Shown here in pieces: positions 1 through 64,000 of a stretch of 64,000 nt of DNA (position 1 is its first letter; each line of letters begins with the position of its first letter). A program made the position numbers and the translations under genes. The notes under the pieces were generated by a model. That model ran no database searches, was not told the DNA's origin, and worked only from the letters and a program-made list of their open reading frames with translations. The DNA comes from an uncultured Eubacteriales bacterium (GTDB lineage: Bacteria > Bacillota > Clostridia > Christensenellales > Aristaeellaceae): positions 1-64,000 of the forward strand of contig CADBCY010000008.1 of NCBI GenBank assembly GCA_902793325.1. The letters are read 5' to 3'.

Positions 1-2
1 GC

Positions 3-1418
3 GGCGCGCGCAGGCCCGCGGATCCCAGGCTGGGCCGCGACCCCCGCAGGCAGCCGCCGCGGCGCCGCCGCGGGCTCGGCCCCGGCGCGCTGGCCCTGAT
101 CGTCGTGCTGGTGATCGCCGTCGCGGGTGGGGCGTGGTTCCTGCATAACAAGCGCAAGAGCGAGCGCTTCGTGGACAACGTCAGCATCAACGGCGTCAGC
201 CTCGCCGGCTACACCCGGGACGAGGGCTATGCCCTGATGGCGCAGCTTCGTGACCAGTGGCTGAACGCCACCTACACCCTGACCTACGCGGGGCAGAGCT
301 GGAGCTTTTCGCCCGCCAACTTCCACGCGGATCTGAACTTCGATTCCGAGCTGGAGCGCGCCTGGAACCTGGGCCACGTCGGCGACCGCATCACCCGCAG
401 GCAGGTGGCCAGCGAGCTGGAGAAGATGCCCGCGGAGCTGACCAGCGAGATCTCCTACGACGAGAAGGCGCTGAACAGCTTCATCGACAGCCTCGCGGCG
501 GAGATCGATACGGAGCCGGTGGACGCGGAGGTCAGCCTGACCGAGACGAAGCCGATCATCACCCGCGCCTCCCTGAGCGGCGCGAAGCTGGACAAGGTGC
601 AGACCCGGAAGAACCTGGTCGAGCTCATCACCACCGGGCAGGGCACCACGCAGCTGCCCGTGGAGGAGGTCCTGCCCAGCATCGCCTCCGACAGCATGGA
701 GATGAAGGTGGTGGCCAAGTTCTCCACCGACGTCAGCTTCCGCAACTACGACAGCCGCTACAACGTGCGCCTGGCGCTCAACTACTTCAACTGCTTCCAG
801 ATCAACCCCGGCGACACGGTGGATTTCAACGAGGTCGTCGGCCCGCGTACCGAGGCGGCGGGCTTCCGCAAGGCCCCCGAGTACGCCGGCAACGAGACCA
901 TCGAGGGCATCGGCGGCGGCGTGTGCCAGGCGTCCACCACGCTGTACAACGCGGCGGTGATGGCGGGCATGACCATCATCGAGCGCCACAACCACGGCAT
1001 GACCGTGTCCTACGTGGAACCCAGCCAGGACGCGGCGGTGGAGTACGGCGGCAAGAACTTCGTGTTCCGCAACGACACCGGCCATACCTACTTCATCTAC
1101 ACCGACGTCACCGGCGAGACGGCGAACATCACCATCTACGGCACGCGGCCGGAATACCACTACGTGCTGGAATCCCAGATCATCTCGGAAAAGCCCACGG
1201 AGCGCAAGCGGTACGAGCCGGACGAGACCGGCAAGATCTGCTACTACACCACCGACACCAAGCTGAAGCTGGAGGGTCACGGAAGCTGCAAGAGCGAGGG
1301 CTGGATCGTGTCCTACGACTGGGATACCAAGTCGGAGGTCAGCCGCGAACGCATCAGCTACGACGACTACACCCCCGGCATCTCCGTCTACTGGCGGGGC
1401 ACCCACAAGCGAAAATGA
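3..1418 (+). CDS. VanW family protein, membrane-anchored (5' end outside the window)
   Basis: Positions 3-104 are open in the same frame as the rest of the gene. They encode an Arg/Pro-rich segment that runs into a hydrophobic stretch (about 87-150), so the true start lies upstream of the window and a GTG at 105 would cut the membrane anchor. The protein is thus a type II-like anchored protein with its bulk outside the cell. The middle (about 150-700) resembles the peptidoglycan-binding-like region (PG_binding_4) usually found before VanW domains. The VanW domain follows, with the conserved GGGVCQASTTLYNA motif near 912-953 and HNHGMTVSYVEP after it. VanW proteins were named from VanB-type vancomycin resistance clusters; their biochemical role is unknown. 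No other van genes are present, so resistance should not be inferred. Confidence 0.85.
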   Translation, partial: GARRPADPRLGRDPRRQPPRRRRGLGPGALALIVVLVIAVAGGAWFLHNKRKSERFVDNVSINGVSLAGYTRDEGYALMAQLRDQWLNATYTLTYAGQSWSFSPANFHADLNFDSELERAWNLGHVGDRITRRQVASELEKMPAELTSEISYDEKALNSFIDSLAAEIDTEPVDAEVSLTETKPIITRASLSGAKLDKVQTRKNLVELITTGQGTTQLPVEEVLPSIASDSMEMKVVAKFSTDVSFRNYDSRYNVRLALNYFNCFQINPGDTVDFNEVVGPRTEAAGFRKAPEYAGNETIEGIGGGVCQASTTLYNAAVMAGMTIIERHNHGMTVSYVEPSQDAAVEYGGKNFVFRNDTGHTYFIYTDVTGETANITIYGTRPEYHYVLESQIISEKPTERKRYEPDETGKICYYTTDTKLKLEGHGSCKSEGWIVSYDWDTKSEVSRERISYDDYTPGISVYWRGTHKRK

Positions 1419-1472
1419 CGCGGGCGGGGGCGGCGTTCCCCCGTTTCGCGCAGAGAACTGGAGGCGGAATCC

Positions 1473-1856
1473 ATGGACAAGCGATGCTTTCTGACCCAAC
1501 GCGGGCCCAAGGCCATCGGGCCCTATTCCACGGCGGTTATCCACGGCGGCGTCTGTTACCTGTCGGGCATGATTCCCGTGGACCCGGCCACCGGCAAGCT
1601 CGCGGCGGCCGACGTCGAGGGACAGGCCCGGCAGGTATTTGAGAACATGAAAACCGTCATGGAGGAGCTCGGCCTCTCCCTGGCACATATCCTGAAAACC
1701 ACCGTCTTTCTGACCGACCTGGCCAACTTTGGCGCGGTGAACGGGATCTACGGCACGTACTTCGGCCCGGATTATCCGGCCCGCAGCTGCGTGGAGGTCT
1801 CGGCGCTGCCCATGGGCGCGCTGGTCGAAGTGGAGGCCGTCGCCTCCATGGAATGA
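1473..1856 (+). CDS. ridA: RidA family reactive intermediate/imine deaminase
   Basis: This 127-residue protein has the usual RidA (YjgF/YER057c/UK114) length and fold signatures: GPYSTAVIHGG near residue 15, VFENMKTVMEELGLSL in the middle and PARSCVEVSALPMGALVEVEAVA-like C-terminal sequence. Arg104, in PARSCVEV, matches the arginine that binds the carboxylate of the 2-aminoacrylate-type substrate. Family members hydrolyse enamine/imine intermediates released by PLP enzymes to 2-ketoacids and ammonia, protecting PLP enzymes in the cytosol. The start ATG is preceded by a GGAGGCGG-type site. A GC-rich inverted repeat lies in the 54-bp gap after the VanW gene, so transcription may be independent or partly read through. 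Confidence 0.93.
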   Translation: MDKRCFLTQRGPKAIGPYSTAVIHGGVCYLSGMIPVDPATGKLAAADVEGQARQVFENMKTVMEELGLSLAHILKTTVFLTDLANFGAVNGIYGTYFGPDYPARSCVEVSALPMGALVEVEAVASME

Positions 1857-1921
1857 CGGCTTTTTGTTTGGGTTACTCTAGGGGATAAGAAATACAGGCG
1901 GAACAAAGGAGAAGGGGAATT

Positions 1922-2923
1922 ATGTTCGACAACGTAAACGTCTCTATCTTCGCGGGCAGCAGCGGGCAGGTGTTCGCCGAGCGCATGTGCAGCTTCATGG
2001 GAAAGACGCTGGGCTCCAGCGAGGTCATCACCTTTTCCGAGGGCAACACCTTCGTGCGCGTCAACGAATCCGTGCGCGACCGCAACGTGCTGCTGGTGCA
2101 GCCCATCGGCATGCACTCCAACGATGAGTTTGTGGAAATCCTGTTCTGGATGGACGCCTTCAAGCGCGCCAACGCCGCCACCGTCACCCTGATCATGCCC
2201 TACTTCGGCTACGGCAAGGGCGACAAGAAGGACGAGCCCCGCGTGTCCATTCGCGCCCGCGTGTGCGCCGAGTGCATGGAGCTGGCGGGCGCCGACCGCT
2301 TCGTCACCATGGACCTGCACGCGCCCCAGCTGCAGGGCTTCTTCAAGCGTCCCCTGGATCACCTCTACGCCATCCCGATGCTCACCGAGGTGGCCAAGCG
2401 CCTGGGCACGGAGAACGCCGTGGTGGTCTCCCCGGACGCCGGCTACGCCAAGCAGGCCCGCAAGTTCGCGGACGTGTTGCACCTGCCCATCGCCATCGGC
2501 GACAAGTCCCGCGCCGACCACACCGAGAACGCCGAGGTGCTCGAGGTCATCGGCGACGTGAACGGCAAGAACTGCATCATCACCGACGACTTCACCATCT
2601 CCGGCGGCACGCTGGTGAACCTGGCGGAGGTGCTCAAGGCCCGCGGCGCGAAGGACATCATCGCCATGTTGAGCCACAACATCATCAGCAAGCGCGGCGT
2701 GGAGAAGATCAACGCCAGCCCCATCAAGACCGTCTACTCCACCGACACCGTGTCGAACCCCAACATCGTGGGCGAGGAAAAGTTCAAGACCGTGTCCGTG
2801 GCGCCCATGTTCGCCGAGACCATCGTGCGCTACTACAACTACCAGTCCGTCAGCACCATGTTCAGCAAGCTCCCCGACAACATCGTGGAAGCCGGCTTCA
2901 GCTTCACCGGGCTGGAGGTGTAA
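1922..2923 (+). CDS. prs: ribose-phosphate pyrophosphokinase (divergent PRPP synthetase)
   Basis: This cytosolic enzyme transfers the ATP pyrophosphoryl group to ribose 5-phosphate, making PRPP for purine, pyrimidine, NAD, His and Trp synthesis. Prs features in order are an N-terminal IFAGSSGQVFAE start, the FVRVNESVRDRNVLLVQP block, VTMDLHAPQLQGFF (about residue 130), the PDAGYAKQAR block and the PRPP-binding loop IITDDFTISGGTL (about 220). Two segments depart from the textbook enzyme: the flexible catalytic loop reads PYFGYGKGDKKDEPR rather than PYFGYARQDRK-like, and the PRPP loop is DDFTISGGT instead of DDMIDTAGT-like. At 333 residues it is about 15 longer than classical Prs. It probably belongs to a variant clade, so altered allosteric control is possible. 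An AAGGAGAAGG site precedes the ATG, and a strong terminator follows. Confidence 0.85.
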   Translation: MFDNVNVSIFAGSSGQVFAERMCSFMGKTLGSSEVITFSEGNTFVRVNESVRDRNVLLVQPIGMHSNDEFVEILFWMDAFKRANAATVTLIMPYFGYGKGDKKDEPRVSIRARVCAECMELAGADRFVTMDLHAPQLQGFFKRPLDHLYAIPMLTEVAKRLGTENAVVVSPDAGYAKQARKFADVLHLPIAIGDKSRADHTENAEVLEVIGDVNGKNCIITDDFTISGGTLVNLAEVLKARGAKDIIAMLSHNIISKRGVEKINASPIKTVYSTDTVSNPNIVGEEKFKTVSVAPMFAETIVRYYNYQSVSTMFSKLPDNIVEAGFSFTGLEV

Positions 2924-2941
2924 TCCCCTCTCTGAGCCGTC

Positions 2942-3001
2942 CGGGGCTGCCCCTGAACCGCCGTCTGCCGATCCGCGGACGACCGTTCCGGGGCAGCCCC
3001 G
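2942..3001 (+). terminator. hairpin terminator after prs
   Basis: A 12-bp perfect inverted repeat (CGGGGCTGCCCC at 2942-2953 with GGGGCAGCCCCG at 2990-3001) has a 36-nt insert and is followed by TTGCTTTG. The stem can be extended inward with one mismatch. The U-tract is weak, but the position directly between prs and the recA promoter fits termination. Confidence 0.7.
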
Positions 3002-3020
3002 TTGCTTTGTCACAATAAAA

Positions 3021-3034
3021 TAAACATATGTTCG
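3021..3034 (+). promoter_or_regulatory. probable LexA (SOS) box upstream of recA
   Basis: The sequence TAAACATATGTTCG matches the Gram-positive LexA operator pattern CGAAC-N4-GTTCG. The right half-site GTTCG is perfect and the left is TAAAC, giving 8 of 10 conserved positions. It lies immediately 5' of the recA -35 hexamer, where a repressor would block polymerase. This is the expected site for SOS control of recA. LexA itself is not in the window. Confidence 0.6.
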
Positions 3035-3035
3035 A

Positions 3036-3064
3036 TTGGAAAACGGTTGGGACTATGCTATAAT
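3036..3064 (+). promoter_or_regulatory. recA promoter
   Basis: TTGGAA (3036-3041) and a perfect TATAAT (3059-3064) are separated by 17 bp, a standard sigma-A promoter. It starts transcription about 50 bp before the recA ATG and overlaps the right edge of the SOS-type box. Confidence 0.8.
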
Positions 3065-3120
3065 ACAGGCATGAAAACGCGCGGCATCGGCCGCAAATAC
3101 GAGATATTGGAGGATACAGC

Positions 3121-4189
<1,069 letters not shown>

Positions 4190-4209
4190 ACCAAACCGTT
4201 TTCCCTGCG

Positions 4210-4238
4210 CTTCGGGGCGGCCTGTGGCCGCCCCGAAG
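4210..4238 (+). terminator. hairpin terminator after recA
   Basis: A 13-bp perfect stem (CTTCGGGGCGGCC with GGCCGCCCCGAAG) has a 3-nt loop, just after the recA stop. GTGTTTATG follows, so the U-tract is poor. It also lies between the convergent recA and phosphodiesterase genes. Confidence 0.7.
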
Positions 4239-4265
4239 GTGTTTATGCCGGATGACGGCTCCCCG

Positions 4266-5075
4266 TCAGGGCCGGATGCGCTCGAATATCCCGATCTCGC
4301 GGCGCCGCTTCACCAGCGCGGCGGTGACGTCGTCCTGGACCGTCCAGGCGGCCATGGGGGTGTGGTAGAGGAAGCGCTGGGCGTGGGGGGAGAAGAAGCG
4401 CAGCGCGTTCACGTCGTAGGCCACGAAGTCGGGCCGCCCCACGAAGTTGCCCAGCAGCCCCGCCATGAAGAACGCGCCGATCTGGTTGACCTGGGCCACG
4501 TAGTCCCGCATCGGCCCCACCAGTTGGCCGCGGATCACGTGCGGCGCGTGGACGCGGAACCACCCCACGATGAGCGGGTTGAAGGATTCCACCAGGAAGG
4601 CCCCGCGGTAGTCCTCCAGCAGCGCCAGCACCTGGGCGCACAGCCGGCGGTTGTCCGGGCCGTTCTTCAGCTCGATCAGCAGCGGCACCCTGCCGTCCAC
4701 CGCCCGGAGCACGTCCTCCAGCTCCGGCACGCGGGCGTCCGCCACGCCGCCCAGCGGCAGCGCCTGCAGCTCCTCCAGCGTGCAGCGCGCGACCCTGCGG
4801 GGATCGCCCGCCATGCGCTGCAGGTCGTCGTCGTGGAACACCGCCAGCCGGCCGTCCCGGGTGCGCTGCACGTCCAGCTCCATGCCAAAGCCCGCGTCCC
4901 GCGCGGCCTCGAAGGCGGGCAGCGTGTTCTCCACGACGCCGCGCTCCGCGTCGTGCAGCCCGCGGTGGGCGAACCACGTCTCCCGCCAGGGGTGCATCCT
5001 GCGCCGGTCCGCCCGGGGATGGGTCAGGAACAGCAGCAGCGCGGGCACGAGGAACAGGACGAGCCAAGGGGTCAT
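4266..5075 (-). CDS. glycerophosphodiester phosphodiesterase family protein
   Basis: This 269-residue protein begins with a hydrophobic anchor ([15 protein letters not shown]) followed by a GDPD domain. The active-site series is complete: [34 protein letters not shown] and [11 protein letters not shown] enzymes hydrolyse glycerophosphodiesters to sn-glycerol 3-phosphate and an alcohol. The anchor suggests action at the membrane, on phospholipid headgroups or polyglycerolphosphate. The ATG at 5075 was chosen because GGAGGC sits just upstream and because a minus-strand promoter at 5136-5164 rules out the longer in-frame extension. The gene is convergent with recA and divergent from the SGNH/MBOAT operon. 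Confidence 0.9.
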
Positions 5076-5135
5076 GGCGGCGCCTCCGCGCGGCGGAGAG
5101 ATTGGGCCGGGCAGCCCGCGTCGCCGCGCAGTGCT

Positions 5136-5164
5136 ATTATAGCGCAAAACGCCGATAATTGCAA
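5136..5164 (-). promoter_or_regulatory. promoter for the glycerophosphodiesterase gene
   Basis: On the minus strand TTGCAA (5159-5164) is 17 bp from a perfect TATAAT (5136-5141). It forms a divergent pair with the plus-strand promoter at 5194-5222, with about 30 bp between the two -35 elements. Confidence 0.8.
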
Positions 5165-5193
5165 AGAATTGGAAGCGCAATCGCCGCCGGGGA

Positions 5194-5222
5194 TTGCGCT
5201 TTTTACGCGGGATTGCTATAAT
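5194..5222 (+). promoter_or_regulatory. promoter for the SGNH/MBOAT operon
   Basis: TTGCGC (5194-5199) lies 17 bp before a perfect TATAAT (5217-5222). The expected transcription start near 5229 excludes the TTG and ATG codons at 5194-5226 as starts of the next gene. Confidence 0.8.
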
Positions 5223-5286
5223 GATGGAATCAACGAACCCGCCCGCGCAGAGCCGCGCGGGGCGAAACCATACCGAGGTGGACCGC

Positions 5287-6324
5287 TTGAAACTCAAATC
5301 GGCCGCGAAGCACGCCGCGGCGCTGCTGCTGGGCATACTGATCCTGAACGGGTTCTGCGCGTGGTACTACAACCCCGCGCCCTACGAAAAGTCCCCGGAT
5401 CGCGCCACGGACGTGGTGCGCCGGCCGGGCGCGGTGAACGCCCAGGCCAAGGAGGGCATCGGCGTGCACCGCATCGACGCCAACGGCTACAACAACCCCG
5501 CCATGGGCGACGGCGAGGCCGTCGCCGTGCTGATGATGGGCTCCAGCCACACCGAGGGCTTCAACGTGCCCGAGGGGTGCGACGTATCCTCGCTGCTGGG
5601 GGAGAAGCTGCGCGCCGCGGGTCGGGAGGGCCGCGTGTACAACATCGGCATGTCCGCCCACAACTTCAAGAACTGCGCCCGCAACCTGGCGAACGCGCTG
5701 GAGCGTTTCCGGCCCACGGACTGCGTGGTGATCGAGACCTCCGAGCTGGCCTTCAGGCCGCGGGCGATCCGCCGCGCCATGGCAGGCAAGGGCCGCCGCA
5801 GGAAGGCCACGTCGGTGCCGCTGCCGGCGCTGCTCAGCGACCGACCGCTGTCCAAGCGCCTGTACAAGCAGTTCATGGGGCTCATGAACGCGGAGGACGA
5901 GGAAGCGGCGGAGTCCTTCACGCCGAAGAATATCCACATGAACGACGACCAGCAGGCCCGCTACACCGAGGCGCTGACGGCGTGGTTCACGCAGCTCTCC
6001 GGGACCGCGGCGGCGGCGGGGGTGAAGCTGGTGATCTGGTACCACCCGAGGCTGACGCCCACGCTGGACGGCGGCGTGGAATCGGACGCGCAGCAGCAGT
6101 GCCTCGCCTGCTTCCGGGAGGCCTGCGCGGCGGCGGGGGTGGTCTTCGTGGACATGAGCGGGCCCTTCCTGGACGCCTACGCGGAGCGGGCCGTGCTGCC
6201 CGCGGGCTTTGCCAACACCGCGCTGGGCGTGGGGCACCTGAACCGGGAGGGACACCGCATGGCGGCGGAGGCGCTCTTTGAGGCCATCGAGGCTGCCGTC
6301 CCGGGAGAGGGGGCGCGCCCGTGA
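5287..6324 (+). CDS. SGNH/GDSL-like hydrolase, probable partner of the MBOAT acyltransferase
   Basis: The product is a signal-anchored extracytoplasmic protein of 345 residues. The start is placed at TTG 5287: a GAGGTGG site lies just upstream, the promoter at 5194-5222 excludes earlier codons, and this start puts the hydrophobic segment (AALLLGILILNGF) at the N-terminus. An SGNH-type block I, MGSSHTEGF, is at residues 84-92, with Ser86 or Ser87 as nucleophile candidates. A C-terminal GHLNREGH resembles the block V His region, and VIWYHPRL may be block III. The stop overlaps the start of the MBOAT gene by 4 nt. SGNH + MBOAT pairs (PatA/PatB, AlgI/AlgX and DltB/DltD types) move acyl groups across the membrane onto cell-surface polymers. 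That is the inferred role; the acceptor is unknown. Confidence 0.75.
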   Translation: MKLKSAAKHAAALLLGILILNGFCAWYYNPAPYEKSPDRATDVVRRPGAVNAQAKEGIGVHRIDANGYNNPAMGDGEAVAVLMMGSSHTEGFNVPEGCDVSSLLGEKLRAAGREGRVYNIGMSAHNFKNCARNLANALERFRPTDCVVIETSELAFRPRAIRRAMAGKGRRRKATSVPLPALLSDRPLSKRLYKQFMGLMNAEDEEAAESFTPKNIHMNDDQQARYTEALTAWFTQLSGTAAAAGVKLVIWYHPRLTPTLDGGVESDAQQQCLACFREACAAAGVVFVDMSGPFLDAYAERAVLPAGFANTALGVGHLNREGHRMAAEALFEAIEAAVPGEGARP

Positions 6325-7718
6325 GCTTTGTGAGCCTGGCGTTTTTCGCCTTCTTCGCCATCGTGCTGCTGTCGCAGCTCGTCCTGCCGACGGCCCGCGC
6401 GCGGCACGCGGCGCTGCTGGTCGCCAGCTACGTGTTCTACGGCTGGTGGGACTGGCGGTTCTGCTTCCTGATGCTCTTCCTGACGCTGGTCGCCTTCTTC
6501 GCGGGGCTGGCCATGGAGAAGCGGCCCGGCCGGCGGGGCATCCTGGCGGTGGGCGTGGCGGTGCCGCTGGCGGTGCTGTTCACCTTCAAGTACTTGAACT
6601 TCTTCCTCGATACCTTCCGCGCGGCCTTCGGGCTGTCGGGCGGGGCGCTGGCCATCATACTGCCGGTGGGCATCTCGTTCTACACCTTCCAGAGCCTCAG
6701 CTACACCATCGACGTATACCGGGGCAAGCTGCCCGCCACGCACGACTTCCTCAGGTTTGCGCTGTACATCGCGTTCTTCCCGCAGCTTGTGGCCGGCCCC
6801 ATCGTGAAGGCGGTGGACTTCCTGCCCCAGCTGGAGGAGGATCGCCGCCCGACGGCCCGCGGCGTGTTCCGCGGCATGACGGAGTTCGCCTTCGGCATGC
6901 TGAAGAAGGCGGTGCTGGCGGACAACATCGCGCTGTTCGCGGATTCCGTGTTCGACGCCGTGGGCGCGTACAGCTCCGGCGCGGTGGCGCTGGCGGTGGT
7001 GGGCTATGCGCTGCAGATCTACTTCGACTTCTCCGGCTACTCCGACATGGCCACCGGCGCGGCCCGCTGCCTGGGCTACGACCTGACGGTGAACTTCAAC
7101 CTGCCCTACCTGTCCCGCAACGTATCCGAGTTCTGGAAGCGCTGGCACATCAGCCTGTCGAGCTGGCTGCAGCAGTACCTGTACATCCCCCTGGGCGGCA
7201 ACCGCCGGGGCACGGCCCGCACCTGCCTGAACCTGATGATCACCATGGTGCTGGGCGGGCTGTGGCACGGCGCGGACTGGAGCTTCGTGGTCTGGGGCGC
7301 GCTCCACGGCGCGGCGCTGTGCGCCCACCGGCTGTGGGCGGCGCGCTTCTCCGCCCGGAGCGGACGGCTGCGCCGCGCGGCGGCGACGCTGCTCACCGAC
7401 ATCTTCGTGTGCCTGCTGTGGGTGCCCTTCCGCGCGAAGAGCCTGGGCCACGCCGTGCTGGTGTGGCGGCGGCTGTTCGCCTTCGCGCCGGGATTGAGCA
7501 CGGTCCCGGTCTGGACGCTGGCGGGCCTCGTCGCGGCGCTGGGCTTTGTGCTGCTGCGCGCCGTGCGCTGCCGGGCGACGGGGGAAGCGATGGACGGCAG
7601 CGCCCCGCGCCTGGTCTGCGGCACCTTCCTGGGCACCCTGGGCCTGACGCTGATGCTCGGCTTCGCGCTGGTGCTGATGTACACGGGGGAGAGCCCGTTC
7701 ATCTACTTCCAGTTCTGA
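6321..7718 (+). CDS. MBOAT family O-acyltransferase (AlgI/PatA-like)
   Basis: This 465-residue polytopic membrane protein has the MBOAT pattern. VLLASYVFYGWWDWRF-like sequence is near the N-terminus and SYTIDVYRG in the first third. The core SEFWKRWHISLSSWLQQYLY carries His276, and LGGLWHGADWS carries His316, the invariant catalytic His. GNRRGTARTCLNLM lies between them. Members of this group accept an acyl group from a cytoplasmic donor and pass it outward for acetylation of exopolysaccharide, peptidoglycan or teichoic acid. It starts with GTG, overlapping the SGNH gene stop by 4 nt, so the two are translationally coupled. The shared promoter is at 5194-5222. Confidence 0.92.
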   Translation: MSFVSLAFFAFFAIVLLSQLVLPTARARHAALLVASYVFYGWWDWRFCFLMLFLTLVAFFAGLAMEKRPGRRGILAVGVAVPLAVLFTFKYLNFFLDTFRAAFGLSGGALAIILPVGISFYTFQSLSYTIDVYRGKLPATHDFLRFALYIAFFPQLVAGPIVKAVDFLPQLEEDRRPTARGVFRGMTEFAFGMLKKAVLADNIALFADSVFDAVGAYSSGAVALAVVGYALQIYFDFSGYSDMATGAARCLGYDLTVNFNLPYLSRNVSEFWKRWHISLSSWLQQYLYIPLGGNRRGTARTCLNLMITMVLGGLWHGADWSFVVWGALHGAALCAHRLWAARFSARSGRLRRAAATLLTDIFVCLLWVPFRAKSLGHAVLVWRRLFAFAPGLSTVPVWTLAGLVAALGFVLLRAVRCRATGEAMDGSAPRLVCGTFLGTLGLTLMLGFALVLMYTGESPFIYFQF

Positions 7719-7785
7719 CCGGCGGCTGCGCCCGCATTTTCCACCGATCCTTGGCCCGCAAATCGAGCTCCCGGGAGGCGATTCC

Positions 7786-10404
7786 ATGCTGCCCCTGATG
7801 GTTCCGCTGGCGCGGCGGTTCGATCCGGACGCCGTCGACAACGCGCTGTCCTGCTTCGCCGGGGTGTCCGGCTTCGTGCCGGTGGCGATGCTCGCGCCGC
7901 TGGCGGCGGACGGCATGGGCCGCGCGACGGTGGACGGCACGCCGCTGTCCGGCTGCGAGGCGGTGACGCTGTTCGGCTTCCACCTGCTGCTGGTGCCGGT
8001 GGGGGAGGTGGCCCACGGCTACGGCAGGCGCTACCGCGTGACGCTGGAGGGCTTTCGCGCCAGGAGCGGCCTGCCCTTCCCGCGCTGCCGCTTCACCGTG
8101 CGCACCGCCCGCCGCCGCGAGCCGGTGACGGAGTACCTGGTCCGGGACGAACGCGCGCTGGAGGCCGCCCGGGAGGGCATGGTGCTGCTGAAGAACGACG
8201 ACGATGCCCTGCCGCTGAAGCCGGACAGCGTATTGAACTGCTTCGGCCCGGGGCAGCACGCCTACCGCATCTCCACCACCGGGGCCTCCTGGATCAACCC
8301 CCGCTGGCGGCCCAACTTTATCCAGTCCGTGCGGGAGCACAGCCGGTTCCGCGTGAACGAGGCGCTGTCCGCGTTCTACCGCCACGGGGGCCGCGGCGCG
8401 CCCGACGCCGACCTGCTGGCCGAGGCCCGGGCGATGGGCGACACCGCGCTGGTGTTCATCACCCGACGCTCGGGGGAGATGCAGGACAACCGGCCCGTGG
8501 AGGGGCAGTACTACCTGACCCGCGCCGAGCGGGACATGCTGCGCGCCGCCACCGATACCTTCGCGCGCACCGTGGTCATCCTCAACACCGGCTATCCCAT
8601 CGCCATGGGCTGGCTGCGGGAGTACCCCGTGGACGCGGTGCTGTACACCGGGTTCGCGGGCATGCTGTCCGGCTATGCGCTGGTGGAGCTGCTGGACGGC
8701 CGGGCCAACCCCTCCGGCCACCTGCCGGATACCTGGCCCTGGGACTGGCCGGACAACCCCGTGAGCCGCAACTTCCCCGTCCAGGCCGCCGGCGACCCTC
8801 CGCTGAGCGAGGCGGCCCGGGGCGTGCGGATCTACTACGAAGAGGACATCTATCTGGGCTACCGCTACTTCGATACCTTCGGCGTGCCGGTGGCGTTCTG
8901 CTTCGGCCACGGGCTGAGCTACGCCCGCTTCCGCCTGGAGGCGTCCCCGCCGGAGCGCGCGGAGGACGGCGCGCGGGTGCGCGTGACGGTGACCAACCTG
9001 GGGCCCGTCCCCGGCAAGGCGGTGGCGCAGCTGTACGTCGCGCCGCCCACGGGCGGGCTGGAGCGCCCGCGCCGCCTGCTGGCGGATTTCGGCAAGACGC
9101 GCCTGCTGGCCCCCGGCGAATCGGAGGCGCTGACGCTGTACGCCCGGCGCGCGGACGTCGCCGCCTATGACGAGGCCCGCGCCGCCTGGGTGCTGGAGGT
9201 GGGGGAGTACGGCTTCGAGGTGGGCGAGAGCCTGGCCGAGGCCGCGCCCTGCGGGTCCCTGGCGCGCGCGCAGGAGGCGGTGCTGCGCCGCGTGCGCGCA
9301 CTCGGCGCGCCTGTGGAGGACTTCCGGCGCCTCACGCGGGCGAACCCCGAGGCGGACGGGACGAAGTCCGGCATCTTCCCCCTGAAGGAGCGCTTCGCGG
9401 CGCGCGCGCCCAGGCCGGCATACCGGCCGGAGCCGCTGCCCGCCCATCGCGGGGAGCGCGTGCTGTGGAAGGACGTGCTCGCGGATCCCGACCGGCTGGA
9501 GGCGTTCGTGGCGCAGATGAACCTGCTGGAGCTGTGCCGGCTGAACGTGTGCGGCGGGCATCGCTGGCTGCCCTGGCTGGACGGTGCGGCGGGCTTCACC
9601 CAGCCGTTGCGGCGGTACGGCCTGCCCTCCTGGACGGTGGCGGACGCCAACGCCGGGCTGAACCTGAAGTCGCCCAACATCGGCTTCCCCGCCAGCAGCG
9701 TGATCGCCGCCAGCTTCAACCGCGACGTCGCCCGCACGGTGGGGCGCACGGTGGCCGAGGAGAGCCGGGAGCGGGGCGTCGCGCTGAACCTGGGGCCGGG
9801 CATGAACCTGCACCGAAGCATCCTCTGCGGGCGGCACCCGGAGTACTTCTCCGAGGACCCGCTGCTCACCGGCGTCATGGCCGGGCAGCATGCGAAGGGC
9901 CTGGAGGACGGCGGCGTGGGCAGCTGCATGAAGCACATGTTCTGCAACAACAGCGAGCTGAGCCGCAAGGGCAGCCACAGCGTCGTCTCGGAGCGGGCGC
10001 TGCGGGAGCTGTACTTCAGGGCGTTCGAGATCGCCTTCCGCGAGCAAAAGCCCGCCTCGGTGATGACCGGCTACAACGCGCTGAACGGCCTGTACCCCGG
10101 GGAGAACGCCGATCTGCTGCAGGGCCTGCTCAGGGACGAGTGGGGCTTCGACGGCTTCGTCATGACCGACTGGCGCAGCTACGCCACCATCGACGGCGTG
10201 GAGATGACGAAGGCCGGCAACGGCTGGCTCACCCCCGGCGGCAAGCTCTGGACGGCCCGGCTGTACCTCGCCGCCCGGACGGGGCGCGTCCCCCGCGCCA
10301 CGCTGCAGCGGAACGCGCTGTGGCTGCTGGGGGCCTTTGGACGACTGCAAAGACAAAACGACGAGGAGGAAACGCAACATGCGCAATATGAAGGAACGAT
10401 TTGA
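7786..10404 (+). CDS. glycoside hydrolase family 3 protein with inverted domain order
   Basis: This 872-residue cytoplasmic-looking protein (no signal peptide) is probably a beta-glucosidase-type enzyme. Its two GH3 domains are swapped relative to most family members. The alpha/beta sandwich (GH3_C) comes first (about residues 120-380, AAREGMVLLKNDDDALPLK and SGHLPDTWPWDW). A fibronectin-III-like domain follows (about 385-470, VRVTVTNLGPVPGKAVAQLYV). The TIM-barrel-like GH3_N comes last (about 560-830). The nucleophile is Asp795 in GFVMTDW, with CMKHMFCNN and SVMTGYNALNG as sugar-binding blocks. This order is known in some rumen Clostridia. The start has GGGAGG 6 nt upstream. The 3' end overlaps the next gene by 26 nt. 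It follows the acyltransferase pair by 67 bp and precedes a GH13 enzyme, suggesting glycan use. Confidence 0.9.
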   Translation: MLPLMVPLARRFDPDAVDNALSCFAGVSGFVPVAMLAPLAADGMGRATVDGTPLSGCEAVTLFGFHLLLVPVGEVAHGYGRRYRVTLEGFRARSGLPFPRCRFTVRTARRREPVTEYLVRDERALEAAREGMVLLKNDDDALPLKPDSVLNCFGPGQHAYRISTTGASWINPRWRPNFIQSVREHSRFRVNEALSAFYRHGGRGAPDADLLAEARAMGDTALVFITRRSGEMQDNRPVEGQYYLTRAERDMLRAATDTFARTVVILNTGYPIAMGWLREYPVDAVLYTGFAGMLSGYALVELLDGRANPSGHLPDTWPWDWPDNPVSRNFPVQAAGDPPLSEAARGVRIYYEEDIYLGYRYFDTFGVPVAFCFGHGLSYARFRLEASPPERAEDGARVRVTVTNLGPVPGKAVAQLYVAPPTGGLERPRRLLADFGKTRLLAPGESEALTLYARRADVAAYDEARAAWVLEVGEYGFEVGESLAEAAPCGSLARAQEAVLRRVRALGAPVEDFRRLTRANPEADGTKSGIFPLKERFAARAPRPAYRPEPLPAHRGERVLWKDVLADPDRLEAFVAQMNLLELCRLNVCGGHRWLPWLDGAAGFTQPLRRYGLPSWTVADANAGLNLKSPNIGFPASSVIAASFNRDVARTVGRTVAEESRERGVALNLGPGMNLHRSILCGRHPEYFSEDPLLTGVMAGQHAKGLEDGGVGSCMKHMFCNNSELSRKGSHSVVSERALRELYFRAFEIAFREQKPASVMTGYNALNGLYPGENADLLQGLLRDEWGFDGFVMTDWRSYATIDGVEMTKAGNGWLTPGGKLWTARLYLAARTGRVPRATLQRNALWLLGAFGRLQRQNDEEETQHAQYEGTI

Positions 10405-10924
10405 GAAGCTCACCGGCGGCGGCGCGGCGGTGTCCGTCGTGATGATCGTGTTCGGGCTGGTGCTGCTGCTCTGGCCGGGGCACACGCTGGAGCTGGCGGC
10501 GCGCATCGTGGGCGTCGGCCTGCTGGTGGGCGGCGCGGTGCTGGGCGTGACCTGGTACCGCGACCGGCGCGCGGGCCGCATCAGCGGCACCACGCTGGCG
10601 GAGGCCATCGTGGCCCTGGTGGGCGGCGTGCTGCTGCTGGCCGCGCCGAAGACCGTGGTGAGCATCGTGCCCGTGGCCGTGGGCATCGTCATCGCCGTGA
10701 ACGGCCTGGTAAACCTGACCCAGGCGCTGGAGCTGAGGCGCATCAGCGTCACCCGCTGGCAGGGGCCGCTGGTGCTGGCGATCCTGACGATCCTGGCGGG
10801 CGCGCTGCTGATCTTCAACCCCCTCAAGCCCATCGAATGGGCGGTGATGGCCATTGGCGCCGTGCTGATCTTCAACGGCGCCTCCAACCTGTTCATCTCC
10901 CACCGCTACAAGAAGTACCACTGA
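10379..10924 (+). CDS. DUF308/HdeD-like membrane protein
   Basis: This 181-residue, very hydrophobic protein has about six predicted membrane segments arranged as repeated pairs, each followed by a short basic loop (WYRDRRAG, ELRRISVTRWQ, HRYKKYH). That is the layout of the DUF308/HdeD family. HdeD has been linked to acid resistance in Escherichia coli, but the molecular function of the family is not known. The ATG at 10379 has a GAGGAGG site 10 nt upstream, inside the end of the GH3 gene, so translation is probably coupled to it. It lies between two glycosidase genes in one apparent operon. Confidence 0.75.
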   Translation: MRNMKERFEKLTGGGAAVSVVMIVFGLVLLLWPGHTLELAARIVGVGLLVGGAVLGVTWYRDRRAGRISGTTLAEAIVALVGGVLLLAAPKTVVSIVPVAVGIVIAVNGLVNLTQALELRRISVTRWQGPLVLAILTILAGALLIFNPLKPIEWAVMAIGAVLIFNGASNLFISHRYKKYH

Positions 10925-10949
10925 CACAGGACCGCAAAGGAGGGCTCCC

Positions 10950-12485
10950 ATGCGCGCAAAATGGCTGAACGACGCGGTGTTCTACGAGATCTATCCGCAG
11001 TCCTTCAGGGACACCAACGCCGACGGCATCGGCGACATCAACGGCATCGTCGAGAAGCTGGACTACATCCGCTCCCTGGGCTGCAACGCCCTGTGGATCA
11101 ACCCCTGCTTCGATTCCCCCTTCAAGGACGCGGGCTACGACGTGCGGGATTACAAGAAGGTCGCGCCGCGCTACGGCTGCAACAACGACCTGTACCGCCT
11201 GTTCGGCGAGGCCCATAAGCGCGGCATGCGGGTGCTGCTGGACCTGGTGCCCGGCCACACCAGCGAGGAGCACCCCTGGTTCCGCCAGAGCCAGACGGAC
11301 GCGGAGAACCCCTTCGCGGACCGCTACGTCTGGACCGACCACTGGTTCCGCGGCTTCCCGGGGCTGCCCTACATCGGCGGCGAGAGCCAGCGCAGCGGCT
11401 GCTACATCCTGAACTTCTTCAAGTGCCAGCCCGCGTTGAACTACGGCTTTCTGAACCCCACGCTGCCCTGGCAGCAGGGGATCGACGATCCCGGCCCCCT
11501 GGCGACCCGGGCGGCGATCAAGGACGTGATGCGCTTCTGGCTGGACCACGGCTGCGACGGCTTCCGCGTGGACATGGCCGGCTCGCTGGTGAAGCTGGAC
11601 GACGCGGACAAGACCGGCACCTGCGCCGTGTGGCGCGACATCACCGCCATGCTGGACGCCGAGTACCCCGAGGCCGCTATGGTGGCGGAGTGGAGCGACC
11701 CGCGCCTGAGCCTGCGCTGCGGCTACGACGCCGACTTCGTGCTGAACCACGTCGGAAACGGCTATTCCACGCTGCTGCGCGACTACGAGAGCGGCGCGGA
11801 CAACAGCTACTTCCGCCGGGACGGCGACGGGGACATCAACCGCTTCCTCAGCGACTACCTGCCCCAGTACGAGGACGCGAAGGGCAGGGGCTACATGTCG
11901 CTCATCACCTGCAACCACGACACCGTCCGCCCCCGCTACAACCTCGGGCCCGAGGAGCTGAAGCTGGCCTACGCCTTCCTGTTCACCATGCCCGGCGCGC
12001 CGTTTCTGTACTACGGCGACGAGATCGGCATGCGCTACCTGCCGCTGCCCACGAAGGAGGGCGGCTACTTCCGCACCGGCAGCCGCACGCCCATGCAGTG
12101 GGACGGTACGGCGAACCTGGGCTTCTCCGAGGGCCGCGCGGACAGCCTGTACCTGCCCGTGGACCCCGCGCCGGACGCGCCCACCGTGGCGGCGCAGGAA
12201 GCGGACCCCGATTCGCTGCTGAACACCGTGCGCGCCGTGCTGGCGCTGCGCCACCGCGAGGCGGACCTGCAGGCGGACGGCGCGTTCGAGCCGGTCTGCA
12301 CCCGGAAGGGCGAGCCCTTCGTGTACCGCCGCGGCGCGCTGCTGCTGGCCGTGAATCCCGCCGGAGAGACGCGCTACGCGGACGTGGACATCGGCGATCG
12401 CGAGCCCATCTTTACCCTGGGCCGCATGGACGCCGCCAACGGCCGCCTCGCCATGGGCGCGCAGAGCTTTGCGGTGCTGAAGTGA
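10950..12485 (+). CDS. GH13 alpha-glucosidase / oligo-1,6-glucosidase-like enzyme
   Basis: This 511-residue cytoplasmic alpha-amylase-family enzyme begins with the classic WLNDAVFYEIYPQSFRDTN. The four GH13 regions are visible: DLVPGHTS (region I), GFRVDMAG with nucleophile Asp208 (II), VAEWSD with acid/base Glu247 (III) and TCNHDTVRP with Asp324 (IV). RTPMQWDG near residue 380 is typical of the oligo-1,6-glucosidase, sucrose hydrolase and trehalose synthase-like subfamilies, which act on short alpha-glucosides. Exact specificity cannot be told from sequence alone. An AAGGAGGG site precedes the ATG, 25 bp after the DUF308 gene. A long bidirectional terminator follows. Confidence 0.9.
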   Translation: MRAKWLNDAVFYEIYPQSFRDTNADGIGDINGIVEKLDYIRSLGCNALWINPCFDSPFKDAGYDVRDYKKVAPRYGCNNDLYRLFGEAHKRGMRVLLDLVPGHTSEEHPWFRQSQTDAENPFADRYVWTDHWFRGFPGLPYIGGESQRSGCYILNFFKCQPALNYGFLNPTLPWQQGIDDPGPLATRAAIKDVMRFWLDHGCDGFRVDMAGSLVKLDDADKTGTCAVWRDITAMLDAEYPEAAMVAEWSDPRLSLRCGYDADFVLNHVGNGYSTLLRDYESGADNSYFRRDGDGDINRFLSDYLPQYEDAKGRGYMSLITCNHDTVRPRYNLGPEELKLAYAFLFTMPGAPFLYYGDEIGMRYLPLPTKEGGYFRTGSRTPMQWDGTANLGFSEGRADSLYLPVDPAPDAPTVAAQEADPDSLLNTVRAVLALRHREADLQADGAFEPVCTRKGEPFVYRRGALLLAVNPAGETRYADVDIGDREPIFTLGRMDAANGRLAMGAQSFAVLK

Positions 12486-12522
12486 TCTCCGGTCCGCCGC
12501 GGGCCTTGTCCGGGGCGACAGA

Positions 12523-12573
12523 AAAACGGGGAGCAGGAGGATACCGTGAGGTATTGCTCCTGCTCCCCGTTTT
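12523..12573. terminator. bidirectional terminator between GH13 and recR genes
   Basis: A 17-bp perfect stem (12523-12539 with 12557-12573) starts with AAAA and ends with TTTT, so it works as an A/U-flanked intrinsic terminator in both directions. The loop contains a second small stem (ATACC/GGTAT at 12541-12545 and 12550-12554). The flanking genes converge here. Confidence 0.9.
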
Positions 12574-12580
12574 CAGCTTT

Positions 12581-13177
12581 CTAAATCTCCGTCCTGCCCT
12601 GGAAGGCGCGGAGGAGGGTGACCTCGTCGGTGTACTCCAGCTCGCCGCCCACGGGGACGCCGTGCGCGATGCGCGTCACGCGGATGCCCATGGGCTTGAT
12701 CAGCCGGGAGATGTAGGCCGCGGTGGCCTCGCCCTCCACGTCGGGGTTGGTGGCCAGCACCACCTCCTCGATCTCGCCCGACGCCAGCCGCGACATCAGC
12801 TCGCGGATGCGGATGTCGTCCGGCCCCACGCCGTCCATCGGGGAGATGACCCCGTGCAGCACGTGGTACAGCCCGTTGTAGTCCCGCATGCGCTCCATGG
12901 CGTTGACGTCGCGAGGGTCCTTCACCACGCACACGATGTCCCGCCGCCGGTTGGAATCGGCGCAGATGGCGCAGGGGTCGGTGTCGGTGAAGTTGCCGCA
13001 CACCGGGCAGAAGTGGATCTGCTTCTTGCCCTCGTAGATGGCCACCGCCAGCTCCCGCACCTGCGCCTCCGGCAGGCCGATGATGTGGTAGGCCAGCCGC
13101 TGGGCGGTCTTCCTGCCCACGCCCGGCAGCTTGGAAAGCTGGTTCACCAGCCTGGCGATCGCCTCGATTTCCGCCAT
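12581..13177 (-). CDS. recR: recombination protein RecR
   Basis: RecR is part of the RecFOR pathway that loads RecA at single-strand gaps. This 198-residue protein has all expected parts: the N-terminal HhH region (LSKLPGVGRKTAQRLAYHI), a four-cysteine zinc finger (CPVCGNFTDTDPCAIC) and a Toprim domain (CVVKDPRDVNAMER, then ATNPDVEGEATAAYISRL). The ATG at 13177 was preferred to a codon 18 nt upstream because GGAGGTG lies between them at normal spacing. It follows ybaB by 82 bp on the same strand, the usual bacterial ybaB-recR pair. dnaX, which often heads that cluster, is absent here. Confidence 0.97.
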   Translation of the reverse strand: MAEIEAIARLVNQLSKLPGVGRKTAQRLAYHIIGLPEAQVRELAVAIYEGKKQIHFCPVCGNFTDTDPCAICADSNRRRDIVCVVKDPRDVNAMERMRDYNGLYHVLHGVISPMDGVGPDDIRIRELMSRLASGEIEEVVLATNPDVEGEATAAYISRLIKPMGIRVTRIAHGVPVGGELEYTDEVTLLRAFQGRTEI

Positions 13178-13259
13178 GGGGACGCGCACCTCCAAACGAC
13201 AACCCGCCGGCGTCAGAGCACCGGCGGGGAAAAGTCAGCCGTGATTCCTTCCCGGCAAA

Positions 13260-13604
13260 TCAGAACAGACCCGGCATGTTCAGCCCGCCGGTGACCTTGC
13301 CCATCTCGCGCTCGGTGGTGTCGGTGGCCTGGCGCATCGCCTCGTTCACGGCGGCCAGCACCAGATCCTGCAGCATCTCCACGTCGTCGGGGTCCACGGC
13401 CTCGGGCTTGATCTCGATGCCCAGCACCTCGTGCTTGCCGTTGACCTTCACGGTCACCATGCCGCCGCCCGCGCTGGCCTCGTATTCGCGCGTCTCCAGC
13501 TCCTCCTGGAGCTTCGCCATCTGCTGCTGCAGCTTCTGTGCCTGGCGCGCCAGCTGCTGCATGTTGCCGCCGCCCATCATGCCAGGGAATCCGCCTCTTG
13601 CCAT
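13260..13604 (-). CDS. ybaB: YbaB/EbfC family nucleoid-associated protein
   Basis: This 114-residue small DNA-binding protein has a Gly/Met-rich N-terminus ([18 protein letters not shown]), a long Gln-rich coiled coil and the [20 protein letters not shown] core. The C-terminus is [10 protein letters not shown]-like, as is typical. EbfC/YbaB dimers bind DNA as tweezer-like nucleoid proteins and are almost always next to recR, as here. The ATG at 13604 has an AAGGAAGG site 8 nt upstream. It is transcribed from the promoter at 13661-13689. Confidence 0.95.
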
Positions 13605-13660
13605 GTCGGTACCTTCCTTTCTGCGGCGCGTCGCGCCGGAACACATTTGTCGATAGGGTG

Positions 13661-13689
13661 ATTATAGCACAACCCGCGCCGCTTGGCAA
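13661..13689 (-). promoter_or_regulatory. ybaB-recR promoter
   Basis: On the minus strand TTGCCA (13684-13689) is 17 bp from TATAAT (13661-13666). It sits between the PAP2 phosphatase stop and ybaB, so ybaB-recR has its own transcription start. Confidence 0.8.
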
Positions 13690-13704
13690 CCGGCGGCGGG
13701 GGTT

Positions 13705-14259
13705 TTAACGCATGAGCCGGATGTACCGCCGCCCGTACCGCTTCTCGAGGATGCGCGCCACGAGCAGCGCCAGCTCCGCGCACAGTATGCCGATGACCGC
13801 GCCGGCCAGCACGTCGGAGGGGTAGTGGACGCCCACGTAGAGCCGGGACAGGCTTATCAGCACGGCCACGATCAGCGCGGGCACGCCGTACTTCTTCGGC
13901 GCGCGGCGCAGCAGCACCCACGAGAAGGCGAAGGCGGCGGTGGCGTGGCCGGAGGGGAAGGACAGGTCCTTCTCGGGGCCGACGAGGTTGCGCAGCGACC
14001 CGATGGTTTCATAGGGCCGTACCCGCGCCACCCAGTTCTTCAGCACCCCGTTGGTCACCGCCAGGCCCAGCAGCAGCGCGAGGGCGCAGGTCAGGCCGAG
14101 CTTGCGCGTCCTGCGGAAGCAGATCAGCGCGAGGGTCAGCACGATCCACAGCACGCCCTTGTTCCCCAGGCGGGTGAAGGCGGCGACGGCGGGGTTCAGC
14201 CAGGACACGCGCACGCTGTTCTGGATCCACAGCAGCAGCGCGCCCTCCGCGGCGGTCAC
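13705..14259 (-). CDS. PAP2 family membrane phosphatase
   Basis: This 184-residue polytopic membrane protein has the three phosphatidic acid phosphatase motifs: KNWVARVRP, SFPSGHATAAF and SRLYVGVHYPSDVLAG. Members dephosphorylate lipid phosphates at the outer membrane face, for example undecaprenyl pyrophosphate (BacA-independent recycling) or phosphatidylglycerol phosphate. The substrate here is not evident. It starts with a GTG that overlaps the stop of the PfkB kinase gene by 4 nt, so the two are translationally coupled. Confidence 0.93.
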   Translation of the reverse strand: MTAAEGALLLWIQNSVRVSWLNPAVAAFTRLGNKGVLWIVLTLALICFRRTRKLGLTCALALLLGLAVTNGVLKNWVARVRPYETIGSLRNLVGPEKDLSFPSGHATAAFAFSWVLLRRAPKKYGVPALIVAVLISLSRLYVGVHYPSDVLAGAVIGILCAELALLVARILEKRYGRRYIRLMR

Positions 14260-15269
14260 GGCTGCCTCCGGTCAAACCGCTTCAGCAGCACCTCCACCTC
14301 GGCGCGGCTGCGCATGCCCTCGGTGGCGCCGTTTTTGCTCAGCGACGCCGCGGCGCTGCCGATGCCCAGGTCGATGGCCTCCGCCAGCGAAAGCCCGACC
14401 TCCGCGCCGTACAGCACGCCCGCGCAGAAGGCGTCGCCCGCGCCGGTGGAGCCCTGGATGTAGCCCTCCGGCAGTTGCAGGCTGGCCCGCTCCACGTACC
14501 GGCCGGCCTCGTCCAGGCCCCAGCCGCCCTCCGGGCAGTGGATGACCGCCCAGGTGGACACGCCCATCTCCTTCATCTTCGCCAGCGCCGCGGGCAGGTG
14601 ATCGCGGATCAGCCCGCCCCGGTCGTCGCGCAGCTTCACGCCGGTGGTCATCTCGGCCTCGTATTCGTTGATGACGCAGTAATCGGTGTACCGCATGGCC
14701 GGGGGAACCAGCCGCGTGAAGCGGTCGCCGGCCTCGCTCACCACGTCGATCGAGGTCTTGAGCCCGTGCGCCTGGGCGTTGTGGAGCAGCCGCGCCATCT
14801 TCGAGCCGTACTCCGCGTCCGGCTGGTCCAGGTCGTTCAGCAGCAGCAGGTAGCCGATGTGGAAGATGTCGGCGCTCACCCGGCTCCAGTCGATGTCGTC
14901 CTCGCTGAACTTGCCGTTCGCGCCGAGGTAGGTGAAAAAGGTGCGCTGGTGGGTGCTCTCGTCGTTCATGACGATGGTGAAGGCGCTGACGCCCTCGCGC
15001 AGCACGTTGCCCGTGTCGATGTTCGGGTATTCGCCCAGCACCTTCATCACCAGGTCGCCCTCGGCGTCGGTGCCGATCTTGCCCATGGCCTGGAGCGGCA
15101 GGTCGGGGTCCAGCTTCGCCAGGTCCACGATCACGTTGCACACCGCGCCGCCGGTGGCGCGGTCGATGCCGTCCCGGATGTGGGTCAGCGTGCCCTCGCT
15201 GGGATAGTGGTTGATGCGGTACAGGATGTCCACGATCATATTGCCCGCCACGCAAATGCCCTTGCGCAT
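14256..15269 (-). CDS. PfkB family carbohydrate kinase
   Basis: This 337-residue cytosolic ribokinase-type kinase starts with GICVAGNMIVDILYRI. It has the GGAVCNVIVDLAKL glycine-rich substrate region near residue 40 and the C-terminal PfkB signature GSTGAGDAFCAGVLYG (near 265-280), with the catalytic Asp in GAGD. The phosphorylated sugar or nucleoside cannot be assigned. The ATG at 15269 has GGAGAGGTG upstream and a promoter at 15309-15337; longer in-frame extensions would start before the promoter. It is coupled to a PAP2 phosphatase and divergent from a degenerate sugar-acid-reductase-like gene. Confidence 0.9.
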   Translation of the reverse strand: MRKGICVAGNMIVDILYRINHYPSEGTLTHIRDGIDRATGGAVCNVIVDLAKLDPDLPLQAMGKIGTDAEGDLVMKVLGEYPNIDTGNVLREGVSAFTIVMNDESTHQRTFFTYLGANGKFSEDDIDWSRVSADIFHIGYLLLLNDLDQPDAEYGSKMARLLHNAQAHGLKTSIDVVSEAGDRFTRLVPPAMRYTDYCVINEYEAEMTTGVKLRDDRGGLIRDHLPAALAKMKEMGVSTWAVIHCPEGGWGLDEAGRYVERASLQLPEGYIQGSTGAGDAFCAGVLYGAEVGLSLAEAIDLGIGSAAASLSKNGATEGMRSRAEVEVLLKRFDRRQP

Positions 15270-15308
15270 AGTTGTCACCTCTCCGTTCAGTCTGGATTCG
15301 CTGGGTTT

Positions 15309-15337
15309 ATTGTAACACAAATGCGGGGAAATGACAA
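15309..15337 (-). promoter_or_regulatory. promoter for the PfkB kinase/PAP2 operon
   Basis: On the minus strand TTGTCA (15332-15337) is 17 bp from TACAAT (15309-15314). Confidence 0.75.
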
Positions 15338-15378
15338 CGTGTGATTGCCGAATCGCCGGCGTCCCGCGCGCCTCCCTC

Positions 15379-15407
15379 TGGCGCTCGCGGCGCATTTGTG
15401 CTATACT
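15379..15407 (+). promoter_or_regulatory. probable promoter for the tagaturonate-reductase-like gene
   Basis: A TATACT -10 box (15402-15407) is preceded by TGTGC (extended -10 character), with a poor -35 (TGGCGC, 15379-15384) at 17 bp. The same TGTGC-TATA arrangement recurs at several promoters in the window. Confidence 0.5.
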
Positions 15408-15457
15408 GGCAGCATAGTATGGAGGGCCGTCGGGACGGCCCGTGGGGAGGGGATCGC

Positions 15458-16873
15458 GTGCAGCGACTGAACCGCGGCATGATGCGCCGCTATGACATAC
15501 CCGAGCGTCGGCCCGAACGGGTGAACGCGGTGCAGTTCGGCATGGATGAAACGATGCTGGGCATCGTGGACCGCCGGATCGACGACGTGGCGCCGGGAAT
15601 CGGCATCGCCTGCGTGGCGGCGGGAGAGGCGGCCGCGGCCAAGGCCCTGCGGGCGCAGGACGGCATGTACACGCTGCTCGTCCGCGGCTACGAGGGGGAG
15701 AGCCCCGTGCGCCGCGAGCAGGTGGTGCAGCGTATCGCGGAGGTCATCGACCCCGAGGAGGACTTCGGGGCGCTCACGTCCCTGGCGCTGCGGCCGGAGC
15801 TCGCGCTGGGCCTGGCGAACACCGAGGGCCCGGCGGCGGAGCTGGCGCTGACGCTGGCGGCGCGGCTGCTGGCCGCGCGGTTCCGGGAAGGGCTTCCCGG
15901 GCTCGACTTCCTGTGCGCGGGCGATACGGCGGACTGCGCGCGGCGCGCGGCGGCCTTCATCGGGCGCGTCGGCGCGGGCTGGGGCCTGGGCGCGGACTTC
16001 GCGGCGTGGCTCGGGGGCGAGAACCGCTTCTACCCCATGCTGGCGGACAGCCTGGCCTTCCGCGCCGCGCCGGAGGAGGCGGCGAAGGTCTGCGCCGACA
16101 TGAACTACGCCGACGACCTGCTGCACATCGCCGAACCCTTCGCGCGGCTCACCGTCGGCGCGCCGCAGGCGCTCGCGGCGCGGTGGGGGCTGGAGGGGCC
16201 GGGCATCGCCTTCGCGGAGGATCTCGACCCCGCCCTCGCGCTGAAGCACCGGGTGTTCGACGGCGTGCTGTGCGCGCTGGCGGCGCCGGGCTGGCTGCTG
16301 GGGTGTGATACCCTCGCGGACTGCATGAAGCACGAGCGGCTGCGGGCGTTCGTCGGCAACGCCGTGGTCCGGGAGCTGCTGCCCGCCCTGCCCGTGTCCC
16401 GGGAGGCGGCCGCGGCGGCGGTGATCGAGACCTTCGGGCGGCTGGAAAATCCGCTGAACGACAACCGCGTGCTGCCCTCGGCGCACCATTTGCTGCGCAG
16501 GTTCGAGGTCGGCGCGCTGCCGGCGATCCGCGCCTGGGCGGAGGAGCACTTCGACGCGCCGGAGTCCCTGTCCTTCGCGCTGGCGGCGACGATCATGCTG
16601 TACGCCGGCGCGCGGCGGGCCGGGGACGCCGGGCGGTACGAGGTGCAGCGGGGCAAGCTGACGGAGGCGCTCCCCGACGATCCCGCGCGGCTGGCCGTGT
16701 TCGGGGCGCTGTCCCACGACATGCCGCCGGAGGCGCTGGCCTACGCGGCGCTGGCGGACCGCGAGCTGTGGCGGGGGCTGGACCTGCGGGAGATCGACGG
16801 CCTGGAGTCGCGCGTGACGCTGGCCCTCGCCGCCCTGCAGCGCGACCCTTCCTGGCTGCCGGAGGGGGAGTAG
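15458..16873 (+). CDS. mannitol dehydrogenase/tagaturonate reductase-like protein with altered active site
   Basis: This 471-residue protein matches the layout of the UxaB/mannitol dehydrogenase family. It has a VNAVQFGMDETMLG start (normally QFGxGNFLRAF), a QDGMYTLLVRG block, LANTEGPAAE in place of SNTTEAGI, and a C-terminal domain from LKHRVFDGV through LENPLNDNRVLPSAHHLLRRF. Family enzymes reduce tagaturonate, fructuronate or fructose with NAD(P)H, using a catalytic Lys-x4-Asn-x2-His. Here Lys263 is kept, but the Asn position is Asp268 and the His position is Leu271. The N-terminal Gly-x-Gly dinucleotide loop is also lost. It may be a pseudoenzyme or have a new activity. The GTG start at 15458 has GGGGAGGGG upstream. 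It is divergent from the PfkB kinase. Confidence 0.65.
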   Translation: MQRLNRGMMRRYDIPERRPERVNAVQFGMDETMLGIVDRRIDDVAPGIGIACVAAGEAAAAKALRAQDGMYTLLVRGYEGESPVRREQVVQRIAEVIDPEEDFGALTSLALRPELALGLANTEGPAAELALTLAARLLAARFREGLPGLDFLCAGDTADCARRAAAFIGRVGAGWGLGADFAAWLGGENRFYPMLADSLAFRAAPEEAAKVCADMNYADDLLHIAEPFARLTVGAPQALAARWGLEGPGIAFAEDLDPALALKHRVFDGVLCALAAPGWLLGCDTLADCMKHERLRAFVGNAVVRELLPALPVSREAAAAAVIETFGRLENPLNDNRVLPSAHHLLRRFEVGALPAIRAWAEEHFDAPESLSFALAATIMLYAGARRAGDAGRYEVQRGKLTEALPDDPARLAVFGALSHDMPPEALAYAALADRELWRGLDLREIDGLESRVTLALAALQRDPSWLPEGE

Positions 16874-16904
16874 CGGCCGCCGCCCGGGTGGACAGCGCCC
16901 CGCA

Positions 16905-17268
16905 ACCATGTTATAATGATTAGGAAAGCCGAAGGCTTTCCGGGTCGGCGCGCAAGGGAGCGAAGCGAGTTGCGCAGCGCGCCGACAATCATGTTATAAT
17001 GATTAGGCAACGGCCCGTAGGGGCGTTGGCCGGGTCGGCGGGCCGCGGAGCGAGCACGGCGACAATCAAGGTATAATGATTAGGAAAGCCGAAGGCTTTC
17101 CGGGTCGGCGCGCAAGGGAGCGAAGCGAGTTGCGCAGCGCGTCGACAATCATGTTATAATGATTAGGCAACGGCCCGCAGGGCGGTTGGCTGGGTCGCCG
17201 GGCCGCGGAGCGAGCACGGCGACAATCAAGGTATAATAAGGAAACCCGCAGGTTTTCCGGGTCGCCCC
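16905..17268 (+). repeat. tandem array of five promoter-like boxes alternating with hairpins (160-bp compound repeat x2)
   Basis: This fills most of the 446-bp gap before the nucleoside kinase. Five TATAAT boxes lie at 16912, 16995, 17072, 17155 and 17232, spaced exactly 83, 77, 83 and 77 bp: two unit types (A and B) repeated as A-B-A-B plus a partial fifth. Each box sits in an AT-rich near-palindrome (AATCATGTTATAATGATTAGG, with GACAATCA before it) that stands out in GC-rich DNA. After each box comes a short hairpin (A: GGAAAGCC-GAA-GGCTTTCC; B: CAACGGCCC paired imperfectly around GTA/GCA) and GGGTCGSCG. A second, longer hairpin in the full units ends at CGAC (A: TCGGCGCGC with GCGCGCCGA). 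Differences between copies fall largely in hairpin arms, some wobble-preserving. All boxes point at the kinase gene. It resembles a REP/BIME-like mosaic or a tandem promoter array. Confidence 0.85.
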
Positions 17269-17319
17269 GGTCACGCGCCGATTCTTTCCCGGAACCGCCG
17301 ACTCCCAAGGAGGGATACC

Positions 17320-18966
17320 ATGTATCTGAAGCTGAACGGCATCGAGCTGAGCTGTGCGAAGGGCACGCGCTGGGGAGAGCTGCTGGAGCGGCTGCCCGAC
17401 CGCGGCGCGGGCGCGCTGGGCATTTCCGTGCGCGGCCGCACCGATTCGCTGAACGACCCGGCGGAGGAGTACGCCTTTGCCCGCACCCTGACCTACGCCG
17501 ACGAGGAGGGCCGCCGCATCTACGAGCGCTCCCTGCAGTTCGTGTTCCTGGCGGCGGTGCACCGCCTGTACCCCGGCGAGCGCGTGCGCATCCGGCACTC
17601 GTTCGTGCAGGGGCTGTACATCGACCTGCCCAACCTGCCGGTGACGGATACCGTGGTGGCCGCCCTGCGCCGGGAGATGCGCGCGCTGGTGGACGAGGAT
17701 CTGCCCATCCAGAAGTTCCGCGTGTCCAAGGAGGACGCCAAGGGCTACTTCAAGCGCACGGGCCAGTTGGACCGGCTGCGCATCCTGGGCTACCGCAAAT
17801 TCGACCACTTCACCATGTACCGCATCGACGGCGTGGACGACTACTTCTACGGCGAGATGGCCGTGCGCACCGGGCAGGTCGCCGTGTTCGACCTGCGGGC
17901 CTACGGCGAGGGCGTGCTGCTGCAGATGCCGGACGCAGCCGACCCCGCGCGCCCCGCGGCGTTCGTGGATTCGCCGATGCTGCTGCGCACCTATTCCGAG
18001 GCCGCGGAGTGGCACACCATCCTCAACTGCGAGAACGTGTCCGACCTGAACGACATGATCGGCCGGCGCAGCCTGCGCGAGTTCATCCGCGTGAACGAGG
18101 CGCTGCAGGAGCGGCGCATCCAGCAGATCGCCGACGGCTTCGTCCGCAGCGGCGCGCGGCTGCTGCTCATCGCGGGGCCGTCGTCCTCGGGCAAGACCAC
18201 CTTCGCCCACCGCATGGCCATCGCGCTGCGGGTGCAGGGGCTGCGGCCCGTGAAGATCAGCCTGGACGATTACTACCTGAACCGCGATGACATCCCGCTG
18301 GAGCCGGACGGCACGCGCGACTTCGAGAAGATCGAAACGCTCGACGTGCCGCTGCTGTGCGAGCAGCTCGCGGCGCTGCTGGCGGGCGAGGAGGTCGGGC
18401 TGCCCCGCTTCAACTTCAACACCGGCGTGCGGGAGCCGGAGCGCCGGCCCTTCCGGGTGGAGGCGGGCCAGCCCATCATCATCGAGGGCATCCACGGCCT
18501 GAACGACCGGCTGACCGCCTCCGTGCCGCGCAAGCAGAAGTTCCGGGTGTACATCAGCCCGCTCACCATGCTGAACCTGGACGACCACAACCGCATCCGC
18601 ACCACCGACGCCCGGCTGCTGCGGCGCATCGTGCGCGACTACCAGTTCCGCGGCACCTCCCCCGAGGCCACCATGGATATGTGGCCCAAGGTGCGCCGGG
18701 GCGAGGAGAACTACATCTTCCCCTTCCAGGAGAAGGCGGACATGATGTTCAACTCCTCGCTGACCTACGAGCTGACGGTGATGAAGAAGTACGCCTACCC
18801 GGCGCTGCTGCAGATCACCCCCGAGAGCCCGCACTACACGCTGGCCCGCCGGCTGGTCAAGTTCCTGAACTACATCCAGCCCGCCGACGTGGAGGACGAG
18901 ATCCCCGTCAACTCCATACTGCGCGAATTCATCGGCGGCTGTTGCTTCTACAAGGACGAGGACTGA
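17320..18966 (+). CDS. nucleoside (uridine) kinase fused to a TGS/ThrRS-editing-like N-terminus
   Basis: This 548-residue cytosolic protein has three parts. Residues 1-60 are TGS-like (KLNGIELSCAKGTRWGELL). Residues about 60-220 resemble the second additional domain of threonyl/alanyl-tRNA synthetases (VRIRHSFVQGLYIDLPNLP). Residues about 280-500 form a uridine kinase/phosphoribulokinase P-loop domain with Walker A GPSSSGKTTF (286-295), KISLDDYYLNRDD and IIIEGIHGLND. This fusion is widespread in Clostridia and is annotated as a nucleoside kinase. The role of the synthetase-like half is unknown. A pyrimidine-salvage role (uridine or cytidine to UMP/CMP) is inferred from the kinase domain. AAGGAGGG precedes the ATG. 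The promoter-like array at 16905-17268 lies directly upstream. Confidence 0.88.
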   Translation: MYLKLNGIELSCAKGTRWGELLERLPDRGAGALGISVRGRTDSLNDPAEEYAFARTLTYADEEGRRIYERSLQFVFLAAVHRLYPGERVRIRHSFVQGLYIDLPNLPVTDTVVAALRREMRALVDEDLPIQKFRVSKEDAKGYFKRTGQLDRLRILGYRKFDHFTMYRIDGVDDYFYGEMAVRTGQVAVFDLRAYGEGVLLQMPDAADPARPAAFVDSPMLLRTYSEAAEWHTILNCENVSDLNDMIGRRSLREFIRVNEALQERRIQQIADGFVRSGARLLLIAGPSSSGKTTFAHRMAIALRVQGLRPVKISLDDYYLNRDDIPLEPDGTRDFEKIETLDVPLLCEQLAALLAGEEVGLPRFNFNTGVREPERRPFRVEAGQPIIIEGIHGLNDRLTASVPRKQKFRVYISPLTMLNLDDHNRIRTTDARLLRRIVRDYQFRGTSPEATMDMWPKVRRGEENYIFPFQEKADMMFNSSLTYELTVMKKYAYPALLQITPESPHYTLARRLVKFLNYIQPADVEDEIPVNSILREFIGGCCFYKDED

Positions 18967-19022
18967 GCGCCTTCGGAACGCCGTCCCGCGACAAATCGGG
19001 CGCCCATGGTATAACCTGCCTC

Positions 19023-19052
19023 CCTTGCGGCCACAATAGGGCTGCAAGGAGG
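19023..19052 (+). promoter_or_regulatory. hairpin overlapping the ribosome binding site of the YhcN-like gene
   Basis: CCTTGCGGCC (19023-19032) pairs with GGCTGCAAGG (19040-19049), giving a 10-bp stem (one G-U) and a 7-nt loop. The 3' arm contains the AAGG of the AAGGAGG site (19046-19052) that serves the ATG at 19061. Partial occlusion of the site is possible; whether it is regulated is unknown. Confidence 0.5.
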
Positions 19053-19060
19053 TATGAACC

Positions 19061-19654
19061 ATGAACATTCGCAAGTCTTTGGCACTGATCCTGCTGCTGG
19101 CGACGGCGTGCGCGCTGCTGGCGGCCTGCATGAACGACGGCGGCACCACGCTGTCCGCCACGCCCGCGCCCACGGCCAACTTCGCGCCCGAGGCCACCAA
19201 CGGCTACCTCGGCACCGGCGCGAACGACGGCGGCACGACCGGCACCGCCCGGAACAACGCCGCGAACAACGGCGCCACCGGCAACACCGCCAGCACCACC
19301 GACGGCGCGCTGACGCCCTTCGACTGGGCCAACAGCGCCGCGGGCATCGAGCAGGCCATCGGCCAGATCTCCGAGCTCTCCGAAGCCCGCGTGGTGGTGA
19401 CCAACACCACGGCGCTGGTGGGCGTGAAGTTCGACGGCGCCTACAAGGGCCAGCTCACCGAGCGCATCCGCGAAATGGTGGCCGCCGAGGTGCTGAAGGC
19501 CGACCCGACGATCCAGACCGTGGCCGTGACCGCCGACGCGGAGGACGTGGCGAAGATATACGCCCTGTCCGACCAGATCCGCGCCGGGCGCACCGCCGAC
19601 GAGCTGAGCGCCGACATCAACGCCATCGTGCGCAACGCCACGACGATGCGGTGA
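19061..19654 (+). CDS. YhcN/YlaJ-like sporulation lipoprotein
   Basis: This 197-residue protein has a lipoprotein signal peptide (LLLATACALLAAC; lipobox LAAC, about residue 23). A low-complexity Thr/Asn/Gly-rich linker (about 25-85) follows, then a compact domain with ARVVVTNTTALVGVKFDG and VAVTADAEDVAKIYALSDQI. The latter is the pattern of the YhcN/YlaJ family of spore-membrane lipoproteins in Bacillus and Clostridia. The role is probably in spore coat/cortex or germination; direct function is unknown. If right, the host is or descends from a spore former. Translation may be damped by the hairpin at 19023-19052. It is flanked by housekeeping genes, with no other sporulation genes in view. 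Confidence 0.75.
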   Translation: MNIRKSLALILLLATACALLAACMNDGGTTLSATPAPTANFAPEATNGYLGTGANDGGTTGTARNNAANNGATGNTASTTDGALTPFDWANSAAGIEQAIGQISELSEARVVVTNTTALVGVKFDGAYKGQLTERIREMVAAEVLKADPTIQTVAVTADAEDVAKIYALSDQIRAGRTADELSADINAIVRNATTMR

Positions 19655-19790
19655 GGAAAAGCCGTCGGCCCTTTCGCCATCGGCTCCCGGCTGAGCGGCC
19701 CGCATGCGGGGGGATTTCCTTCCGCCCGCAGGCCGTTCGGCCGGCAGCCATTGGCGGCTCGCTCAACCGAACCATACGAGGTACATAACC

Positions 19791-22700
19791 ATGTTCGCCC
19801 ATCTCCACCTGCATACCGAATATTCCCTGCTGGACGGGGCGTGCCGCATCAAGCCGCTGATGGAGCGGCTGAAGGCGCTGGGCATGACCGCCTGCGCGGT
19901 GACCGACCACGGCGTCATGTACGGCGTGGTGGATTTCTACCGCGCCGCGAAGGAAGCGGGCATCCATCCGGTCATCGGCTGCGAGGTCTACGTGTGCCCG
20001 GACATGCACAACAAGACCAGCGTGTCCCGGGACTACAGCCACCTCATCCTGCTGTGCGAGAACCAGAAGGGCTACGAGAACCTGTCCCGGCTGGTGAGCG
20101 CGGGCTTCCTGGAGGGCTACTACTACAGGCCGCGCGTGGACTACGCGCTGCTGCAAAAGTACCACGAGGGGCTCATCGCGCTGTCCGCCTGCCTGTCCGG
20201 CGATTTGCCAAAGCTCCTGCTGGACGGCCGCGACCGCGAGGCCCGGGCCATGGCGCAGCGCTACCTGGACATCTTCGGCAGGGATAACTTCTTCATCGAG
20301 CTTCAGGACCACGGCCTGGCGGAGCAGCGCACCGTGAACCCCCGGCTGGTGCGCCTTGCGCGGGAGATGGACATTCCCCTGGTGGTGACCAACGACTGCC
20401 ACTACCTCACGCAGGAGGACGCCGCCGCGCAGGAGGTGCTGATGTGCATTCAGACGGGCAAGACGCTGTCCGACGAGCACCGCATGCGCATGGACACCGA
20501 CCAGATGTACGTGAAGAGCGAGGAGGAGATGCGCGCCCTGTTCCCCAACTTCGAGGACGCCATCCAGCGCACGGAGGAGATCGCCCAGAGGTGCCGGGTG
20601 GACTTCGACTTCAACACCACCCACCTGCCCGCCTTTCCCCTGCCCGAGGGGGAGACCAACGTCCACTACCTGCGCTCGCTGTGCGAGGAAGGCTTCGCCA
20701 AGCGCTACGGCCCGGACCGAAAGGATGCCCGGGACCGCCTGGAATACGAGCTGGGCGTGATCGAATCCATGGGCTATGTGGATTATTTCCTGATCGTATG
20801 GGATTTCATTCACTACGCCAAGACCCACGGCGTGGGCGTCGGCCCCGGGCGCGGCAGCGGCGCGGGCTCCATCGTGGCCTACTGCCTGGACATCACCAGG
20901 ATCGACCCGCTGAAGTACGCGCTGGTGTTCGAGCGCTTCCTGAATCCCGAGCGCGTGTCCATGCCCGACATCGACTGCGACTTCGACTACGTGCGCCGGG
21001 GCGAGGTGATCGACTACGTGCGCCGCCGCTACGGCGCGGACCACGTGGCGCAGATCATCACCTTCGGTACCATGGCGGCCAAGGCCGTCATCCGCGACGT
21101 GGGCCGCGTGATGGACATGAGCTACCGCGAGGTCGACGCCATCGCCAAGATGGTGCCGAACGAGCTGAACATGACGCTGGAGCGGGCGCTCTCGGTGAAC
21201 CGGGAGCTGAAGACCCTGTGCGACACCGACCCCAGGGTGGGCAAGCTGATGGACATGGCCCGCCGGCTGGAGGGCATGCCCCGCAACCCCTCCACCCACG
21301 CCGCGGGCGTGCTCATCACCGCGCGGCCGGTGGTGGACTACTGCCCCTTGCAGACCAACGAGGACGTGATCACCACCCAGTTCCCCATGGGCACGGTGGA
21401 GGCGCTGGGCCTTTTGAAGATGGACTTCCTCGGCCTTCGCACGCTGAACGTCATCATGGACGCCATCGACATGGCCCGCGACCGCCTGGGGCCGGACTTC
21501 ACCTCCGACGACATTCCGCTGGACGAGCCGGGGGTGTACGAGATGATCTCCGCCGGCGACACCGACGGCATCTTCCAGCTGGAATCCTCGGGCATGCGCG
21601 CCTTCCTGACCGGCATGAAGCCCTCCAACTTCGAGGACATCATCGCCGCCATCTCGCTGTACCGCCCCGGCCCCATGGAATCCATCCCCCGGTATGTGGC
21701 GGGCAAGCAGAACCCGGAGACGGTCCGCTACCTCACGCCCCAGCTCAAGCCCATACTGGACGTGACCTACGGCTGCATGGTGTACCAGGAGCAGGTCATG
21801 CAGATCGTGCGCGACCTGGCGGGCTACTCCATGGGCCGCAGCGACCTGGTGCGCCGCGCCATGTCCAAGAAGAAGCACGACGTGATGAACCGGGAGAAGG
21901 AGGTCTTTATCCACGGCCAGCTCGACGAGGCCGGCAACGTGGTGGTGCCCGGCTGCGTGCGCAACGGCGTCAGCGAGGCGGCGGCCACGCAGCTCTTCGA
22001 CGAGATGACCGCCTTCGCCAGCTACGCCTTTAATAAATCCCACGCCGCGGCCTACGCGCTGGTCGCCGTGCAGACGGCCTGGCTGAAGCTGAAGTTCCCC
22101 GAGGAGTTCCTGGCGGCCACCATGAACTCCATGCTGGACAAGACCGAGAAGATCGCCTTTTACATACAGACCTGCCGAAAGCTGGGCATCGCGCTGCTGC
22201 CGCCGGACGTGAACCACTCCCGCGCGCAGTTTGTGGTGGAGCGCAGCGGCGAAAAGCCCGGCATCCGCTTCGGCCTGGCGGCGGTGAAGGCGCTGGGCGT
22301 GAAGGCGGTGGACAGCCTGGTGACCGAGCGCGAGGCCGGCGGGCCGTACCGCGACCTGTACGACCTGGTGAACCGCCTGACCGGCAGCGAGCTGAGCAAG
22401 AAGGGCGTGGAGAACCTGATCCGCTGCGGCGCCATGGACGCCCTGCCCGGAGGCCGCGCCCAGAAGCTGCACGTGTACGAGCGCGCCATGGACGGCGTGA
22501 GCCGCCGCCAGAAGAGCATGGTGACCGGCCAGATCAGCCTGTTCGGCACGGGGGAGGACGCCGTGGAGGTCCCGCCGCCGCCCATGCCCGCGCTGCAGGA
22601 GTTCGACCTGCGGGCGAAGCTGCAAATGGAGAAGGAGACCGTCGGCGTGTACATCTCCGGCCATCCGCTGGACGAGTACGCCGCGGTGCTGGAAAAGCTG

Positions 22701-23363
22701 CCGGTGAACACCCGCGCGCTGGAGGAGCTGTCGGAGACCGGCGCGCTGATGGCCTGGGACCAGAAGACGGTGCGCATGGGCGGGCTGATCGCCGGGAAGC
22801 GGATGAAGGACACCCGCAACGGCGGGCTGATGGCCTTCGTGCAGCTCGAGGACATGTTCGGCACCATCGAGGTGCTGGTGTTCCCCAAGGTGTACGACCG
22901 GGTCTCCGCGCAACTGGAGGAGGACGCCGCCGTGGCCATGAGCGGGCGGCTGAGCGTGCGCGAGGACGAGCCGCCGAAGCTGCTGCTGGAGCGGGTCGCG
23001 CCGCTGAACGACCTGGCCGCCCTGGACGCCCAGGAGCGGGAGGACCGGCGAAGCCGCTACGCCCGCCGCACGGGCGCCGACGGCGCGCCCCCGCCGGAGT
23101 CCTGGGGCGCCCCTCCGCCGGACTTCGCCGGCGCCGCCCCGGCCCGCCCGGCGCGCAAGCTCTACCTGAAGCTGACCGCCGACCAGCGCGACGAGGTGCT
23201 GCGCATCCTGGCGGAGACGCCGGGCAACATCTGCGTGATGCTGCACATGGCCGACGAAAAGAAGACCTACCAGGCCCCCCGGAGCTACTGGGTGGACGAG
23301 GGCTACGACTTCGGCGCCCTGGCCAACGTCATCGGCGCGGACAACATCGTGTTGAAGGGATGA
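19791..23363 (+). CDS. dnaE: DNA polymerase III subunit alpha (DnaE1 type)
   Basis: This 1190-residue replicative polymerase catalytic subunit has domains in order. The N-terminal PHP domain (HLHLHTEYSLLDGACRI, AVTDHGVMYGV, VVTNDCHYL) appears to keep its metal ligands. The palm and fingers domain follows, with GPGRGSGAGSIVAYCL and catalytic Asp393/Asp395 in MPDIDCDFDY. The third catalytic region lies around GIFQLESSGMR, then FNKSHAAAYALVAVQTAWLK. An HhH and OB-fold (tRNA_anti) domain lies near residue 990-1080 (VRMGGLIAGKRMKDTRNG). The ATG at 19791 directly precedes FAHLHLHTEYS, the normal DnaE start, with GAGG upstream; an in-frame extension to 19704 is not conserved-looking. A dnaE-proximal ORF (yfhO-like) starts 7 bp later. 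Confidence 0.97.
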   Translation: MFAHLHLHTEYSLLDGACRIKPLMERLKALGMTACAVTDHGVMYGVVDFYRAAKEAGIHPVIGCEVYVCPDMHNKTSVSRDYSHLILLCENQKGYENLSRLVSAGFLEGYYYRPRVDYALLQKYHEGLIALSACLSGDLPKLLLDGRDREARAMAQRYLDIFGRDNFFIELQDHGLAEQRTVNPRLVRLAREMDIPLVVTNDCHYLTQEDAAAQEVLMCIQTGKTLSDEHRMRMDTDQMYVKSEEEMRALFPNFEDAIQRTEEIAQRCRVDFDFNTTHLPAFPLPEGETNVHYLRSLCEEGFAKRYGPDRKDARDRLEYELGVIESMGYVDYFLIVWDFIHYAKTHGVGVGPGRGSGAGSIVAYCLDITRIDPLKYALVFERFLNPERVSMPDIDCDFDYVRRGEVIDYVRRRYGADHVAQIITFGTMAAKAVIRDVGRVMDMSYREVDAIAKMVPNELNMTLERALSVNRELKTLCDTDPRVGKLMDMARRLEGMPRNPSTHAAGVLITARPVVDYCPLQTNEDVITTQFPMGTVEALGLLKMDFLGLRTLNVIMDAIDMARDRLGPDFTSDDIPLDEPGVYEMISAGDTDGIFQLESSGMRAFLTGMKPSNFEDIIAAISLYRPGPMESIPRYVAGKQNPETVRYLTPQLKPILDVTYGCMVYQEQVMQIVRDLAGYSMGRSDLVRRAMSKKKHDVMNREKEVFIHGQLDEAGNVVVPGCVRNGVSEAAATQLFDEMTAFASYAFNKSHAAAYALVAVQTAWLKLKFPEEFLAATMNSMLDKTEKIAFYIQTCRKLGIALLPPDVNHSRAQFVVERSGEKPGIRFGLAAVKALGVKAVDSLVTEREAGGPYRDLYDLVNRLTGSELSKKGVENLIRCGAMDALPGGRAQKLHVYERAMDGVSRRQKSMVTGQISLFGTGEDAVEVPPPPMPALQEFDLRAKLQMEKETVGVYISGHPLDEYAAVLEKLPVNTRALEELSETGALMAWDQKTVRMGGLIAGKRMKDTRNGGLMAFVQLEDMFGTIEVLVFPKVYDRVSAQLEEDAAVAMSGRLSVREDEPPKLLLERVAPLNDLAALDAQEREDRRSRYARRTGADGAPPPESWGAPPPDFAGAAPARPARKLYLKLTADQRDEVLRILAETPGNICVMLHMADEKKTYQAPRSYWVDEGYDFGALANVIGADNIVLKG

Positions 23364-23370
23364 GGATGCT

Positions 23371-26082
23371 ATGCCGCTGAAGGGCAATGAGAACGGGCGC
23401 GGGCTGCGCTGGTGGAGCGGGTTCCTGCTGCGCTACGGGCTGATGTGGCTGGCGTGCGCCGGGGCGATCGTCGCGGTGTTCCGGCTGTACCGCACCAGCT
23501 TCCTGTTCGTCTACGACGGCATCTACCAGCACTTTGCCGCCTACCGCTACGTGTGCCGGTACCTGTCGGCGCTGACGAGCGGCGGCGGCGCCGGGCTGAG
23601 CTTCTTCAACTACAGCCTGGGCCAGGGCGCGGACGTGCTGACGACGCTGAACAGCTACAACTTCACCGACCCCGTCTGCTGGCTGACGGCGCTGCTGCCG
23701 CTTCCGGAGCTGACCCGCTATACGGCGATGGTGTTCGCAAAGCTGTTTTTGATCGGCCTGAGCTTTGGCGTCTACTGCCGCCAGACCCGGCGGAGGGATC
23801 CCCTCTGGTGCGCGATCGGCGCGCTGGGCTACACCTTCTGCGGCGCGGTCATCCACGTGTTCGCGCGGCACCCGAACTTCATTACATGGGCCTACTGCTT
23901 CCCGCTGATGCTGGCCGGGGGCGAGCGCTACTGGCGGCGGGGGAAGGGCGGTCTGCTGGTCGTCGCCGTGCTGCTGAACGCGGTGACCAACTACTACGCC
24001 TTCTACATGAACGCCGTGCTGTTCGCGCTGTTCACGGTGCTGCGTGCGGTCGTGGAGGTCGCCGGGCGGCGCATGAAGCTCCGCGAGGCGCTGGCGGAAT
24101 GCCTGCGCACGGCGGGCGTCTGCCTGCTGGGCACGCTGCTGTCCATGGCCGTGCTGCTGCCCACGCTGTACGCCTTCTCCGTGAACACGCGGCTGAAGGC
24201 GGTCGGCGGCTACACGGACAGCCTGCTGCGCTTCCCGATGCGCTACTACCTGGAGCTGCCCTTCACGCTGGTCACCGCGTTCACCACGCCGGGCTACTAC
24301 GCCTTCACGGGCGTGCCCGCGCTGGCGCTGGGGGCGATCGTGTTCCTGCTCGCCCGCCGTGGGCGCTGGCGCATGAAGCTCGCCCTCGTCGGGATGGTCG
24401 CCATGCTGTGCGTGCCGCTGGCGGGCAAGGCGCTGAACGGCTTCGGCTACGTGAGCAACCGCTGGGTCTACGCGCTGTGCTTTCTGGCCTGCGTCGCCCT
24501 GACGGACGCGCTGCCCCGGCTGAGGCGGACGGCGGGCTGGCGCAGGGGACTCGTGGTCGCGGCGCTGGCGGCGTATGCCGCGCTGCTCGCGGGCTATGTC
24601 TTTACGCACAGGAAGGCGATGCCCCTGGCCACCGCGCTGGGGGCGCTGGCGCTGCTGGCGGCGTCGGCGGTGCTGGTGGCGCTGGCGCGGCGGCTGGGCC
24701 GCCGGGGCTGGCGATGGACCATGGCGGTGCTGGCGGTGTTCGGCGCGCTGTACCAGGGCGTGTTCGCCTTCCTGCCCTTCGCGGGCAACTACCTGGAAGA
24801 GTACCTGCCCCGCGCCGGGGTGAACCGCTGCTTCACCGGCCATTCCTCCGTCGCCGCCGCGGACCTGGCGGACGGCTTCTACCGCGTGGAGGAGAAGGAG
24901 TACTGCACCAACACCGACGGCTACAACGGCACCCACGGCACGTCCGTGTGGTGGAGCCTGATCCCGCAGACGGTCGCGGACTACTACGAGAGCTTCGCCA
25001 TGGACAGCCAGAGCCAGAACTGCCGCTTTTTCGGCCTGGGCGGGCGCGCGGCGCTGCTGGAGGCGGCGTCGGTGCGCTACTACACCGCCCCGGCGGACGA
25101 CGTTTCGCTGGTTCCCTACGGCTACGACGCCCTGCCCGCCGCCTCGGACGGCGAATGGGCGGTGTTTGAGAACCGCTACGCGCTGCCCGTCGGCTATGCC
25201 TACGCCGGCTACATGCTGAAGGCGGATTACGACGCCCTGCCCGCCCTGGAGAAGCAGCAGGCGCTGATGCAGTGCGCGGTGCTGGACGAGGCCCCGGAGG
25301 GCCAGCGTGCCGTGGCGCCCGTCACCGGGGCGGAGACGCTGCCCTGCGCGGTGACGGGCTGCGACGGCGTGGAGCCCACCGCCGACGGCTACCGGGTGAC
25401 GCGCCCCGGCGGCGTGCTGCGGCTGTCCGCCGACGTGCCCGAGGACCGCGAGGTCTACCTGGTGATGAAGGGCGTGCGGCTGAAGGACGTGAAGGCGTCG
25501 AAGTTCAGCGGCATGCTGATCCTGGACGCCTCGCGCCGCTGCGGCGACTTCCGGGGCGAACGGGAGGCCGCCATGTTCATGCCCGACTACAACTGGCCGG
25601 TGATCCGCGACGGCTTCAGCTTCTGCCTGGGCTGGGGCGGCGCGGGGAAGAACGAGTTCGAGATCCGCTTCCAGGGGCAGGGCAGCTTCGCGTGCGAGGG
25701 GATCGAGCTGGCGCTCCTGCCGGTGGCCGACTACGCCGCGCAGGCCGAGGCGCTGCGGGCGGCGGCCATGAAGGACGTTCGGGTGGGCGCGGACGAGGTC
25801 GCCGGTTCGGTGGCGCTCGACGCGCCGGGCATCCTGCAATTCAGCATCCCCTACAGCGTGGGCTGGAGCGCCCGGGTGGACGGGGCGCGGGCGAAGCTGC
25901 TGCCTTCGGGCGGCATGTACATGGCGCTGCTGCTGGACGCGGGCGCGCATGAGATCCGGCTGCAATACCGCACGCCGTGGCTGCGGGAGGGCATCGCGAT
26001 CTCCCTGGCGACGCTGGCGTTTGCGGTCGTTCACGGGATCGCAAAGGCCCGACGGAGGAGAAAGGGAGGGAGCAGGGCGTGA
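23371..26082 (+). CDS. YfhO family polytopic membrane protein
   Basis: This 903-residue protein has a hydrophobic N-terminal half with about a dozen membrane segments. It includes the YfhO start pattern (FLFVYDGIYQHFAAYRYVCRYL, split by charged residues), SFFNYSLGQGADVL and HPNFITWAYCFPL. An extracytoplasmic C-terminal part of about 400 residues follows, closed by a final membrane helix (ISLATLAFAVVHGI). YfhO proteins are GT-C-like and, in Bacillus subtilis and Listeria, work with a CsbB-type GT2 to add sugars to lipoteichoic acid on the outer face. Its stop overlaps the start of a GT2 gene by 4 nt, the same pairing, so the function is transferred by context. Confidence 0.85.
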   Translation: MPLKGNENGRGLRWWSGFLLRYGLMWLACAGAIVAVFRLYRTSFLFVYDGIYQHFAAYRYVCRYLSALTSGGGAGLSFFNYSLGQGADVLTTLNSYNFTDPVCWLTALLPLPELTRYTAMVFAKLFLIGLSFGVYCRQTRRRDPLWCAIGALGYTFCGAVIHVFARHPNFITWAYCFPLMLAGGERYWRRGKGGLLVVAVLLNAVTNYYAFYMNAVLFALFTVLRAVVEVAGRRMKLREALAECLRTAGVCLLGTLLSMAVLLPTLYAFSVNTRLKAVGGYTDSLLRFPMRYYLELPFTLVTAFTTPGYYAFTGVPALALGAIVFLLARRGRWRMKLALVGMVAMLCVPLAGKALNGFGYVSNRWVYALCFLACVALTDALPRLRRTAGWRRGLVVAALAAYAALLAGYVFTHRKAMPLATALGALALLAASAVLVALARRLGRRGWRWTMAVLAVFGALYQGVFAFLPFAGNYLEEYLPRAGVNRCFTGHSSVAAADLADGFYRVEEKEYCTNTDGYNGTHGTSVWWSLIPQTVADYYESFAMDSQSQNCRFFGLGGRAALLEAASVRYYTAPADDVSLVPYGYDALPAASDGEWAVFENRYALPVGYAYAGYMLKADYDALPALEKQQALMQCAVLDEAPEGQRAVAPVTGAETLPCAVTGCDGVEPTADGYRVTRPGGVLRLSADVPEDREVYLVMKGVRLKDVKASKFSGMLILDASRRCGDFRGEREAAMFMPDYNWPVIRDGFSFCLGWGGAGKNEFEIRFQGQGSFACEGIELALLPVADYAAQAEALRAAAMKDVRVGADEVAGSVALDAPGILQFSIPYSVGWSARVDGARAKLLPSGGMYMALLLDAGAHEIRLQYRTPWLREGIAISLATLAFAVVHGIAKARRRRKGGSRA

Positions 26083-27050
26083 AGGCACCGAAACTCTTCA
26101 TCGTCATTCCCTGTTACAACGAGCAGGAGGCGCTGCCGATCACGGCGAAGCGGCTGACGGCGCTGACCGACGACATGATCGAAAGGCGGCTGATCGACCC
26201 CGCGAGCCGGATCGTGCTGGTGGACGACGGCAGCAGGGACGAAACCTGGCGCGTGATCGAGGGGCTGCGCGCCGAGGACGGGCGGTTCGAGGGCGTGAAG
26301 CTGGCCCACAACGCCGGGCACATGAACGCGCTGTGGGCGGGCATGACGCTGTGCGCGGACCGCTGCGACTGCTGCGTGACCATCGACGCCGACCTCCAGG
26401 ACGACGTGAACGCCATGTACGGCTTCCTGGAGGCGTTCGCCGCCGGCGCGGACGTGGTGTACGGCGTGCGCTCCAGCCGAAAGACCGACACCGCCTTCAA
26501 GCGCAACACCGCCCAGCTCTTCTACCGGCTGATGGGCAGACTGGGCGTGGAGATGGTGTACAACCACGCGGACTACCGGCTGCTGTCCCGGCGGGCGCTG
26601 GAGGCGCTGCTGAGCTTCGGCGAGGTGAACATGTTCCTGAGGGGCATGGTGCCCATGCTGGGGTTCAAGTCCGCCAAGGTGTACTTCGAGCGCGGCGAGC
26701 GCGTGGCGGGCGAGAGCAAGTACCCGCTGAAGAAGATGATCGCCTTCGCCATGGAGGGCGTCACCTCGCTGTCCAACAAGCCCATCCGCTACGTGCTGCT
26801 GCTGGGGGCGCTGTGCGCGCTGCTGGGCGTGGTGATGGCGGTGTACGTCATCGTCTCGCTGGTGCGCGGGCACACGGTGGCGGGCTGGGCGTCCATCATG
26901 ATGTCCATTTGGCTGCTGGGCGGCCTGCAACTGATGGCGCTCGGGCTCATCGGGGAGTACGTGGGCAAGATCTACCTCGAGACGAAGCGCCGCCCGAAGT
27001 TCATCCTGGAGGAGCATCTTTGGGAGGGAACGGGGGACGGCAAGCCGTAA
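26079..27050 (+). CDS. GT2 family polyprenyl-phosphate glycosyltransferase (CsbB/GtrB-like)
   Basis: This 323-residue protein has an N-terminal GT-A domain (FIVIPCYNEQEALP, VLVDDGSRDETW, VTIDADLQDDVNAMYGF) and two C-terminal membrane helices (about residues 240-290). It ends with LIGEYVGKIYLETKRRPKFI, the classic tail of undecaprenyl-phosphate glycosyltransferases. It should load a sugar from a nucleotide donor onto undecaprenyl phosphate at the inner membrane face, for use by the YfhO-like protein. It starts with GTG overlapping the yfhO stop, with GGGAGGGAG upstream. A flippase of the GtcA type, expected as third component, is not in the window. The terminator at 27098-27128 ends the operon. 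Confidence 0.92.
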   Translation: MKAPKLFIVIPCYNEQEALPITAKRLTALTDDMIERRLIDPASRIVLVDDGSRDETWRVIEGLRAEDGRFEGVKLAHNAGHMNALWAGMTLCADRCDCCVTIDADLQDDVNAMYGFLEAFAAGADVVYGVRSSRKTDTAFKRNTAQLFYRLMGRLGVEMVYNHADYRLLSRRALEALLSFGEVNMFLRGMVPMLGFKSAKVYFERGERVAGESKYPLKKMIAFAMEGVTSLSNKPIRYVLLLGALCALLGVVMAVYVIVSLVRGHTVAGWASIMMSIWLLGGLQLMALGLIGEYVGKIYLETKRRPKFILEEHLWEGTGDGKP

Positions 27051-27097
27051 GCGGGGAACGGAACCCGGGTTGTTTTGTCTGAATTGGGGTCAAATGA

Positions 27098-27128
27098 GGC
27101 GCGGCTCGAGCGGAGTCGCGTCTTTTTT
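27098..27128 (+). terminator. intrinsic terminator after the YfhO/GT2 pair
   Basis: A 10-bp stem with two G-U pairs (27098-27107 with 27113-27122) and a 5-nt loop is followed by six T residues. Confidence 0.85.
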
Positions 27129-27159
27129 GTGGTATTTTGAAAATACTTGCTTAAGACAA

Positions 27160-27188
27160 TTGTCATATTTGAAATTATGTGGTAAGAT
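27160..27188 (+). promoter_or_regulatory. promoter for the Ig-like/lysozyme-like surface protein
   Basis: TTGTCA (27160-27165) lies 17 bp before TAAGAT (27183-27188) in an AT-rich stretch. TTGTCA is the right half of AATTGTCA, within a short inverted repeat GACAATTGTC (27155-27164) that could bind a regulator. Confidence 0.7.
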
Positions 27189-27234
27189 ATAGGAGAATCG
27201 CGGAACCTGCCCGACACTGGAAGGATGAGAGAAT

Positions 27235-29424
27235 ATGAAACACAGAAGATGGTTGAGCGCGCTGGCGCTGCTGCTGGCGCTGCTGTTGCCCGCGGCGGCC
27301 ATGGCCGAGATCGTGGACGCGGAGCAGCCGACGGAAGTCGCCGAGGCCGGGGAGCCCCTGGCCGGACCGGGGGACGTGGAGAGCGGCGCGGACACTGCCC
27401 GGCCGCTGGAGCCCGTGGAGCTGTCGGAGCTGTCCGAAGCGCCCGCCGAACCCGCCCTGCAGGCGGAGGCGCCCGGAGTGCCCGAGGCGCCCGGAGTGCC
27501 CGAGGCGCCCGGAGTGCCCGAGGCGCCCGAAGCGCCCGCCGACGGGACGGCCGCGCTGCCCGAGATGACCGACGACGTGTTCGCGGGCATGGCGCGCGGG
27601 ACGGCGTCTGACGAGGCCGACGACGACCAGGCGGAATGGGCGGCGTTCGCGGCCCCCAACGAGCTGTCGAGCTTCCCGGAGAAGCTCTGCATGGGCCTGG
27701 GGGAGAGCCTGACGCTGGACGCCACGCAGGCGCTGGGCGGCAGGGCCGTCTATCGCTCTTCGAATCCCGCGGTGGTGACGGTGGACACCGCCACCGGCAA
27801 AGTGAAGGCGCAGAAGAAGGGCACGGCGATCATCGCCGCCATGAACGAGCAGAAGCAGCTCGCGTACTGCAACGTCGCCGTGCTGGCCAAGCCGAAGCGG
27901 GTGTCGCTGTCCAGGAGCGTGCTGGCGCTGAACCCCGGGGCCGATTTCCGGCTCGACGTGAGGCTGCCGAAGCGGACCGCCTCCGCGACGCTGACGTTCA
28001 CCTGCAAGCCCGAGAGCGTGGCGACCGTGGACGCCTCGGGCGTGGTGCACGCCGTGCGGGCGGGCGAGGCCGTCGTGACCGTCGCCACCTACAACGAGCA
28101 GACCGCCTCCTGCAAGGTGATCGTGCTGGACGGCGCGACCCCGAAGGGCGTGTCGCTGAGCCAGGCCACCGCGCTGATGGGCAAGAAGGAGAAGCTGCAA
28201 CTGACCCCGGTGCTGGAAGAGGGCGCGGCGGCGGCCTACGCCTGGAGCAGCAGCAACCGCAAAGTGGCCACCGTGAGCGCCTCGGGCGTGGTGACCGCCA
28301 AGCGCAAGGGCACGGCGAAGATCACCGTGACGACTCACAACGGCATGACGGCGACCTGCGCCGTCAAGGTGGTCAAGGCGCCCGGCGCGATAAAGCTCTC
28401 GAAGAGCCAGCTCAAGATGAAGGAGGGCGACACCGCCAGGCTGACCGCGACGCTGCCGAGCGGCACGGCGTCCAGGCTCACCTGGAAGTGCGAGCCCGAG
28501 GGCGTCGTGACGGTGGACGATACCGGCGTCGTCACCGCGGTGAAGGCGGGCAAGGCGCGCATCACCGTGAGCACCTTCAACAACCAGGAAAAGACCTGCG
28601 ACGTGTGGGTGCTGACCGCCGAGGAGTACTCCCGCGCGAGCGGCGAGATCATGGCGGACCGGCTGCGCAAGAACAGCGCCGTCGGCGAGAAGCGCGAGGC
28701 GCTGGCCAACATCGTGCAGCTGCTGGTGGACAACGGCTTCGAGCCCGCCTTCGCCGCGGGCGTGGCGGCCAACGTGAAGTGCGAGGGCAGCTACGGCTTT
28801 TTCGAGAGCTCGCGTTACATCAGCAACCCCAAGGCGCGGCCGCGGTACTTCGCCTATCTGGACGGCGGCGAGTACTGGAAGAACGGCGTGCTGAACACGG
28901 TGTACCTGTCCAAGGAGGAGTACGCCTCCTACCAGGCCCCGGCGGGCGTGACCAAGGCGCTGCGCCTGGGCGAGGGCAAGGCCCCGGAGAAGTACTACTG
29001 GAACAAATACAGCAAAAAGTACGCCTGGGAGGTCAACCTCACCGAGCTGGAGAAGCTGCTGGACTACCTGGAGGAGGGCGGCTGGGTCGGCAAGTTCGGC
29101 CTGGGCATCACCCAGTGGACCGGCGGGCGCACCAAGGGCCTGGTGAAGGTGTACCGCAAGCACGCGGGCAACGGCTCCAGCAGCATCACCCAGGAGCAGG
29201 TCATCGCCGCGGAGAACGAGATGATCGTCAACGAGCTGAAGACCACCTACGCCTTCGTGTACAACAACTGGAAGGACAGCAACAGCAAGCGGACCGGCGC
29301 CGACGCCGCGGCCAGCGCGGGCTCCATCTTCTGCCTGAAGTACGAGGTCCCCGCCAACAAGGAGACCGCCGCGCGCACCCGCGCCGGCGTGGCCAGGACG
29401 CTGTACGGGATCATGATGGGGTAA
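27235..29424 (+). CDS. secreted protein with Ig-like (Big_2) repeats and C-terminal phage-tail-lysozyme-like domain
   Basis: This 729-residue protein starts with a Sec signal peptide (about residues 1-24, ending AAMA). A Glu/Ala/Pro-rich acidic linker (about 25-140) follows, with three perfect six-residue repeats (APGVPE). About four Big_2-type domains come next (about 140-460; repeated VYRSSNPAVVTVD, VVTAKRKGTAKITV and GVVTAVKAGKARITV elements). The last 260 residues resemble phage tail lysozyme domains: LVDNGFEPAFAAGVAANVKCEGSYG, with a Glu in the position of a lytic acid, GLGITQWTGGR, and a C-terminal helix. It probably binds and cuts or remodels cell wall outside the cell. No sorting signal or anchor follows. 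It has its own promoter and a strong terminator. Confidence 0.8.
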   Translation: MKHRRWLSALALLLALLLPAAAMAEIVDAEQPTEVAEAGEPLAGPGDVESGADTARPLEPVELSELSEAPAEPALQAEAPGVPEAPGVPEAPGVPEAPEAPADGTAALPEMTDDVFAGMARGTASDEADDDQAEWAAFAAPNELSSFPEKLCMGLGESLTLDATQALGGRAVYRSSNPAVVTVDTATGKVKAQKKGTAIIAAMNEQKQLAYCNVAVLAKPKRVSLSRSVLALNPGADFRLDVRLPKRTASATLTFTCKPESVATVDASGVVHAVRAGEAVVTVATYNEQTASCKVIVLDGATPKGVSLSQATALMGKKEKLQLTPVLEEGAAAAYAWSSSNRKVATVSASGVVTAKRKGTAKITVTTHNGMTATCAVKVVKAPGAIKLSKSQLKMKEGDTARLTATLPSGTASRLTWKCEPEGVVTVDDTGVVTAVKAGKARITVSTFNNQEKTCDVWVLTAEEYSRASGEIMADRLRKNSAVGEKREALANIVQLLVDNGFEPAFAAGVAANVKCEGSYGFFESSRYISNPKARPRYFAYLDGGEYWKNGVLNTVYLSKEEYASYQAPAGVTKALRLGEGKAPEKYYWNKYSKKYAWEVNLTELEKLLDYLEEGGWVGKFGLGITQWTGGRTKGLVKVYRKHAGNGSSSITQEQVIAAENEMIVNELKTTYAFVYNNWKDSNSKRTGADAAASAGSIFCLKYEVPANKETAARTRAGVARTLYGIMMG
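27469..27522 (+). repeat. 18-bp direct repeat x3 within the surface protein gene
   Basis: Three consecutive identical 18-bp units (GCGCCCGGAGTGCCCGAG) encode the APGVPE repeats, followed by a decayed fourth unit. In-frame repeat number could vary between strains by slippage. Confidence 0.9.
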
Positions 29425-29453
29425 ACGGGGAACCGTAAACCGTATGCGGGAAC

Positions 29454-29497
29454 AGGGAATAGGAAACGGGCGATGCGCGTTTTCTATTCCCTATTTT
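29454..29497 (+). terminator. intrinsic terminator after the surface protein gene
   Basis: A 15-bp stem with one G-U pair (29454-29468 with 29478-29492) and a 9-nt loop is followed by ATTTTT. An extended -10 (TGC-TATACT, 29507-29515) just downstream probably starts the aminopeptidase operon. Confidence 0.88.
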
Positions 29498-29565
29498 TGC
29501 AAATCGTGCTATACTATAGGCAGAGTCCATCCTAAAAGACCAATCATCGCACATGGAGGCAGCAT

Positions 29566-30969
29566 ATGTATCGCAAAAACGCATGGAAAAACTACGACGA
29601 GGCGGAGCGGGCGCGGCTGGATGCGTTCGCCGCCGACTACCGCCGCTTTCTGGACGGCGCAAAGACCGAGCGCGAGGCCGCCGAGGCCGCCGAGGCCATC
29701 GCCGTGGCGGCGGGCTTCAGGGACCTGGACGCCCTGATCGGATCCGGCGCGGCGCTGAAGCCCGGCGACCGGGTGTACCGCAAGTGGATGAACAAGTGCT
29801 TCCTGGCCTTCGTGATCGGCGCGGAGAGCCTGGAAAAGGGCATGCGCATCCTGGGCGCGCACATCGATTCCCCGCGCCTGGACGTCAAGCAGAACCCCGT
29901 GTTTGAGGACGAAGGCTTTGCCTACCTGGATACCCACTACTACGGCGGCATCCGAAAGTACCAGTGGCTGGCCCTGCCGCTGGCGCTGCACGGCGTGATC
30001 GTGAAGAAGGACGGCGGCGTCGTGAAGCTGGCCGTGGGCGAGGCGGAGGACGACCCGGTGTTCTGCATCTCCGACCTGCTGCCCCACCTGTCCCAGGAAC
30101 AGCAGGGCAAGACCGTGGCGAAGTTCGTGGACGGCGAGGCGCTGAACCTGCTCATCGGCAGCGCGCCGGCGGCGAAGGACGGGTCCGCGGAGGACGATGA
30201 AGAGAAGAAGCCCGTCAAGGCCGCGGCGCTGGCGATCCTGAAGGAGCGCTACGGCGTGGAGGAGGAGGACTTCATCTCCGCGGAGCTGGAGATCGTGCCC
30301 GCCGGCCGCGCGCGCGACATGGGCTTCGACCGCAGCATGATCCTGGGCTACGGCCACGACGACCGCGTATGCGCCTACCCCAGCCTGCGGGCCGTGGCGG
30401 ACTTCGAGGGCACGCCCCGCGCCACGCTGTGCGCCGTGCTCACCGACAAGGAGGAGATCGGCAGCGAGGGCGCCACGGGCATGAATTCCAGCTACTTCGA
30501 GAACACCGTGGCCGAGCTGGCGGCGCTGCTGGGCCTGCCCGGGTCCGTCGGCGTGCGCCGGGCGCTGCAGAACAGCCGCATGCTGTCCAGCGACGTCTCC
30601 GCGGGCTTCGACCCCGCCTTCGCCGGCGTGTTTGAAAAGAAGAACGCCGCCATGCTGAACCTGGGCGTGTGCTTCAACAAGTACACCGGCAGCCGCGGCA
30701 AGAGCGGCTCCAGCGACGCCAACGCCGAGTACGTGGCCGCGGTGCGCCGCATCATGGACGACGCCGGCGTCGCCTGGCAGACCAGCGAGCTGGGCAAGGT
30801 GGACGCGGGCGGCGGCGGGACCATCGCCTGGCTGTGCGCGCGGTACGCCATGAACGTCATCGACTGCGGCGTGCCGGTGCTCTCCATGCACGCGCCGTGG
30901 GAGGTCATCTCCAAGGCCGACCTGTGGGAGGCGTACAAGGCCTACGCGGCCTTCCTGGAGAAGGCGTAG
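29566..30969 (+). CDS. M18 family aminopeptidase
   Basis: This 467-residue cytosolic metallopeptidase removes N-terminal residues from peptides. M18 metal and catalytic motifs are in order: GAHIDSPRLD (first ligand His and nearby Asp), GYGHDDR (bridging Asp), TDKEEIGSEG (catalytic Glu and Glu ligand), SSDVSAGFDP (Asp ligand) and SMHAPWEV (last His ligand). The length matches bacterial M18 enzymes of the aminopeptidase I group. A GGAGG site precedes the ATG. It is probably the first gene of a three-gene run with recQ and a TrmH-family methyltransferase, with gaps of about 40 bp; no functional link among them is evident. Confidence 0.93.
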   Translation: MYRKNAWKNYDEAERARLDAFAADYRRFLDGAKTEREAAEAAEAIAVAAGFRDLDALIGSGAALKPGDRVYRKWMNKCFLAFVIGAESLEKGMRILGAHIDSPRLDVKQNPVFEDEGFAYLDTHYYGGIRKYQWLALPLALHGVIVKKDGGVVKLAVGEAEDDPVFCISDLLPHLSQEQQGKTVAKFVDGEALNLLIGSAPAAKDGSAEDDEEKKPVKAAALAILKERYGVEEEDFISAELEIVPAGRARDMGFDRSMILGYGHDDRVCAYPSLRAVADFEGTPRATLCAVLTDKEEIGSEGATGMNSSYFENTVAELAALLGLPGSVGVRRALQNSRMLSSDVSAGFDPAFAGVFEKKNAAMLNLGVCFNKYTGSRGKSGSSDANAEYVAAVRRIMDDAGVAWQTSELGKVDAGGGGTIAWLCARYAMNVIDCGVPVLSMHAPWEVISKADLWEAYKAYAAFLEKA

Positions 30970-31008
30970 CGCCGCAACCATTTCACATCCAAAGGAGGAC
31001 GCCCGACC

Positions 31009-32859
31009 ATGCCCGACCTGACCGCGTTGCTGAAGCAGTACTTCGGCCACGACGACTTCCGGCCCGGCCAGCGCGCGCTGATCGAGGCGCTGCTGGCTGG
31101 GCGGGACGCGCTGGGCGTCATGCCCACCGGCGCGGGCAAGAGCGTGTGCTATCAGTTGCCGGCGCTGGCGCTGCCGGGTGTGACGCTGGTGATCTCCCCG
31201 CTGATCTCGCTGATGCAGGACCAGGTGAGCGCCCTGCGGGAGATGGGCCTGATGGCGGTGTGCATCCACTCCGGCCTCTCCGGGGACGCCGCCCGGGAGG
31301 CGTACCGCCTGGCGGGCAGCGGCATGTGCCGGCTGGTGTACGCGGCCCCGGAGCGCCTCGCCGCGCCCGCCTTCCTGCGCTTCTGCCAGGCGGCGGATAT
31401 CCGCATGGTGGCCGTGGACGAGGCGCACTGCGTGTCCCAGTGGGGGCAGGACTTCCGCCCCAGCTACCTGGGCATCGCGGACTTCATCGACGGCCTCCCC
31501 GCGCGGCCCGCGGTGGGGGCCTTCACCGCCACCGCCACGGAGCGCGTGCGCGCGGACATCGAGCGGCTGCTGCGGCTGCGCGATCCCTGCCGGGTGACCA
31601 CCGGGTTCGACAGGCCCAACCTGTTCTTCGAGGTGCTGACGCCCCGGCGCAAGCAGGACGCGCTGCTGCGCTTCCTGCGGGAGCGACCCGGGCAGAGCGG
31701 CATCGTGTACTGCGCCACCCGCAAGACCGTGGAGGACGTGTGCCAGGCGCTGCTGGAGCAGGGCTGGCCCGCCGCGCGCTACCACGCGGGGCTGTCCGAC
31801 GACGAGCGCCGCCGCAACCAGGAGGACTTCGTGTTCGACCGCGCGCGGATCATGGTGGCCACGAACGCCTTCGGCATGGGCATCGACAAGTCCAACGTCA
31901 GCTTCGTGGTGCACTACAACATGCCCAAGGACCTGGAGAGCTACTACCAGGAGGCGGGCCGCGCCGGGCGCGACGGCGCCCCCGCCCGCTGCGCGCTGCT
32001 GTTCTCCCCGCGGGACGTGGCAACCGCGCGGTTCCTGATCGAGCATTCCGCCGGGAACGAGGCCATGGACCCCGCGGACCGGGACGCCGCGCGCGACAAG
32101 GAATACCTGCGCCTTCGGCAAATGACGGACTACTGCAAGGCCACCGACTGCCTGCGGGGGCGGCTGCTGCGCTATTTCGGCGAGGACGCCCCGGCGCGCT
32201 GCGGCAACTGCGGCAACTGCCTGAGCGCGGTCGAGGCGCGGGACATCACCGTGGAGGCGCAGAAGATCCTGTCCGCCGTGGCGCGGGTGGAGCGCCGCTG
32301 CCGCGCCGGCCTGGGCGCGGACGCCGTCGCCCGGCTGCTGAAGGGCGCGCGCAACGCGAAGCTCGCCCGGCTGAACCTGGACGACCTGCCTACCTTCGGG
32401 GCGCTGTCCGGGGCGAGCCTGGCGGACATCCGGCTCTGGATCGACCGCCTGGCGGACATGGGCTACCTCGTCGCCGTGGGGAGCGAGTTCCCCGTGCTGC
32501 GGCTCACCGACGCCGCCCGGCGCGTGCTGTTCGAGGGGGAGCGCGTCGTCATCGAGGTCAGGCACGCGCCCGCCCCGGCGAAACCCGCGCGCCGCCGAAA
32601 GGGCGCGCCCGAGGCGGAGGACGGCCTGTTCGAGGCGCTGCGGGCGCTGCGCATGGAGCTCGCGCGGCGCGAGGGCGTGCCGCCCTACATGGTGTTCTCC
32701 AACGCCGCCCTGGCCGAGATGGCCCTCGCCCGACCCCGCACCGCCGAGGCGTTCCTGGGCGTGTCCGGCGTGGGCCGCGTGAAGGCGCGCAAGTACGGCC
32801 CGGCGTTCCTCGCGGCCATCGCCGCGTGGGAAGAAGGGCGTGGGGAACCGGGAAGCTGA
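31009..32859 (+). CDS. recQ: ATP-dependent DNA helicase RecQ
   Basis: This 616-residue 3'-5' DNA helicase acts in recombination and repair. It has the complete SF2 motif set: FRPGQRALIEALLAGRD (motif 0), MPTGAGKSVCYQLPA (I), SPLISLMQDQV (Ia), VDEAHCVSQWGQDFRPSYL (II, DEAH and the RecQ aromatic loop), TATATERVR (III), NAFGMGIDKSNV (V) and QEAGRAGRDG (VI). A four-cysteine zinc module of the RQC region (LRGRLLRYFGE then CGNCGNC) follows, and a C-terminal HRDC domain (FEALRALRMELARREGVPPY). AAAGGAGG precedes the ATG. Confidence 0.97.
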   Translation: MPDLTALLKQYFGHDDFRPGQRALIEALLAGRDALGVMPTGAGKSVCYQLPALALPGVTLVISPLISLMQDQVSALREMGLMAVCIHSGLSGDAAREAYRLAGSGMCRLVYAAPERLAAPAFLRFCQAADIRMVAVDEAHCVSQWGQDFRPSYLGIADFIDGLPARPAVGAFTATATERVRADIERLLRLRDPCRVTTGFDRPNLFFEVLTPRRKQDALLRFLRERPGQSGIVYCATRKTVEDVCQALLEQGWPAARYHAGLSDDERRRNQEDFVFDRARIMVATNAFGMGIDKSNVSFVVHYNMPKDLESYYQEAGRAGRDGAPARCALLFSPRDVATARFLIEHSAGNEAMDPADRDAARDKEYLRLRQMTDYCKATDCLRGRLLRYFGEDAPARCGNCGNCLSAVEARDITVEAQKILSAVARVERRCRAGLGADAVARLLKGARNAKLARLNLDDLPTFGALSGASLADIRLWIDRLADMGYLVAVGSEFPVLRLTDAARRVLFEGERVVIEVRHAPAPAKPARRRKGAPEAEDGLFEALRALRMELARREGVPPYMVFSNAALAEMALARPRTAEAFLGVSGVGRVKARKYGPAFLAAIAAWEEGRGEPGS

Positions 32860-32902
32860 ACGGATTTCGCCTGTTTGCGACACGAGGAGCGGAGGCACGG
32901 GT

Positions 32903-33676
32903 ATGGAGCGGATCACCAGCGTAAAAAACCCCGCGATACGCGGGCTGAAGGCCCTGCGGGACGGCAAGGGCCGGGCGGAGAGCGGCTGCTTCTTGGTGGA
33001 GGGCGAGGTGATGATCGCCGAGGCGCTGTCCTGCGGCCTGCGGGCGCAGGTGCTCTTGGCGGACGAGGCCCACGCCGGGGCGGCGGAGCGCTTCGCGGAC
33101 TCGGGCGCGCGGATCTGCGTCGCGCCGCGGAGCGTCCTGGAGGCGGTGTGCGACACCCGCACGCCGCAGGGCGTGTGCGCGGCCTTCACGCAGCCCGCGC
33201 CGGTGCCGCTGGACGCCGCGCCGGACCGCATCGTGGCGCTGGACGGCACCCAGGACCCGGGCAACGTGGGCACCATCTGGCGCACCGCCGACGCCGCGGG
33301 CTTCCAGGGCATGCTGTTCGGGCCGGGCTGCGCCGACCCACTGTCCCCCAAGGTGCAGCGCGCGGCCATGGGCTCGGGCTTCCGGGTGCCCTTCATGCGC
33401 GCGGACGACCTGCCGGCGGCGCTCGCCGCGCTGCGGGCGAGGGGCTACGCGGTCCTCGCCAGCGATCTGCACGGGGCGGACTTCTACCGCCGTCCCGACC
33501 CCGGCCGCCGCTTTGCGCTGGTGATCGGCAACGAGGCCCGCGGCATCTCGGACGCCGTGCGCGAGGCCGCCACGACGCTGGTGCGCCTCCCGATGCGCGG
33601 CGGCGCGGAGTCGCTGAACGCCGCCGTGGCGGCGGGCATCATGATGTACGAGCTGATGCGCACGCAGGAAGGATAG
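32903..33676 (+). CDS. TrmH/SpoU family RNA 2'-O-methyltransferase
   Basis: This 257-residue SPOUT methyltransferase uses S-adenosylmethionine to methylate a ribose in rRNA or tRNA. The N-terminal part (ITSVKNPAIRGLKALRD, CFLVEGEVMIAEAL) is the SpoU substrate-binding domain. The C-terminal knot carries the three motifs: DGTQDPGNVGTIWRTADAAG (1), FALVIGNEARGIS (2) and LPMRGGAESLNAAVAAGI (3). It resembles the RlmB/YsgA group, but the exact target cannot be given. The ATG at 32903 has GGAGCGGAGG upstream. Confidence 0.93.
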   Translation: MERITSVKNPAIRGLKALRDGKGRAESGCFLVEGEVMIAEALSCGLRAQVLLADEAHAGAAERFADSGARICVAPRSVLEAVCDTRTPQGVCAAFTQPAPVPLDAAPDRIVALDGTQDPGNVGTIWRTADAAGFQGMLFGPGCADPLSPKVQRAAMGSGFRVPFMRADDLPAALAALRARGYAVLASDLHGADFYRRPDPGRRFALVIGNEARGISDAVREAATTLVRLPMRGGAESLNAAVAAGIMMYELMRTQEG

Positions 33677-33678
33677 CG

Positions 33679-33730
33679 AACGGGGCTGTCTCCTGCGACT
33701 TGTCATAAGCCGTTTTGAGACAGCCCCGTT
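33679..33730. terminator. bidirectional terminator between the methyltransferase and regulator genes
   Basis: A 14-bp perfect stem (AACGGGGCTGTCTC with GAGACAGCCCCGTT) is followed by TTTTC on the plus strand. The flanking genes converge here. Confidence 0.85.
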
Positions 33731-33731
33731 T

Positions 33732-34340
33732 TCAGCGGGTCAGCACCTTCTTCTGGAACGCCCGCTTCCCGCAGCGGGGGCATTTCATCCAGCGCGTGCG
33801 GCCGATGTGGGGCGCGATGAACACCGACGCCATGGTGGGCACGTAGCGCTCGCCGCAGCGGGGACACTCGTAGTAGCCCGCCTCCCGTTCCAGCTTCAGC
33901 GCGAAGAAGCAGCCCACCAGCATCAGCGCCATGCCCCCGGCGATCAGCGCGACGCGCCACGCCGCGTCCTGTACCGCGAAGCACGCGGCGAACACCATCA
34001 GCATGTAGGTGCCGACGCTGATAAAGCCGATGACGCACTCCAGGTTCAGCAGGCGGCGGTTGTGCCGCTCCTCCTGCTCCTTGAGCGCCATCAGGTTCTT
34101 TTCCGCCATTTCCTTATAGTTGTCCATATTCAGTCGCTCCCCGCTCAGCAGCTCGTTGACGTTGATATTCAGCAGGTCGCACAGGGGCAGCATCAGGCTC
34201 GCGTCGGGCAGGCACCGGCCGTTCTCCCACTTGGAGACCGCCCGGTCGGTGATGCCCAGCCGCTCGGCCAGCGCCGCCTGGGTGAAGCCCGCCGCTCTGC
34301 GGGCAGTCGCGATGAAGCCGCCGATCTTCTGCTGATCCAC
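33732..34340 (-). CDS. XRE-family HTH regulator with membrane segments and C-terminal zinc ribbons
   Basis: This 202-residue protein has an N-terminal HTH_3 DNA-binding domain (residues about 4-58, IATARRAAGFTQAALAERLG and ITDRAVSKWENGRCLPDASL). A short helical linker follows, then two membrane segments (about 100-150), then two CPRCG knuckles (ECPRCGERYVP and MKCPRCGKRAFQ) making a zinc ribbon. It may be a membrane-bound transcription factor that senses something at or in the membrane; related clostridial proteins are annotated only as XRE regulators. The GTG start at 34340 has AAGGAGGG upstream. A -10-like TATACT lies farther upstream at 34364-34369. Confidence 0.85.
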   Translation of the reverse strand: MDQQKIGGFIATARRAAGFTQAALAERLGITDRAVSKWENGRCLPDASLMLPLCDLLNINVNELLSGERLNMDNYKEMAEKNLMALKEQEERHNRRLLNLECVIGFISVGTYMLMVFAACFAVQDAAWRVALIAGGMALMLVGCFFALKLEREAGYYECPRCGERYVPTMASVFIAPHIGRTRWMKCPRCGKRAFQKKVLTR

Positions 34341-34435
34341 GGGAAGCCCTCCTTTCGACGCGAGTATACCGCGCCGGGAAACGGTCATACAGGCACCGAC
34401 GGTTGAGTGCGCCGGAATGCCGCGGTTTCAGGGCC

Positions 34436-35335
34436 TCAACCGGGGGTTGAGCCGCCCGATTGCAGCCGCTTCAGGCCCTTCGTCGTGCGCGCGATCATGG
34501 ACAGCGCGATGGTCAGCTCCGCCGCGCACACGAAGCCGCCCAGCACGCCCGTCATGTGCTGGCGGAACACGGTGTCGCGGCCGAAGCGGTCCACCAGCGC
34601 CACCTCCAGCGAGAGCATGGACACCATAGCCGCCGTCATCGCCACGGCCTTGGCGGCGACGAGCAGCGGGCTGTGGCGGCGGTAGTAGCGCACCAGCTTC
34701 ACCGCGGCGTTGACGTTGGCGGCGAAGGCGTACAGCGCCATGGCGTAGATCAGCGCGCCGGGGTAGTTGAACCGCCCCGGGCTGCGGGCCGCCTGCACCA
34801 CCACGCCCACCAGCAGTTGGTTCAGCAATAGCAGTATGACCCCGCACAGCCGGCAGCGGCGCAGGTCCTGTTCCCGGCAGCGGCCGATGGGGCTGCGGCG
34901 GTCGGCGCGCAGGATGAAGTAGCGGACGTACCCCAGCGCCAGGTAGTACAGCCCCAGCGACAGCAGCCACACCGAGCGGCAGGCGATGCCCGCGATCAGC
35001 TTCACCGCGGCGTAGCACAGGTTGAAGGCCATGCCCGCGTACAGCGCGAGCTTGGTGGAGAGCACCGCGTCGTTGCGCAGCACGTTCCCCACGATGGACG
35101 CCCCCAGCACCACCGCGGGCTTCGAGCGCCGGAGCCGGGGCGCCAGCCGCACGCCCGCGAGGATCGTGACGCTCAGCGCCCAGGTGGCCAGCAGGTACGC
35201 CGCGTGGGCGATGACGCCGGTCTCGCCCGTGCGCAGGCACTGGATCAGCAGCAGCGCCACGGGCAGGTCCAGCAGGGGCACCAGGGGGAGGGGCAGGAAC
35301 AGCGCCCGCCGCGCGATATGCCGCAGTTTTCGCAT
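34436..35335 (-). CDS. unknown polytopic membrane protein
   Basis: This 299-residue hydrophobic protein has about seven predicted membrane helices. No family could be named with confidence. Recognisable blocks are ALYAGMAFNLCYAAVKLIAG, SVWLLSLGLYYLALGYVRYF and NVNAAVKLVRYYRRHSPLLV. The two similar AAVKL segments, each followed by a YR-rich loop, hint at an internal duplication of a helix bundle. Cytoplasmic loops are Arg-rich and the C-terminus is short. The ATG at 35335 has GGGAGGAGGG upstream. It sits between the membrane-bound HTH regulator and a cytidylate-kinase-like gene, about 95 bp upstream of the regulator gene on the same strand, so a regulator/effector pair is conceivable. Confidence 0.7.
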   Translation of the reverse strand: MRKLRHIARRALFLPLPLVPLLDLPVALLLIQCLRTGETGVIAHAAYLLATWALSVTILAGVRLAPRLRRSKPAVVLGASIVGNVLRNDAVLSTKLALYAGMAFNLCYAAVKLIAGIACRSVWLLSLGLYYLALGYVRYFILRADRRSPIGRCREQDLRRCRLCGVILLLLNQLLVGVVVQAARSPGRFNYPGALIYAMALYAFAANVNAAVKLVRYYRRHSPLLVAAKAVAMTAAMVSMLSLEVALVDRFGRDTVFRQHMTGVLGGFVCAAELTIALSMIARTTKGLKRLQSGGSTPG

Positions 35336-35444
35336 GCGCGTCCCTCCTCCCGTCGCACCTGTCATTTTAGCAGGAAGCGGGGCAAATTGCAACCGCCCGG
35401 GGGCTTTCCGTCCGCCGCGCCGGCCATCGTTTTGGGGGCGGATA

Positions 35445-35474
35445 TTGACATCCGGCCGCCCGGTGTGGTATCTT
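35445..35474 (+). promoter_or_regulatory. promoter for the cytidylate-kinase-like gene
   Basis: A perfect TTGACA (35445-35450) is 18 bp from TATCTT (35469-35474). Confidence 0.65.
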
Positions 35475-35568
35475 TTGCATAGGAGGGCGCGCCGGCGGCC
35501 GCGGCGCGGAACCGCGGGATCGGATCGGCCGTTGAGCCCGTAAGCGCAGCATCAAAGGAGGTATGGAC

Positions 35569-36153
35569 ATGGGCAATCGCATCATCACCATCAGCCGCGA
35601 GTTCGGCAGCGGCGGCAGGACCGTCGGCCGCGAGGTGGCCGCGAAGCTGGGCATTCCCTGCTACGACCAGGAGCTGATCGACAAGATCGCCGAAAAGAGC
35701 GGCTACGACAAGGCGTACATCCAGGAGCGCGGCGAGTACACCGCCTCCGGAAGCTGGCTGGGCAACGCCCTGGCCATGCGGGATTTCTACGGCCAGTCCG
35801 ACCAGGACAAGCTGTGGGCCGTGCAGCGCGCGGTGATCCTGGAGCTGGCGGAGAAGGAGTCCTGCGTGATCGTGGGCCGCTGCGCCGACTACATCCTCAG
35901 GGACCGCGCCGACGTGCTGTCGGTGTTCGTGCACGCATCCATCGAGTCCAGGGCGAAGCGCATCGTGGAGCTGTACGGTGAGAGCGACCTCGCCCCCGAA
36001 AAGCGCCTGCACGACAAGGACAAGCGCCGCCAGGCCTATTACCAGCTCTACACCGACACCAAGTGGGGCGACGCCCGCCACTACGACGTGGCGCTGGACA
36101 GCGGTCGCCTGGGCATCGAAAAGTGCGTGGAGATCATCGCGGCGCTGTACTGA
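35569..36153 (+). CDS. cytidylate kinase-like family protein
   Basis: This 194-residue P-loop protein belongs to the Cytidylate_kin2 group found in Clostridia and Bacteroidetes. The start IITISREFGSGGRTVGREVA contains a modified P-loop (SREFGSGGRTVG), typical of this group rather than of Cmk proper. VIVGRCADYILRD and VFVHASIESRAKRIV follow (lid-like Arg/Lys segment), then KRRQAYYQLYTDTKWGD. The substrate has not been established for this group, so NMP kinase activity is only inferred. The ATG at 35569 was preferred over one at 35563 because AAAGGAGG (35555-35562) is 6 nt away rather than touching it. Confidence 0.88.
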   Translation: MGNRIITISREFGSGGRTVGREVAAKLGIPCYDQELIDKIAEKSGYDKAYIQERGEYTASGSWLGNALAMRDFYGQSDQDKLWAVQRAVILELAEKESCVIVGRCADYILRDRADVLSVFVHASIESRAKRIVELYGESDLAPEKRLHDKDKRRQAYYQLYTDTKWGDARHYDVALDSGRLGIEKCVEIIAALY

Positions 36154-36214
36154 GCGCCGCGTGACGCCGGCTGGACCGCCGATCGCATCGGGGCGGACGC
36201 CAGGCGGAACAAAA

Positions 36215-36280
36215 GACCCTTCGCCATACCCGGCATGACGACAAAATGTCGTCCGGCCCGGCCCGGCGAAGGGTCGCTTT
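36215..36280 (+). terminator. nested-hairpin terminator after the cytidylate-kinase-like gene
   Basis: An 11-bp outer stem (GACCCTTCGCC 36215-36225 with GGCGAAGGGTC 36265-36275) encloses a second 7-bp hairpin (GACGACA-AAA-TGTCGTC, 36237-36253). GCTTTTTC follows. Convergent ABC genes may use it in the other direction. Confidence 0.85.
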
Positions 36281-36299
36281 TTCTTCCGGCGGGCGGCGG

Positions 36300-38063
36300 T
36301 CAGATCGCCACGCCCGCGAACTGGCTGTTGTAGAGCTCGGCGTAGAAGCCGTTCCTGGCCAGCAGCTCGTCGTGGCTGCCCTGCTCCACGATGTGGCCGT
36401 CGCGCATCACCAGTATGACGTCGGCCTCGCGGATGGTGGACAGCCGGTGCGCCACGATGAAGCTGGTGCGGCCCTGCATCATGCGGGTGAAGGCGGACTG
36501 GATCTTCAGCTCCGTGCGCGTGTCGATGGAGGAGGTGGCCTCGTCCAGGATCAGCATGGGCGGCAGTATGAGCATCACCCGTGCGATGCACAGAAGCTGC
36601 TTCTGGCCCTGCGACAGCATGCCGCCGTCCTCGCCGATGACGGTGTCGTAGCCCTGCGGCAGCCGCCGGATGAACCCGTGGGCGTGGGCGGCCTTCGCCG
36701 CGGCCACGATCTCGTCCTCGGTGGCGTCGGGGTTGCCCATGGCGAGGTTTTCCCGGATGGTGCCCGGCTTCAGCCAGGTGTCCTGCAACACCATGCCGTA
36801 GGCGGCGCGCAGGCTCTTGCGGGGGATGGACAGGCTGTCGCGGCCCTCCACGCGGATGACGCCGCCGTCGGGGTCGTAGAAGCGCATCAGCAGGTTGATC
36901 AACGTCGTCTTGCCGCAGCCGGTGGGGCCGACGATGGCCACGCGCTGGCCCGGCGCCACCTTCAGGCTGAAGTGCTCGATCAGCCTGCGGTCCCTGGTGT
37001 AGGAGAAGCACACGTCGTCCATCTCCACCCGGCCCTCGACGTTCGCCAGCGGCTGCGCGTCCGGGGCGTCCGGCGCCTGCGGCTCGGCCTCGATCAGCTC
37101 GAACAGCCGCTCGGCGCAGGTCACGGCGTTCTGCAGCTCCGTCACCACGCCGCTGATCTCGTTGAAGGGCTTGGTGTACTGGTTGGCGTAGGCCAGGAAC
37201 GCCGTCAGCGCGCCGACGGTCATCGCCCCGCCGGAGGCCATCACCGCCAGCGCGCCCGCCAGCGCCACCAGCGCGTACACCACCGAGTTCACGAAGCGCG
37301 TGGCGGGGTTGGTGATGGAGGAGAAGAAGGTGGCCTTCATGGCACAGTCCCGCAGGCGCTCGTTGATGCCGTCGAAGGACTCGAGCGCCGCCGCTTCCCG
37401 CCCGTAGGCCTTCACCACCTTCAGGTTGCCGACCATCTCGTCGATGAAGGCGGTCTGCTCGCCGCGGGTCTCGGCCTGGCGGGCGAACATGGCGTGGGTG
37501 CGCGTGGCGATGAACCGCGCCACGAACAGGCTCAGCGGCGTCACGCACACCACCACCAGCGTGATCCAGTCGTTCTGGGTGAACATGAAGCCCAGCGTGA
37601 ACAGTATCGTCAGCGCGCCGGTAAACAACTGCGTGAAGCCCATCAGCAACCCGTCGGCGAAGGCGTCCGCGTCCGCCACTACGCGGCTCACGATGTCGCC
37701 GTGGGGGTGGCTGTCCAGGTAGCTCAGCGGCAAGATCTCGATGCGCGCCATGGCTTCCTCGCGGATGTCCCGCACCACGTCGAAGGTGACGCGGTTGTTG
37801 ACGACGTTCATCACCCACTGCATGAGCGCCGTGGCGGCCACGCAGGCGGCGATCTGCCCCAGGATGGGCAGGATGCGGTCGAAGCGCACCTGTCCCGCGC
37901 CGACGATCTGGTCGATGGCGCGGCCCACCAGTATGGGCACCGCCAGCGTGAGCAGCACCGTGCCCGCCGCCAGCACGAGCGACAGCAGCACCAGCCAGCG
38001 GTAGCGGCCGATGTGGTCCAGCACCTTCCGGAGGGTGCCCGCGTTTCCGAGAATGCCCTTCAT
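36300..38063 (-). CDS. ABC exporter half-transporter, canonical subunit of a heterodimer
   Basis: This 587-residue protein is an ABCB-type fusion: six membrane helices (about 1-320) followed by an ATPase domain. Walker A is GPTGCGKTTL, the signature is LSQGQKQLLCIAR and Walker B with catalytic Glu is MLILDEATSSID; the switch His is in VAHRLSTI. Its partner is encoded immediately upstream (the ATG at 38063 overlaps the partner's stop by 4 nt) and lacks the catalytic Glu. The pair should therefore work as a heterodimer with one canonical ATP site, as in TM287/288 and BmrCD. Export of drugs, lipids or peptides is the family role; the substrate is unknown. Confidence 0.92.
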   Translation of the reverse strand: MKGILGNAGTLRKVLDHIGRYRWLVLLSLVLAAGTVLLTLAVPILVGRAIDQIVGAGQVRFDRILPILGQIAACVAATALMQWVMNVVNNRVTFDVVRDIREEAMARIEILPLSYLDSHPHGDIVSRVVADADAFADGLLMGFTQLFTGALTILFTLGFMFTQNDWITLVVVCVTPLSLFVARFIATRTHAMFARQAETRGEQTAFIDEMVGNLKVVKAYGREAAALESFDGINERLRDCAMKATFFSSITNPATRFVNSVVYALVALAGALAVMASGGAMTVGALTAFLAYANQYTKPFNEISGVVTELQNAVTCAERLFELIEAEPQAPDAPDAQPLANVEGRVEMDDVCFSYTRDRRLIEHFSLKVAPGQRVAIVGPTGCGKTTLINLLMRFYDPDGGVIRVEGRDSLSIPRKSLRAAYGMVLQDTWLKPGTIRENLAMGNPDATEDEIVAAAKAAHAHGFIRRLPQGYDTVIGEDGGMLSQGQKQLLCIARVMLILPPMLILDEATSSIDTRTELKIQSAFTRMMQGRTSFIVAHRLSTIREADVILVMRDGHIVEQGSHDELLARNGFYAELYNSQFAGVAI

Positions 38064-39778
38064 CGCGCGTCCTCCTTCCTGAACTGGGATTCGTAGATCT
38101 CCCGGTAGATGTCGCACGTCTCCAGCAGCTCCGCGTGGGTGCCCTTGCCGACCAGCCGCCCCTCGTCCAGCACCAGGATCACGTCCGCGCCCATGATGGA
38201 CGCTGTGCGCTGGGAGATGATGAACACCGTGGGGCGGTAGTCCAGCTCCGCGATAGCCTGGCGCAGCCGGGCGTCTGTGGCCATGTCCAGGGCGGAGGCG
38301 CTGTCGTCCAGTATGAGGATCTCCGGCCGGCGCACCAGCGCGCGGGCGATGGTCAGCCGCTGGCGCTGTCCGCCGGACAGGTTGCCGCCGCCCTGCTCCA
38401 GCATGGCGTCCAGCCCGCCCTTGGCCTCCAGCACGTCCAGGGCCTGCGCGGCCTTCGCCGCGGCCAGCAGCTCGTCCTCGGTGGCGTCGGGCTTGCCCCA
38501 GCGCAGGTTGTCGCGGATGGTGCCCTTGAACAGCACCGCCCGCTGCAGCACCATGCCGATCATGCTCCGCAGGGCCTCGGGCGCGTATTCCCGCACGTCC
38601 CGGCCCTTCACCAGCACCCGGCCGCCGGTCACGTCGTAGAACCGGGGAATCAGCCCCGCGACGCTGCTCTTGCCGGAACCGGTGCCGCCGATGATGCCGA
38701 CGGTCTGCCCGGGCATGGCGGCGAAGCTGACGTCCGTCAGCGCCGGTCCGGCCCCGCCGGGATAGGTCAGCGTCGCATGGTCGAAGGTCACCGCCGCGGC
38801 GATGCCCGGCGCGGCCTCCGTGGCCCGGCCGGACTCGTCCATGGCGGGTTCGAGGTTCAGCACGTCCTCCACGCGCTTCCAACTGGCCCAGCCCTTGTTC
38901 ATGGTCACGGTCAGGTTTGCCAGCTTGATCAGCTCCACCAGGATCTGGCTCATGTAGTTGTACAGCGCCACCACCTGGCCGCGGGTCAGTATGCCCAGCT
39001 CCACGCGGATCGCGCCGCGGCGCACCAGCAGGATGACCGCCGCGTTGACCACGGCGTAGGTCAGCGGGTTCATCAGCGCCGACACGCCGCCCGCCCGGCG
39101 TTGCCGCGCGGCGAGCGCCCGGTTGCGGGCCACGAAGGCGTCGTACTCGGCGTCCTCCCGGCGGAAGGCGCGGATCACGCGCGCGCCGGAGAGGTTGTCC
39201 CGGGTCGCGCCGAGCACCTCCTCGAGCTGGCGCTGCACGCCCTTCATCATGGGGATGTTGATGGCCATGATGGCGATGACCACCGCGAACAGCAGCGCGA
39301 TGGCCGTCACGAAGATCAGCGCGCAGCGGACGTCGATGGCGAAGGCCATGATCATCGCGCCGAGCACCACCACGGGGGAGCGCAGGAACAGCCGCAGCGT
39401 CATGTTGACGCCGGTCTGCGCCTGGTTCACGTCGCTGGTCATGCGGGTGATCATGGTGGAGGCGCCGAGGCGGTCCATGTCGGAGAAGGACAGGGACGCC
39501 AGGTGCCGGAACAGGTCGTGGCGCACGTCGGCGGCGAAGCCGGTGGCCGCCCGCGCGGCGAAGTACTGCGCGGTGATGGCGCTGGCCAGGCCTACGACGC
39601 CCAGCAGGATCAGCACCCCGCCCATGCGCCACACGTGCCCCGCGCTGCCCGCGCCGATGCCGGCGTCGATGATGGACGCCACCACCAGCGGCACCAGCAG
39701 GTCGAACACCGCCTCCAGCATCTTGAACAGCGGCGCGCATACGCATTCCCGCTTGTAGCGGCTCAGGTATTTCAGCAT
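38060..39778 (-). CDS. ABC exporter half-transporter, degenerate-site subunit of a heterodimer
   Basis: This 572-residue membrane/ATPase fusion has six N-terminal helices (MLEAVFDLLVPLVVASIID start of helix 1) and an ATPase with GGTGSGKSSVAG (Walker A) and LSGGQRQRLTIAR (signature). Walker B reads ILILDDSASALD, with Asp where the catalytic Glu normally stands. The switch position is ISQRTAS, with Gln in place of His. Both changes mark the degenerate site of heterodimeric exporters, completed by the canonical partner encoded next. The ATG at 39778 has AAGGAG 6 nt upstream. No regulator gene is attached, unlike the second exporter at 46.1-49.7 kb. It is divergent from the DUF3810 gene. Confidence 0.92.
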   Translation of the reverse strand: MLKYLSRYKRECVCAPLFKMLEAVFDLLVPLVVASIIDAGIGAGSAGHVWRMGGVLILLGVVGLASAITAQYFAARAATGFAADVRHDLFRHLASLSFSDMDRLGASTMITRMTSDVNQAQTGVNMTLRLFLRSPVVVLGAMIMAFAIDVRCALIFVTAIALLFAVVIAIMAINIPMMKGVQRQLEEVLGATRDNLSGARVIRAFRREDAEYDAFVARNRALAARQRRAGGVSALMNPLTYAVVNAAVILLVRRGAIRVELGILTRGQVVALYNYMSQILVELIKLANLTVTMNKGWASWKRVEDVLNLEPAMDESGRATEAAPGIAAAVTFDHATLTYPGGAGPALTDVSFAAMPGQTVGIIGGTGSGKSSVAGLIPRFYDVTGGRVLVKGRDVREYAPEALRSMIGMVLQRAVLFKGTIRDNLRWGKPDATEDELLAAAKAAQALDVLEAKGGLDAMLEQGGGNLSGGQRQRLTIARALVRRPEILILDDSASALDMATDARLRQAIAELDYRPTVFIISQRTASIMGADVILVLDEGRLVGKGTHAELLETCDIYREIYESQFRKEDAR

Positions 39779-39829
39779 ATTGACTCCTTCGCGCGGCGGA
39801 CGCGCGCTCTTCGTTTCCATGAATTGCAT

Positions 39830-39859
39830 TTGCATTCGCCGGCCCGGATGTGGGATAAT
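39830..39859 (+). promoter_or_regulatory. promoter for the DUF3810 gene
   Basis: TTGCAT (39830-39835) is 18 bp from GATAAT (39854-39859). The TTG at 39859 that could open the longer frame lies inside the -10 box, so translation must start later. Confidence 0.65.
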
Positions 39860-39894
39860 TGCGCTGTGAAGCACAAATGATCTACAAAGGCGGG

Positions 39895-40809
39895 ATGGCG
39901 GTGAAGCGCGGACACATCTGGCCCTGGGCGATCCCGGGCCTCGCGGCGCTGGCGCTGCGGCTGAGCCCGGCGCTGGCGCTGGCATGGGCGCGGGGCGTGT
40001 CCCGGCCCCTGCTGCGCGCGATGAACCGCGGCACGGGCCGGCTGCCCTTTCCGCTGGCGGAGCCGCTCGCGCTGCTGCTCGCCGCGGCGCTGCTGGGCGC
40101 GTCGGCCCGCCGCCTGCGCCGGGGGTGCTGGCGCGACGCGCTGCGTGCCTTCCTGCTGCCGGCGCTGGCGCTGCTGTCGGCCTATGCGCTGCTGTGGCTG
40201 CCCAACGGCTTCTCGGAGGCGGTTCAACGGCCGGTTTCGCCCGATCCGGGGCGGCTCGAGGCGCTGTGCGGGGCGCTGGTGGACGCGCTGAACGCCGACG
40301 CCGCCGAGCCGCCCGCGCCGGCCGACGCGCTGGCGACGGCCCCCGCGGCGGCGGGGCTGCCCGGCGCCCGCGCCAAGGCGGCGCGCTATCCCGAATGGAT
40401 GCGCGCCAAGCGCGTGGCGGGGCTGTTTGTGCCCTGGACGGGGGAGGTGCTGGTGGACGGCGGCGCGGCCCCGGCGCTGATTCCCTACACCGCCGTGCAC
40501 GAGCTGATGCACCTGTCGGGCGTGGCGGACGAGGGCATGGCCAACATCGCCGCCTGGCGGCGCTGCATGGACGCGGGCGGCGGGTTCGCGCTGTCCGCCC
40601 GGCTATGGGCGCTGCGCTACGCCGCGGGCCTGCTGGCCGGGGCGGACGCCCGCGCGCCCGAGCGGCTCGAGGCGCGCATGTCGCCCGCCGCGCTCGCGCT
40701 GTGGCGGGCGTCGGGCGGGCCGATTGCCCCCCGCAGCGCCGGGGGCAGCTATCACGCGCTGGTCTCCTGGCTCTCCCGCCAGCCCTTGCACACGTCCACC
40801 CAGCCCTGA
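39895..40809 (+). CDS. DUF3810 family membrane protein with HExxH metalloprotease-like motif
   Basis: This 304-residue protein has an N-terminal hydrophobic half with about three membrane helices (WAIPGLAALAL, PLALLLAAALLG and LLPALALLSAYALLWLP). A C-terminal domain carries VHELMHLSGVADEGMANIAAW. HELMH is a zinc-peptidase-type HExxH, and the downstream Glu in DEGMANIAAW could be the third ligand, as in DUF3810 members. No substrate is known. ATG 39895 was chosen because AAAGGCGGG lies just upstream; ATG 39877 is possible. The last 58 nt overlap the end of the convergent YbaK gene, and both proteins look conserved up to their ends. Confidence 0.82.
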   Translation: MAVKRGHIWPWAIPGLAALALRLSPALALAWARGVSRPLLRAMNRGTGRLPFPLAEPLALLLAAALLGASARRLRRGCWRDALRAFLLPALALLSAYALLWLPNGFSEAVQRPVSPDPGRLEALCGALVDALNADAAEPPAPADALATAPAAAGLPGARAKAARYPEWMRAKRVAGLFVPWTGEVLVDGGAAPALIPYTAVHELMHLSGVADEGMANIAAWRRCMDAGGGFALSARLWALRYAAGLLAGADARAPERLEARMSPAALALWRASGGPIAPRSAGGSYHALVSWLSRQPLHTSTQP

Positions 40810-41246
40810 ACGCCCTGCGCGGCGCTTTCCAGCTCCGAAAGGCTGAGCTCGATGGCGCTGTTGGCGCTGCCGCACGCGGGGAACACGGTGTCGAAGCGCC
40901 GCATGGACGCATCCAGGTACACCCGCACGCCGTCCTTCAGCGCGAAGGGGCATACGCCGCCCACCGCGTGGCCGGTGCACGCCGCCACCTCGTCGTGGCC
41001 GAGCATCTTCGCCTTGGCGTGGAACTGGGCCTTGAAGCGGGGGTTGTCCACCCGGGCGTCCCCGGCGCAGACCACCAGTATGGGGCCGTCGGGCAGCATG
41101 AACGACAGGCTCTTGGCGATCCGCGCCGGCGCGACGCCCGCCGCCTCGGCTGCCAGCTCCACGGTGGCGCTGGAGACGGGGAACTCCAGGATGCGGTCCG
41201 CCAGGCCCCTCTGTGCGAGGTAGGCGCGCACGCGCTCTATGGACAT
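40752..41246 (-). CDS. YbaK/EbsC-type aminoacyl-tRNA deacylase
   Basis: This 164-residue protein belongs to the YbaK/ProX-like editing family that hydrolyses mischarged tRNA in trans, such as Cys- or Ala-tRNA(Pro). Hallmarks are ARIAKSLSFMLPDGPILVVCAGDARVD in two pieces (the Lys-Ser-Leu strand, then VVCAGDARVD), KAKMLGHDEVAACTGHAVGGVCPF and the C-terminal FPACGSANSAIELSLSEL. The tail WVDVCKGW is usual for the family. The ATG at 41246 has GGAAGGGA upstream. It converges on the DUF3810 gene with a 58-bp 3' overlap. Confidence 0.92.
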   Translation of the reverse strand: MSIERVRAYLAQRGLADRILEFPVSSATVELAAEAAGVAPARIAKSLSFMLPDGPILVVCAGDARVDNPRFKAQFHAKAKMLGHDEVAACTGHAVGGVCPFALKDGVRVYLDASMRRFDTVFPACGSANSAIELSLSELESAAQGVQGWVDVCKGWRESQETSA

Positions 41247-41345
41247 GATGATCCCTTCCTTCCTATCCTGTGACACCATTCATTCTAAGGAAGCGAGGTA
41301 AATTCCGCAAGCATGGCGCGGCCGCCGACTTTTCAAACTCTTTCC

Positions 41346-41374
41346 TTGCCTTCCGGACGGCGATTGGCTATAAT
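41346..41374 (+). promoter_or_regulatory. galE promoter
   Basis: TTGCCT (41346-41351) is 17 bp from a perfect TATAAT (41369-41374). Confidence 0.8.
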
Positions 41375-41404
41375 AGAGCCATCAGCATAAGGAGGCGGCA
41401 AGCC

Positions 41405-42409
<1,005 letters not shown>

Positions 42410-42449
42410 CGGGCCGGTGACGACAAACCCAAACTTATGATACGCCTTT

Positions 42450-42478
42450 CGCAGGGGCAGCCGATGGCCGCCCCTGCG
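42450..42478 (+). terminator. hairpin terminator after galE
   Basis: A 9-bp perfect stem (CGCAGGGGC 42450-42458 with GCCCCTGCG 42470-42478) can be extended by GCC/GGC in the loop. The U-tract is poor. Confidence 0.65.
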
Positions 42479-42554
42479 CTTGCGTTCCGGCGGTCTTTTC
42501 CGCGCCTGGGATATTCCGGCCCCGCGCCCGCATAGGATTGCGGGAAAGGTCGTG

Positions 42555-43541
42555 ATGCTGATGGCACTGAATCCCATTGCCGAGTTGCTGGGCCGCGGGG
42601 CCCTCGTGGAAAACTTGAACGGTTCCTTCGACTTCCGGGCCGCGCGCCGCGCGGGCCTGGCCGCCGTGGTGTTCCAGGCGAGCGCGGGCTGCGACGCCGC
42701 GGGCGGGGCGCTGTCCGGCCTGGCCGCCGCCGCGCAGAGCGCGGGGCTGCAGGTGGGCTATCTTCACCGGCTCACCGCCCGGACCGTCGCCCAGGCGCGC
42801 ACCCAGGCGCGGCGGTTCCTCGCCGCCACGCGGGACCTGCCCGCCGGGCTGCGGCCCGCGGTGAGCTTCGACGACGTGGCCGGGCTGACGCCGCAGCAGG
42901 TCAACGCCATCGCGCTGGGCTTCCTGGAGACGGTGGAGTACGGCGGCGGCGTGCGGCCCATGCTGCTCACCGACGCCCGCAGCGCGAGCCTGCTGTGGGG
43001 CACGTCCATCGCGCCGCGCTTCCCGCTGTGGGTGGCGGACAACACCGCCGGCGGGCCGCAGGTGAGCGCCTCCCCCTGGACGGGCTGGACTGCCTGGCAG
43101 TACGCCACGGCGGGCACGGTGCGGGGCATCCCGGGCCGGGTGAAGCTGAGCCAGTTCACCCGCGGCGCGCTCGCGGTGTCCGAGGACGACTGCGGCGCGC
43201 CGACGCCGCCGACGCCCACGGGCACGAAGCTGATCTGCGTGACGGTGGTGTACGGCGACACGCTGTCCGCCCTCGCGCGCACGTTCGGGACCACGGTGGA
43301 CGAGATCGTGCGCATGAACCGCATCGCCAACCCCAACCGCATCTATCCCGGCAACCGGCTGGTGCTGCGCGTGCCCGCGTCCACGCCGATCGAGCCCTGC
43401 GCGACCTACACCGTGGTGCGGGGCGACACGTTGTCGGGCATCGCCAACCGGCTGGGCCTCAGCGTGCAGGAGCTGGTGCGGCTGAACAACATCGCCAACC
43501 CGAACCTCATCTACCCCGGCCAGGTGCTCAAGCTCCAGTAA
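42555..43541 (+). CDS. GH25-like protein with two LysM domains, active-site residues altered
   Basis: This 328-residue protein has a GH25 (lysozyme-like) fold pattern over residues 15-210: repeated [13 protein letters not shown] and [11 protein letters not shown] strands, [13 protein letters not shown] and [19 protein letters not shown]. Two LysM peptidoglycan-binding modules follow (about 225-273 and 282-328, each with [13 protein letters not shown]- or [12 protein letters not shown]-like sequence). GH25 needs an N-terminal Asp (DVS) and an Asp-x-Glu pair; here the equivalent segments read VENLNG (residues 18-23) and VSFDD (103-107). The late Asp of GxVDxN is Lys. It may bind the wall without cutting it. 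No signal peptide is obvious; export could be by a holin-like or spore-associated route. GGAAAGG precedes the ATG. Confidence 0.75.
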
Positions 43542-43548
43542 CGGAAAA

Positions 43549-43632
43549 GGGCCGTCCCAAACCACCTCGGCGGAACGGACGCGGCGCGACCTGCGCCCGT
43601 TCGTTCCGCCGAGGGTCGTTATGAGACGGCCC
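43549..43632. terminator. nested-hairpin region between the LysM gene and iorB
   Basis: An outer 8-bp stem (GGGCCGTC 43549-43556 with GACGGCCC 43625-43632) encloses a perfect 12-bp stem (CTCGGCGGAACG 43566-43577 with CGTTCCGCCGAG 43602-43613). It is between convergent genes and probably terminates both. Confidence 0.75.
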
Positions 43633-43650
43633 CTGTCTGTTGACCGGGGG

Positions 43651-44220
43651 TTATGCGTTTCTTCCCAGCGCGAACGCCCGGCGGTTCAGCTCCAGGAATT
43701 TCGCGGGCACCACGGCGTCGATGGCGGCCAGCCAGGCCTCCTCGGGAATGTCCATCTTCCGGGACAGCACGCCGATCAGCACCACGTTCACGGCCTTGGC
43801 GCTGCCGGCTTCCTCGGCCAGCTTCAGCGCGTCCACGGCGGTGACGTTTGCCATCGCGCCGAGCTTTTCGGCGATGTTCTCCGGGTAGGGCACCGCGCCG
43901 GTGATGACGGGCATGGGCCAGGTCTTCTGGGTGTTGGTGACCAGCATGCCGCCCTCCCTGAGGTAAGAGATCCAGCGCGCGGATTCGAGGATCTCGAAGG
44001 ACAGGATCACGTCCGCCTCGCCCTCGTCCACGATGGGGGAGTGCACGCGGTCGCCGTAGCGCACGTAGGTGACCACGGAGCCGCCGCGCTGGCTCATGCC
44101 GTGGACCTCGGAGACCTTCACGTCATAGCCCTGCTCGATGAGCACGTGGCCCAGCAGGCGCGAGGCCAGCAGCGTGCCCTGGCCGCCCACGCCCACGATC
44201 ATGATGGAACGGGTATTCAT
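43651..44220 (-). CDS. iorB: indolepyruvate oxidoreductase subunit beta
   Basis: This 189-residue gamma-type subunit of a 2-oxoacid:ferredoxin oxidoreductase has the start SIMIVGVGGQGTLLASRLLG, then VSEVHGMSQRGGSVVTYVRYG, both conserved in IorB. With IorA it oxidatively decarboxylates aryl pyruvates (indolepyruvate, phenylpyruvate) made from aromatic amino acids to aryl-acetyl-CoA, reducing ferredoxin, or runs in reverse. The gene starts 3 bp after the iorA stop, so both are translated from one message. Confidence 0.95.
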   Translation of the reverse strand: MNTRSIMIVGVGGQGTLLASRLLGHVLIEQGYDVKVSEVHGMSQRGGSVVTYVRYGDRVHSPIVDEGEADVILSFEILESARWISYLREGGMLVTNTQKTWPMPVITGAVPYPENIAEKLGAMANVTAVDALKLAEEAGSAKAVNVVLIGVLSRKMDIPEEAWLAAIDAVVPAKFLELNRRAFALGRNA

Positions 44221-44223
44221 AGC

Positions 44224-45975
44224 CTATTCAGCCTCCTTTGCTTTGGAGGGATTGACGAACGCGCCGAACTTGCACATCTGCTCGCACAGCCCGCAGCCCA
44301 CGCACAGCGTGGCGTCGATGGACGCCTTCTTGTCGGTAAAGCGGATGGCGGGACAGCCGATCTTCATGCAACTGCGGCAACCCTTGCACTTCTCCGGGTC
44401 CACGGACAGCGCGGGCTTGGCCTTCACGTACTTGAGCAGCGCGCAGGGCCGGCGCACGATGATGACCGACGGCTCGTCGCTGGCCAGCTCCTCGAGGATG
44501 GCGGCCTCGGTGGCGGCCATGTCCTGGGGATCGACCACGCGCACGCGCTTCACGCCCACGCCCCGGCAGAAGTCCTCGATGCGGATGGCGGTGGTGGGCT
44601 CGTTCTGCAGCGTCAGGCCCGTGGTGGGGTTCTGCTGGTGGCCGGTCATGCCGGTGATGGAGTTGTCCAGCACCAGCACGGTGCCGATGCTGCGGTTGTA
44701 CACCAGGTTCACGATGCCCGTCATGCCGGAGTGCATGAACGTGCTGTCGCCGATGACGCCCACGGTGCGGCGCGCGGCGTCGGGGCCGAGCACCTTGGTG
44801 AATCCGTGCGTCATGCCCACGGAGGCGCCCATGCACACCACCGAGTCGATGGCCTGCAGCGGCGCGCCGCTGCCCAGCGTGTAGCAGCCGATGTCGCCCA
44901 GCACGGTCAGCTTCAGCTTCGACAGTACCGTGAACAGCCCGCGGTGGGGGCAGCCGGGGCACATCACCGGCGGGCGGCCGGGCACGGCCTCGTCGTATTT
45001 GAGGGAGGCGGGCACGGCGGCGCCCATGGCGGCGCGGATCCTGTTCTGGGAGAGCTCGCCCTTCGGGTCGAAGCGGTCCTTGCCCGCGTCCACGCGGATG
45101 CCGTGCGCGCGCAGGTGGTTCTCGATGACGCCGTCCAGCTCCTCGACGACCACCAGCTTCTTCACCTTCGCGGCGAAGTCGGCGATCTTTTGGACCGGCA
45201 GCGGGTTGACCAGGCCCAGCTTCAGCACGCTGGCCGCGGGGAAGGCTTCCTTCACGTACTGGTAACAGGTGCCGGAGGTGACGAAGCCCACGTCGGTGTC
45301 GCCCATCTCCACGCGGTTCAGGTCCGTGGTCTCGGCGAAGGCGCGCAGGGCCTCCATGCGCTCCTCCACGGCGATGTGCCGCGCGACGGCGTTGGCGGGG
45401 GCGGCCACGTACTTGCGGGGGTTCTTCTCGTAGGGCTTCAGCGGGCGCTCGTCGCGCTCGTACAGCTCCACCATGCTCTGGGAGTGGGCCACGCGGGTGC
45501 AGGTGCGCAGCATCACGGGGGTGTCGAAGCGCTCGGAGAGGTCAAACGCGGCCTTGGCGAAGTCGCAGCACTCCTGGCTGTCGGAGGGCTCCAGCATGGC
45601 CAGCTTCGCGCCGATGGCGTAGTGGCGGGAGTCCTGCTCGTTCTGGCTGGAGTGCATGCCGGGGTCGTCCGCCACGCACACCACCAGGCCGCCGTTCACG
45701 CCGGTGTAGGAGGCGGTGAAGATGGGGTCGGCGGCCACGTTCATGCCCACGTGCTTCATGGCGCAGAAGGCCCGCGCGCCCGCGAGGCTGGCGCCGATGG
45801 CGGACTCCGCCGCCACCTTCTCGTTGGGCGCCCACTCGGCGTAGATCTCGTCGTACAGGGCCGCCTGCTCGGTGATCTCCGTGGAGGGCGTGCCGGGGTA
45901 GGACGACACGAACCGGCATCCCGCCTCCCACAGCCCGCGGGCCACCGCCTGGTTGCCCAGCATCAGCTTCTTCAT
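44224..45975 (-). CDS. iorA: indolepyruvate ferredoxin oxidoreductase subunit alpha
   Basis: This 583-residue TPP- and iron-sulfur-containing subunit has an N-terminal pyrimidine-binding domain (LGNQAVARGLWEAGCRFVSS, YPGTPSTEI). MCPGCPHRG and the TPP-binding GDIGCYTLGSGAPLQAID follow. Two 4Fe-4S clusters lie at the C-terminus (CKGCRSCMKIGCPAI and CVGCGLCEQMCKFGAF). The length is slightly shorter than archaeal IorA. The ATG at 45975 has GGAAGGGAAG upstream, and a promoter lies at 46032-46060. It points to anaerobic use of aromatic amino acids or ferredoxin-linked carboxylation. Confidence 0.96.
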   Translation of the reverse strand: MKKLMLGNQAVARGLWEAGCRFVSSYPGTPSTEITEQAALYDEIYAEWAPNEKVAAESAIGASLAGARAFCAMKHVGMNVAADPIFTASYTGVNGGLVVCVADDPGMHSSQNEQDSRHYAIGAKLAMLEPSDSQECCDFAKAAFDLSERFDTPVMLRTCTRVAHSQSMVELYERDERPLKPYEKNPRKYVAAPANAVARHIAVEERMEALRAFAETTDLNRVEMGDTDVGFVTSGTCYQYVKEAFPAASVLKLGLVNPLPVQKIADFAAKVKKLVVVEELDGVIENHLRAHGIRVDAGKDRFDPKGELSQNRIRAAMGAAVPASLKYDEAVPGRPPVMCPGCPHRGLFTVLSKLKLTVLGDIGCYTLGSGAPLQAIDSVVCMGASVGMTHGFTKVLGPDAARRTVGVIGDSTFMHSGMTGIVNLVYNRSIGTVLVLDNSITGMTGHQQNPTTGLTLQNEPTTAIRIEDFCRGVGVKRVRVVDPQDMAATEAAILEELASDEPSVIIVRRPCALLKYVKAKPALSVDPEKCKGCRSCMKIGCPAIRFTDKKASIDATLCVGCGLCEQMCKFGAFVNPSKAKEAE

Positions 45976-46031
45976 GGTAATGCTTCCCTTCCTTTCGGGG
46001 TCTGGCGCATCTGCGCCAACGTACATGCGTT

Positions 46032-46060
46032 ATGATAGCACAAACCCGCCCCGGTTGCAA
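46032..46060 (-). promoter_or_regulatory. iorAB promoter overlapping the upstream exporter operon's terminator
   Basis: On the minus strand TTGCAA (46055-46060) is 17 bp from TATCAT (46032-46037). The -35 forms the loop of a CCCGCCC/GGGCGGG hairpin (about 46043-46070) that lies 3' of the ABC exporter operon and probably terminates it. Confidence 0.65.
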
Positions 46061-46109
46061 GGGCGGGGTTGTGAAGTTCTCACGGGCGGAGAGGGCCGGG
46101 CCCGCGCCG

Positions 46110-47984
46110 CTACGCCAGCTCCTTCGCGCCGGTGTACAGCTCGTAGTAGCGGCCCTTCTGCGCCAGCAGGTCGTCGTGGTCGCCGCGCTCGATGATCTCG
46201 CCGTTCTCCAGCACCATGATGGCGTTGGCGTTGCGCACGGTGGACAGGCGGTGGGCGATCACGAAGGTGGTGCGGGTGGCCATCAGCCGGTCCATGCCCT
46301 TCTCGATCAGCCGCTCGGTGCGGGTGTCGACGCTGCTGGTGGCCTCGTCCAGCACCAGGATCGGCGCCTCGGACAGCGCCGCGCGGGCGATGTTCAGCAG
46401 TTGGCGCTGGCCCTGCGACAGGTTCGCGCCGTCGCCCTCGATGCGGGTGTCGTAGCCCTCGGACAGCTTGCGGATGAAGCCGTCGGCGCTGGCCATCCTC
46501 GCGGCGGCCTCCACCTCGGCGTCGGTGGCGTCCAGCCGGCCGTAGCGGATGTTCTCCCTCACGGTGCCGGTGAACAGGTGGGTGTCCTGGAGCACCATGG
46601 CGATGTTGCGCCGCAGGAAGTCCCGGGGGAGCCTGCGGATGTCGATGCCGTCGATGGTGATGCGCCCGGAGTCGATGTCGTAGAAGCGGTTCAGCAGGTT
46701 GGTGACGGTGGTCTTGCCCGCGCCGGTGGAGCCCACGAAGGCGATCTTCTGGCCGGGCTTGGCGTACAGGCTGATGTGCTTCAGCACGGTCTTTTCCGGC
46801 ACGTAGCCGAAGCTGACGTCCTCCAGCACCACGTAGCCCTCCAGCTTATCGGGCCGCGCCACGTCGGGGCTGTCCGCGGGCTCGGGCGCCTGGTCCATCA
46901 CCTGGAACACGCGCTCCGCGCCGGCCAGGGCGGAGAACACCGTGGCCATCTGCTGGCTGATCTCGTTGACGGGCCGCGCGAACTGGCGGGCGTAGTTGAC
47001 GAAGATGGCCAGCCCGCCCACGTCGAAGCGGCCGAGCGCGCACAGCGCGCCGCCGATGCCCGCGGTGAGGGCGTAGCTCACCTGGCTCATGTTGCCCATC
47101 ACCGGGCCGGTGATGCTGCCGAAGAACAGCGCCCGCGTCTGCTTGCCGCGCAGGTCGTCGTTCAGCAGGTTGAACTCCTCCTCGCAGGCGGCCTCGTGGT
47201 TGAACACCTTCACCACCTTCTGGCCGGCCACGGTCTCCTCGATGTAGCCGTTGGCCGCGCCGAGCGCCGCCTGCTGGGCGGTGTAATAGCGCCGGGACTT
47301 GGAGATGATGAACCGGCTGCCCAGCACGAACACGGGGAGGAACGCCACGGTGATCAGCGTGAGCCACACGTTGGTGTAGACCATCATCGCCAGCGTGCCC
47401 ACCAGCGTGATGATGCCGGACACCAGGCTCAGCAGCGTCTGGTCCAGCATCAGGCCGATGTTGTCCACGTCGTTGGTGAAGCGGCTCATCAGGTCGCCGG
47501 TGGTCTTGTTGTCGTGGAAGCGCAGCGGCAACTGCTCCAGCCGGGTGAACAGGTCGTCGCGGATGCGCTGCAGCGCGCTGCGGGACACGCCGATCATCAG
47601 CCGGCTCTGGGCGAAGGTGCCCAGCACCGTCACCAGGTAGATGCCCACCATCACGCCCAGCATCACCCCGAGGTGCGCGACGCGCTGCGCGGCGGGCACG
47701 CGGACGTCGGCGATGCCGTTGATCACCGGGCGCAGCACGTAGCCGCCCGCGAGGCTGGCGGCGGTGCTCAGCAGCATGCAGGCCAGCACCAGCGCGATGC
47801 GGCCCTTGAATTCCGCCACGTAGGACAGTATGCGGCGGATGGTCTCCCCGGCGGCCTTGGGCCGGACCATGGTGTTGGTGGCGTTCATGCGGCCGCCCCC
47901 GCCGCCGGGGCCGTGCCGTTGCTTGACGGAGGCGGACGCCGCGGCGTTGTATTCCTTTTGCAGGGTCTCCAGGCTCCGTGCCAT
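46110..47984 (-). CDS. ABC multidrug-type exporter, canonical subunit of the MarR-linked heterodimer
   Basis: This 624-residue half-transporter has a 45-residue Gly-rich cytoplasmic N-terminal extension, six membrane helices and an ATPase domain. Walker A is GSTGAGKTTVTN, the signature is LSQGQRQLLNIAR and Walker B with catalytic Glu is ILVLDEATSSVD; the switch His is in IAHRLSTV. It is the last gene of the marR-ABC-ABC operon, separated by 1 bp from the partner. By analogy with heterodimeric drug exporters behind MarR regulators, it probably exports toxic compounds that act as ligands for the regulator. Confidence 0.93.
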   Translation of the reverse strand: MARSLETLQKEYNAAASASVKQRHGPGGGGGRMNATNTMVRPKAAGETIRRILSYVAEFKGRIALVLACMLLSTAASLAGGYVLRPVINGIADVRVPAAQRVAHLGVMLGVMVGIYLVTVLGTFAQSRLMIGVSRSALQRIRDDLFTRLEQLPLRFHDNKTTGDLMSRFTNDVDNIGLMLDQTLLSLVSGIITLVGTLAMMVYTNVWLTLITVAFLPVFVLGSRFIISKSRRYYTAQQAALGAANGYIEETVAGQKVVKVFNHEAACEEEFNLLNDDLRGKQTRALFFGSITGPVMGNMSQVSYALTAGIGGALCALGRFDVGGLAIFVNYARQFARPVNEISQQMATVFSALAGAERVFQVMDQAPEPADSPDVARPDKLEGYVVLEDVSFGYVPEKTVLKHISLYAKPGQKIAFVGSTGAGKTTVTNLLNRFYDIDSGRITIDGIDIRRLPRDFLRRNIAMVLQDTHLFTGTVRENIRYGRLDATDAEVEAAARMASADGFIRKLSEGYDTRIEGDGANLSQGQRQLLNIARAALSEAPILVLDEATSSVDTRTERLIEKGMDRLMATRTTFVIAHRLSTVRNANAIMVLENGEIIERGDHDDLLAQKGRYYELYTGAKELA

Positions 47985-47985
47985 G

Positions 47986-49716
47986 CTACGCCGCCCCCTT
48001 TCCGTCCATCTGGGAGTGATAGATCTCCTGATAGGCCCGGTTGCTCGCCAGCAGCTCGGCGTGGGTGCCCACGCCGGTGATGGCGCCGTCGTCCATCACG
48101 ATGATGCGGTCGGCCTCCATCACCGAGGTGATGCGCTGGGCGATGATGATCTTGGTGGAATCCTTCAATTCCTCCGCGAAGGCCCGGCGGATGCCCGCCT
48201 CGGTGGCGGTGTCCACGGCGCTGGTGGAGTCGTCCAGGATCAGGATCTTCGGCTTCTTCAGCAGCGCCCGCGCGATGCACAGCCGCTGCTTCTGCCCGCC
48301 GGACACGTTCACGCCGCCCTGCTCGAGCTCCGTTTCGTAGCCGTCGGCGAAGCCGCGGATGAAGTCGTCCGCGCGCGCGGCGCGGGCGGCGGCAACCAGT
48401 TGCTCGTCCGTGGCCGTTTCGTCGCCCCAGCGCAGGTTGTCGGCGATGCTGCCGGAGAACAGCACGTTCTTCTGCAGCACCATGCCCACGCCCTCGCGCA
48501 GGTGGAACAGGCTGTAGTCGCACACGTCGATGCCGTCGACCAGCACCTGCCCCTCGTCCGCGTCGTACAGGCGGGGGATCATGCTCACCAGCGTGCTCTT
48601 GCCGCAGCCGGTGCTGCCCACGATGCCCACCGTCTGGCCGGGCTCGATCTTCAGGCTCACGCCCTTCAGCACGCCGTCCTCGCTGTTCTTGTAGTAGCGG
48701 AAGGTGACGTTGCGGAACTCCACGCCGCCGCGGGTGACGCGCGCGTCGGGATGGGCGGCCTGGTCGTCGTTCAGGTCGATGGGCGCCTCCATGACCTCCC
48801 GGATGCGCCGCGACGAGGCCAGGGCGCGGGAGGTGTTCATGAACAGCATGGAGAGCATCATGAAGCTGAACAGGATCTGGTTGATGTAGGTGATGAAGGC
48901 GGAGAAGTCGCCCACGGGCATGTCGCCCGCGATCACCTGATTGCCGCCGAACCACACCACCGCCACGGTGGTCAGGTTCATCAGGAGCATGATGATGGGC
49001 ATGAGCGCCACCACCACGCCCAGCGCGCGCAGGCCGGCGGTTTTCAGCTCGGCGTTGGCCCGGGCGAACTTCTGCTTTTCAAAGTCCTCGCGCACGAAGC
49101 TCTTGACCACGCGGATGTTGGTCAGGCTCTCCTGCACGGTGGCGTTCAGCCCGTCGATCTTCGCCTGCATGGCGGTGAACCGGGGGAAGCCCACGGCGAT
49201 CACCGCGCCGACGACGATCACCAGCAGCGGCATTGCCACCGCCAGCACCAGCGCCAGCCGCGGGTTCATGGAGATGGCCATGATCAGCGCGCCGATGAGC
49301 ATGCCCGGCGCGCGAAAGAACATGCGCAGCAGCAGGTTCACGAAGTTTTGAAGCTGCGTCACGTCGTTGGTGAGGCGCGTGACCAGCGAGCCGGTGGGGA
49401 AGCGGTCCAGGTTGGCGAAGGAGAACCGCTGGATGCGGGCGTAGATGTCCCGGCGCAGGTCGGCCGCGAAGCCCACCGCCGCGTTGGAGCCGAACCAGGC
49501 CGCGGCCACGCCGCCCGCCATCATCAGAAGGGCGGTCAGCACCATCAGCGCGCAGGTGGCGGCGACGGCGCCCACGTCGTGCGTGGCCACGCCCACGTTC
49601 AGGATCCGGCTGTACAGCTTGGGCATAAAGACCTCGCCCAGCACCTCCACGATCATGCACAGCGGCGTGAGGACGAAGTATTTCCAATAGGGTCTGACGT
49701 ACTTGGACCATTTCAC
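47986..49716 (-). CDS. ABC multidrug-type exporter, degenerate-site subunit of the MarR-linked heterodimer
   Basis: This 576-residue membrane/ATPase fusion has GSTGCGKSTL (Walker A), VSGGQKQRLCIAR (signature) and a Walker B with Asp instead of Glu (ILILDDSTSAVD). The switch is IAQRITSV, with Gln for His. These are the same two replacements as in the exporter subunit at 38060-39778, so one ATP site is expected to be non-hydrolytic. It starts with GTG at 49716, overlapping the MarR gene stop by 4 nt, so production is coupled to the regulator. Confidence 0.92.
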   Translation of the reverse strand: MKWSKYVRPYWKYFVLTPLCMIVEVLGEVFMPKLYSRILNVGVATHDVGAVAATCALMVLTALLMMAGGVAAAWFGSNAAVGFAADLRRDIYARIQRFSFANLDRFPTGSLVTRLTNDVTQLQNFVNLLLRMFFRAPGMLIGALIMAISMNPRLALVLAVAMPLLVIVVGAVIAVGFPRFTAMQAKIDGLNATVQESLTNIRVVKSFVREDFEKQKFARANAELKTAGLRALGVVVALMPIIMLLMNLTTVAVVWFGGNQVIAGDMPVGDFSAFITYINQILFSFMMLSMLFMNTSRALASSRRIREVMEAPIDLNDDQAAHPDARVTRGGVEFRNVTFRYYKNSEDGVLKGVSLKIEPGQTVGIVGSTGCGKSTLVSMIPRLYDADEGQVLVDGIDVCDYSLFHLREGVGMVLQKNVLFSGSIADNLRWGDETATDEQLVAAARAARADDFIRGFADGYETELEQGGVNVSGGQKQRLCIARALLKKPKILILDDSTSAVDTATEAGIRRAFAEELKDSTKIIIAQRITSVMEADRIIVMDDGAITGVGTHAELLASNRAYQEIYHSQMDGKGAA

Positions 49717-50210
49717 AGGTCGATCGCATCTCCCTTCGCGGGGCTTTCCGCACCCATGCGCTCCAGGTTCTCCCGGATCCGCTCCAGGATGGCGGTGAGC
49801 GTCTTCAGCTCGTCCTCGTCGACGCCCTCGAACATCCGGTTGTCCACGCCGCGGAACAGGCGCTGGGTGCGGTCGATCTGCGCCTGTCCGGCGGGCAGTA
49901 TGACGATCTCGTTGCGGCGGCCGTCGGCCTCGAGCTTTTGGATCAGGCCGGCCTCCTCCAGCGTCGTCAGCGTGCGGGACACGGCGGCGGGGGTGATGCC
50001 CAGATGGTCGGAAATCTCCCGCTGGGAGAGCGGCCCGTCCATGCAGGCGACGGCCATCAGCAGCCGGTACTGGCTGCGGTGCAGGCCCACCGAGCCGCGG
50101 TGCTGCTCGATGAGGCGGTGGTGCTGGCGCTGGACGCGCATCATGGCGTCCATGGCGTCGTGGGCGAGGATCTCCCGGGGGGTGGCGTCGTTGGAAAACA
50201 GTTGCGGCAT
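49713..50210 (-). CDS. MarR family transcriptional regulator
   Basis: This 165-residue winged-helix regulator has MarR blocks GLHRSQYRLLMAVACMDGPL, SQREISDHLGITPAAVSRTL (recognition helix region) and the wing GLIQKLEADGRRNEIVILP with the conserved Asp-x-Arg (DGRRN). It heads the operon with two ABC half-exporters, the usual layout of self-repressing drug-responsive systems. The ATG at 50210 has GGAGGTGG upstream; larger in-frame extensions are not supported because the promoter at 50260-50288 lies inside them. The candidate operator is at 50245-50258. Confidence 0.94.
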   Translation of the reverse strand: MPQLFSNDATPREILAHDAMDAMMRVQRQHHRLIEQHRGSVGLHRSQYRLLMAVACMDGPLSQREISDHLGITPAAVSRTLTTLEEAGLIQKLEADGRRNEIVILPAGQAQIDRTQRLFRGVDNRMFEGVDEDELKTLTAILERIRENLERMGAESPAKGDAIDL

Positions 50211-50244
50211 GTCTTTCCACCTCCATGGCATTAACAGGTAAATA

Positions 50245-50258
50245 ATTAACGTGTTGAT
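50245..50258 (-). promoter_or_regulatory. candidate MarR operator at the transcription start
   Basis: ATTAAC-GT-GTTGAT is a near-perfect inverted repeat (one mismatch) immediately downstream of the -10 box, where a bound dimer would block initiation. The surrounding stretch (about 50228-50265) is an AT-rich island, with TTAAC also at 50231, so a second site is possible. Confidence 0.5.
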
Positions 50259-50259
50259 G

Positions 50260-50288
50260 ATTATAGCACGCCGAAGGAGGGCTGTCAA
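50260..50288 (-). promoter_or_regulatory. marR-ABC operon promoter
   Basis: Perfect consensus on the minus strand: TTGACA (50283-50288), 17 bp, TATAAT (50260-50265). Such a strong promoter fits an operon normally held down by its own repressor. Confidence 0.9.
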
Positions 50289-50347
50289 GACAATATCGCG
50301 GCATGGATGTTGAGTTTTGGAATAATCGAGGCGCGACCCGGCGGCGT

Positions 50348-50357
50348 GTGCTATAAT
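50348..50357 (+). promoter_or_regulatory. extended -10 promoter for the patatin-like gene
   Basis: TGTGCTATAAT-type extended -10 with TATAAT at 50352-50357; the -35 region is poor. It lies about 70 bp before the ATG. Confidence 0.6.
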
Positions 50358-50426
50358 AGGTGGAAGATCGGACCGGCCGCGGTACCGCGCGCCGCTCCGC
50401 GATTCATCCGGGGGGAGGCGAATGCC

Positions 50427-51683
50427 ATGAAGCGGGCGCTGGTGCTGAACGGCGGCGGCTCGCGCGGCGCGTACCAGATCGGCGCGTGGCGGGCCTTCGA
50501 GGAGCTGGGCGTGCGCTTTTCGGCGGTATACGGCACCTCCATCGGCGCGCTGAACGCCGCGCTGTTCGCGCAGGGCGACCTGGCGCTGGCGGAGGACATC
50601 TGGGAGCACATCACCGCCGGGCAGATCGTGACCGTGGAGGAGGGGGAGCGCTTCTCCATCGAGCGCATGGTGTCCCGCAAGCGGGACGTGATCCCCTTCC
50701 TGGTGGAGAACGCCCGGCACCTGCGCATGGACGTGAAGCCCCTGGAGAAGCTGGTGCGGGAAAACATCGACGAGGCGAAGATCCGCGCCGGCGGCATGGG
50801 GCTGGGCGTGATGACCTTCCGCGTGCCCCAGTTGCAGGGCGTGCCCATGACGCTGGAGAACATGAAGCCCGGCAGCCTGGAGGACTGGGTGCTGGCCTCG
50901 GCGGCCTGCTTTCCCATCTTTCCGGAGCGGCGCATCGACGGGCAGCTGTACATCGACGGCGGCTACTACGACAACCTCCCCGTGGACCTGGCCCTCGCGG
51001 GCGGCGCGGACGAGGTGGTGGCCGTGGAGCTGCACCCCGAACCCACCCACCCGGAGTACGCGCGGATGCCCTGGCTGACCATGGTGAAGCCCCGGCGCGA
51101 CCTGGGCGGCTTCCTGGATTTCAACCCCGAGCAGCTTCGCGTCAGCCGCACGCTCGGCTACTGCGACGCCATGAAGGCGCATCGCTGCCTGGACGGCTTC
51201 CTGTATACCTTCCACCCCGTGGGGGCGCTGGCCGTCACGCCCGCCGCCCGGCGGGTGATGGCCGCCATGACGCGCTTCGACGCGGAGCTGGTGGGCCGCG
51301 GCGCGCTGAGCGTCGGTCCTGCCGAGGCGCCGCTGATCACCGCCCTGGAGCGCGAGACCGGCGGCGGAAAGCTCTCCTGGAAGGACGTGTGGCTGCGGGG
51401 CGTGGAGCTGGTGGCCGAGGTGATGGGCCACCGCGTGGACGCCGTGTACGACGCCGCGGCGCTGCTGCGGCAGGCGTATGAGTTCTGCCACGCGCAGCCG
51501 CCCGCCCCCGCCTTCGACGAGGCGGCCGTCGCCGCCGCCGCAAACGCCGGGCCGCGCGCGCTGCTCGCCTGCCTGGTGCGGCAGCTCGAGGCCGGCGGCT
51601 TCCCCACGAACGCGCTGCGCCGCCTGGCCGGTTACGCCGGCGTCACCGCCGCGGCGATGATGGTGACCTACGGTCAGGCGTGA
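50427..51683 (+). CDS. patatin-like phospholipase family protein
   Basis: This 418-residue cytoplasmic lipid acyl hydrolase has LVLNGGGSRGAYQIGAWRA (oxyanion loop), the nucleophile elbow YGTSIGALNAA with Ser38, and the catalytic Asp177 in YIDGGYYDNLPVDLAL, giving the Ser-Asp dyad. After about residue 260, the C-terminal 150 residues are helical and not part of the patatin core; their role is unknown. GGGGGAGG precedes the ATG at 50427. The sortase gene starts 48 bp later on the same strand and may share its message. Confidence 0.92.
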   Translation: MKRALVLNGGGSRGAYQIGAWRAFEELGVRFSAVYGTSIGALNAALFAQGDLALAEDIWEHITAGQIVTVEEGERFSIERMVSRKRDVIPFLVENARHLRMDVKPLEKLVRENIDEAKIRAGGMGLGVMTFRVPQLQGVPMTLENMKPGSLEDWVLASAACFPIFPERRIDGQLYIDGGYYDNLPVDLALAGGADEVVAVELHPEPTHPEYARMPWLTMVKPRRDLGGFLDFNPEQLRVSRTLGYCDAMKAHRCLDGFLYTFHPVGALAVTPAARRVMAAMTRFDAELVGRGALSVGPAEAPLITALERETGGGKLSWKDVWLRGVELVAEVMGHRVDAVYDAAALLRQAYEFCHAQPPAPAFDEAAVAAAANAGPRALLACLVRQLEAGGFPTNALRRLAGYAGVTAAAMMVTYGQA

Positions 51684-51731
51684 TCCGGTCGCCGGTCCCC
51701 ATATTCCCACTTCTCCTATCGAGGCGAATGC

Positions 51732-52601
51732 ATGAAACGCGGAAAGAAGAAACGCTCCGTCGCCTGGCGGCTGGTCGAAATGGTGTTCATCGCGGTGTTC
51801 CTGGTGGTGCTGGTGCTGATGGTCCAGCGGCTGTCGCTGGCGGTGCGCCGGTACGACGAGCAGCGCGAGGCCACGGACATGATGCGCTACCTGCTGGAGT
51901 CCGTGGGCGTCGCGCCCACGCCGGAGCCCACGCCCACGCCGACCCCCACGCCGCGGCCCACCCCCCGGCCCACCGTCGAGCCCACGGCCACGCCGGAGCC
52001 CACGGCCACGCCCGAGCCCACGCCCGAGCCCACCGTGATGCCGGAGGCGAAGGAACTGCTGGACAAGAACCCCGACTACGTGGGCATGCTGGGCTTCGGC
52101 GACCAGGCGCTGTACGTGTGCCAGGGCAAGGACAACAGCTATTACGCCAGCCACCGCTTCGACGGCGCGGAGGACGCCGCGGGCATGATCTACATGGACG
52201 CCCGCTGCTCCGCCTGGCCGCCCAGCGACAACCTGATCCTCTACGGCCACAACATGAAGGACGGCTCCCGCTTCGGCACGCTGCGGCGCTTCACCGCGGC
52301 GGACTTCATCCGCGGGAACCCGGACGTCACCTTCGCGGGCCTGCGGGGCATCGAGGTGTACACGCCCATCTCCGTGATGTACGTGTCCGTGGACCGGACG
52401 CACGCCGACTACTTCGAATTCGACTGCATCGACTTTCCCAGCGAGCGGGAATTCAACGTGTACCTGGCCGGGCTGCGGGCGCGCTCCATGGTGGACCTGT
52501 CCCGGGTGAAGGCCGAGTACGGCGACCGCCTGCTCACGCTGGCGACCTGCTCCGAGGAGTACAAGGGCGGGCGGCTCGTGGTGGTGTGCGTACAAAAATG
52601 A
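51732..52601 (+). CDS. class B sortase
   Basis: This 289-residue membrane-anchored transpeptidase joins surface proteins to the cell wall. It has an N-terminal membrane segment (about 12-35) and a Pro/Thr/Glu linker of repeated PTPEPT-like units (about 60-100). The sortase fold follows with His173 in LILYGHNMKDGS, Cys273 in LLTLATCSEE and Arg281 in KGGRLVVVC. The order of the triad and the TLxTC spacing fit class B. GAGGCG precedes the ATG. The gene downstream encodes a surface protein ending with a sorting-signal-like tail, the probable substrate. Confidence 0.93.
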   Translation: MKRGKKKRSVAWRLVEMVFIAVFLVVLVLMVQRLSLAVRRYDEQREATDMMRYLLESVGVAPTPEPTPTPTPTPRPTPRPTVEPTATPEPTATPEPTPEPTVMPEAKELLDKNPDYVGMLGFGDQALYVCQGKDNSYYASHRFDGAEDAAGMIYMDARCSAWPPSDNLILYGHNMKDGSRFGTLRRFTAADFIRGNPDVTFAGLRGIEVYTPISVMYVSVDRTHADYFEFDCIDFPSEREFNVYLAGLRARSMVDLSRVKAEYGDRLLTLATCSEEYKGGRLVVVCVQK

Positions 52602-52671
52602 CACAATCCGAAACGATTTGGGTGAAACTGTAACACCTTGTAACAAGTGCTTGACATTTAGGGAAAACCGA

Positions 52672-52700
52672 TTGATTCCGCTCCGGGTTGCGGTTATAAT
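52672..52700 (+). promoter_or_regulatory. promoter for the sortase-linked surface protein
   Basis: TTGATT (52672-52677) is 17 bp from a perfect TATAAT (52695-52700), so this protein can be made independently of the sortase. Confidence 0.78.
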
Positions 52701-52728
52701 GGTGCCATCACCACTGGAGGGAATCATT

Positions 52729-53406
52729 ATGAAGCTAAAGAAGTTTGCCATCCTGCTGCTCGCCCTGCTGGTCATGGCGACATTTGCGGGCAGCGCCCTC
52801 GCCGGCACGAGGATCGATACCGACGCCGCGTCCCTGGAGGCGGCGAACAAGAGCGAAGCCGCTTCCGGCCAGTCCGGCACGGTGGACGGCGTCATCAGCT
52901 TTGATTACAACGGCAAGACCTATGTGTACTACCATATGAACGACGGCGGCTCCGGCTACTTCCTGCCCGTCACCTACATGCAGGAGGCGCTGGACGCGGC
53001 GTTCAGCCTGGATACGCCCAGCGAGGCCGTGCAGGGCTACCAGAAGGCGCTGGAATCCGCCATGAGCGCTTTCCTGGGCAAGAGCCCCACCGACACCAGC
53101 GTGCCCGAGACGACCGACACCAGCGCGTCCTCCGGCGTCGCCCCCGGCGACAACCCCAACGAGGTCTGGGGCAACGGCTCCTCCTCCGGCAGTTCCAGCA
53201 CGTCCGGCAGCGGCAGCGACTACGCGGAGGACAAGGACGATCCCTACGGCGCGCTGAAGAATTCCGGCAGCAACAAGAGCAACAAGAAGTCCGGCAGCAC
53301 CCCCGAGCTGGGCGACGAGAGCGCCCCGCTGTACGTGCTGATCGCCGTCGCGGCCCTCTCCATGGCCGGCATGCTCTACGCCCGCAAGCGCAGCATGGAG
53401 GCGTGA
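52729..53406 (+). CDS. secreted surface protein with LPXTG-like sorting tail (TPELGD)
   Basis: This 225-residue protein has a Sec signal peptide (FAILLLALLVMATFAGSALA, ending near residue 22). A short folded region follows (about 23-115, VISFDYNGKTYVYYHMND), then a Ser/Gly/Asn-rich low-complexity spacer (about 120-190). The tail is TPELGDES, then a hydrophobic helix (PLYVLIAVAALSMAGMLYA) and RKR. The architecture is that of a sortase substrate, with TPELG in the place of LPxTG/NPxTG. The sortase B gene lies just upstream. The biological role of the folded region is unknown. An AGGAGGG-type site precedes the ATG. Confidence 0.78.
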   Translation: MKLKKFAILLLALLVMATFAGSALAGTRIDTDAASLEAANKSEAASGQSGTVDGVISFDYNGKTYVYYHMNDGGSGYFLPVTYMQEALDAAFSLDTPSEAVQGYQKALESAMSAFLGKSPTDTSVPETTDTSASSGVAPGDNPNEVWGNGSSSGSSSTSGSGSDYAEDKDDPYGALKNSGSNKSNKKSGSTPELGDESAPLYVLIAVAALSMAGMLYARKRSMEA

Positions 53407-53426
53407 TCCCGGTTCCCCAAATGATG

Positions 53427-53460
53427 AAAGCCTGCATCCGGATGTGGATGCAGGCTTTTC
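53427..53460. terminator. bidirectional intrinsic terminator
   Basis: A 13-bp stem (AAAGCCTGCATCC with GGATGCAGGCTTT) has a 6-nt loop and is followed by T residues; the other side begins with A residues. It lies between convergent genes. Confidence 0.9.
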
Positions 53461-53503
53461 TTTGGGAAGCGCGAACGCCGGGGGCTTCCGCGCCTCGCCG
53501 GGC

Positions 53504-54046
53504 TTACTCCCCGAAGTACTTCTTCGTGACCTCCCGCACCTTGTAGGCGCCGGCGCTGTCCAGCGGGGTCATGTCCCAGCACAGGTTGGCGTCGCCCTTG
53601 CGGCGCTTGGTGCTGAGCAGCGGGTTCTTCCGCAGCTCCCGCTCCATCCAGCCGTTGCGGCCGCCCACGAAGGGCATCGTCACCTCGTCGCCGCCGGGCA
53701 GGGTGATGACGTACTCCACGCCGATCTCCGCCTTCTTGCCGAAGCCGAAGATGCCGCCCATGCCCTCGCTCTTCACGTGAACCTCCTGGACGCGGGCGTC
53801 CAGCGCCTGCATGCGCTCCATGCGGTACTCCTCGTCGGTGGCGAAGCCCGGGCCCACGATGACCACGTACTGCCCGTTGTCGCGGCAGATGGCCACGAAG
53901 CCGCCGTTGTCCCGCTGGGCGAACAGCATGCGCTCCGGCGCGAAGTTCTCCTTCGCCAGGCGCTCGGCGAAGGCCAGCCGCTTGTCCTCCAGCTTCTTCA
54001 GATTCGCCTTGCGCTCCAGCTCGGCGGCGTTGTCAAAAATGCCCAT
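53504..54046 (-). CDS. unknown conserved-looking cytosolic protein
   Basis: This 180-residue soluble protein has no recognised family. It begins with MGIFDNAAELERKANLKKLE, a charged helix that is probably a coiled coil. A beta-rich domain follows with GGFVAICRDNGQYVVIVGPG and GVEYVITLPGGDEVTMPFVG. Lys/Arg/Glu content is high and there is no signal peptide. The fold might be a small sensor or PH-like domain, but that is speculative. GGAGG lies 7 nt before the ATG. A promoter at 54079-54108 makes it a single-gene unit ending at the terminator at 53427-53460. Confidence 0.7.
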   Translation of the reverse strand: MGIFDNAAELERKANLKKLEDKRLAFAERLAKENFAPERMLFAQRDNGGFVAICRDNGQYVVIVGPGFATDEEYRMERMQALDARVQEVHVKSEGMGGIFGFGKKAEIGVEYVITLPGGDEVTMPFVGGRNGWMERELRKNPLLSTKRRKGDANLCWDMTPLDSAGAYKVREVTKKYFGE

Positions 54047-54078
54047 GTCTCTGCCTCCTTGAGGAATAGTCTGCCCCT

Positions 54079-54108
54079 ATTATAATCCGAAAGCGGCGGG
54101 AAAGTCAA
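54079..54108 (-). promoter_or_regulatory. promoter for the 180-residue unknown protein
   Basis: On the minus strand TTGACT (54103-54108) is 18 bp from a perfect TATAAT (54079-54084). Confidence 0.75.
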
Positions 54109-54153
54109 TCCCGCCGGCGAGGCGCGGATTCCGCCCAATTTGCGCGAAACGGT

Positions 54154-54183
54154 TGCTTTTGGGCGACGCGGTATGCTAGAATA
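54154..54183 (+). promoter_or_regulatory. promoter for the M50 protease/scpA pair
   Basis: TTGCTT (54154-54159) is 18 bp from TAGAAT (54178-54183), divergent from the promoter at 54079-54108. The rest of the gap before 54267 holds a GGGCC-TGC-GGGCC-like small hairpin and nothing else recognised. Confidence 0.6.
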
Positions 54184-54266
54184 CTGATAATTGCCCGGGC
54201 CTGCGGGCCCGCGTCGGGCCGAAACGGGCGCCCGACATTCCAGACAGAAACAGCGAGGGAAACGCC

Positions 54267-55052
54267 TTGATCAACTACATCGACCAATTCCTGAGCCATC
54301 CCCTGCAGATGCTCACATTCTTCCTGCTGGCCTTTCCCGGCAGGGTGCTGGCGCTGTCGGTGCATGAGTTCGCGCACGCCTGGGTGGCCAACCGCTGCGG
54401 CGACCCCACGGCGAAGCTCATGGGCCGCATGACGCTGAACCCGCTGAAGCACCTGGACCCCCTGGGCACGGTGCTGATGCTGGTGGTGGGCTACGGCTGG
54501 GCCAGGCCCGTGCCGGTGAACCCCAGGAACTACCGCAACTACCGCCGGGACGACCTGCTGGTCTCGCTGGCGGGCGTCACGATGAACGCGCTGATGTTCT
54601 TGCTGGGGCTGCTGCTGATGCTGCTGTTCTTCGCGCTCAGCATCCGCCGCTCGGCGGAGCCGGGGTCCGGGATCATGCTCTCGGCGCTGCTGGCCCGCTA
54701 CGACTACTACGACGTGGCCATCTATTGGGCGCAGCAGTCCTTCGGCGAGATCGCGGGCTACGCCTTCCAGATGCTGTACTACTTCACGGTGACCAACCTG
54801 GTGCTGTGCCTGTTCAACCTGCTGCCCGTGCCGCCGCTGGACGGATACCACGTGTTCAACGACCTGATCCTGCGCCGCCGGCAGCTGTTCGCCAACCCGC
54901 AGACCGCGCGCATCGCCAGCACCGTCATGTTCGTGCTGGTGCTGAGCGGCGTGGTCGGGCGCGTGCTGGGCTGGGTGGACGCCCGGGTGCTCGACGGCGC
55001 GGCCGGGGTCGCCGTCTCCGCGCTGCGCGCAATGGGACTGATCGGAGGCTGA
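54267..55052 (+). CDS. site-2 protease family (M50) membrane metalloprotease
   Basis: This 261-residue protein has about five to six membrane helices. The zinc site is HEFAH (His33, Glu34, His37 in LSVHEFAHAWVANRCGD), and the second motif is NLLPVPPLDG with Asp192. It lacks the PDZ domain of RseP-type enzymes, as do the short YwhC-like clostridial homologues. The role is regulated intramembrane proteolysis or removal of signal peptides; no substrate is evident. The start is TTG at 54267 with GCGAGGGA upstream. scpA starts 8 bp after the stop, a common pairing in Clostridia. Confidence 0.9.
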   Translation: MINYIDQFLSHPLQMLTFFLLAFPGRVLALSVHEFAHAWVANRCGDPTAKLMGRMTLNPLKHLDPLGTVLMLVVGYGWARPVPVNPRNYRNYRRDDLLVSLAGVTMNALMFLLGLLLMLLFFALSIRRSAEPGSGIMLSALLARYDYYDVAIYWAQQSFGEIAGYAFQMLYYFTVTNLVLCLFNLLPVPPLDGYHVFNDLILRRRQLFANPQTARIASTVMFVLVLSGVVGRVLGWVDARVLDGAAGVAVSALRAMGLIGG

Positions 55053-55060
55053 GGACAGGT

Positions 55061-55786
55061 ATGGCGTACATCGTATCGCTGAAGGAATTCGACGGCCCGC
55101 TGGATCTGCTGCTGACGCTGATCAGCAACGCCAGGATCGACATACGGGACATCTTCGTCAGCGAGATCACCGAGCAGTACCTGGAGACCATGCGCCTGGT
55201 GGACGAGCTGGACATGGACTCCGCCAGCGAGTTTTTGCAGATGGCGGCCACGCTGCTGGAGATCAAGTCCCGGTCCATGCTGCCCAAGCCGCCCAAGCCC
55301 GAGGACTCCGACGAGCTGACCCCGGAGGAGGCGCTGATCCGGCAACTGGAGGAATACCGCCAGTTCAAGGAGGTTTCCGCCCGGATGAAGCGGCTGGAGG
55401 AGGACGCGCGGGACCTGCTCACCAAGCTGCCCGAGGAATACCCGCTGCCGCCGCCGAACGTGGAGATCACGGGCCTTACGCTGGAGAAGCTGCTGGCCGC
55501 GTACCGGCGGGTGCTGGAGCGCGCCGCGCGGGCCGAGGCCGCCGACGGCATGGCCAGCCGCGAGATCCGCAGGGACAGCTTCACCGTGTCGGACTGCATG
55601 GCGCGCATCGCCCGCCGGGTGCGCCGGGGGCGCTGCCGCTTTGCCGAGCTGTTCGGCGAGGACTTCACCCGCCAGGAGGTCGTCACCATGTTCCTGGCGC
55701 TCCTGGAGCTCATCAAGCTGAACCGCCTGGCCGTGCGCCAGGACGCCGCCTACGGGGAGATCTTCCTGGACGGGGCGGGCAGGTAG
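55061..55786 (+). CDS. scpA: segregation and condensation protein A
   Basis: This 241-residue kleisin subunit of the SMC-ScpAB condensin organises and separates chromosomes. It starts YIVSLKEFDGPLDLLLTLI, typical of ScpA N-termini that bind the SMC neck, then LDMDSASEFLQMAATLLEIKS. The C-terminal winged helix contains FTRQEVVTMFLALLELIKL, which binds the SMC cap. scpB, nearly always directly downstream, is absent: the next gene is an amino-acid-binding protein with its own promoter. Start ATG 55061, with GAGGACAGG upstream. Confidence 0.95.
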   Translation: MAYIVSLKEFDGPLDLLLTLISNARIDIRDIFVSEITEQYLETMRLVDELDMDSASEFLQMAATLLEIKSRSMLPKPPKPEDSDELTPEEALIRQLEEYRQFKEVSARMKRLEEDARDLLTKLPEEYPLPPPNVEITGLTLEKLLAAYRRVLERAARAEAADGMASREIRRDSFTVSDCMARIARRVRRGRCRFAELFGEDFTRQEVVTMFLALLELIKLNRLAVRQDAAYGEIFLDGAGR

Positions 55787-55859
55787 CCGGCGCCCGTCGG
55801 CATTCTGCCGCCTTCCGCCGCGGGGCTATGTTAAATCTTACACGGCCCGGCCTGCGGCC

Positions 55860-55888
55860 TTTACTTTACTGCGTTAACATGTTATGAT
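55860..55888 (+). promoter_or_regulatory. promoter with palindrome before the amino-acid importer operon
   Basis: TTTACT (55860-55865) is 17 bp from TATGAT (55883-55888). A perfect 10-bp palindrome, TAACATGTTA (55875-55884), overlaps the spacer end and -10 box and could be a regulator site. Confidence 0.6.
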
Positions 55889-55946
55889 ATTGTCGATTCG
55901 CGGGCCCCGCCCGCGCCGACATTTACCGATCAGGAGGAACAACACT

Positions 55947-56726
55947 ATGAAGCGCATCGCTGCCATTCTTCTCGCCGTGATTCTCTGCCTGGGCATGACC
56001 TGCCTGGCCGAGGCCGACAGTGACCTGGCCTACGTGCAGGGCAAGGGCACGCTGGTGGTGGGCATCACCGATTTCGAGCCCATGGACTACAAGGACGCCG
56101 CGGGCGAGTGGATCGGCTTCGACGCCGACCTGGCCAGGGGCTTTGCCGACAGCCTGGGCGTGCAGGTCGAGTTCGCGGAAATCAACTGGGACAACAAGAT
56201 CCTGGAGCTGAACAACAAGACCATCGACTGCGTGTGGAACGGCATGACGCTGACCGAGGACGTGAAGGCCGCCATGGCCACCTCCAACGCCTACGCCAAC
56301 AACGCGCAGATCGTCATCGTGCCCGTGGACGCGGCCGACCAGTACCAGACCGTTGAGAGCATCGCCGAGCTGACCATCGCCGTCGAGGCGGGCAGCGCGG
56401 GCGAGGAGGTCGTGAACGAGCTGGGCTTCGCCACCACCCCCGTGACCAGCCAGGCCGACGCGCTGATGGAGGTCGCCGCCGGCACCTCCGACGCCGCCGT
56501 CATCGACAGCCTGATGGCCGCCGCCATGGTGGGCGAGGGCACCGGCTATCCGAACCTGACCTACACCGTGGGCCTGAACAGCGAGGAGTACGGCGTGGGC
56601 TTCCGCACCGGTTCCGACCTGGCGGACGCGCTGAACGCCTACTTCGTGGAAGCCTATGCTTCCGGCGACATGACGGCCGCCGCCGAGACCTACGGCATCC
56701 AGGCCGCGCTGATTCCGCAGGAATAA
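55947..56726 (+). CDS. polar amino-acid ABC transporter substrate-binding protein
   Basis: This 259-residue SBP_bac_3 family protein has a signal peptide (about residues 1-24). The core GTLVVGITDFEPMDYKDAAGEW and IGFDADLARGFADSLGVQVEF is typical of glutamine, cystine or arginine binders, and DCVWNGMTLTED is the ligand Asp/Arg-region counterpart. Whether it is lipid-anchored is unclear because the Cys at residue 20 (LGMTC) does not sit in a good lipobox. It is the first gene of the importer, with the permease and ATPase genes following. AGGAGG precedes the ATG. A two-hairpin spacer separates it from the permease. Confidence 0.92.
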   Translation: MKRIAAILLAVILCLGMTCLAEADSDLAYVQGKGTLVVGITDFEPMDYKDAAGEWIGFDADLARGFADSLGVQVEFAEINWDNKILELNNKTIDCVWNGMTLTEDVKAAMATSNAYANNAQIVIVPVDAADQYQTVESIAELTIAVEAGSAGEEVVNELGFATTPVTSQADALMEVAAGTSDAAVIDSLMAAAMVGEGTGYPNLTYTVGLNSEEYGVGFRTGSDLADALNAYFVEAYASGDMTAAAETYGIQAALIPQE

Positions 56727-56745
56727 CACCCATCCGACCGCACGG

Positions 56746-56854
56746 GCAGGCGGATGCCGCGCAAGCGGCCCGCCTGCTTGGCGTTGAAGGGAACACGCCG
56801 GCGCCGTCCACATGCGTCCGCGCCGCCGAGGCGGGGCGACAGCCATGCGGACGG
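56746..56854 (+). repeat. two inverted repeats between the binding-protein and permease genes
   Basis: Hairpin 1: GCAGGCGG (56746-56753) with CCGCCTGC (56770-56777). Hairpin 2: CCGTCCACATG (56804-56814) with CATGCGGACGG (56844-56854), one mismatch. They could stop 3' exonucleases or attenuate transcription, so that more binding protein than permease is made. Confidence 0.7.
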
Positions 56855-56936
56855 CTTCATCCCGCCCCCGAAAGGCCGCGCTCGCGGCGCCGCCGGGGCG
56901 CTCCCCCGGAACCATTTCTCCACAGGACGTGACGCC

Positions 56937-57626
56937 ATGCAACTCTTCCTCCAGCAATTCCCCATCGTGGTGCGCTCGCTGAACGCGGGCTTCGTGCAGA
57001 CGCTGAAGCTGTTCTTCGTCACCCTCATCGGCGCGATGCCGCTGGGGCTGGTGATCTCCTTCGGCAGCATGTCCCGGTTCAAGCCGCTGAGCGTCTTCAC
57101 CCGCGTGATCGTGTGGATCGTGCGCGGCTCGCCGCTGATGATCCAGCTGCTCATCATCTTCTACTTCCCCGGCATGGTGCTGGGCAACCCCATCTGGGGC
57201 GGCAAGGAGGCCGGGCGCTTCGCCGCGGCCTCGGTGGCGTTCATCATCAACTACGCCTGCTACTTCTCGGAGATCTACCGCGGCGGCATACAGTCCGTGC
57301 CCGTCGGCCAGGACGAGGCCGGCATGGTGCTGGGCATGACCAAGGCGCAGATCTTCTTCCGGGTCAAGCTGCTGCAGGTCGTGAAGCGCATCATGCCGCC
57401 CATGAGCAACGAGATCATCACCCTGGTGAAGGACACCTCGCTGGCGCGCATCATCTCCCTGCAGGAGATCATCTGGGCGGGTCAGGCGTTCATGAAGAGC
57501 AGCCAGGGCATCTCCGGCGCCATCTGGCCGCTGTTCTTTACCGGCGTGTACTACCTGGCCGCCAGCGGGCTTTTGACGCTGCTGTTCGGCTGGATCGAGC
57601 GGAAGCTGAATTTCTTTAGGGTGTGA
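56937..57626 (+). CDS. amino-acid ABC transporter permease
   Basis: This 229-residue HisM/GlnP-type inner-membrane protein has about five helices. The EAA loop is [18 protein letters not shown], which docks with the ATPase. [17 protein letters not shown] is the conserved polar amino-acid permease motif, followed by [18 protein letters not shown]. The short form probably works as a homodimer. Its ATG at 56937 has only a weak site (AGGACG). The ATPase gene begins 5 bp after the stop. Confidence 0.95.
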
Positions 57627-57631
57627 CGGAC

Positions 57632-58417
<786 letters not shown>

Positions 58418-58469
58418 CGGCTCAGAGGGTCGATAAAGGCCGCAACCGCGGAGATTCTCTGAAAGACCG

Positions 58470-58563
58470 CTGACGCGGAGGAAATCTCCGCTTGCTGCGT
58501 CAGGCCGCCCTGCGGATTTGGTCGCTTACGTCTGGGTAAGCTCCCGCATCTGCAGGGCGGCCT
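58470..58563 (+). terminator. two overlapping hairpins after the importer operon
   Basis: Hairpin A: CTGACGC (58470-58476) with GCGTCAG (58497-58503), with an inner GGAG/CTCC stem. Hairpin B: AGGCCGCCCTGC (58502-58513) with GCAGGGCGGCCT (58552-58563), followed by TTCTT. They share 58502-58503, so they compete slightly. B is probably the terminator. The rest of the 282-bp gap to pyrI (up to 58699) shows nothing else recognised. Confidence 0.75.
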
Positions 58564-58699
58564 TTCTTGCCTTGCGGAGGTGGAAATCCCGAAGGTTCGA
58601 ATTGAAATTCGAAGCTTTGCGCCGGCCTTTCTCGCCCCTCTGCAGCATGCTGACTTCGTCAATATGTTGCGCCGGGCAGGGGTTATCGGGCGCGGCGCG

Positions 58700-59116
58700 T
58701 CACTCCGCCTTGGTCTCGCAGTACTTGCAGCGGTAGATGGCGCGGGCGCGGTCGGTGAGGCGGAACACGTGGGGCAGCTCCTGCTCCACGGAGGTGATGC
58801 AGCGGGGGTTCTTGCAGCGCAGCACGTCCCGGATGGTGTCCGGCAGGGTCAGGTGCTTCTTCTCCACCAGCGCTCCGTCCTTGATGAAGTTCACGGTGAT
58901 CTCGGGGTCGATGAACCCCAGTATGTTCAGGTCGATGTCCATCTCGGAGTCGATCTTGATGATGTCCTTGCGCCCCTGCTTCTTGCTGGGGGCGTTTTTG
59001 ATGATGGCCACCGAGCAGTCCAGGCTGTCCAGGCCCAGGAAGCGGTAGATGTCCATGCTCTTGCCGGCCTTGATGTGGTCCAGCACGATGCCGTTGTGGA
59101 TGGAGTCGATGTTCAC
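58700..59116 (-). CDS. pyrI: aspartate carbamoyltransferase regulatory subunit
   Basis: This 138-residue protein binds nucleotide effectors and holds ATCase catalytic trimers together. It has an N-terminal allosteric domain (IHNGIVLDHIKAGKSMDIYR). The C-terminal four-cysteine zinc domain (CKNPRC and CKYC, within VLRCKNPRCITSVEQELPHVFRL) contacts PyrB. It is shorter than the E. coli subunit, as is usual for clostridial PyrI. The GTG start abuts the pyrB stop. It is the last gene of the pyr operon, so pyrimidine synthesis here is also allosterically controlled. Confidence 0.95.
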   Translation of the reverse strand: MNIDSIHNGIVLDHIKAGKSMDIYRFLGLDSLDCSVAIIKNAPSKKQGRKDIIKIDSEMDIDLNILGFIDPEITVNFIKDGALVEKKHLTLPDTIRDVLRCKNPRCITSVEQELPHVFRLTDRARAIYRCKYCETKAE

Positions 59117-60031
59117 TTATTTCACCTCCAGGAGCTTGAGGATCAGGGCCATGCGGATGAACTTGCCGTACAGCGCCTGGCGGAAGTAGCAGGCGCGGGG
59201 ATCGCTGTCGATCGCGGTGGAGATCTCGTTCACCCTGGGCAGCGGGTGCAGTATGGACAGGTCCGCCTTGGCGTTCTGCAGCTTCTCCGGCGTCAGGATG
59301 TAGCTGTCCTTCAGGCGCAGGTAGTCCTCCTCGTTGAAGAAGCGCTCGCGCTGCACGCGGGTCATGTACAGGATGTCCAGCTCCGGCATCACCGAGTTCA
59401 GGTCCGTGGTCTGCACGTAGGGCAACCCGCGGGATTGCAGGATCTCCTTCTTCACGTAGCTGGGCAGCTTCAGCTCGATCGGCGACACCAGCGCGAACTT
59501 CACGCCGGGGTAGCGCGCCATGGCGGCGATGAGGGAGTGCACCGTGCGGCCGAACTTGAGGTCGCCGCAGAAGCCGATGGTCAGGTCGGAGAGGCGGCCC
59601 TTCTCGCGGCTGATGGTCAGCAGGTCGGTGAGCGTCTGCGTGGGATGCAGGTGGCCGCCGTCGCCGGCGTTGATCACCGGCACCGTGGCGTGCATGGACG
59701 CCACCAGCGGCGCGCCCTCCTTGGGGTGGCGCATGGCGATGATGTCCGCGTAGCCGCTGACCACGCGCACCGTGTCCGCGACGCTCTCGCCCTTGGCGGC
59801 GGAGCTGCTCTGGGCCTCGGAGAAGCCCAGCACCTGGCCGCCCAGCTCGTACATGGCCGCCTCGAAGCTGAGGCGCGTGCGCGTGGAGGGCTCGAAGAAC
59901 AGCGTCGCCAGCTTCTTGTAGCGGCACTTTTCCCGGTAGTCGTCGGGGTGGGCGATGATATCGTTCGCGACGGCGATCAGCTCGTCGATTTCCTGTACGC
60001 TCAGCTCCTGAATGTCGATGAGGCTTCTCAT
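59117..60031 (-). CDS. pyrB: aspartate carbamoyltransferase catalytic subunit
   Basis: PyrB condenses carbamoyl phosphate and aspartate to carbamoyl aspartate, the committed step of UMP synthesis. This 304-residue protein has [19 protein letters not shown] (carbamoyl-phosphate site), [17 protein letters not shown] (80s-loop counterpart with Ser and Lys), [16 protein letters not shown] and [10 protein letters not shown]. The start is the ATG at 60031; its first base overlaps the pyrE stop and GGAGGAA is upstream. An adjacent GTG at 60034 is an alternative. Confidence 0.97.
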
Positions 60032-60675
60032 CACGCGTTTCCTCCAATCCAGCTCTCGTCGGACGGGTTGTCCCGGAATTGCATGAGCCGCTGCACGTCA
60101 TCGGGCCGGATGTACCCCGCCTCGGCGGCGATGCGGGCCAGGGTATCCAGGTTCGCCAGGCTCACGTTGCGCACGCCCGCCGCGGCCAGCCGGTCCAGCC
60201 CCTTGCGCATGCCGTAGGTGAATATGCTCACGATGCCCAGCACCTCCGCGCCGGCCTCCCGCAGCGCCTCGACGACCTCGATGCAGCTTCCGGCGGTGGA
60301 GATCAGGTCCTCCACCACCACCACCTTCGCGCCGGGCTCCAGCCTGCCCTCGATGCGGTTGCCGCGGCCGTGGTCCTTCGCGCCGCTGCGCACGTAGCCC
60401 ATCGGCAGGCCCAGCAGGTGGGCGGTGATGGCGGCGTGGGCGATGCCCGCGGTGGCGGTGCCCATCAATACCTCGGCCTCGGGGAACTCCCGCCGGATGG
60501 TCTCCGCCAGGGCGCTCTCCACGTGCCCGCGCACCTCGGGGGCGGTGAGCGTCAGCCGGTTGTCGCAGTAGATGGGCGATTTAATGCCGCTGGCCCAGGT
60601 GAAGGGCGCTTCCGGCCGCAGGAACACCGCGCCGATGGACAGCAGGTCGCGGGAGATGGTTTCGGATGTGGTCAT
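60031..60675 (-). CDS. pyrE: orotate phosphoribosyltransferase
   Basis: This 214-residue enzyme transfers the PRPP ribose-phosphate to orotate, giving OMP. Visible are [16 protein letters not shown] (orotate site) and the PRPP-binding [31 protein letters not shown] is the flexible catalytic loop with Lys/Asp/His. The ATG at 60675 has AAGGAGG upstream. The 89-bp gap to pyrF contains two short GC-rich hairpins and no gene. Confidence 0.96.
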
Positions 60676-60764
60676 GGGGGAACCTCCTTGGTATGTGCTG
60701 ATTTGGGATTTCAAACGGGGCCCCGGATGCGGGGCAGGGGAGGGGGCGCCTGCGCGCCCTGCGT

Positions 60765-61475
60765 TCAGGCTTCGTCGCAGAATTCCGCCACGCACCTGCG
60801 GTACGCCGCGACGGGGTCGTCGGCGGCGGTGATGGGGCGGCCGACGACGATGTAGTCGCTGCCCAGCTCCCGGGCCTTCGCCGGGGTGGTGACGCGCGCC
60901 TGGTCGCCCACGGCGCCGCCCGCGAAGCGCACGCCGGGCGTGACGGTCACGAAGCCCGCGCCGCACGCGCCGTGCACCACCGGGCTCTCCAGCGGGGAGC
61001 AGACCACGCCGTCCAGGCCCGCCGCCTGGGCGTTCTTCGCGTAGTGCAGCACCACGTCGGGCAGGGGGCGGTCGATCAGCAGCTCGTCGCGCATGCGCTG
61101 CTCGCTGGTGCTGGTCAACTGCGTGACGGCGATCAGCAGCGGCCGCGTGCCGTCGGGCCGGGTCAGGCCCTCCACGGCGGCCTTCATCATCTCGATGGTG
61201 CCGAAGGCGTGCAGGTTGGTCATGTCCACGTCCAGGTCGCGCAGCACGGCCATGGACTTTTTCACCGTGTTGGGGATGTCGCACAGCTTCAGGTCCAGGA
61301 AGATGCGGTGGCCCCGGCGCTTGATCTCCCGCACGATGTCCGGGCCGGCGCCGTAGAACAGCTCCATGCCGATCTTCACGTAGGGCTTGCGCGCCTCGCC
61401 CGCGAAGCGGTCGAGGAAGCCGAGAACCGCCTCGCGGTTCGAAAAATCACATGCGACGATGACGTCCTTACCCAT
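60765..61475 (-). CDS. pyrF: orotidine 5'-phosphate decarboxylase
   Basis: This 236-residue TIM-barrel enzyme converts OMP to UMP. It has the catalytic Lys-Asp array in [28 protein letters not shown] and the phosphate-binding [20 protein letters not shown] 61475 has GGAGGTG upstream. Its start overlaps the pyrD stop by 8 nt. Confidence 0.97.
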
Positions 61476-62385
61476 GATGCGCACCTCCGATGATGTCCTC
61501 AAGTCTTGTAATGCCGTATTGCTCCATGGCCCGCGGCAGGGCGGCGATGATCTCCGGGCAGGCCCAGGGGTTCACCAGGTTTTCCGCCCCCACCTGCACC
61601 GCCGTGGCCCCGGCCAGCATCATCTCGATCACGTCCTCCGCCGTGGCCACGCCGCCCAGGCCCATGATGGGCACGTCCACCGCCTCGTACACCTGCCACA
61701 CCATCCTGAGCGCCACCGGCAGTATGGCCCTGCCCGAGAAACCGCCCATCCTGTTGGCGATCACCGGCGCGCGCCGCTTCAGGTCGATGCGCATGCCCAG
61801 CAGGGTGTTGATGAGGCTGATGCCGTCCGCGCCCGCGTCGACACAGGCCGCCGCGATGGCCGCGATGTCGGTGACGTTCGGGCTCAGCTTGATGAACACC
61901 GGCTTCTTCGCCGCCGCCTTCACCGCCCGCGCGACCGCCGCGGCGTTCTCCGGACACGTGCCGAAGGCCATGCCGCCCGCGTGTACGTTGGGGCAGCTCA
62001 CGTTGATCTCCAGTATGCCGATCTCCGGCCGCGCGTCCAGCAGCGCGGCGCACTCGGCGTACTCGTCCACCGAGAAGCCGCTGATGTTGGCGATGGCGGG
62101 CTTGTGGAACACCCGCGCCAGCTTCGGCAGCTCCTCGTCGATCACCGCGCGCACGCCGGGGTTCTGCAGGCCCACGCTGTTGATGAGCCCGCCCTCGCAC
62201 TCGGCGATGCGCGGCAGCGGGTTGCCGAAGCGCGGCTCGCGCGTGGTGCCCTTCAGGCTGATGCTGCCGAGCACGTCGAGGTCGTAGAGCTCCGCGAATT
62301 CGTGGCCGAAGCCGAAGGTGCCGCTGGCGGGGATGACGGGGTTGTCGAGCCGCAGCCCGGCCAGCGCGACGGACGTATCTACCAT
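61468..62385 (-). CDS. pyrD: dihydroorotate dehydrogenase, type 1B catalytic subunit
   Basis: This 305-residue FMN enzyme oxidises dihydroorotate to orotate. It has the [15 protein letters not shown] start of type 1 enzymes, [10 protein letters not shown] with the catalytic Cys of class 1[13 protein letters not shown] (FMN Lys) and [19 protein letters not shown] (phosphate site). It needs PyrK for electron transfer to NAD, and pyrK lies directly upstream with a 7-nt overlap. ATG 62385, with GGGAGGAG upstream. Confidence 0.97.
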
Positions 62386-63101
62386 AGGATCTCCTCCCTT
62401 CGCAGCACCGGCCCTTCCTTGCAGATGCGCTTCGGCCCGGCGATGGTCCGGCAGGTGCAGCCCATGCAGGCCCCGAAGCCGCAGCCCATGCGGGCCTCGA
62501 AGGAGAACTGCCCGCCGGCGGCCCGGGCGTGCACCGCCTTCAGCATCGCCTCCGGCCCGCAGCAGCACACGTAGCGGCCCTCGGGCAGGATGTCGGTGAC
62601 GAAGCCCTTCGCCCCGGCGCTGCCGTCCGCGGTGGCGACCGCCACGGGCAGGCCCAGCGCGCGGAAGGCGTCGTCGTAGAAGATCTCTTCCTTTCGGTTG
62701 AAGCCCAGCGCGACGGCGGGCCGCTTGCCCGCGGCGATCAGCGCCCTGGCCAGGCCGTACAGCGGGGGCACGCCCACGCCGCCGCCCGCCAGCACGGGAT
62801 CCGCGGGGCAGGCGTCCACGTCGTAGCCGTTGCCCAGGCCCACGAGGGCGTCCAGCGCCGCGCCGGGGCGCAGCGCCGCCAGCCGCGCGGTGCCCTTGCC
62901 CACGACCTTGACGACCAGCGTCAGGCCATCCGCGTCCCAGTCGCACACGGAGATGGGCCGCCGCAGGAACAGCCCCTCCAGCGCCAGGTTCACGAACTGC
63001 CCGGGGCGAACGATGGCCGAGGTGTCCGCGGCGAACCGCAGCTCCACGACGTCCGCCGTCAGCGGGCGGGAGGCGGTCAGCGTGATGATTTGCCTTTGCA
63101 T
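62379..63101 (-). CDS. pyrK: dihydroorotate dehydrogenase electron transfer subunit
   Basis: This 240-residue FAD and 2Fe-2S protein passes electrons from PyrD to NAD+. An N-terminal FAD domain includes RPISVCDWDADGLTLVVK, and the NAD half contains GGGVGVPPLYGLARAL. The iron-sulfur cysteines are in CGFGACMGCTC with a fourth in ICKEGPV. The ATG at 63101 has GGAGCG upstream; an ATG 12 nt earlier lacks a site. The 28-bp gap to pyrC shows no terminator. Confidence 0.96.
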   Translation of the reverse strand: MQRQIITLTASRPLTADVVELRFAADTSAIVRPGQFVNLALEGLFLRRPISVCDWDADGLTLVVKVVGKGTARLAALRPGAALDALVGLGNGYDVDACPADPVLAGGGVGVPPLYGLARALIAAGKRPAVALGFNRKEEIFYDDAFRALGLPVAVATADGSAGAKGFVTDILPEGRYVCCCGPEAMLKAVHARAAGGQFSFEARMGCGFGACMGCTCRTIAGPKRICKEGPVLRREEILW

Positions 63102-63129
63102 AATACGCTCCATAGTATGTGTTTGAATC

Positions 63130-64000
63130 TCAGTGTCCGCCTTCCCGCCGCCATACCGTTTCCCCGCCGCACAGGGTCTCGACGCACTCGGCGTCCACGG
63201 TCCAGCCCTCGAAGGGGGTGGCGCGGCCCAGGGAGAGGAAGGACGCCGGGTCGATGGCGTGGGGGGCGTTCAGGTCGAAGATCGTCAGGTCCGCGGGCGC
63301 GCCGGGGGCGATGCCGGAGGCGTTCAGGCCAAAGCGCCGCGCCGGGTCGACGGACATCAGCGCCACCAGCCGCTCCAGGGAGAGGACCCTTTGGCGCTTC
63401 ACCAGGTACGTGTACAGCAGCGAGAAGGCCGTCTCGATGCCCACGATGCCCATGGCGCTGCCCTTCAGGCCCCTGCCCTTCTCCTCGGCGCTGTGCGGCG
63501 CGTGGTCGGTGGCGATCATGTCGATGGTGCCGTCCGCCAACCCCTCCAGCAGCGCCTCCCGGTCGGCGGCGTCGCGCAGCGGCGGGTTCATCTTGAAGCG
63601 CCCGTCCTCGCGCAGGCAGCCGTCGTCCAGCAGCAGGTAGTGCGGCGCGGTCTCGCAGGTGACGTCCACGCCCTCGGCCTTGGCCCGGCGGAGGATGGCC
63701 ACGCTCGCCTTCGTGGAGACGTGGCACACGTGGTAGGCGCAGCCCGTCTCCCGGGCCAGCGCCACGTCGCGCGCGATGGGCCCCCACTCGCTCTCGGAGC
63801 AGATGCCCGGGTGGCCGTGGGCGCGGGCGTAGCGTCCGTCGTGGATGTAGCCGCCCCGCAGCAGCCGGTTGTCCTCGCAGTGGGCGGCGATCAGCTTGCC
63901 CAGGGCGCGGGCCCTCGCCATGGCGGCGCGCATCATGGCCGGGTCCTGCACGCCGCGGCCGTCGTCGGAGAAGGCGACCACGTGCGGCGCGAGGCCCTCC
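63130..64000 (-). CDS. pyrC: dihydroorotase (5' end outside the window)
   Basis: This zinc amidohydrolase cyclises carbamoyl aspartate to dihydroorotate. Visible are LIAAHCEDNRLL and HVCHVSTKASVAIL (metal His residues) and DMIATDHAPHSAEEKG (catalytic Asp and His). VDVTCETAPHYLLLDD and FKMNPPLRDAADRE follow the order of class I dihydroorotases. The frame is open to the right edge of the window, so the start and the N-terminal HxH metal motif lie beyond 64000. It is the first pyr gene seen here; the operon's promoter and any attenuator are also out of view. Confidence 0.95.
   Translation of the reverse strand, partial: EGLAPHVVAFSDDGRGVQDPAMMRAAMARARALGKLIAAHCEDNRLLRGGYIHDGRYARAHGHPGICSESEWGPIARDVALARETGCAYHVCHVSTKASVAILRRAKAEGVDVTCETAPHYLLLDDGCLREDGRFKMNPPLRDAADREALLEGLADGTIDMIATDHAPHSAEEKGRGLKGSAMGIVGIETAFSLLYTYLVKRQRVLSLERLVALMSVDPARRFGLNASGIAPGAPADLTIFDLNAPHAIDPASFLSLGRATPFEGWTVDAECVETLCGGETVWRREGGH

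Follow-up and report, generated by a model that had tools for sequence, protein, structure and literature searches.

A tandem repeat array at a kinase promoter: probable local amplification of a MITE-like repeat with a main subfamily directed to the -10 box

Several classes of small repeats and mobile elements are associated with bacterial promoters. MITEs with promoters have been reviewed (PMC10969869), and members such as the Correia elements (CREE) of Neisseria are able to provide or change promoters and to contribute processed RNA structure (PMC10969869, PMC2649163). Like the repeat unit described here, Correia elements are short, non-coding, dispersed and often located upstream of genes (PMC10969869, PMC2649163). 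The ends of a Correia element can themselves give rise to a promoter, whereas the present unit adjoins a host -10 box and duplicates it. It is further set apart from Correia elements by description, being a 60–84 bp covarying three-way junction often found in head-to-tail arrays. TnGBS, ISLre2 and some ISKra4 (p-MULT) elements target sigma-A promoters, their site lying 15–17 bp upstream of the -35 (PMC3942029); the unit instead lies at the -10, measures 60–84 bp and has no transposase gene. REP/BIME sequences with RAYT share with the unit the form of dispersed folded repeats in untranslated regions, but the four RAYT-like loci examined in this genus carry hairpins of their own and the genome studied has no Y1 gene. 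IS200/IS605 derivatives (PATEs) have asymmetric folded ends and are orientation- and site-specific, as is the unit. They differ from it in that the unit shows an 8-bp target duplication, which is not expected of IS200/IS605 elements, and has hairpins unlike those of the IS200-like copies read in the genus. Among titles and abstract openings in the open literature retrieved with chosen terms, no element inserting at a -10 box was described.

The window analysed here is a stretch of 64,000 nucleotides from an uncultured Eubacteriales bacterium. Before a kinase gene it contains an array of four full units and a partial fifth, within which a compound 160-bp repeat has been locally duplicated into two copies that are 94% identical (16903–17062 and 17063–17222). 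Five TATAAT boxes start at 16912, 16995, 17072, 17155 and 17232, all on the + strand and directed towards the ORF at 17320. The first-pass annotation of this DNA had described five boxes in two 160-bp repeats (83+77) plus a partial fifth unit, every -10 facing the kinase gene, and this layout is real, with a box spacing of 83/77/83/77 bp. The units are best cut as TGATT...AATCA (Table 1). Two of the four downstream boxes read AGGTATAAT and lack a TG. The gene product matches the uridine kinase/phosphoribulokinase family (PF00485), and the protein has a full-length or near-full-length match in 26 of the 27 other genus genomes.

Table 1. Promoter, repeat units, junctions and downstream gene at the array in the window
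Feature	Position	Strand	Evidence
Native sigma-A-type kinase promoter: -35 TGGACA, 17-bp spacer, extended -10 TGTTATAAT	16889..16917	+	Sole promoter in scan of 16800–17400, 11/12 matches with TG
Unit 1, 75 bp, three-way junction TGATT-P2-GG-P3-AATCA	16917..16991	+	R2 64.0 bits; fold
Junction TGTTATAA, identical to left-flank 8-mer (target-duplication-like)	16992..16999	+	
Unit 2, 69 bp	17000..17068	+	R2 78.7 bits
Junction AGGTATAA	17069..17076	+	
Unit 3, 75 bp, nearly the same as unit 1	17077..17151	+	R2 61.3 bits; D1 repeat 94%
Junction TGTTATAA	17152..17159	+	
Unit 4, 69 bp, nearly the same as unit 2	17160..17228	+	R2 77.4 bits
Right junction AGGTATAAT	17229..17237	+	
Partial fifth unit: only P2 hairpin GGAAACCCGCAGGTTTTCC and GGGTCG, degenerate	17238..17264	+	Repeat family D3, 81%
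Downstream gene, uridine kinase/phosphoribulokinase-family protein, 548 aa	17320..18966	+	PF00485 E 2.3e-18

The array probably arose by local amplification of one member of a new, non-autonomous and MITE-like family, the main subfamily of which targets the promoter -10 and forms arrays that grow in place. The computations on which this reading draws show dispersal, covariation of the fold, empty sites, -10 targeting, a duplication at two loci, a single orientation and changes in array length. A non-autonomous mobile repeat was among the first-pass suggestions and proved largely right, given the dispersed copies, empty sites and target duplication. The MITE features found are non-coding dispersed units of 60–84 bp, empty sites in relatives and a target duplication at two pairs of filled and empty sites in genomes G016 and G010. 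The ends TGATT/AATCA match over 5 bp only, which is short for classical terminal repeats, and they also form P1 of the fold.

BLAST returned 51 matches in the own genome, grouped by us into at least 26 places; a search of this genome and its relatives had been proposed as a check in the first-pass annotation. All 25 genus genomes of the first sample (own included) match, whereas 16 genomes from other families gave no match. The covariance model R1, derived from 43 units of the own genome, detects 64 units in the own genome and 44, 16, 39, 20 and 54 in G002, G013, G016, G018 and G023, respectively. Most of these genomes appear to be MAGs, where tandem arrays may have been collapsed. Over 396 genomes of the order, a second covariance model, R2, with strict filters, matches six: four genus members, G182 from another genus of the family, and G163 from another family. 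In a first sample of 151 genomes, matches were found in the own genome and G163, together with a weak one in G038 that is read as chance. Units of G182 have GTTT/AAAC as P1, and five of the six arrays read there begin 0–2 nt after TATAAT. The G163 copy is a single unit (L161:2006-2072) with P1 GAATT/AATTC, and its flanks, CTCCCAAA and TTGGGGAG, may pair together. Phage and plasmid collections gave no match to the 160-bp query, and R2 detects no unit in the 27 viral contigs that gave one pattern match and 26 fifteen-mer matches.

Association with promoters was assessed in a set of arrays drawn by similarity to the window subfamily, which is over-represented in it, together with chosen places in G002, G016, G018 and G023 instead of all matches; arrays from related genomes are not independent. 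Sixty-six arrays have a left -10, of which 56 have a clean left flank, the remaining ten having unit-like sequence just upstream. A TG precedes the -10 in 48 of these 56 flanks, and 26 of them have a -35 with at least 4/6 matches at 16–18 bp (mean 6.6 and maximum 12 in 200 shuffles), mostly 17–18 bp upstream. By the same criterion, none of the 41 internal -10 boxes has a -35. The internal boxes follow TGG in 22 of the 41 cases, TGT in seven and TGC in one, and so many of them are extended -10s. At the left flanks, the N of TGNTATAA is G in 36/48 TG-type cases versus 17/58 other TGNTATAAT sites (p 5e-6), a background that leaves out the kinase, transketolase and empty-site loci. A first background, dominated by kinase and transketolase promoters, had given 20/97; the G preference persists, weaker, once these promoters are removed. 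The target therefore looks sequence-specific. In promoter-type arrays the unit follows TATAA directly, and 5 nt separate the -10 from P2 in 47 of the 55 measurable arrays. All 66 promoter-type arrays are in forward orientation and none in reverse, the single regex match for the reverse orientation being a terminator-type copy.

Empty sites were found at several promoters. In all 26 relatives that have the kinase gene, the element is missing from the 200 bp preceding the match; 20 of them keep the native promoter TTGC..-17/18-TGNTATAAT at 35–47 bp before the matched protein start; the other six have no promoter by this pattern. The transketolase promoter, which carries two units in the own genome, was read in seven relatives from a longer list of matches and is empty in all seven, although an array stands at the transketolase gene of G019. 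Three filled/empty pairs of closely related species were compared. At a gene with an apparently YicC-like product, G016 reads GTGGTATAA-unit-TGGTATAATGAACGTGG where G010 reads GTGGTATAATGACCGTGG; G002 and G018, with TGTGGTATAAT, have no unit there either. Another G016/G010 pair shows the same pattern, with insertion after TGGTATAA and duplication of that 8-mer. In a third pair, from G002 and G018, the copy on the right, TGATATGATTAT, is similar to the native TGATATAATTAT, but on the left TGG stands where the empty relative has TGA. The 8-mer duplication is thus well seen at two loci and imperfect at a third. Across the 56 clean arrays, 8-mers on the left and right resemble each other more than permuted ones do (P 0.004), with identity in 14 and TATAAT kept on the right in 34.

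Once present, the units appear to multiply locally. Among 111 arrays, counted by a regex that loses degenerate units, 74 have one unit, 24 two, nine three and four four. Own-genome units have a mean likeness of 0.87 within one array versus 0.76 between arrays, and for 22 of 38 the closest relative lies in the same array. The comparison of unit number proposed in the first-pass annotation reveals a difference among sister species, as one promoter holds three units in G016 and one in G010; in G013 it holds none. In G019, two loci (L214 and L224) have tandem units joined by the 4-mer AACA, without internal TATAAT. Array growth therefore does not need the -10.

The unit, of about 60–84 bp, is a three-way junction in which P1 pairs TGATT with AATCA, P2 is a hairpin at the predicted transcription start and P3 is formed by GTCG...CGAC; its ends read TGATTAGG...CGACAATCA. 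The hairpins reported for the window hold for the first 75-nt unit, which folds at -38.8 kcal/mol (z -4.87), but less so for the 69-nt unit at 17000–17068, where z is just -1.56 and 17 of 200 shuffles fold equally well. The proposal of selection on RNA or DNA structure finds support across the family, since stem differences covary. In a plain MAFFT alignment of the 43 own-genome units, 94.3% of cells pair and both-side changes occur in 10 of 27 pairs, giving 65 double-change cells, a number reached by none of 500 shuffles. Among 137 distinct units, 23 of 26 pairs show both-side changes, including all five of P1, again beyond all 500 shuffles; as this alignment was fitted to the covariance model, the plain one is the safer test. 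These counts are the outcome of the covariation analysis suggested in the first-pass annotation. A G.A mismatch inside P3 is kept in 112/137 units. On the + strand, G.U cells outnumber A.C cells by 44 to 20 with three poorly pairing columns excluded (55 to 22 with them), an excess that the covariance-model search itself favours.

How the insertion would work can be outlined for the main subfamily. It would enter beside an extended -10, preferably between TGGTATAA and T, in a single orientation, leaving the 8-mer on both sides. An enzyme acting in trans presumably recognises the folded or double-stranded ends together with the 8-mer TGGTATAA, and a single-stranded unit could fold into the three-way junction. 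As the native -35 and -10 would remain upstream, the gene could still be transcribed, and the native promoter would be expected to keep firing. The transcription start is predicted from the usual distance between -10 and start. It would fall on the first bases of P2, so that the mRNA would gain a structured 5' leader, and an effect on expression may be anticipated. The downstream -10 copies would be relics of target duplication and array growth, acting at most as weak extended -10 sites without a -35. The 5' strand of P1 precedes the predicted start, and transcripts from the first promoter would not include it; this argues for P1 acting at the DNA level, with the caveat that the copies may simply be young. 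If this outline is correct, a repeat of this kind would find safe harbours in promoters, entering the -10 itself while a full -35/-10 and another -10 remain. In a group of gut bacteria it would also rewrite the 5' leaders of numerous genes that are unrelated to each other, changing length in place. Its target choice is testable, since the target is an 8-mer with a fixed reading direction and an element of this size can be synthesised.

Other explanations account for parts of these data. Covariation of this strength exceeds what a simple MITE requires, and the G.U excess is also predicted by an RNA role. These points, with the kept G.A mismatch, the predicted start on the first P2 bases at a near-constant gap and the G019 arrays that repeat the fold without a -10, would fit a cis-regulatory RNA leader (a riboswitch, protein-binding leader or 5' stability element) whose fold is selected as RNA and whose tandem copies raise the effect. 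Such a leader nevertheless seems unlikely. The 61 downstream ORFs called, by a simple caller some of whose picks look out of frame, include only six homologous groups, which hold 13 ORFs, some from near-identical genomes, and no common pathway is apparent. The kinase and transketolase promoters lack the unit in the relatives read, the G019 transketolase array excepted; copies of other subfamilies follow terminators or have an antisense position in 5' regions; and the 5' strand of P1 precedes the predicted start. Scans of the window region and seven loci gave no Rfam match to the unit at gathering score, the weak matches to ZEB2_AS1_3 (E 0.25, on the minus strand over part of the array) and to MIR4371 (E 0.051) being far below it, and weak T-box leader matches lie elsewhere in two of these loci. 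The pyrimidine-responsive attenuator of the first-pass annotation is not supported, with no terminator-like site in 16800–17400, no -35 at the 41 internal boxes and mostly unrelated downstream genes. A tandem promoter device, in which every -10 would initiate transcription and the gene would be tuned by the number of copies, would agree with the TG before many internal boxes and with array lengths that differ between sister species. It is rendered improbable by the complete lack of a -35 at internal boxes, the single promoter in the window region, the two window boxes without a TG and the arrays that have no internal TATAAT. The earlier suggestion of tandem promoters is thus not supported, and its companion, that the repeat carries promoters, is better restated: the -10 copies are present, but the array region has one full promoter, which the repeat enters and whose -10 it duplicates.

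Movement as an IS200/IS605-type single-strand element (PATE-like) by a Y1 transposase would explain the asymmetric ends, single orientation and folded arms. Y1 genes occur in 16 of 28 genus genomes, and IS200-like copies in G023 and G017 stand behind a terminator-like hairpin and TTGTNCA, as do most terminator-type units. A broken IS200-like copy even lies inside a promoter array, between TGATT and AGG (L250:1340-2030 and L194), apparently as one insertion common to G002 and G018. This origin is nonetheless very improbable. No Y1_Tnp gene was found in the own genome, the IS200 hairpins are unlike P2 and P3, the 8-bp duplication is seen at two loci, and an R2 match lies beside only one of 20 Y1 loci examined, namely the broken copy in G002, which has jumped into the array. 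Four RAYT-like loci have other hairpins, e.g. GGGGACGGTTC...GAACCGTCCCC, and with the two preceding Y1 counts they speak against the REP/BIME membership raised in the first-pass annotation. These Y1 genes (L231, L233, L237 and L239, with frames of ~260–300 aa), which we take to be RAYT-like from their length and hairpins, represent another repeat system in the genus. An IS200-type model of the ends, with TGATT as the cleavage site, was dropped, as right flanks continue the native sequence after TATAAT. Chance tandem duplication of one kinase promoter would account for the locally duplicated 160-bp repeat, but it is refuted by the 26 places in the own genome and the matches in all 25 genus genomes. 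For the MITE-like family we infer a mobilising enzyme that acts in trans; the own genome offers no Y1 candidate, and two patterns for split (autonomous) copies found none there.

Further subfamilies differ in their location. G016 and G023 have many 61-bp copies, several of them identical in G016, with the 12-bp left arm TTGGCTTGTNCA or a variant. On visual inspection the majority directly follow a hairpin that resembles an intrinsic terminator, in most cases with a T run, while no such hairpin is seen at L143 and L187; the terminator-type copies include L144–L152 in G016 and L185, L188 and L190 in G023. The site of one such copy is empty in G010, and no duplication is seen at this sole terminator-type filled/empty pair read. 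Another is common to G016 and G010 and absent in four other genomes. Other units are antisense before start codons, and in at least eight places in G002 and G018 a unit with P1 AGGTT/AACCG lies inside a longer conserved non-coding repeat starting at about TTCCCGGCACAAGTGAGCCCACGG. The whole family is therefore not tied to promoters, while the window subfamily is.

It is conceivable, though doubtful, that the family moved as a folded single strand into DNA held open by RNA polymerase, the -10 subfamily entering the promoter bubble and the second subfamily the region behind intrinsic terminators, with the three-way junction and its kept G.A mismatch recognised by the enzyme. Single-strand entry of this kind would make it a transcription-complex-guided mobile element.

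Two minor observations concern the neighbourhood of these other copies. Downstream of antisense-type units, T-box leader matches below gathering score occur at L160:905-1164 and L171:906-1241. The longer repeat of G002 and G018, found at L172–L174, L176, L179, L180, L199 and L200, may be a larger structured RNA or a mobile repeat.
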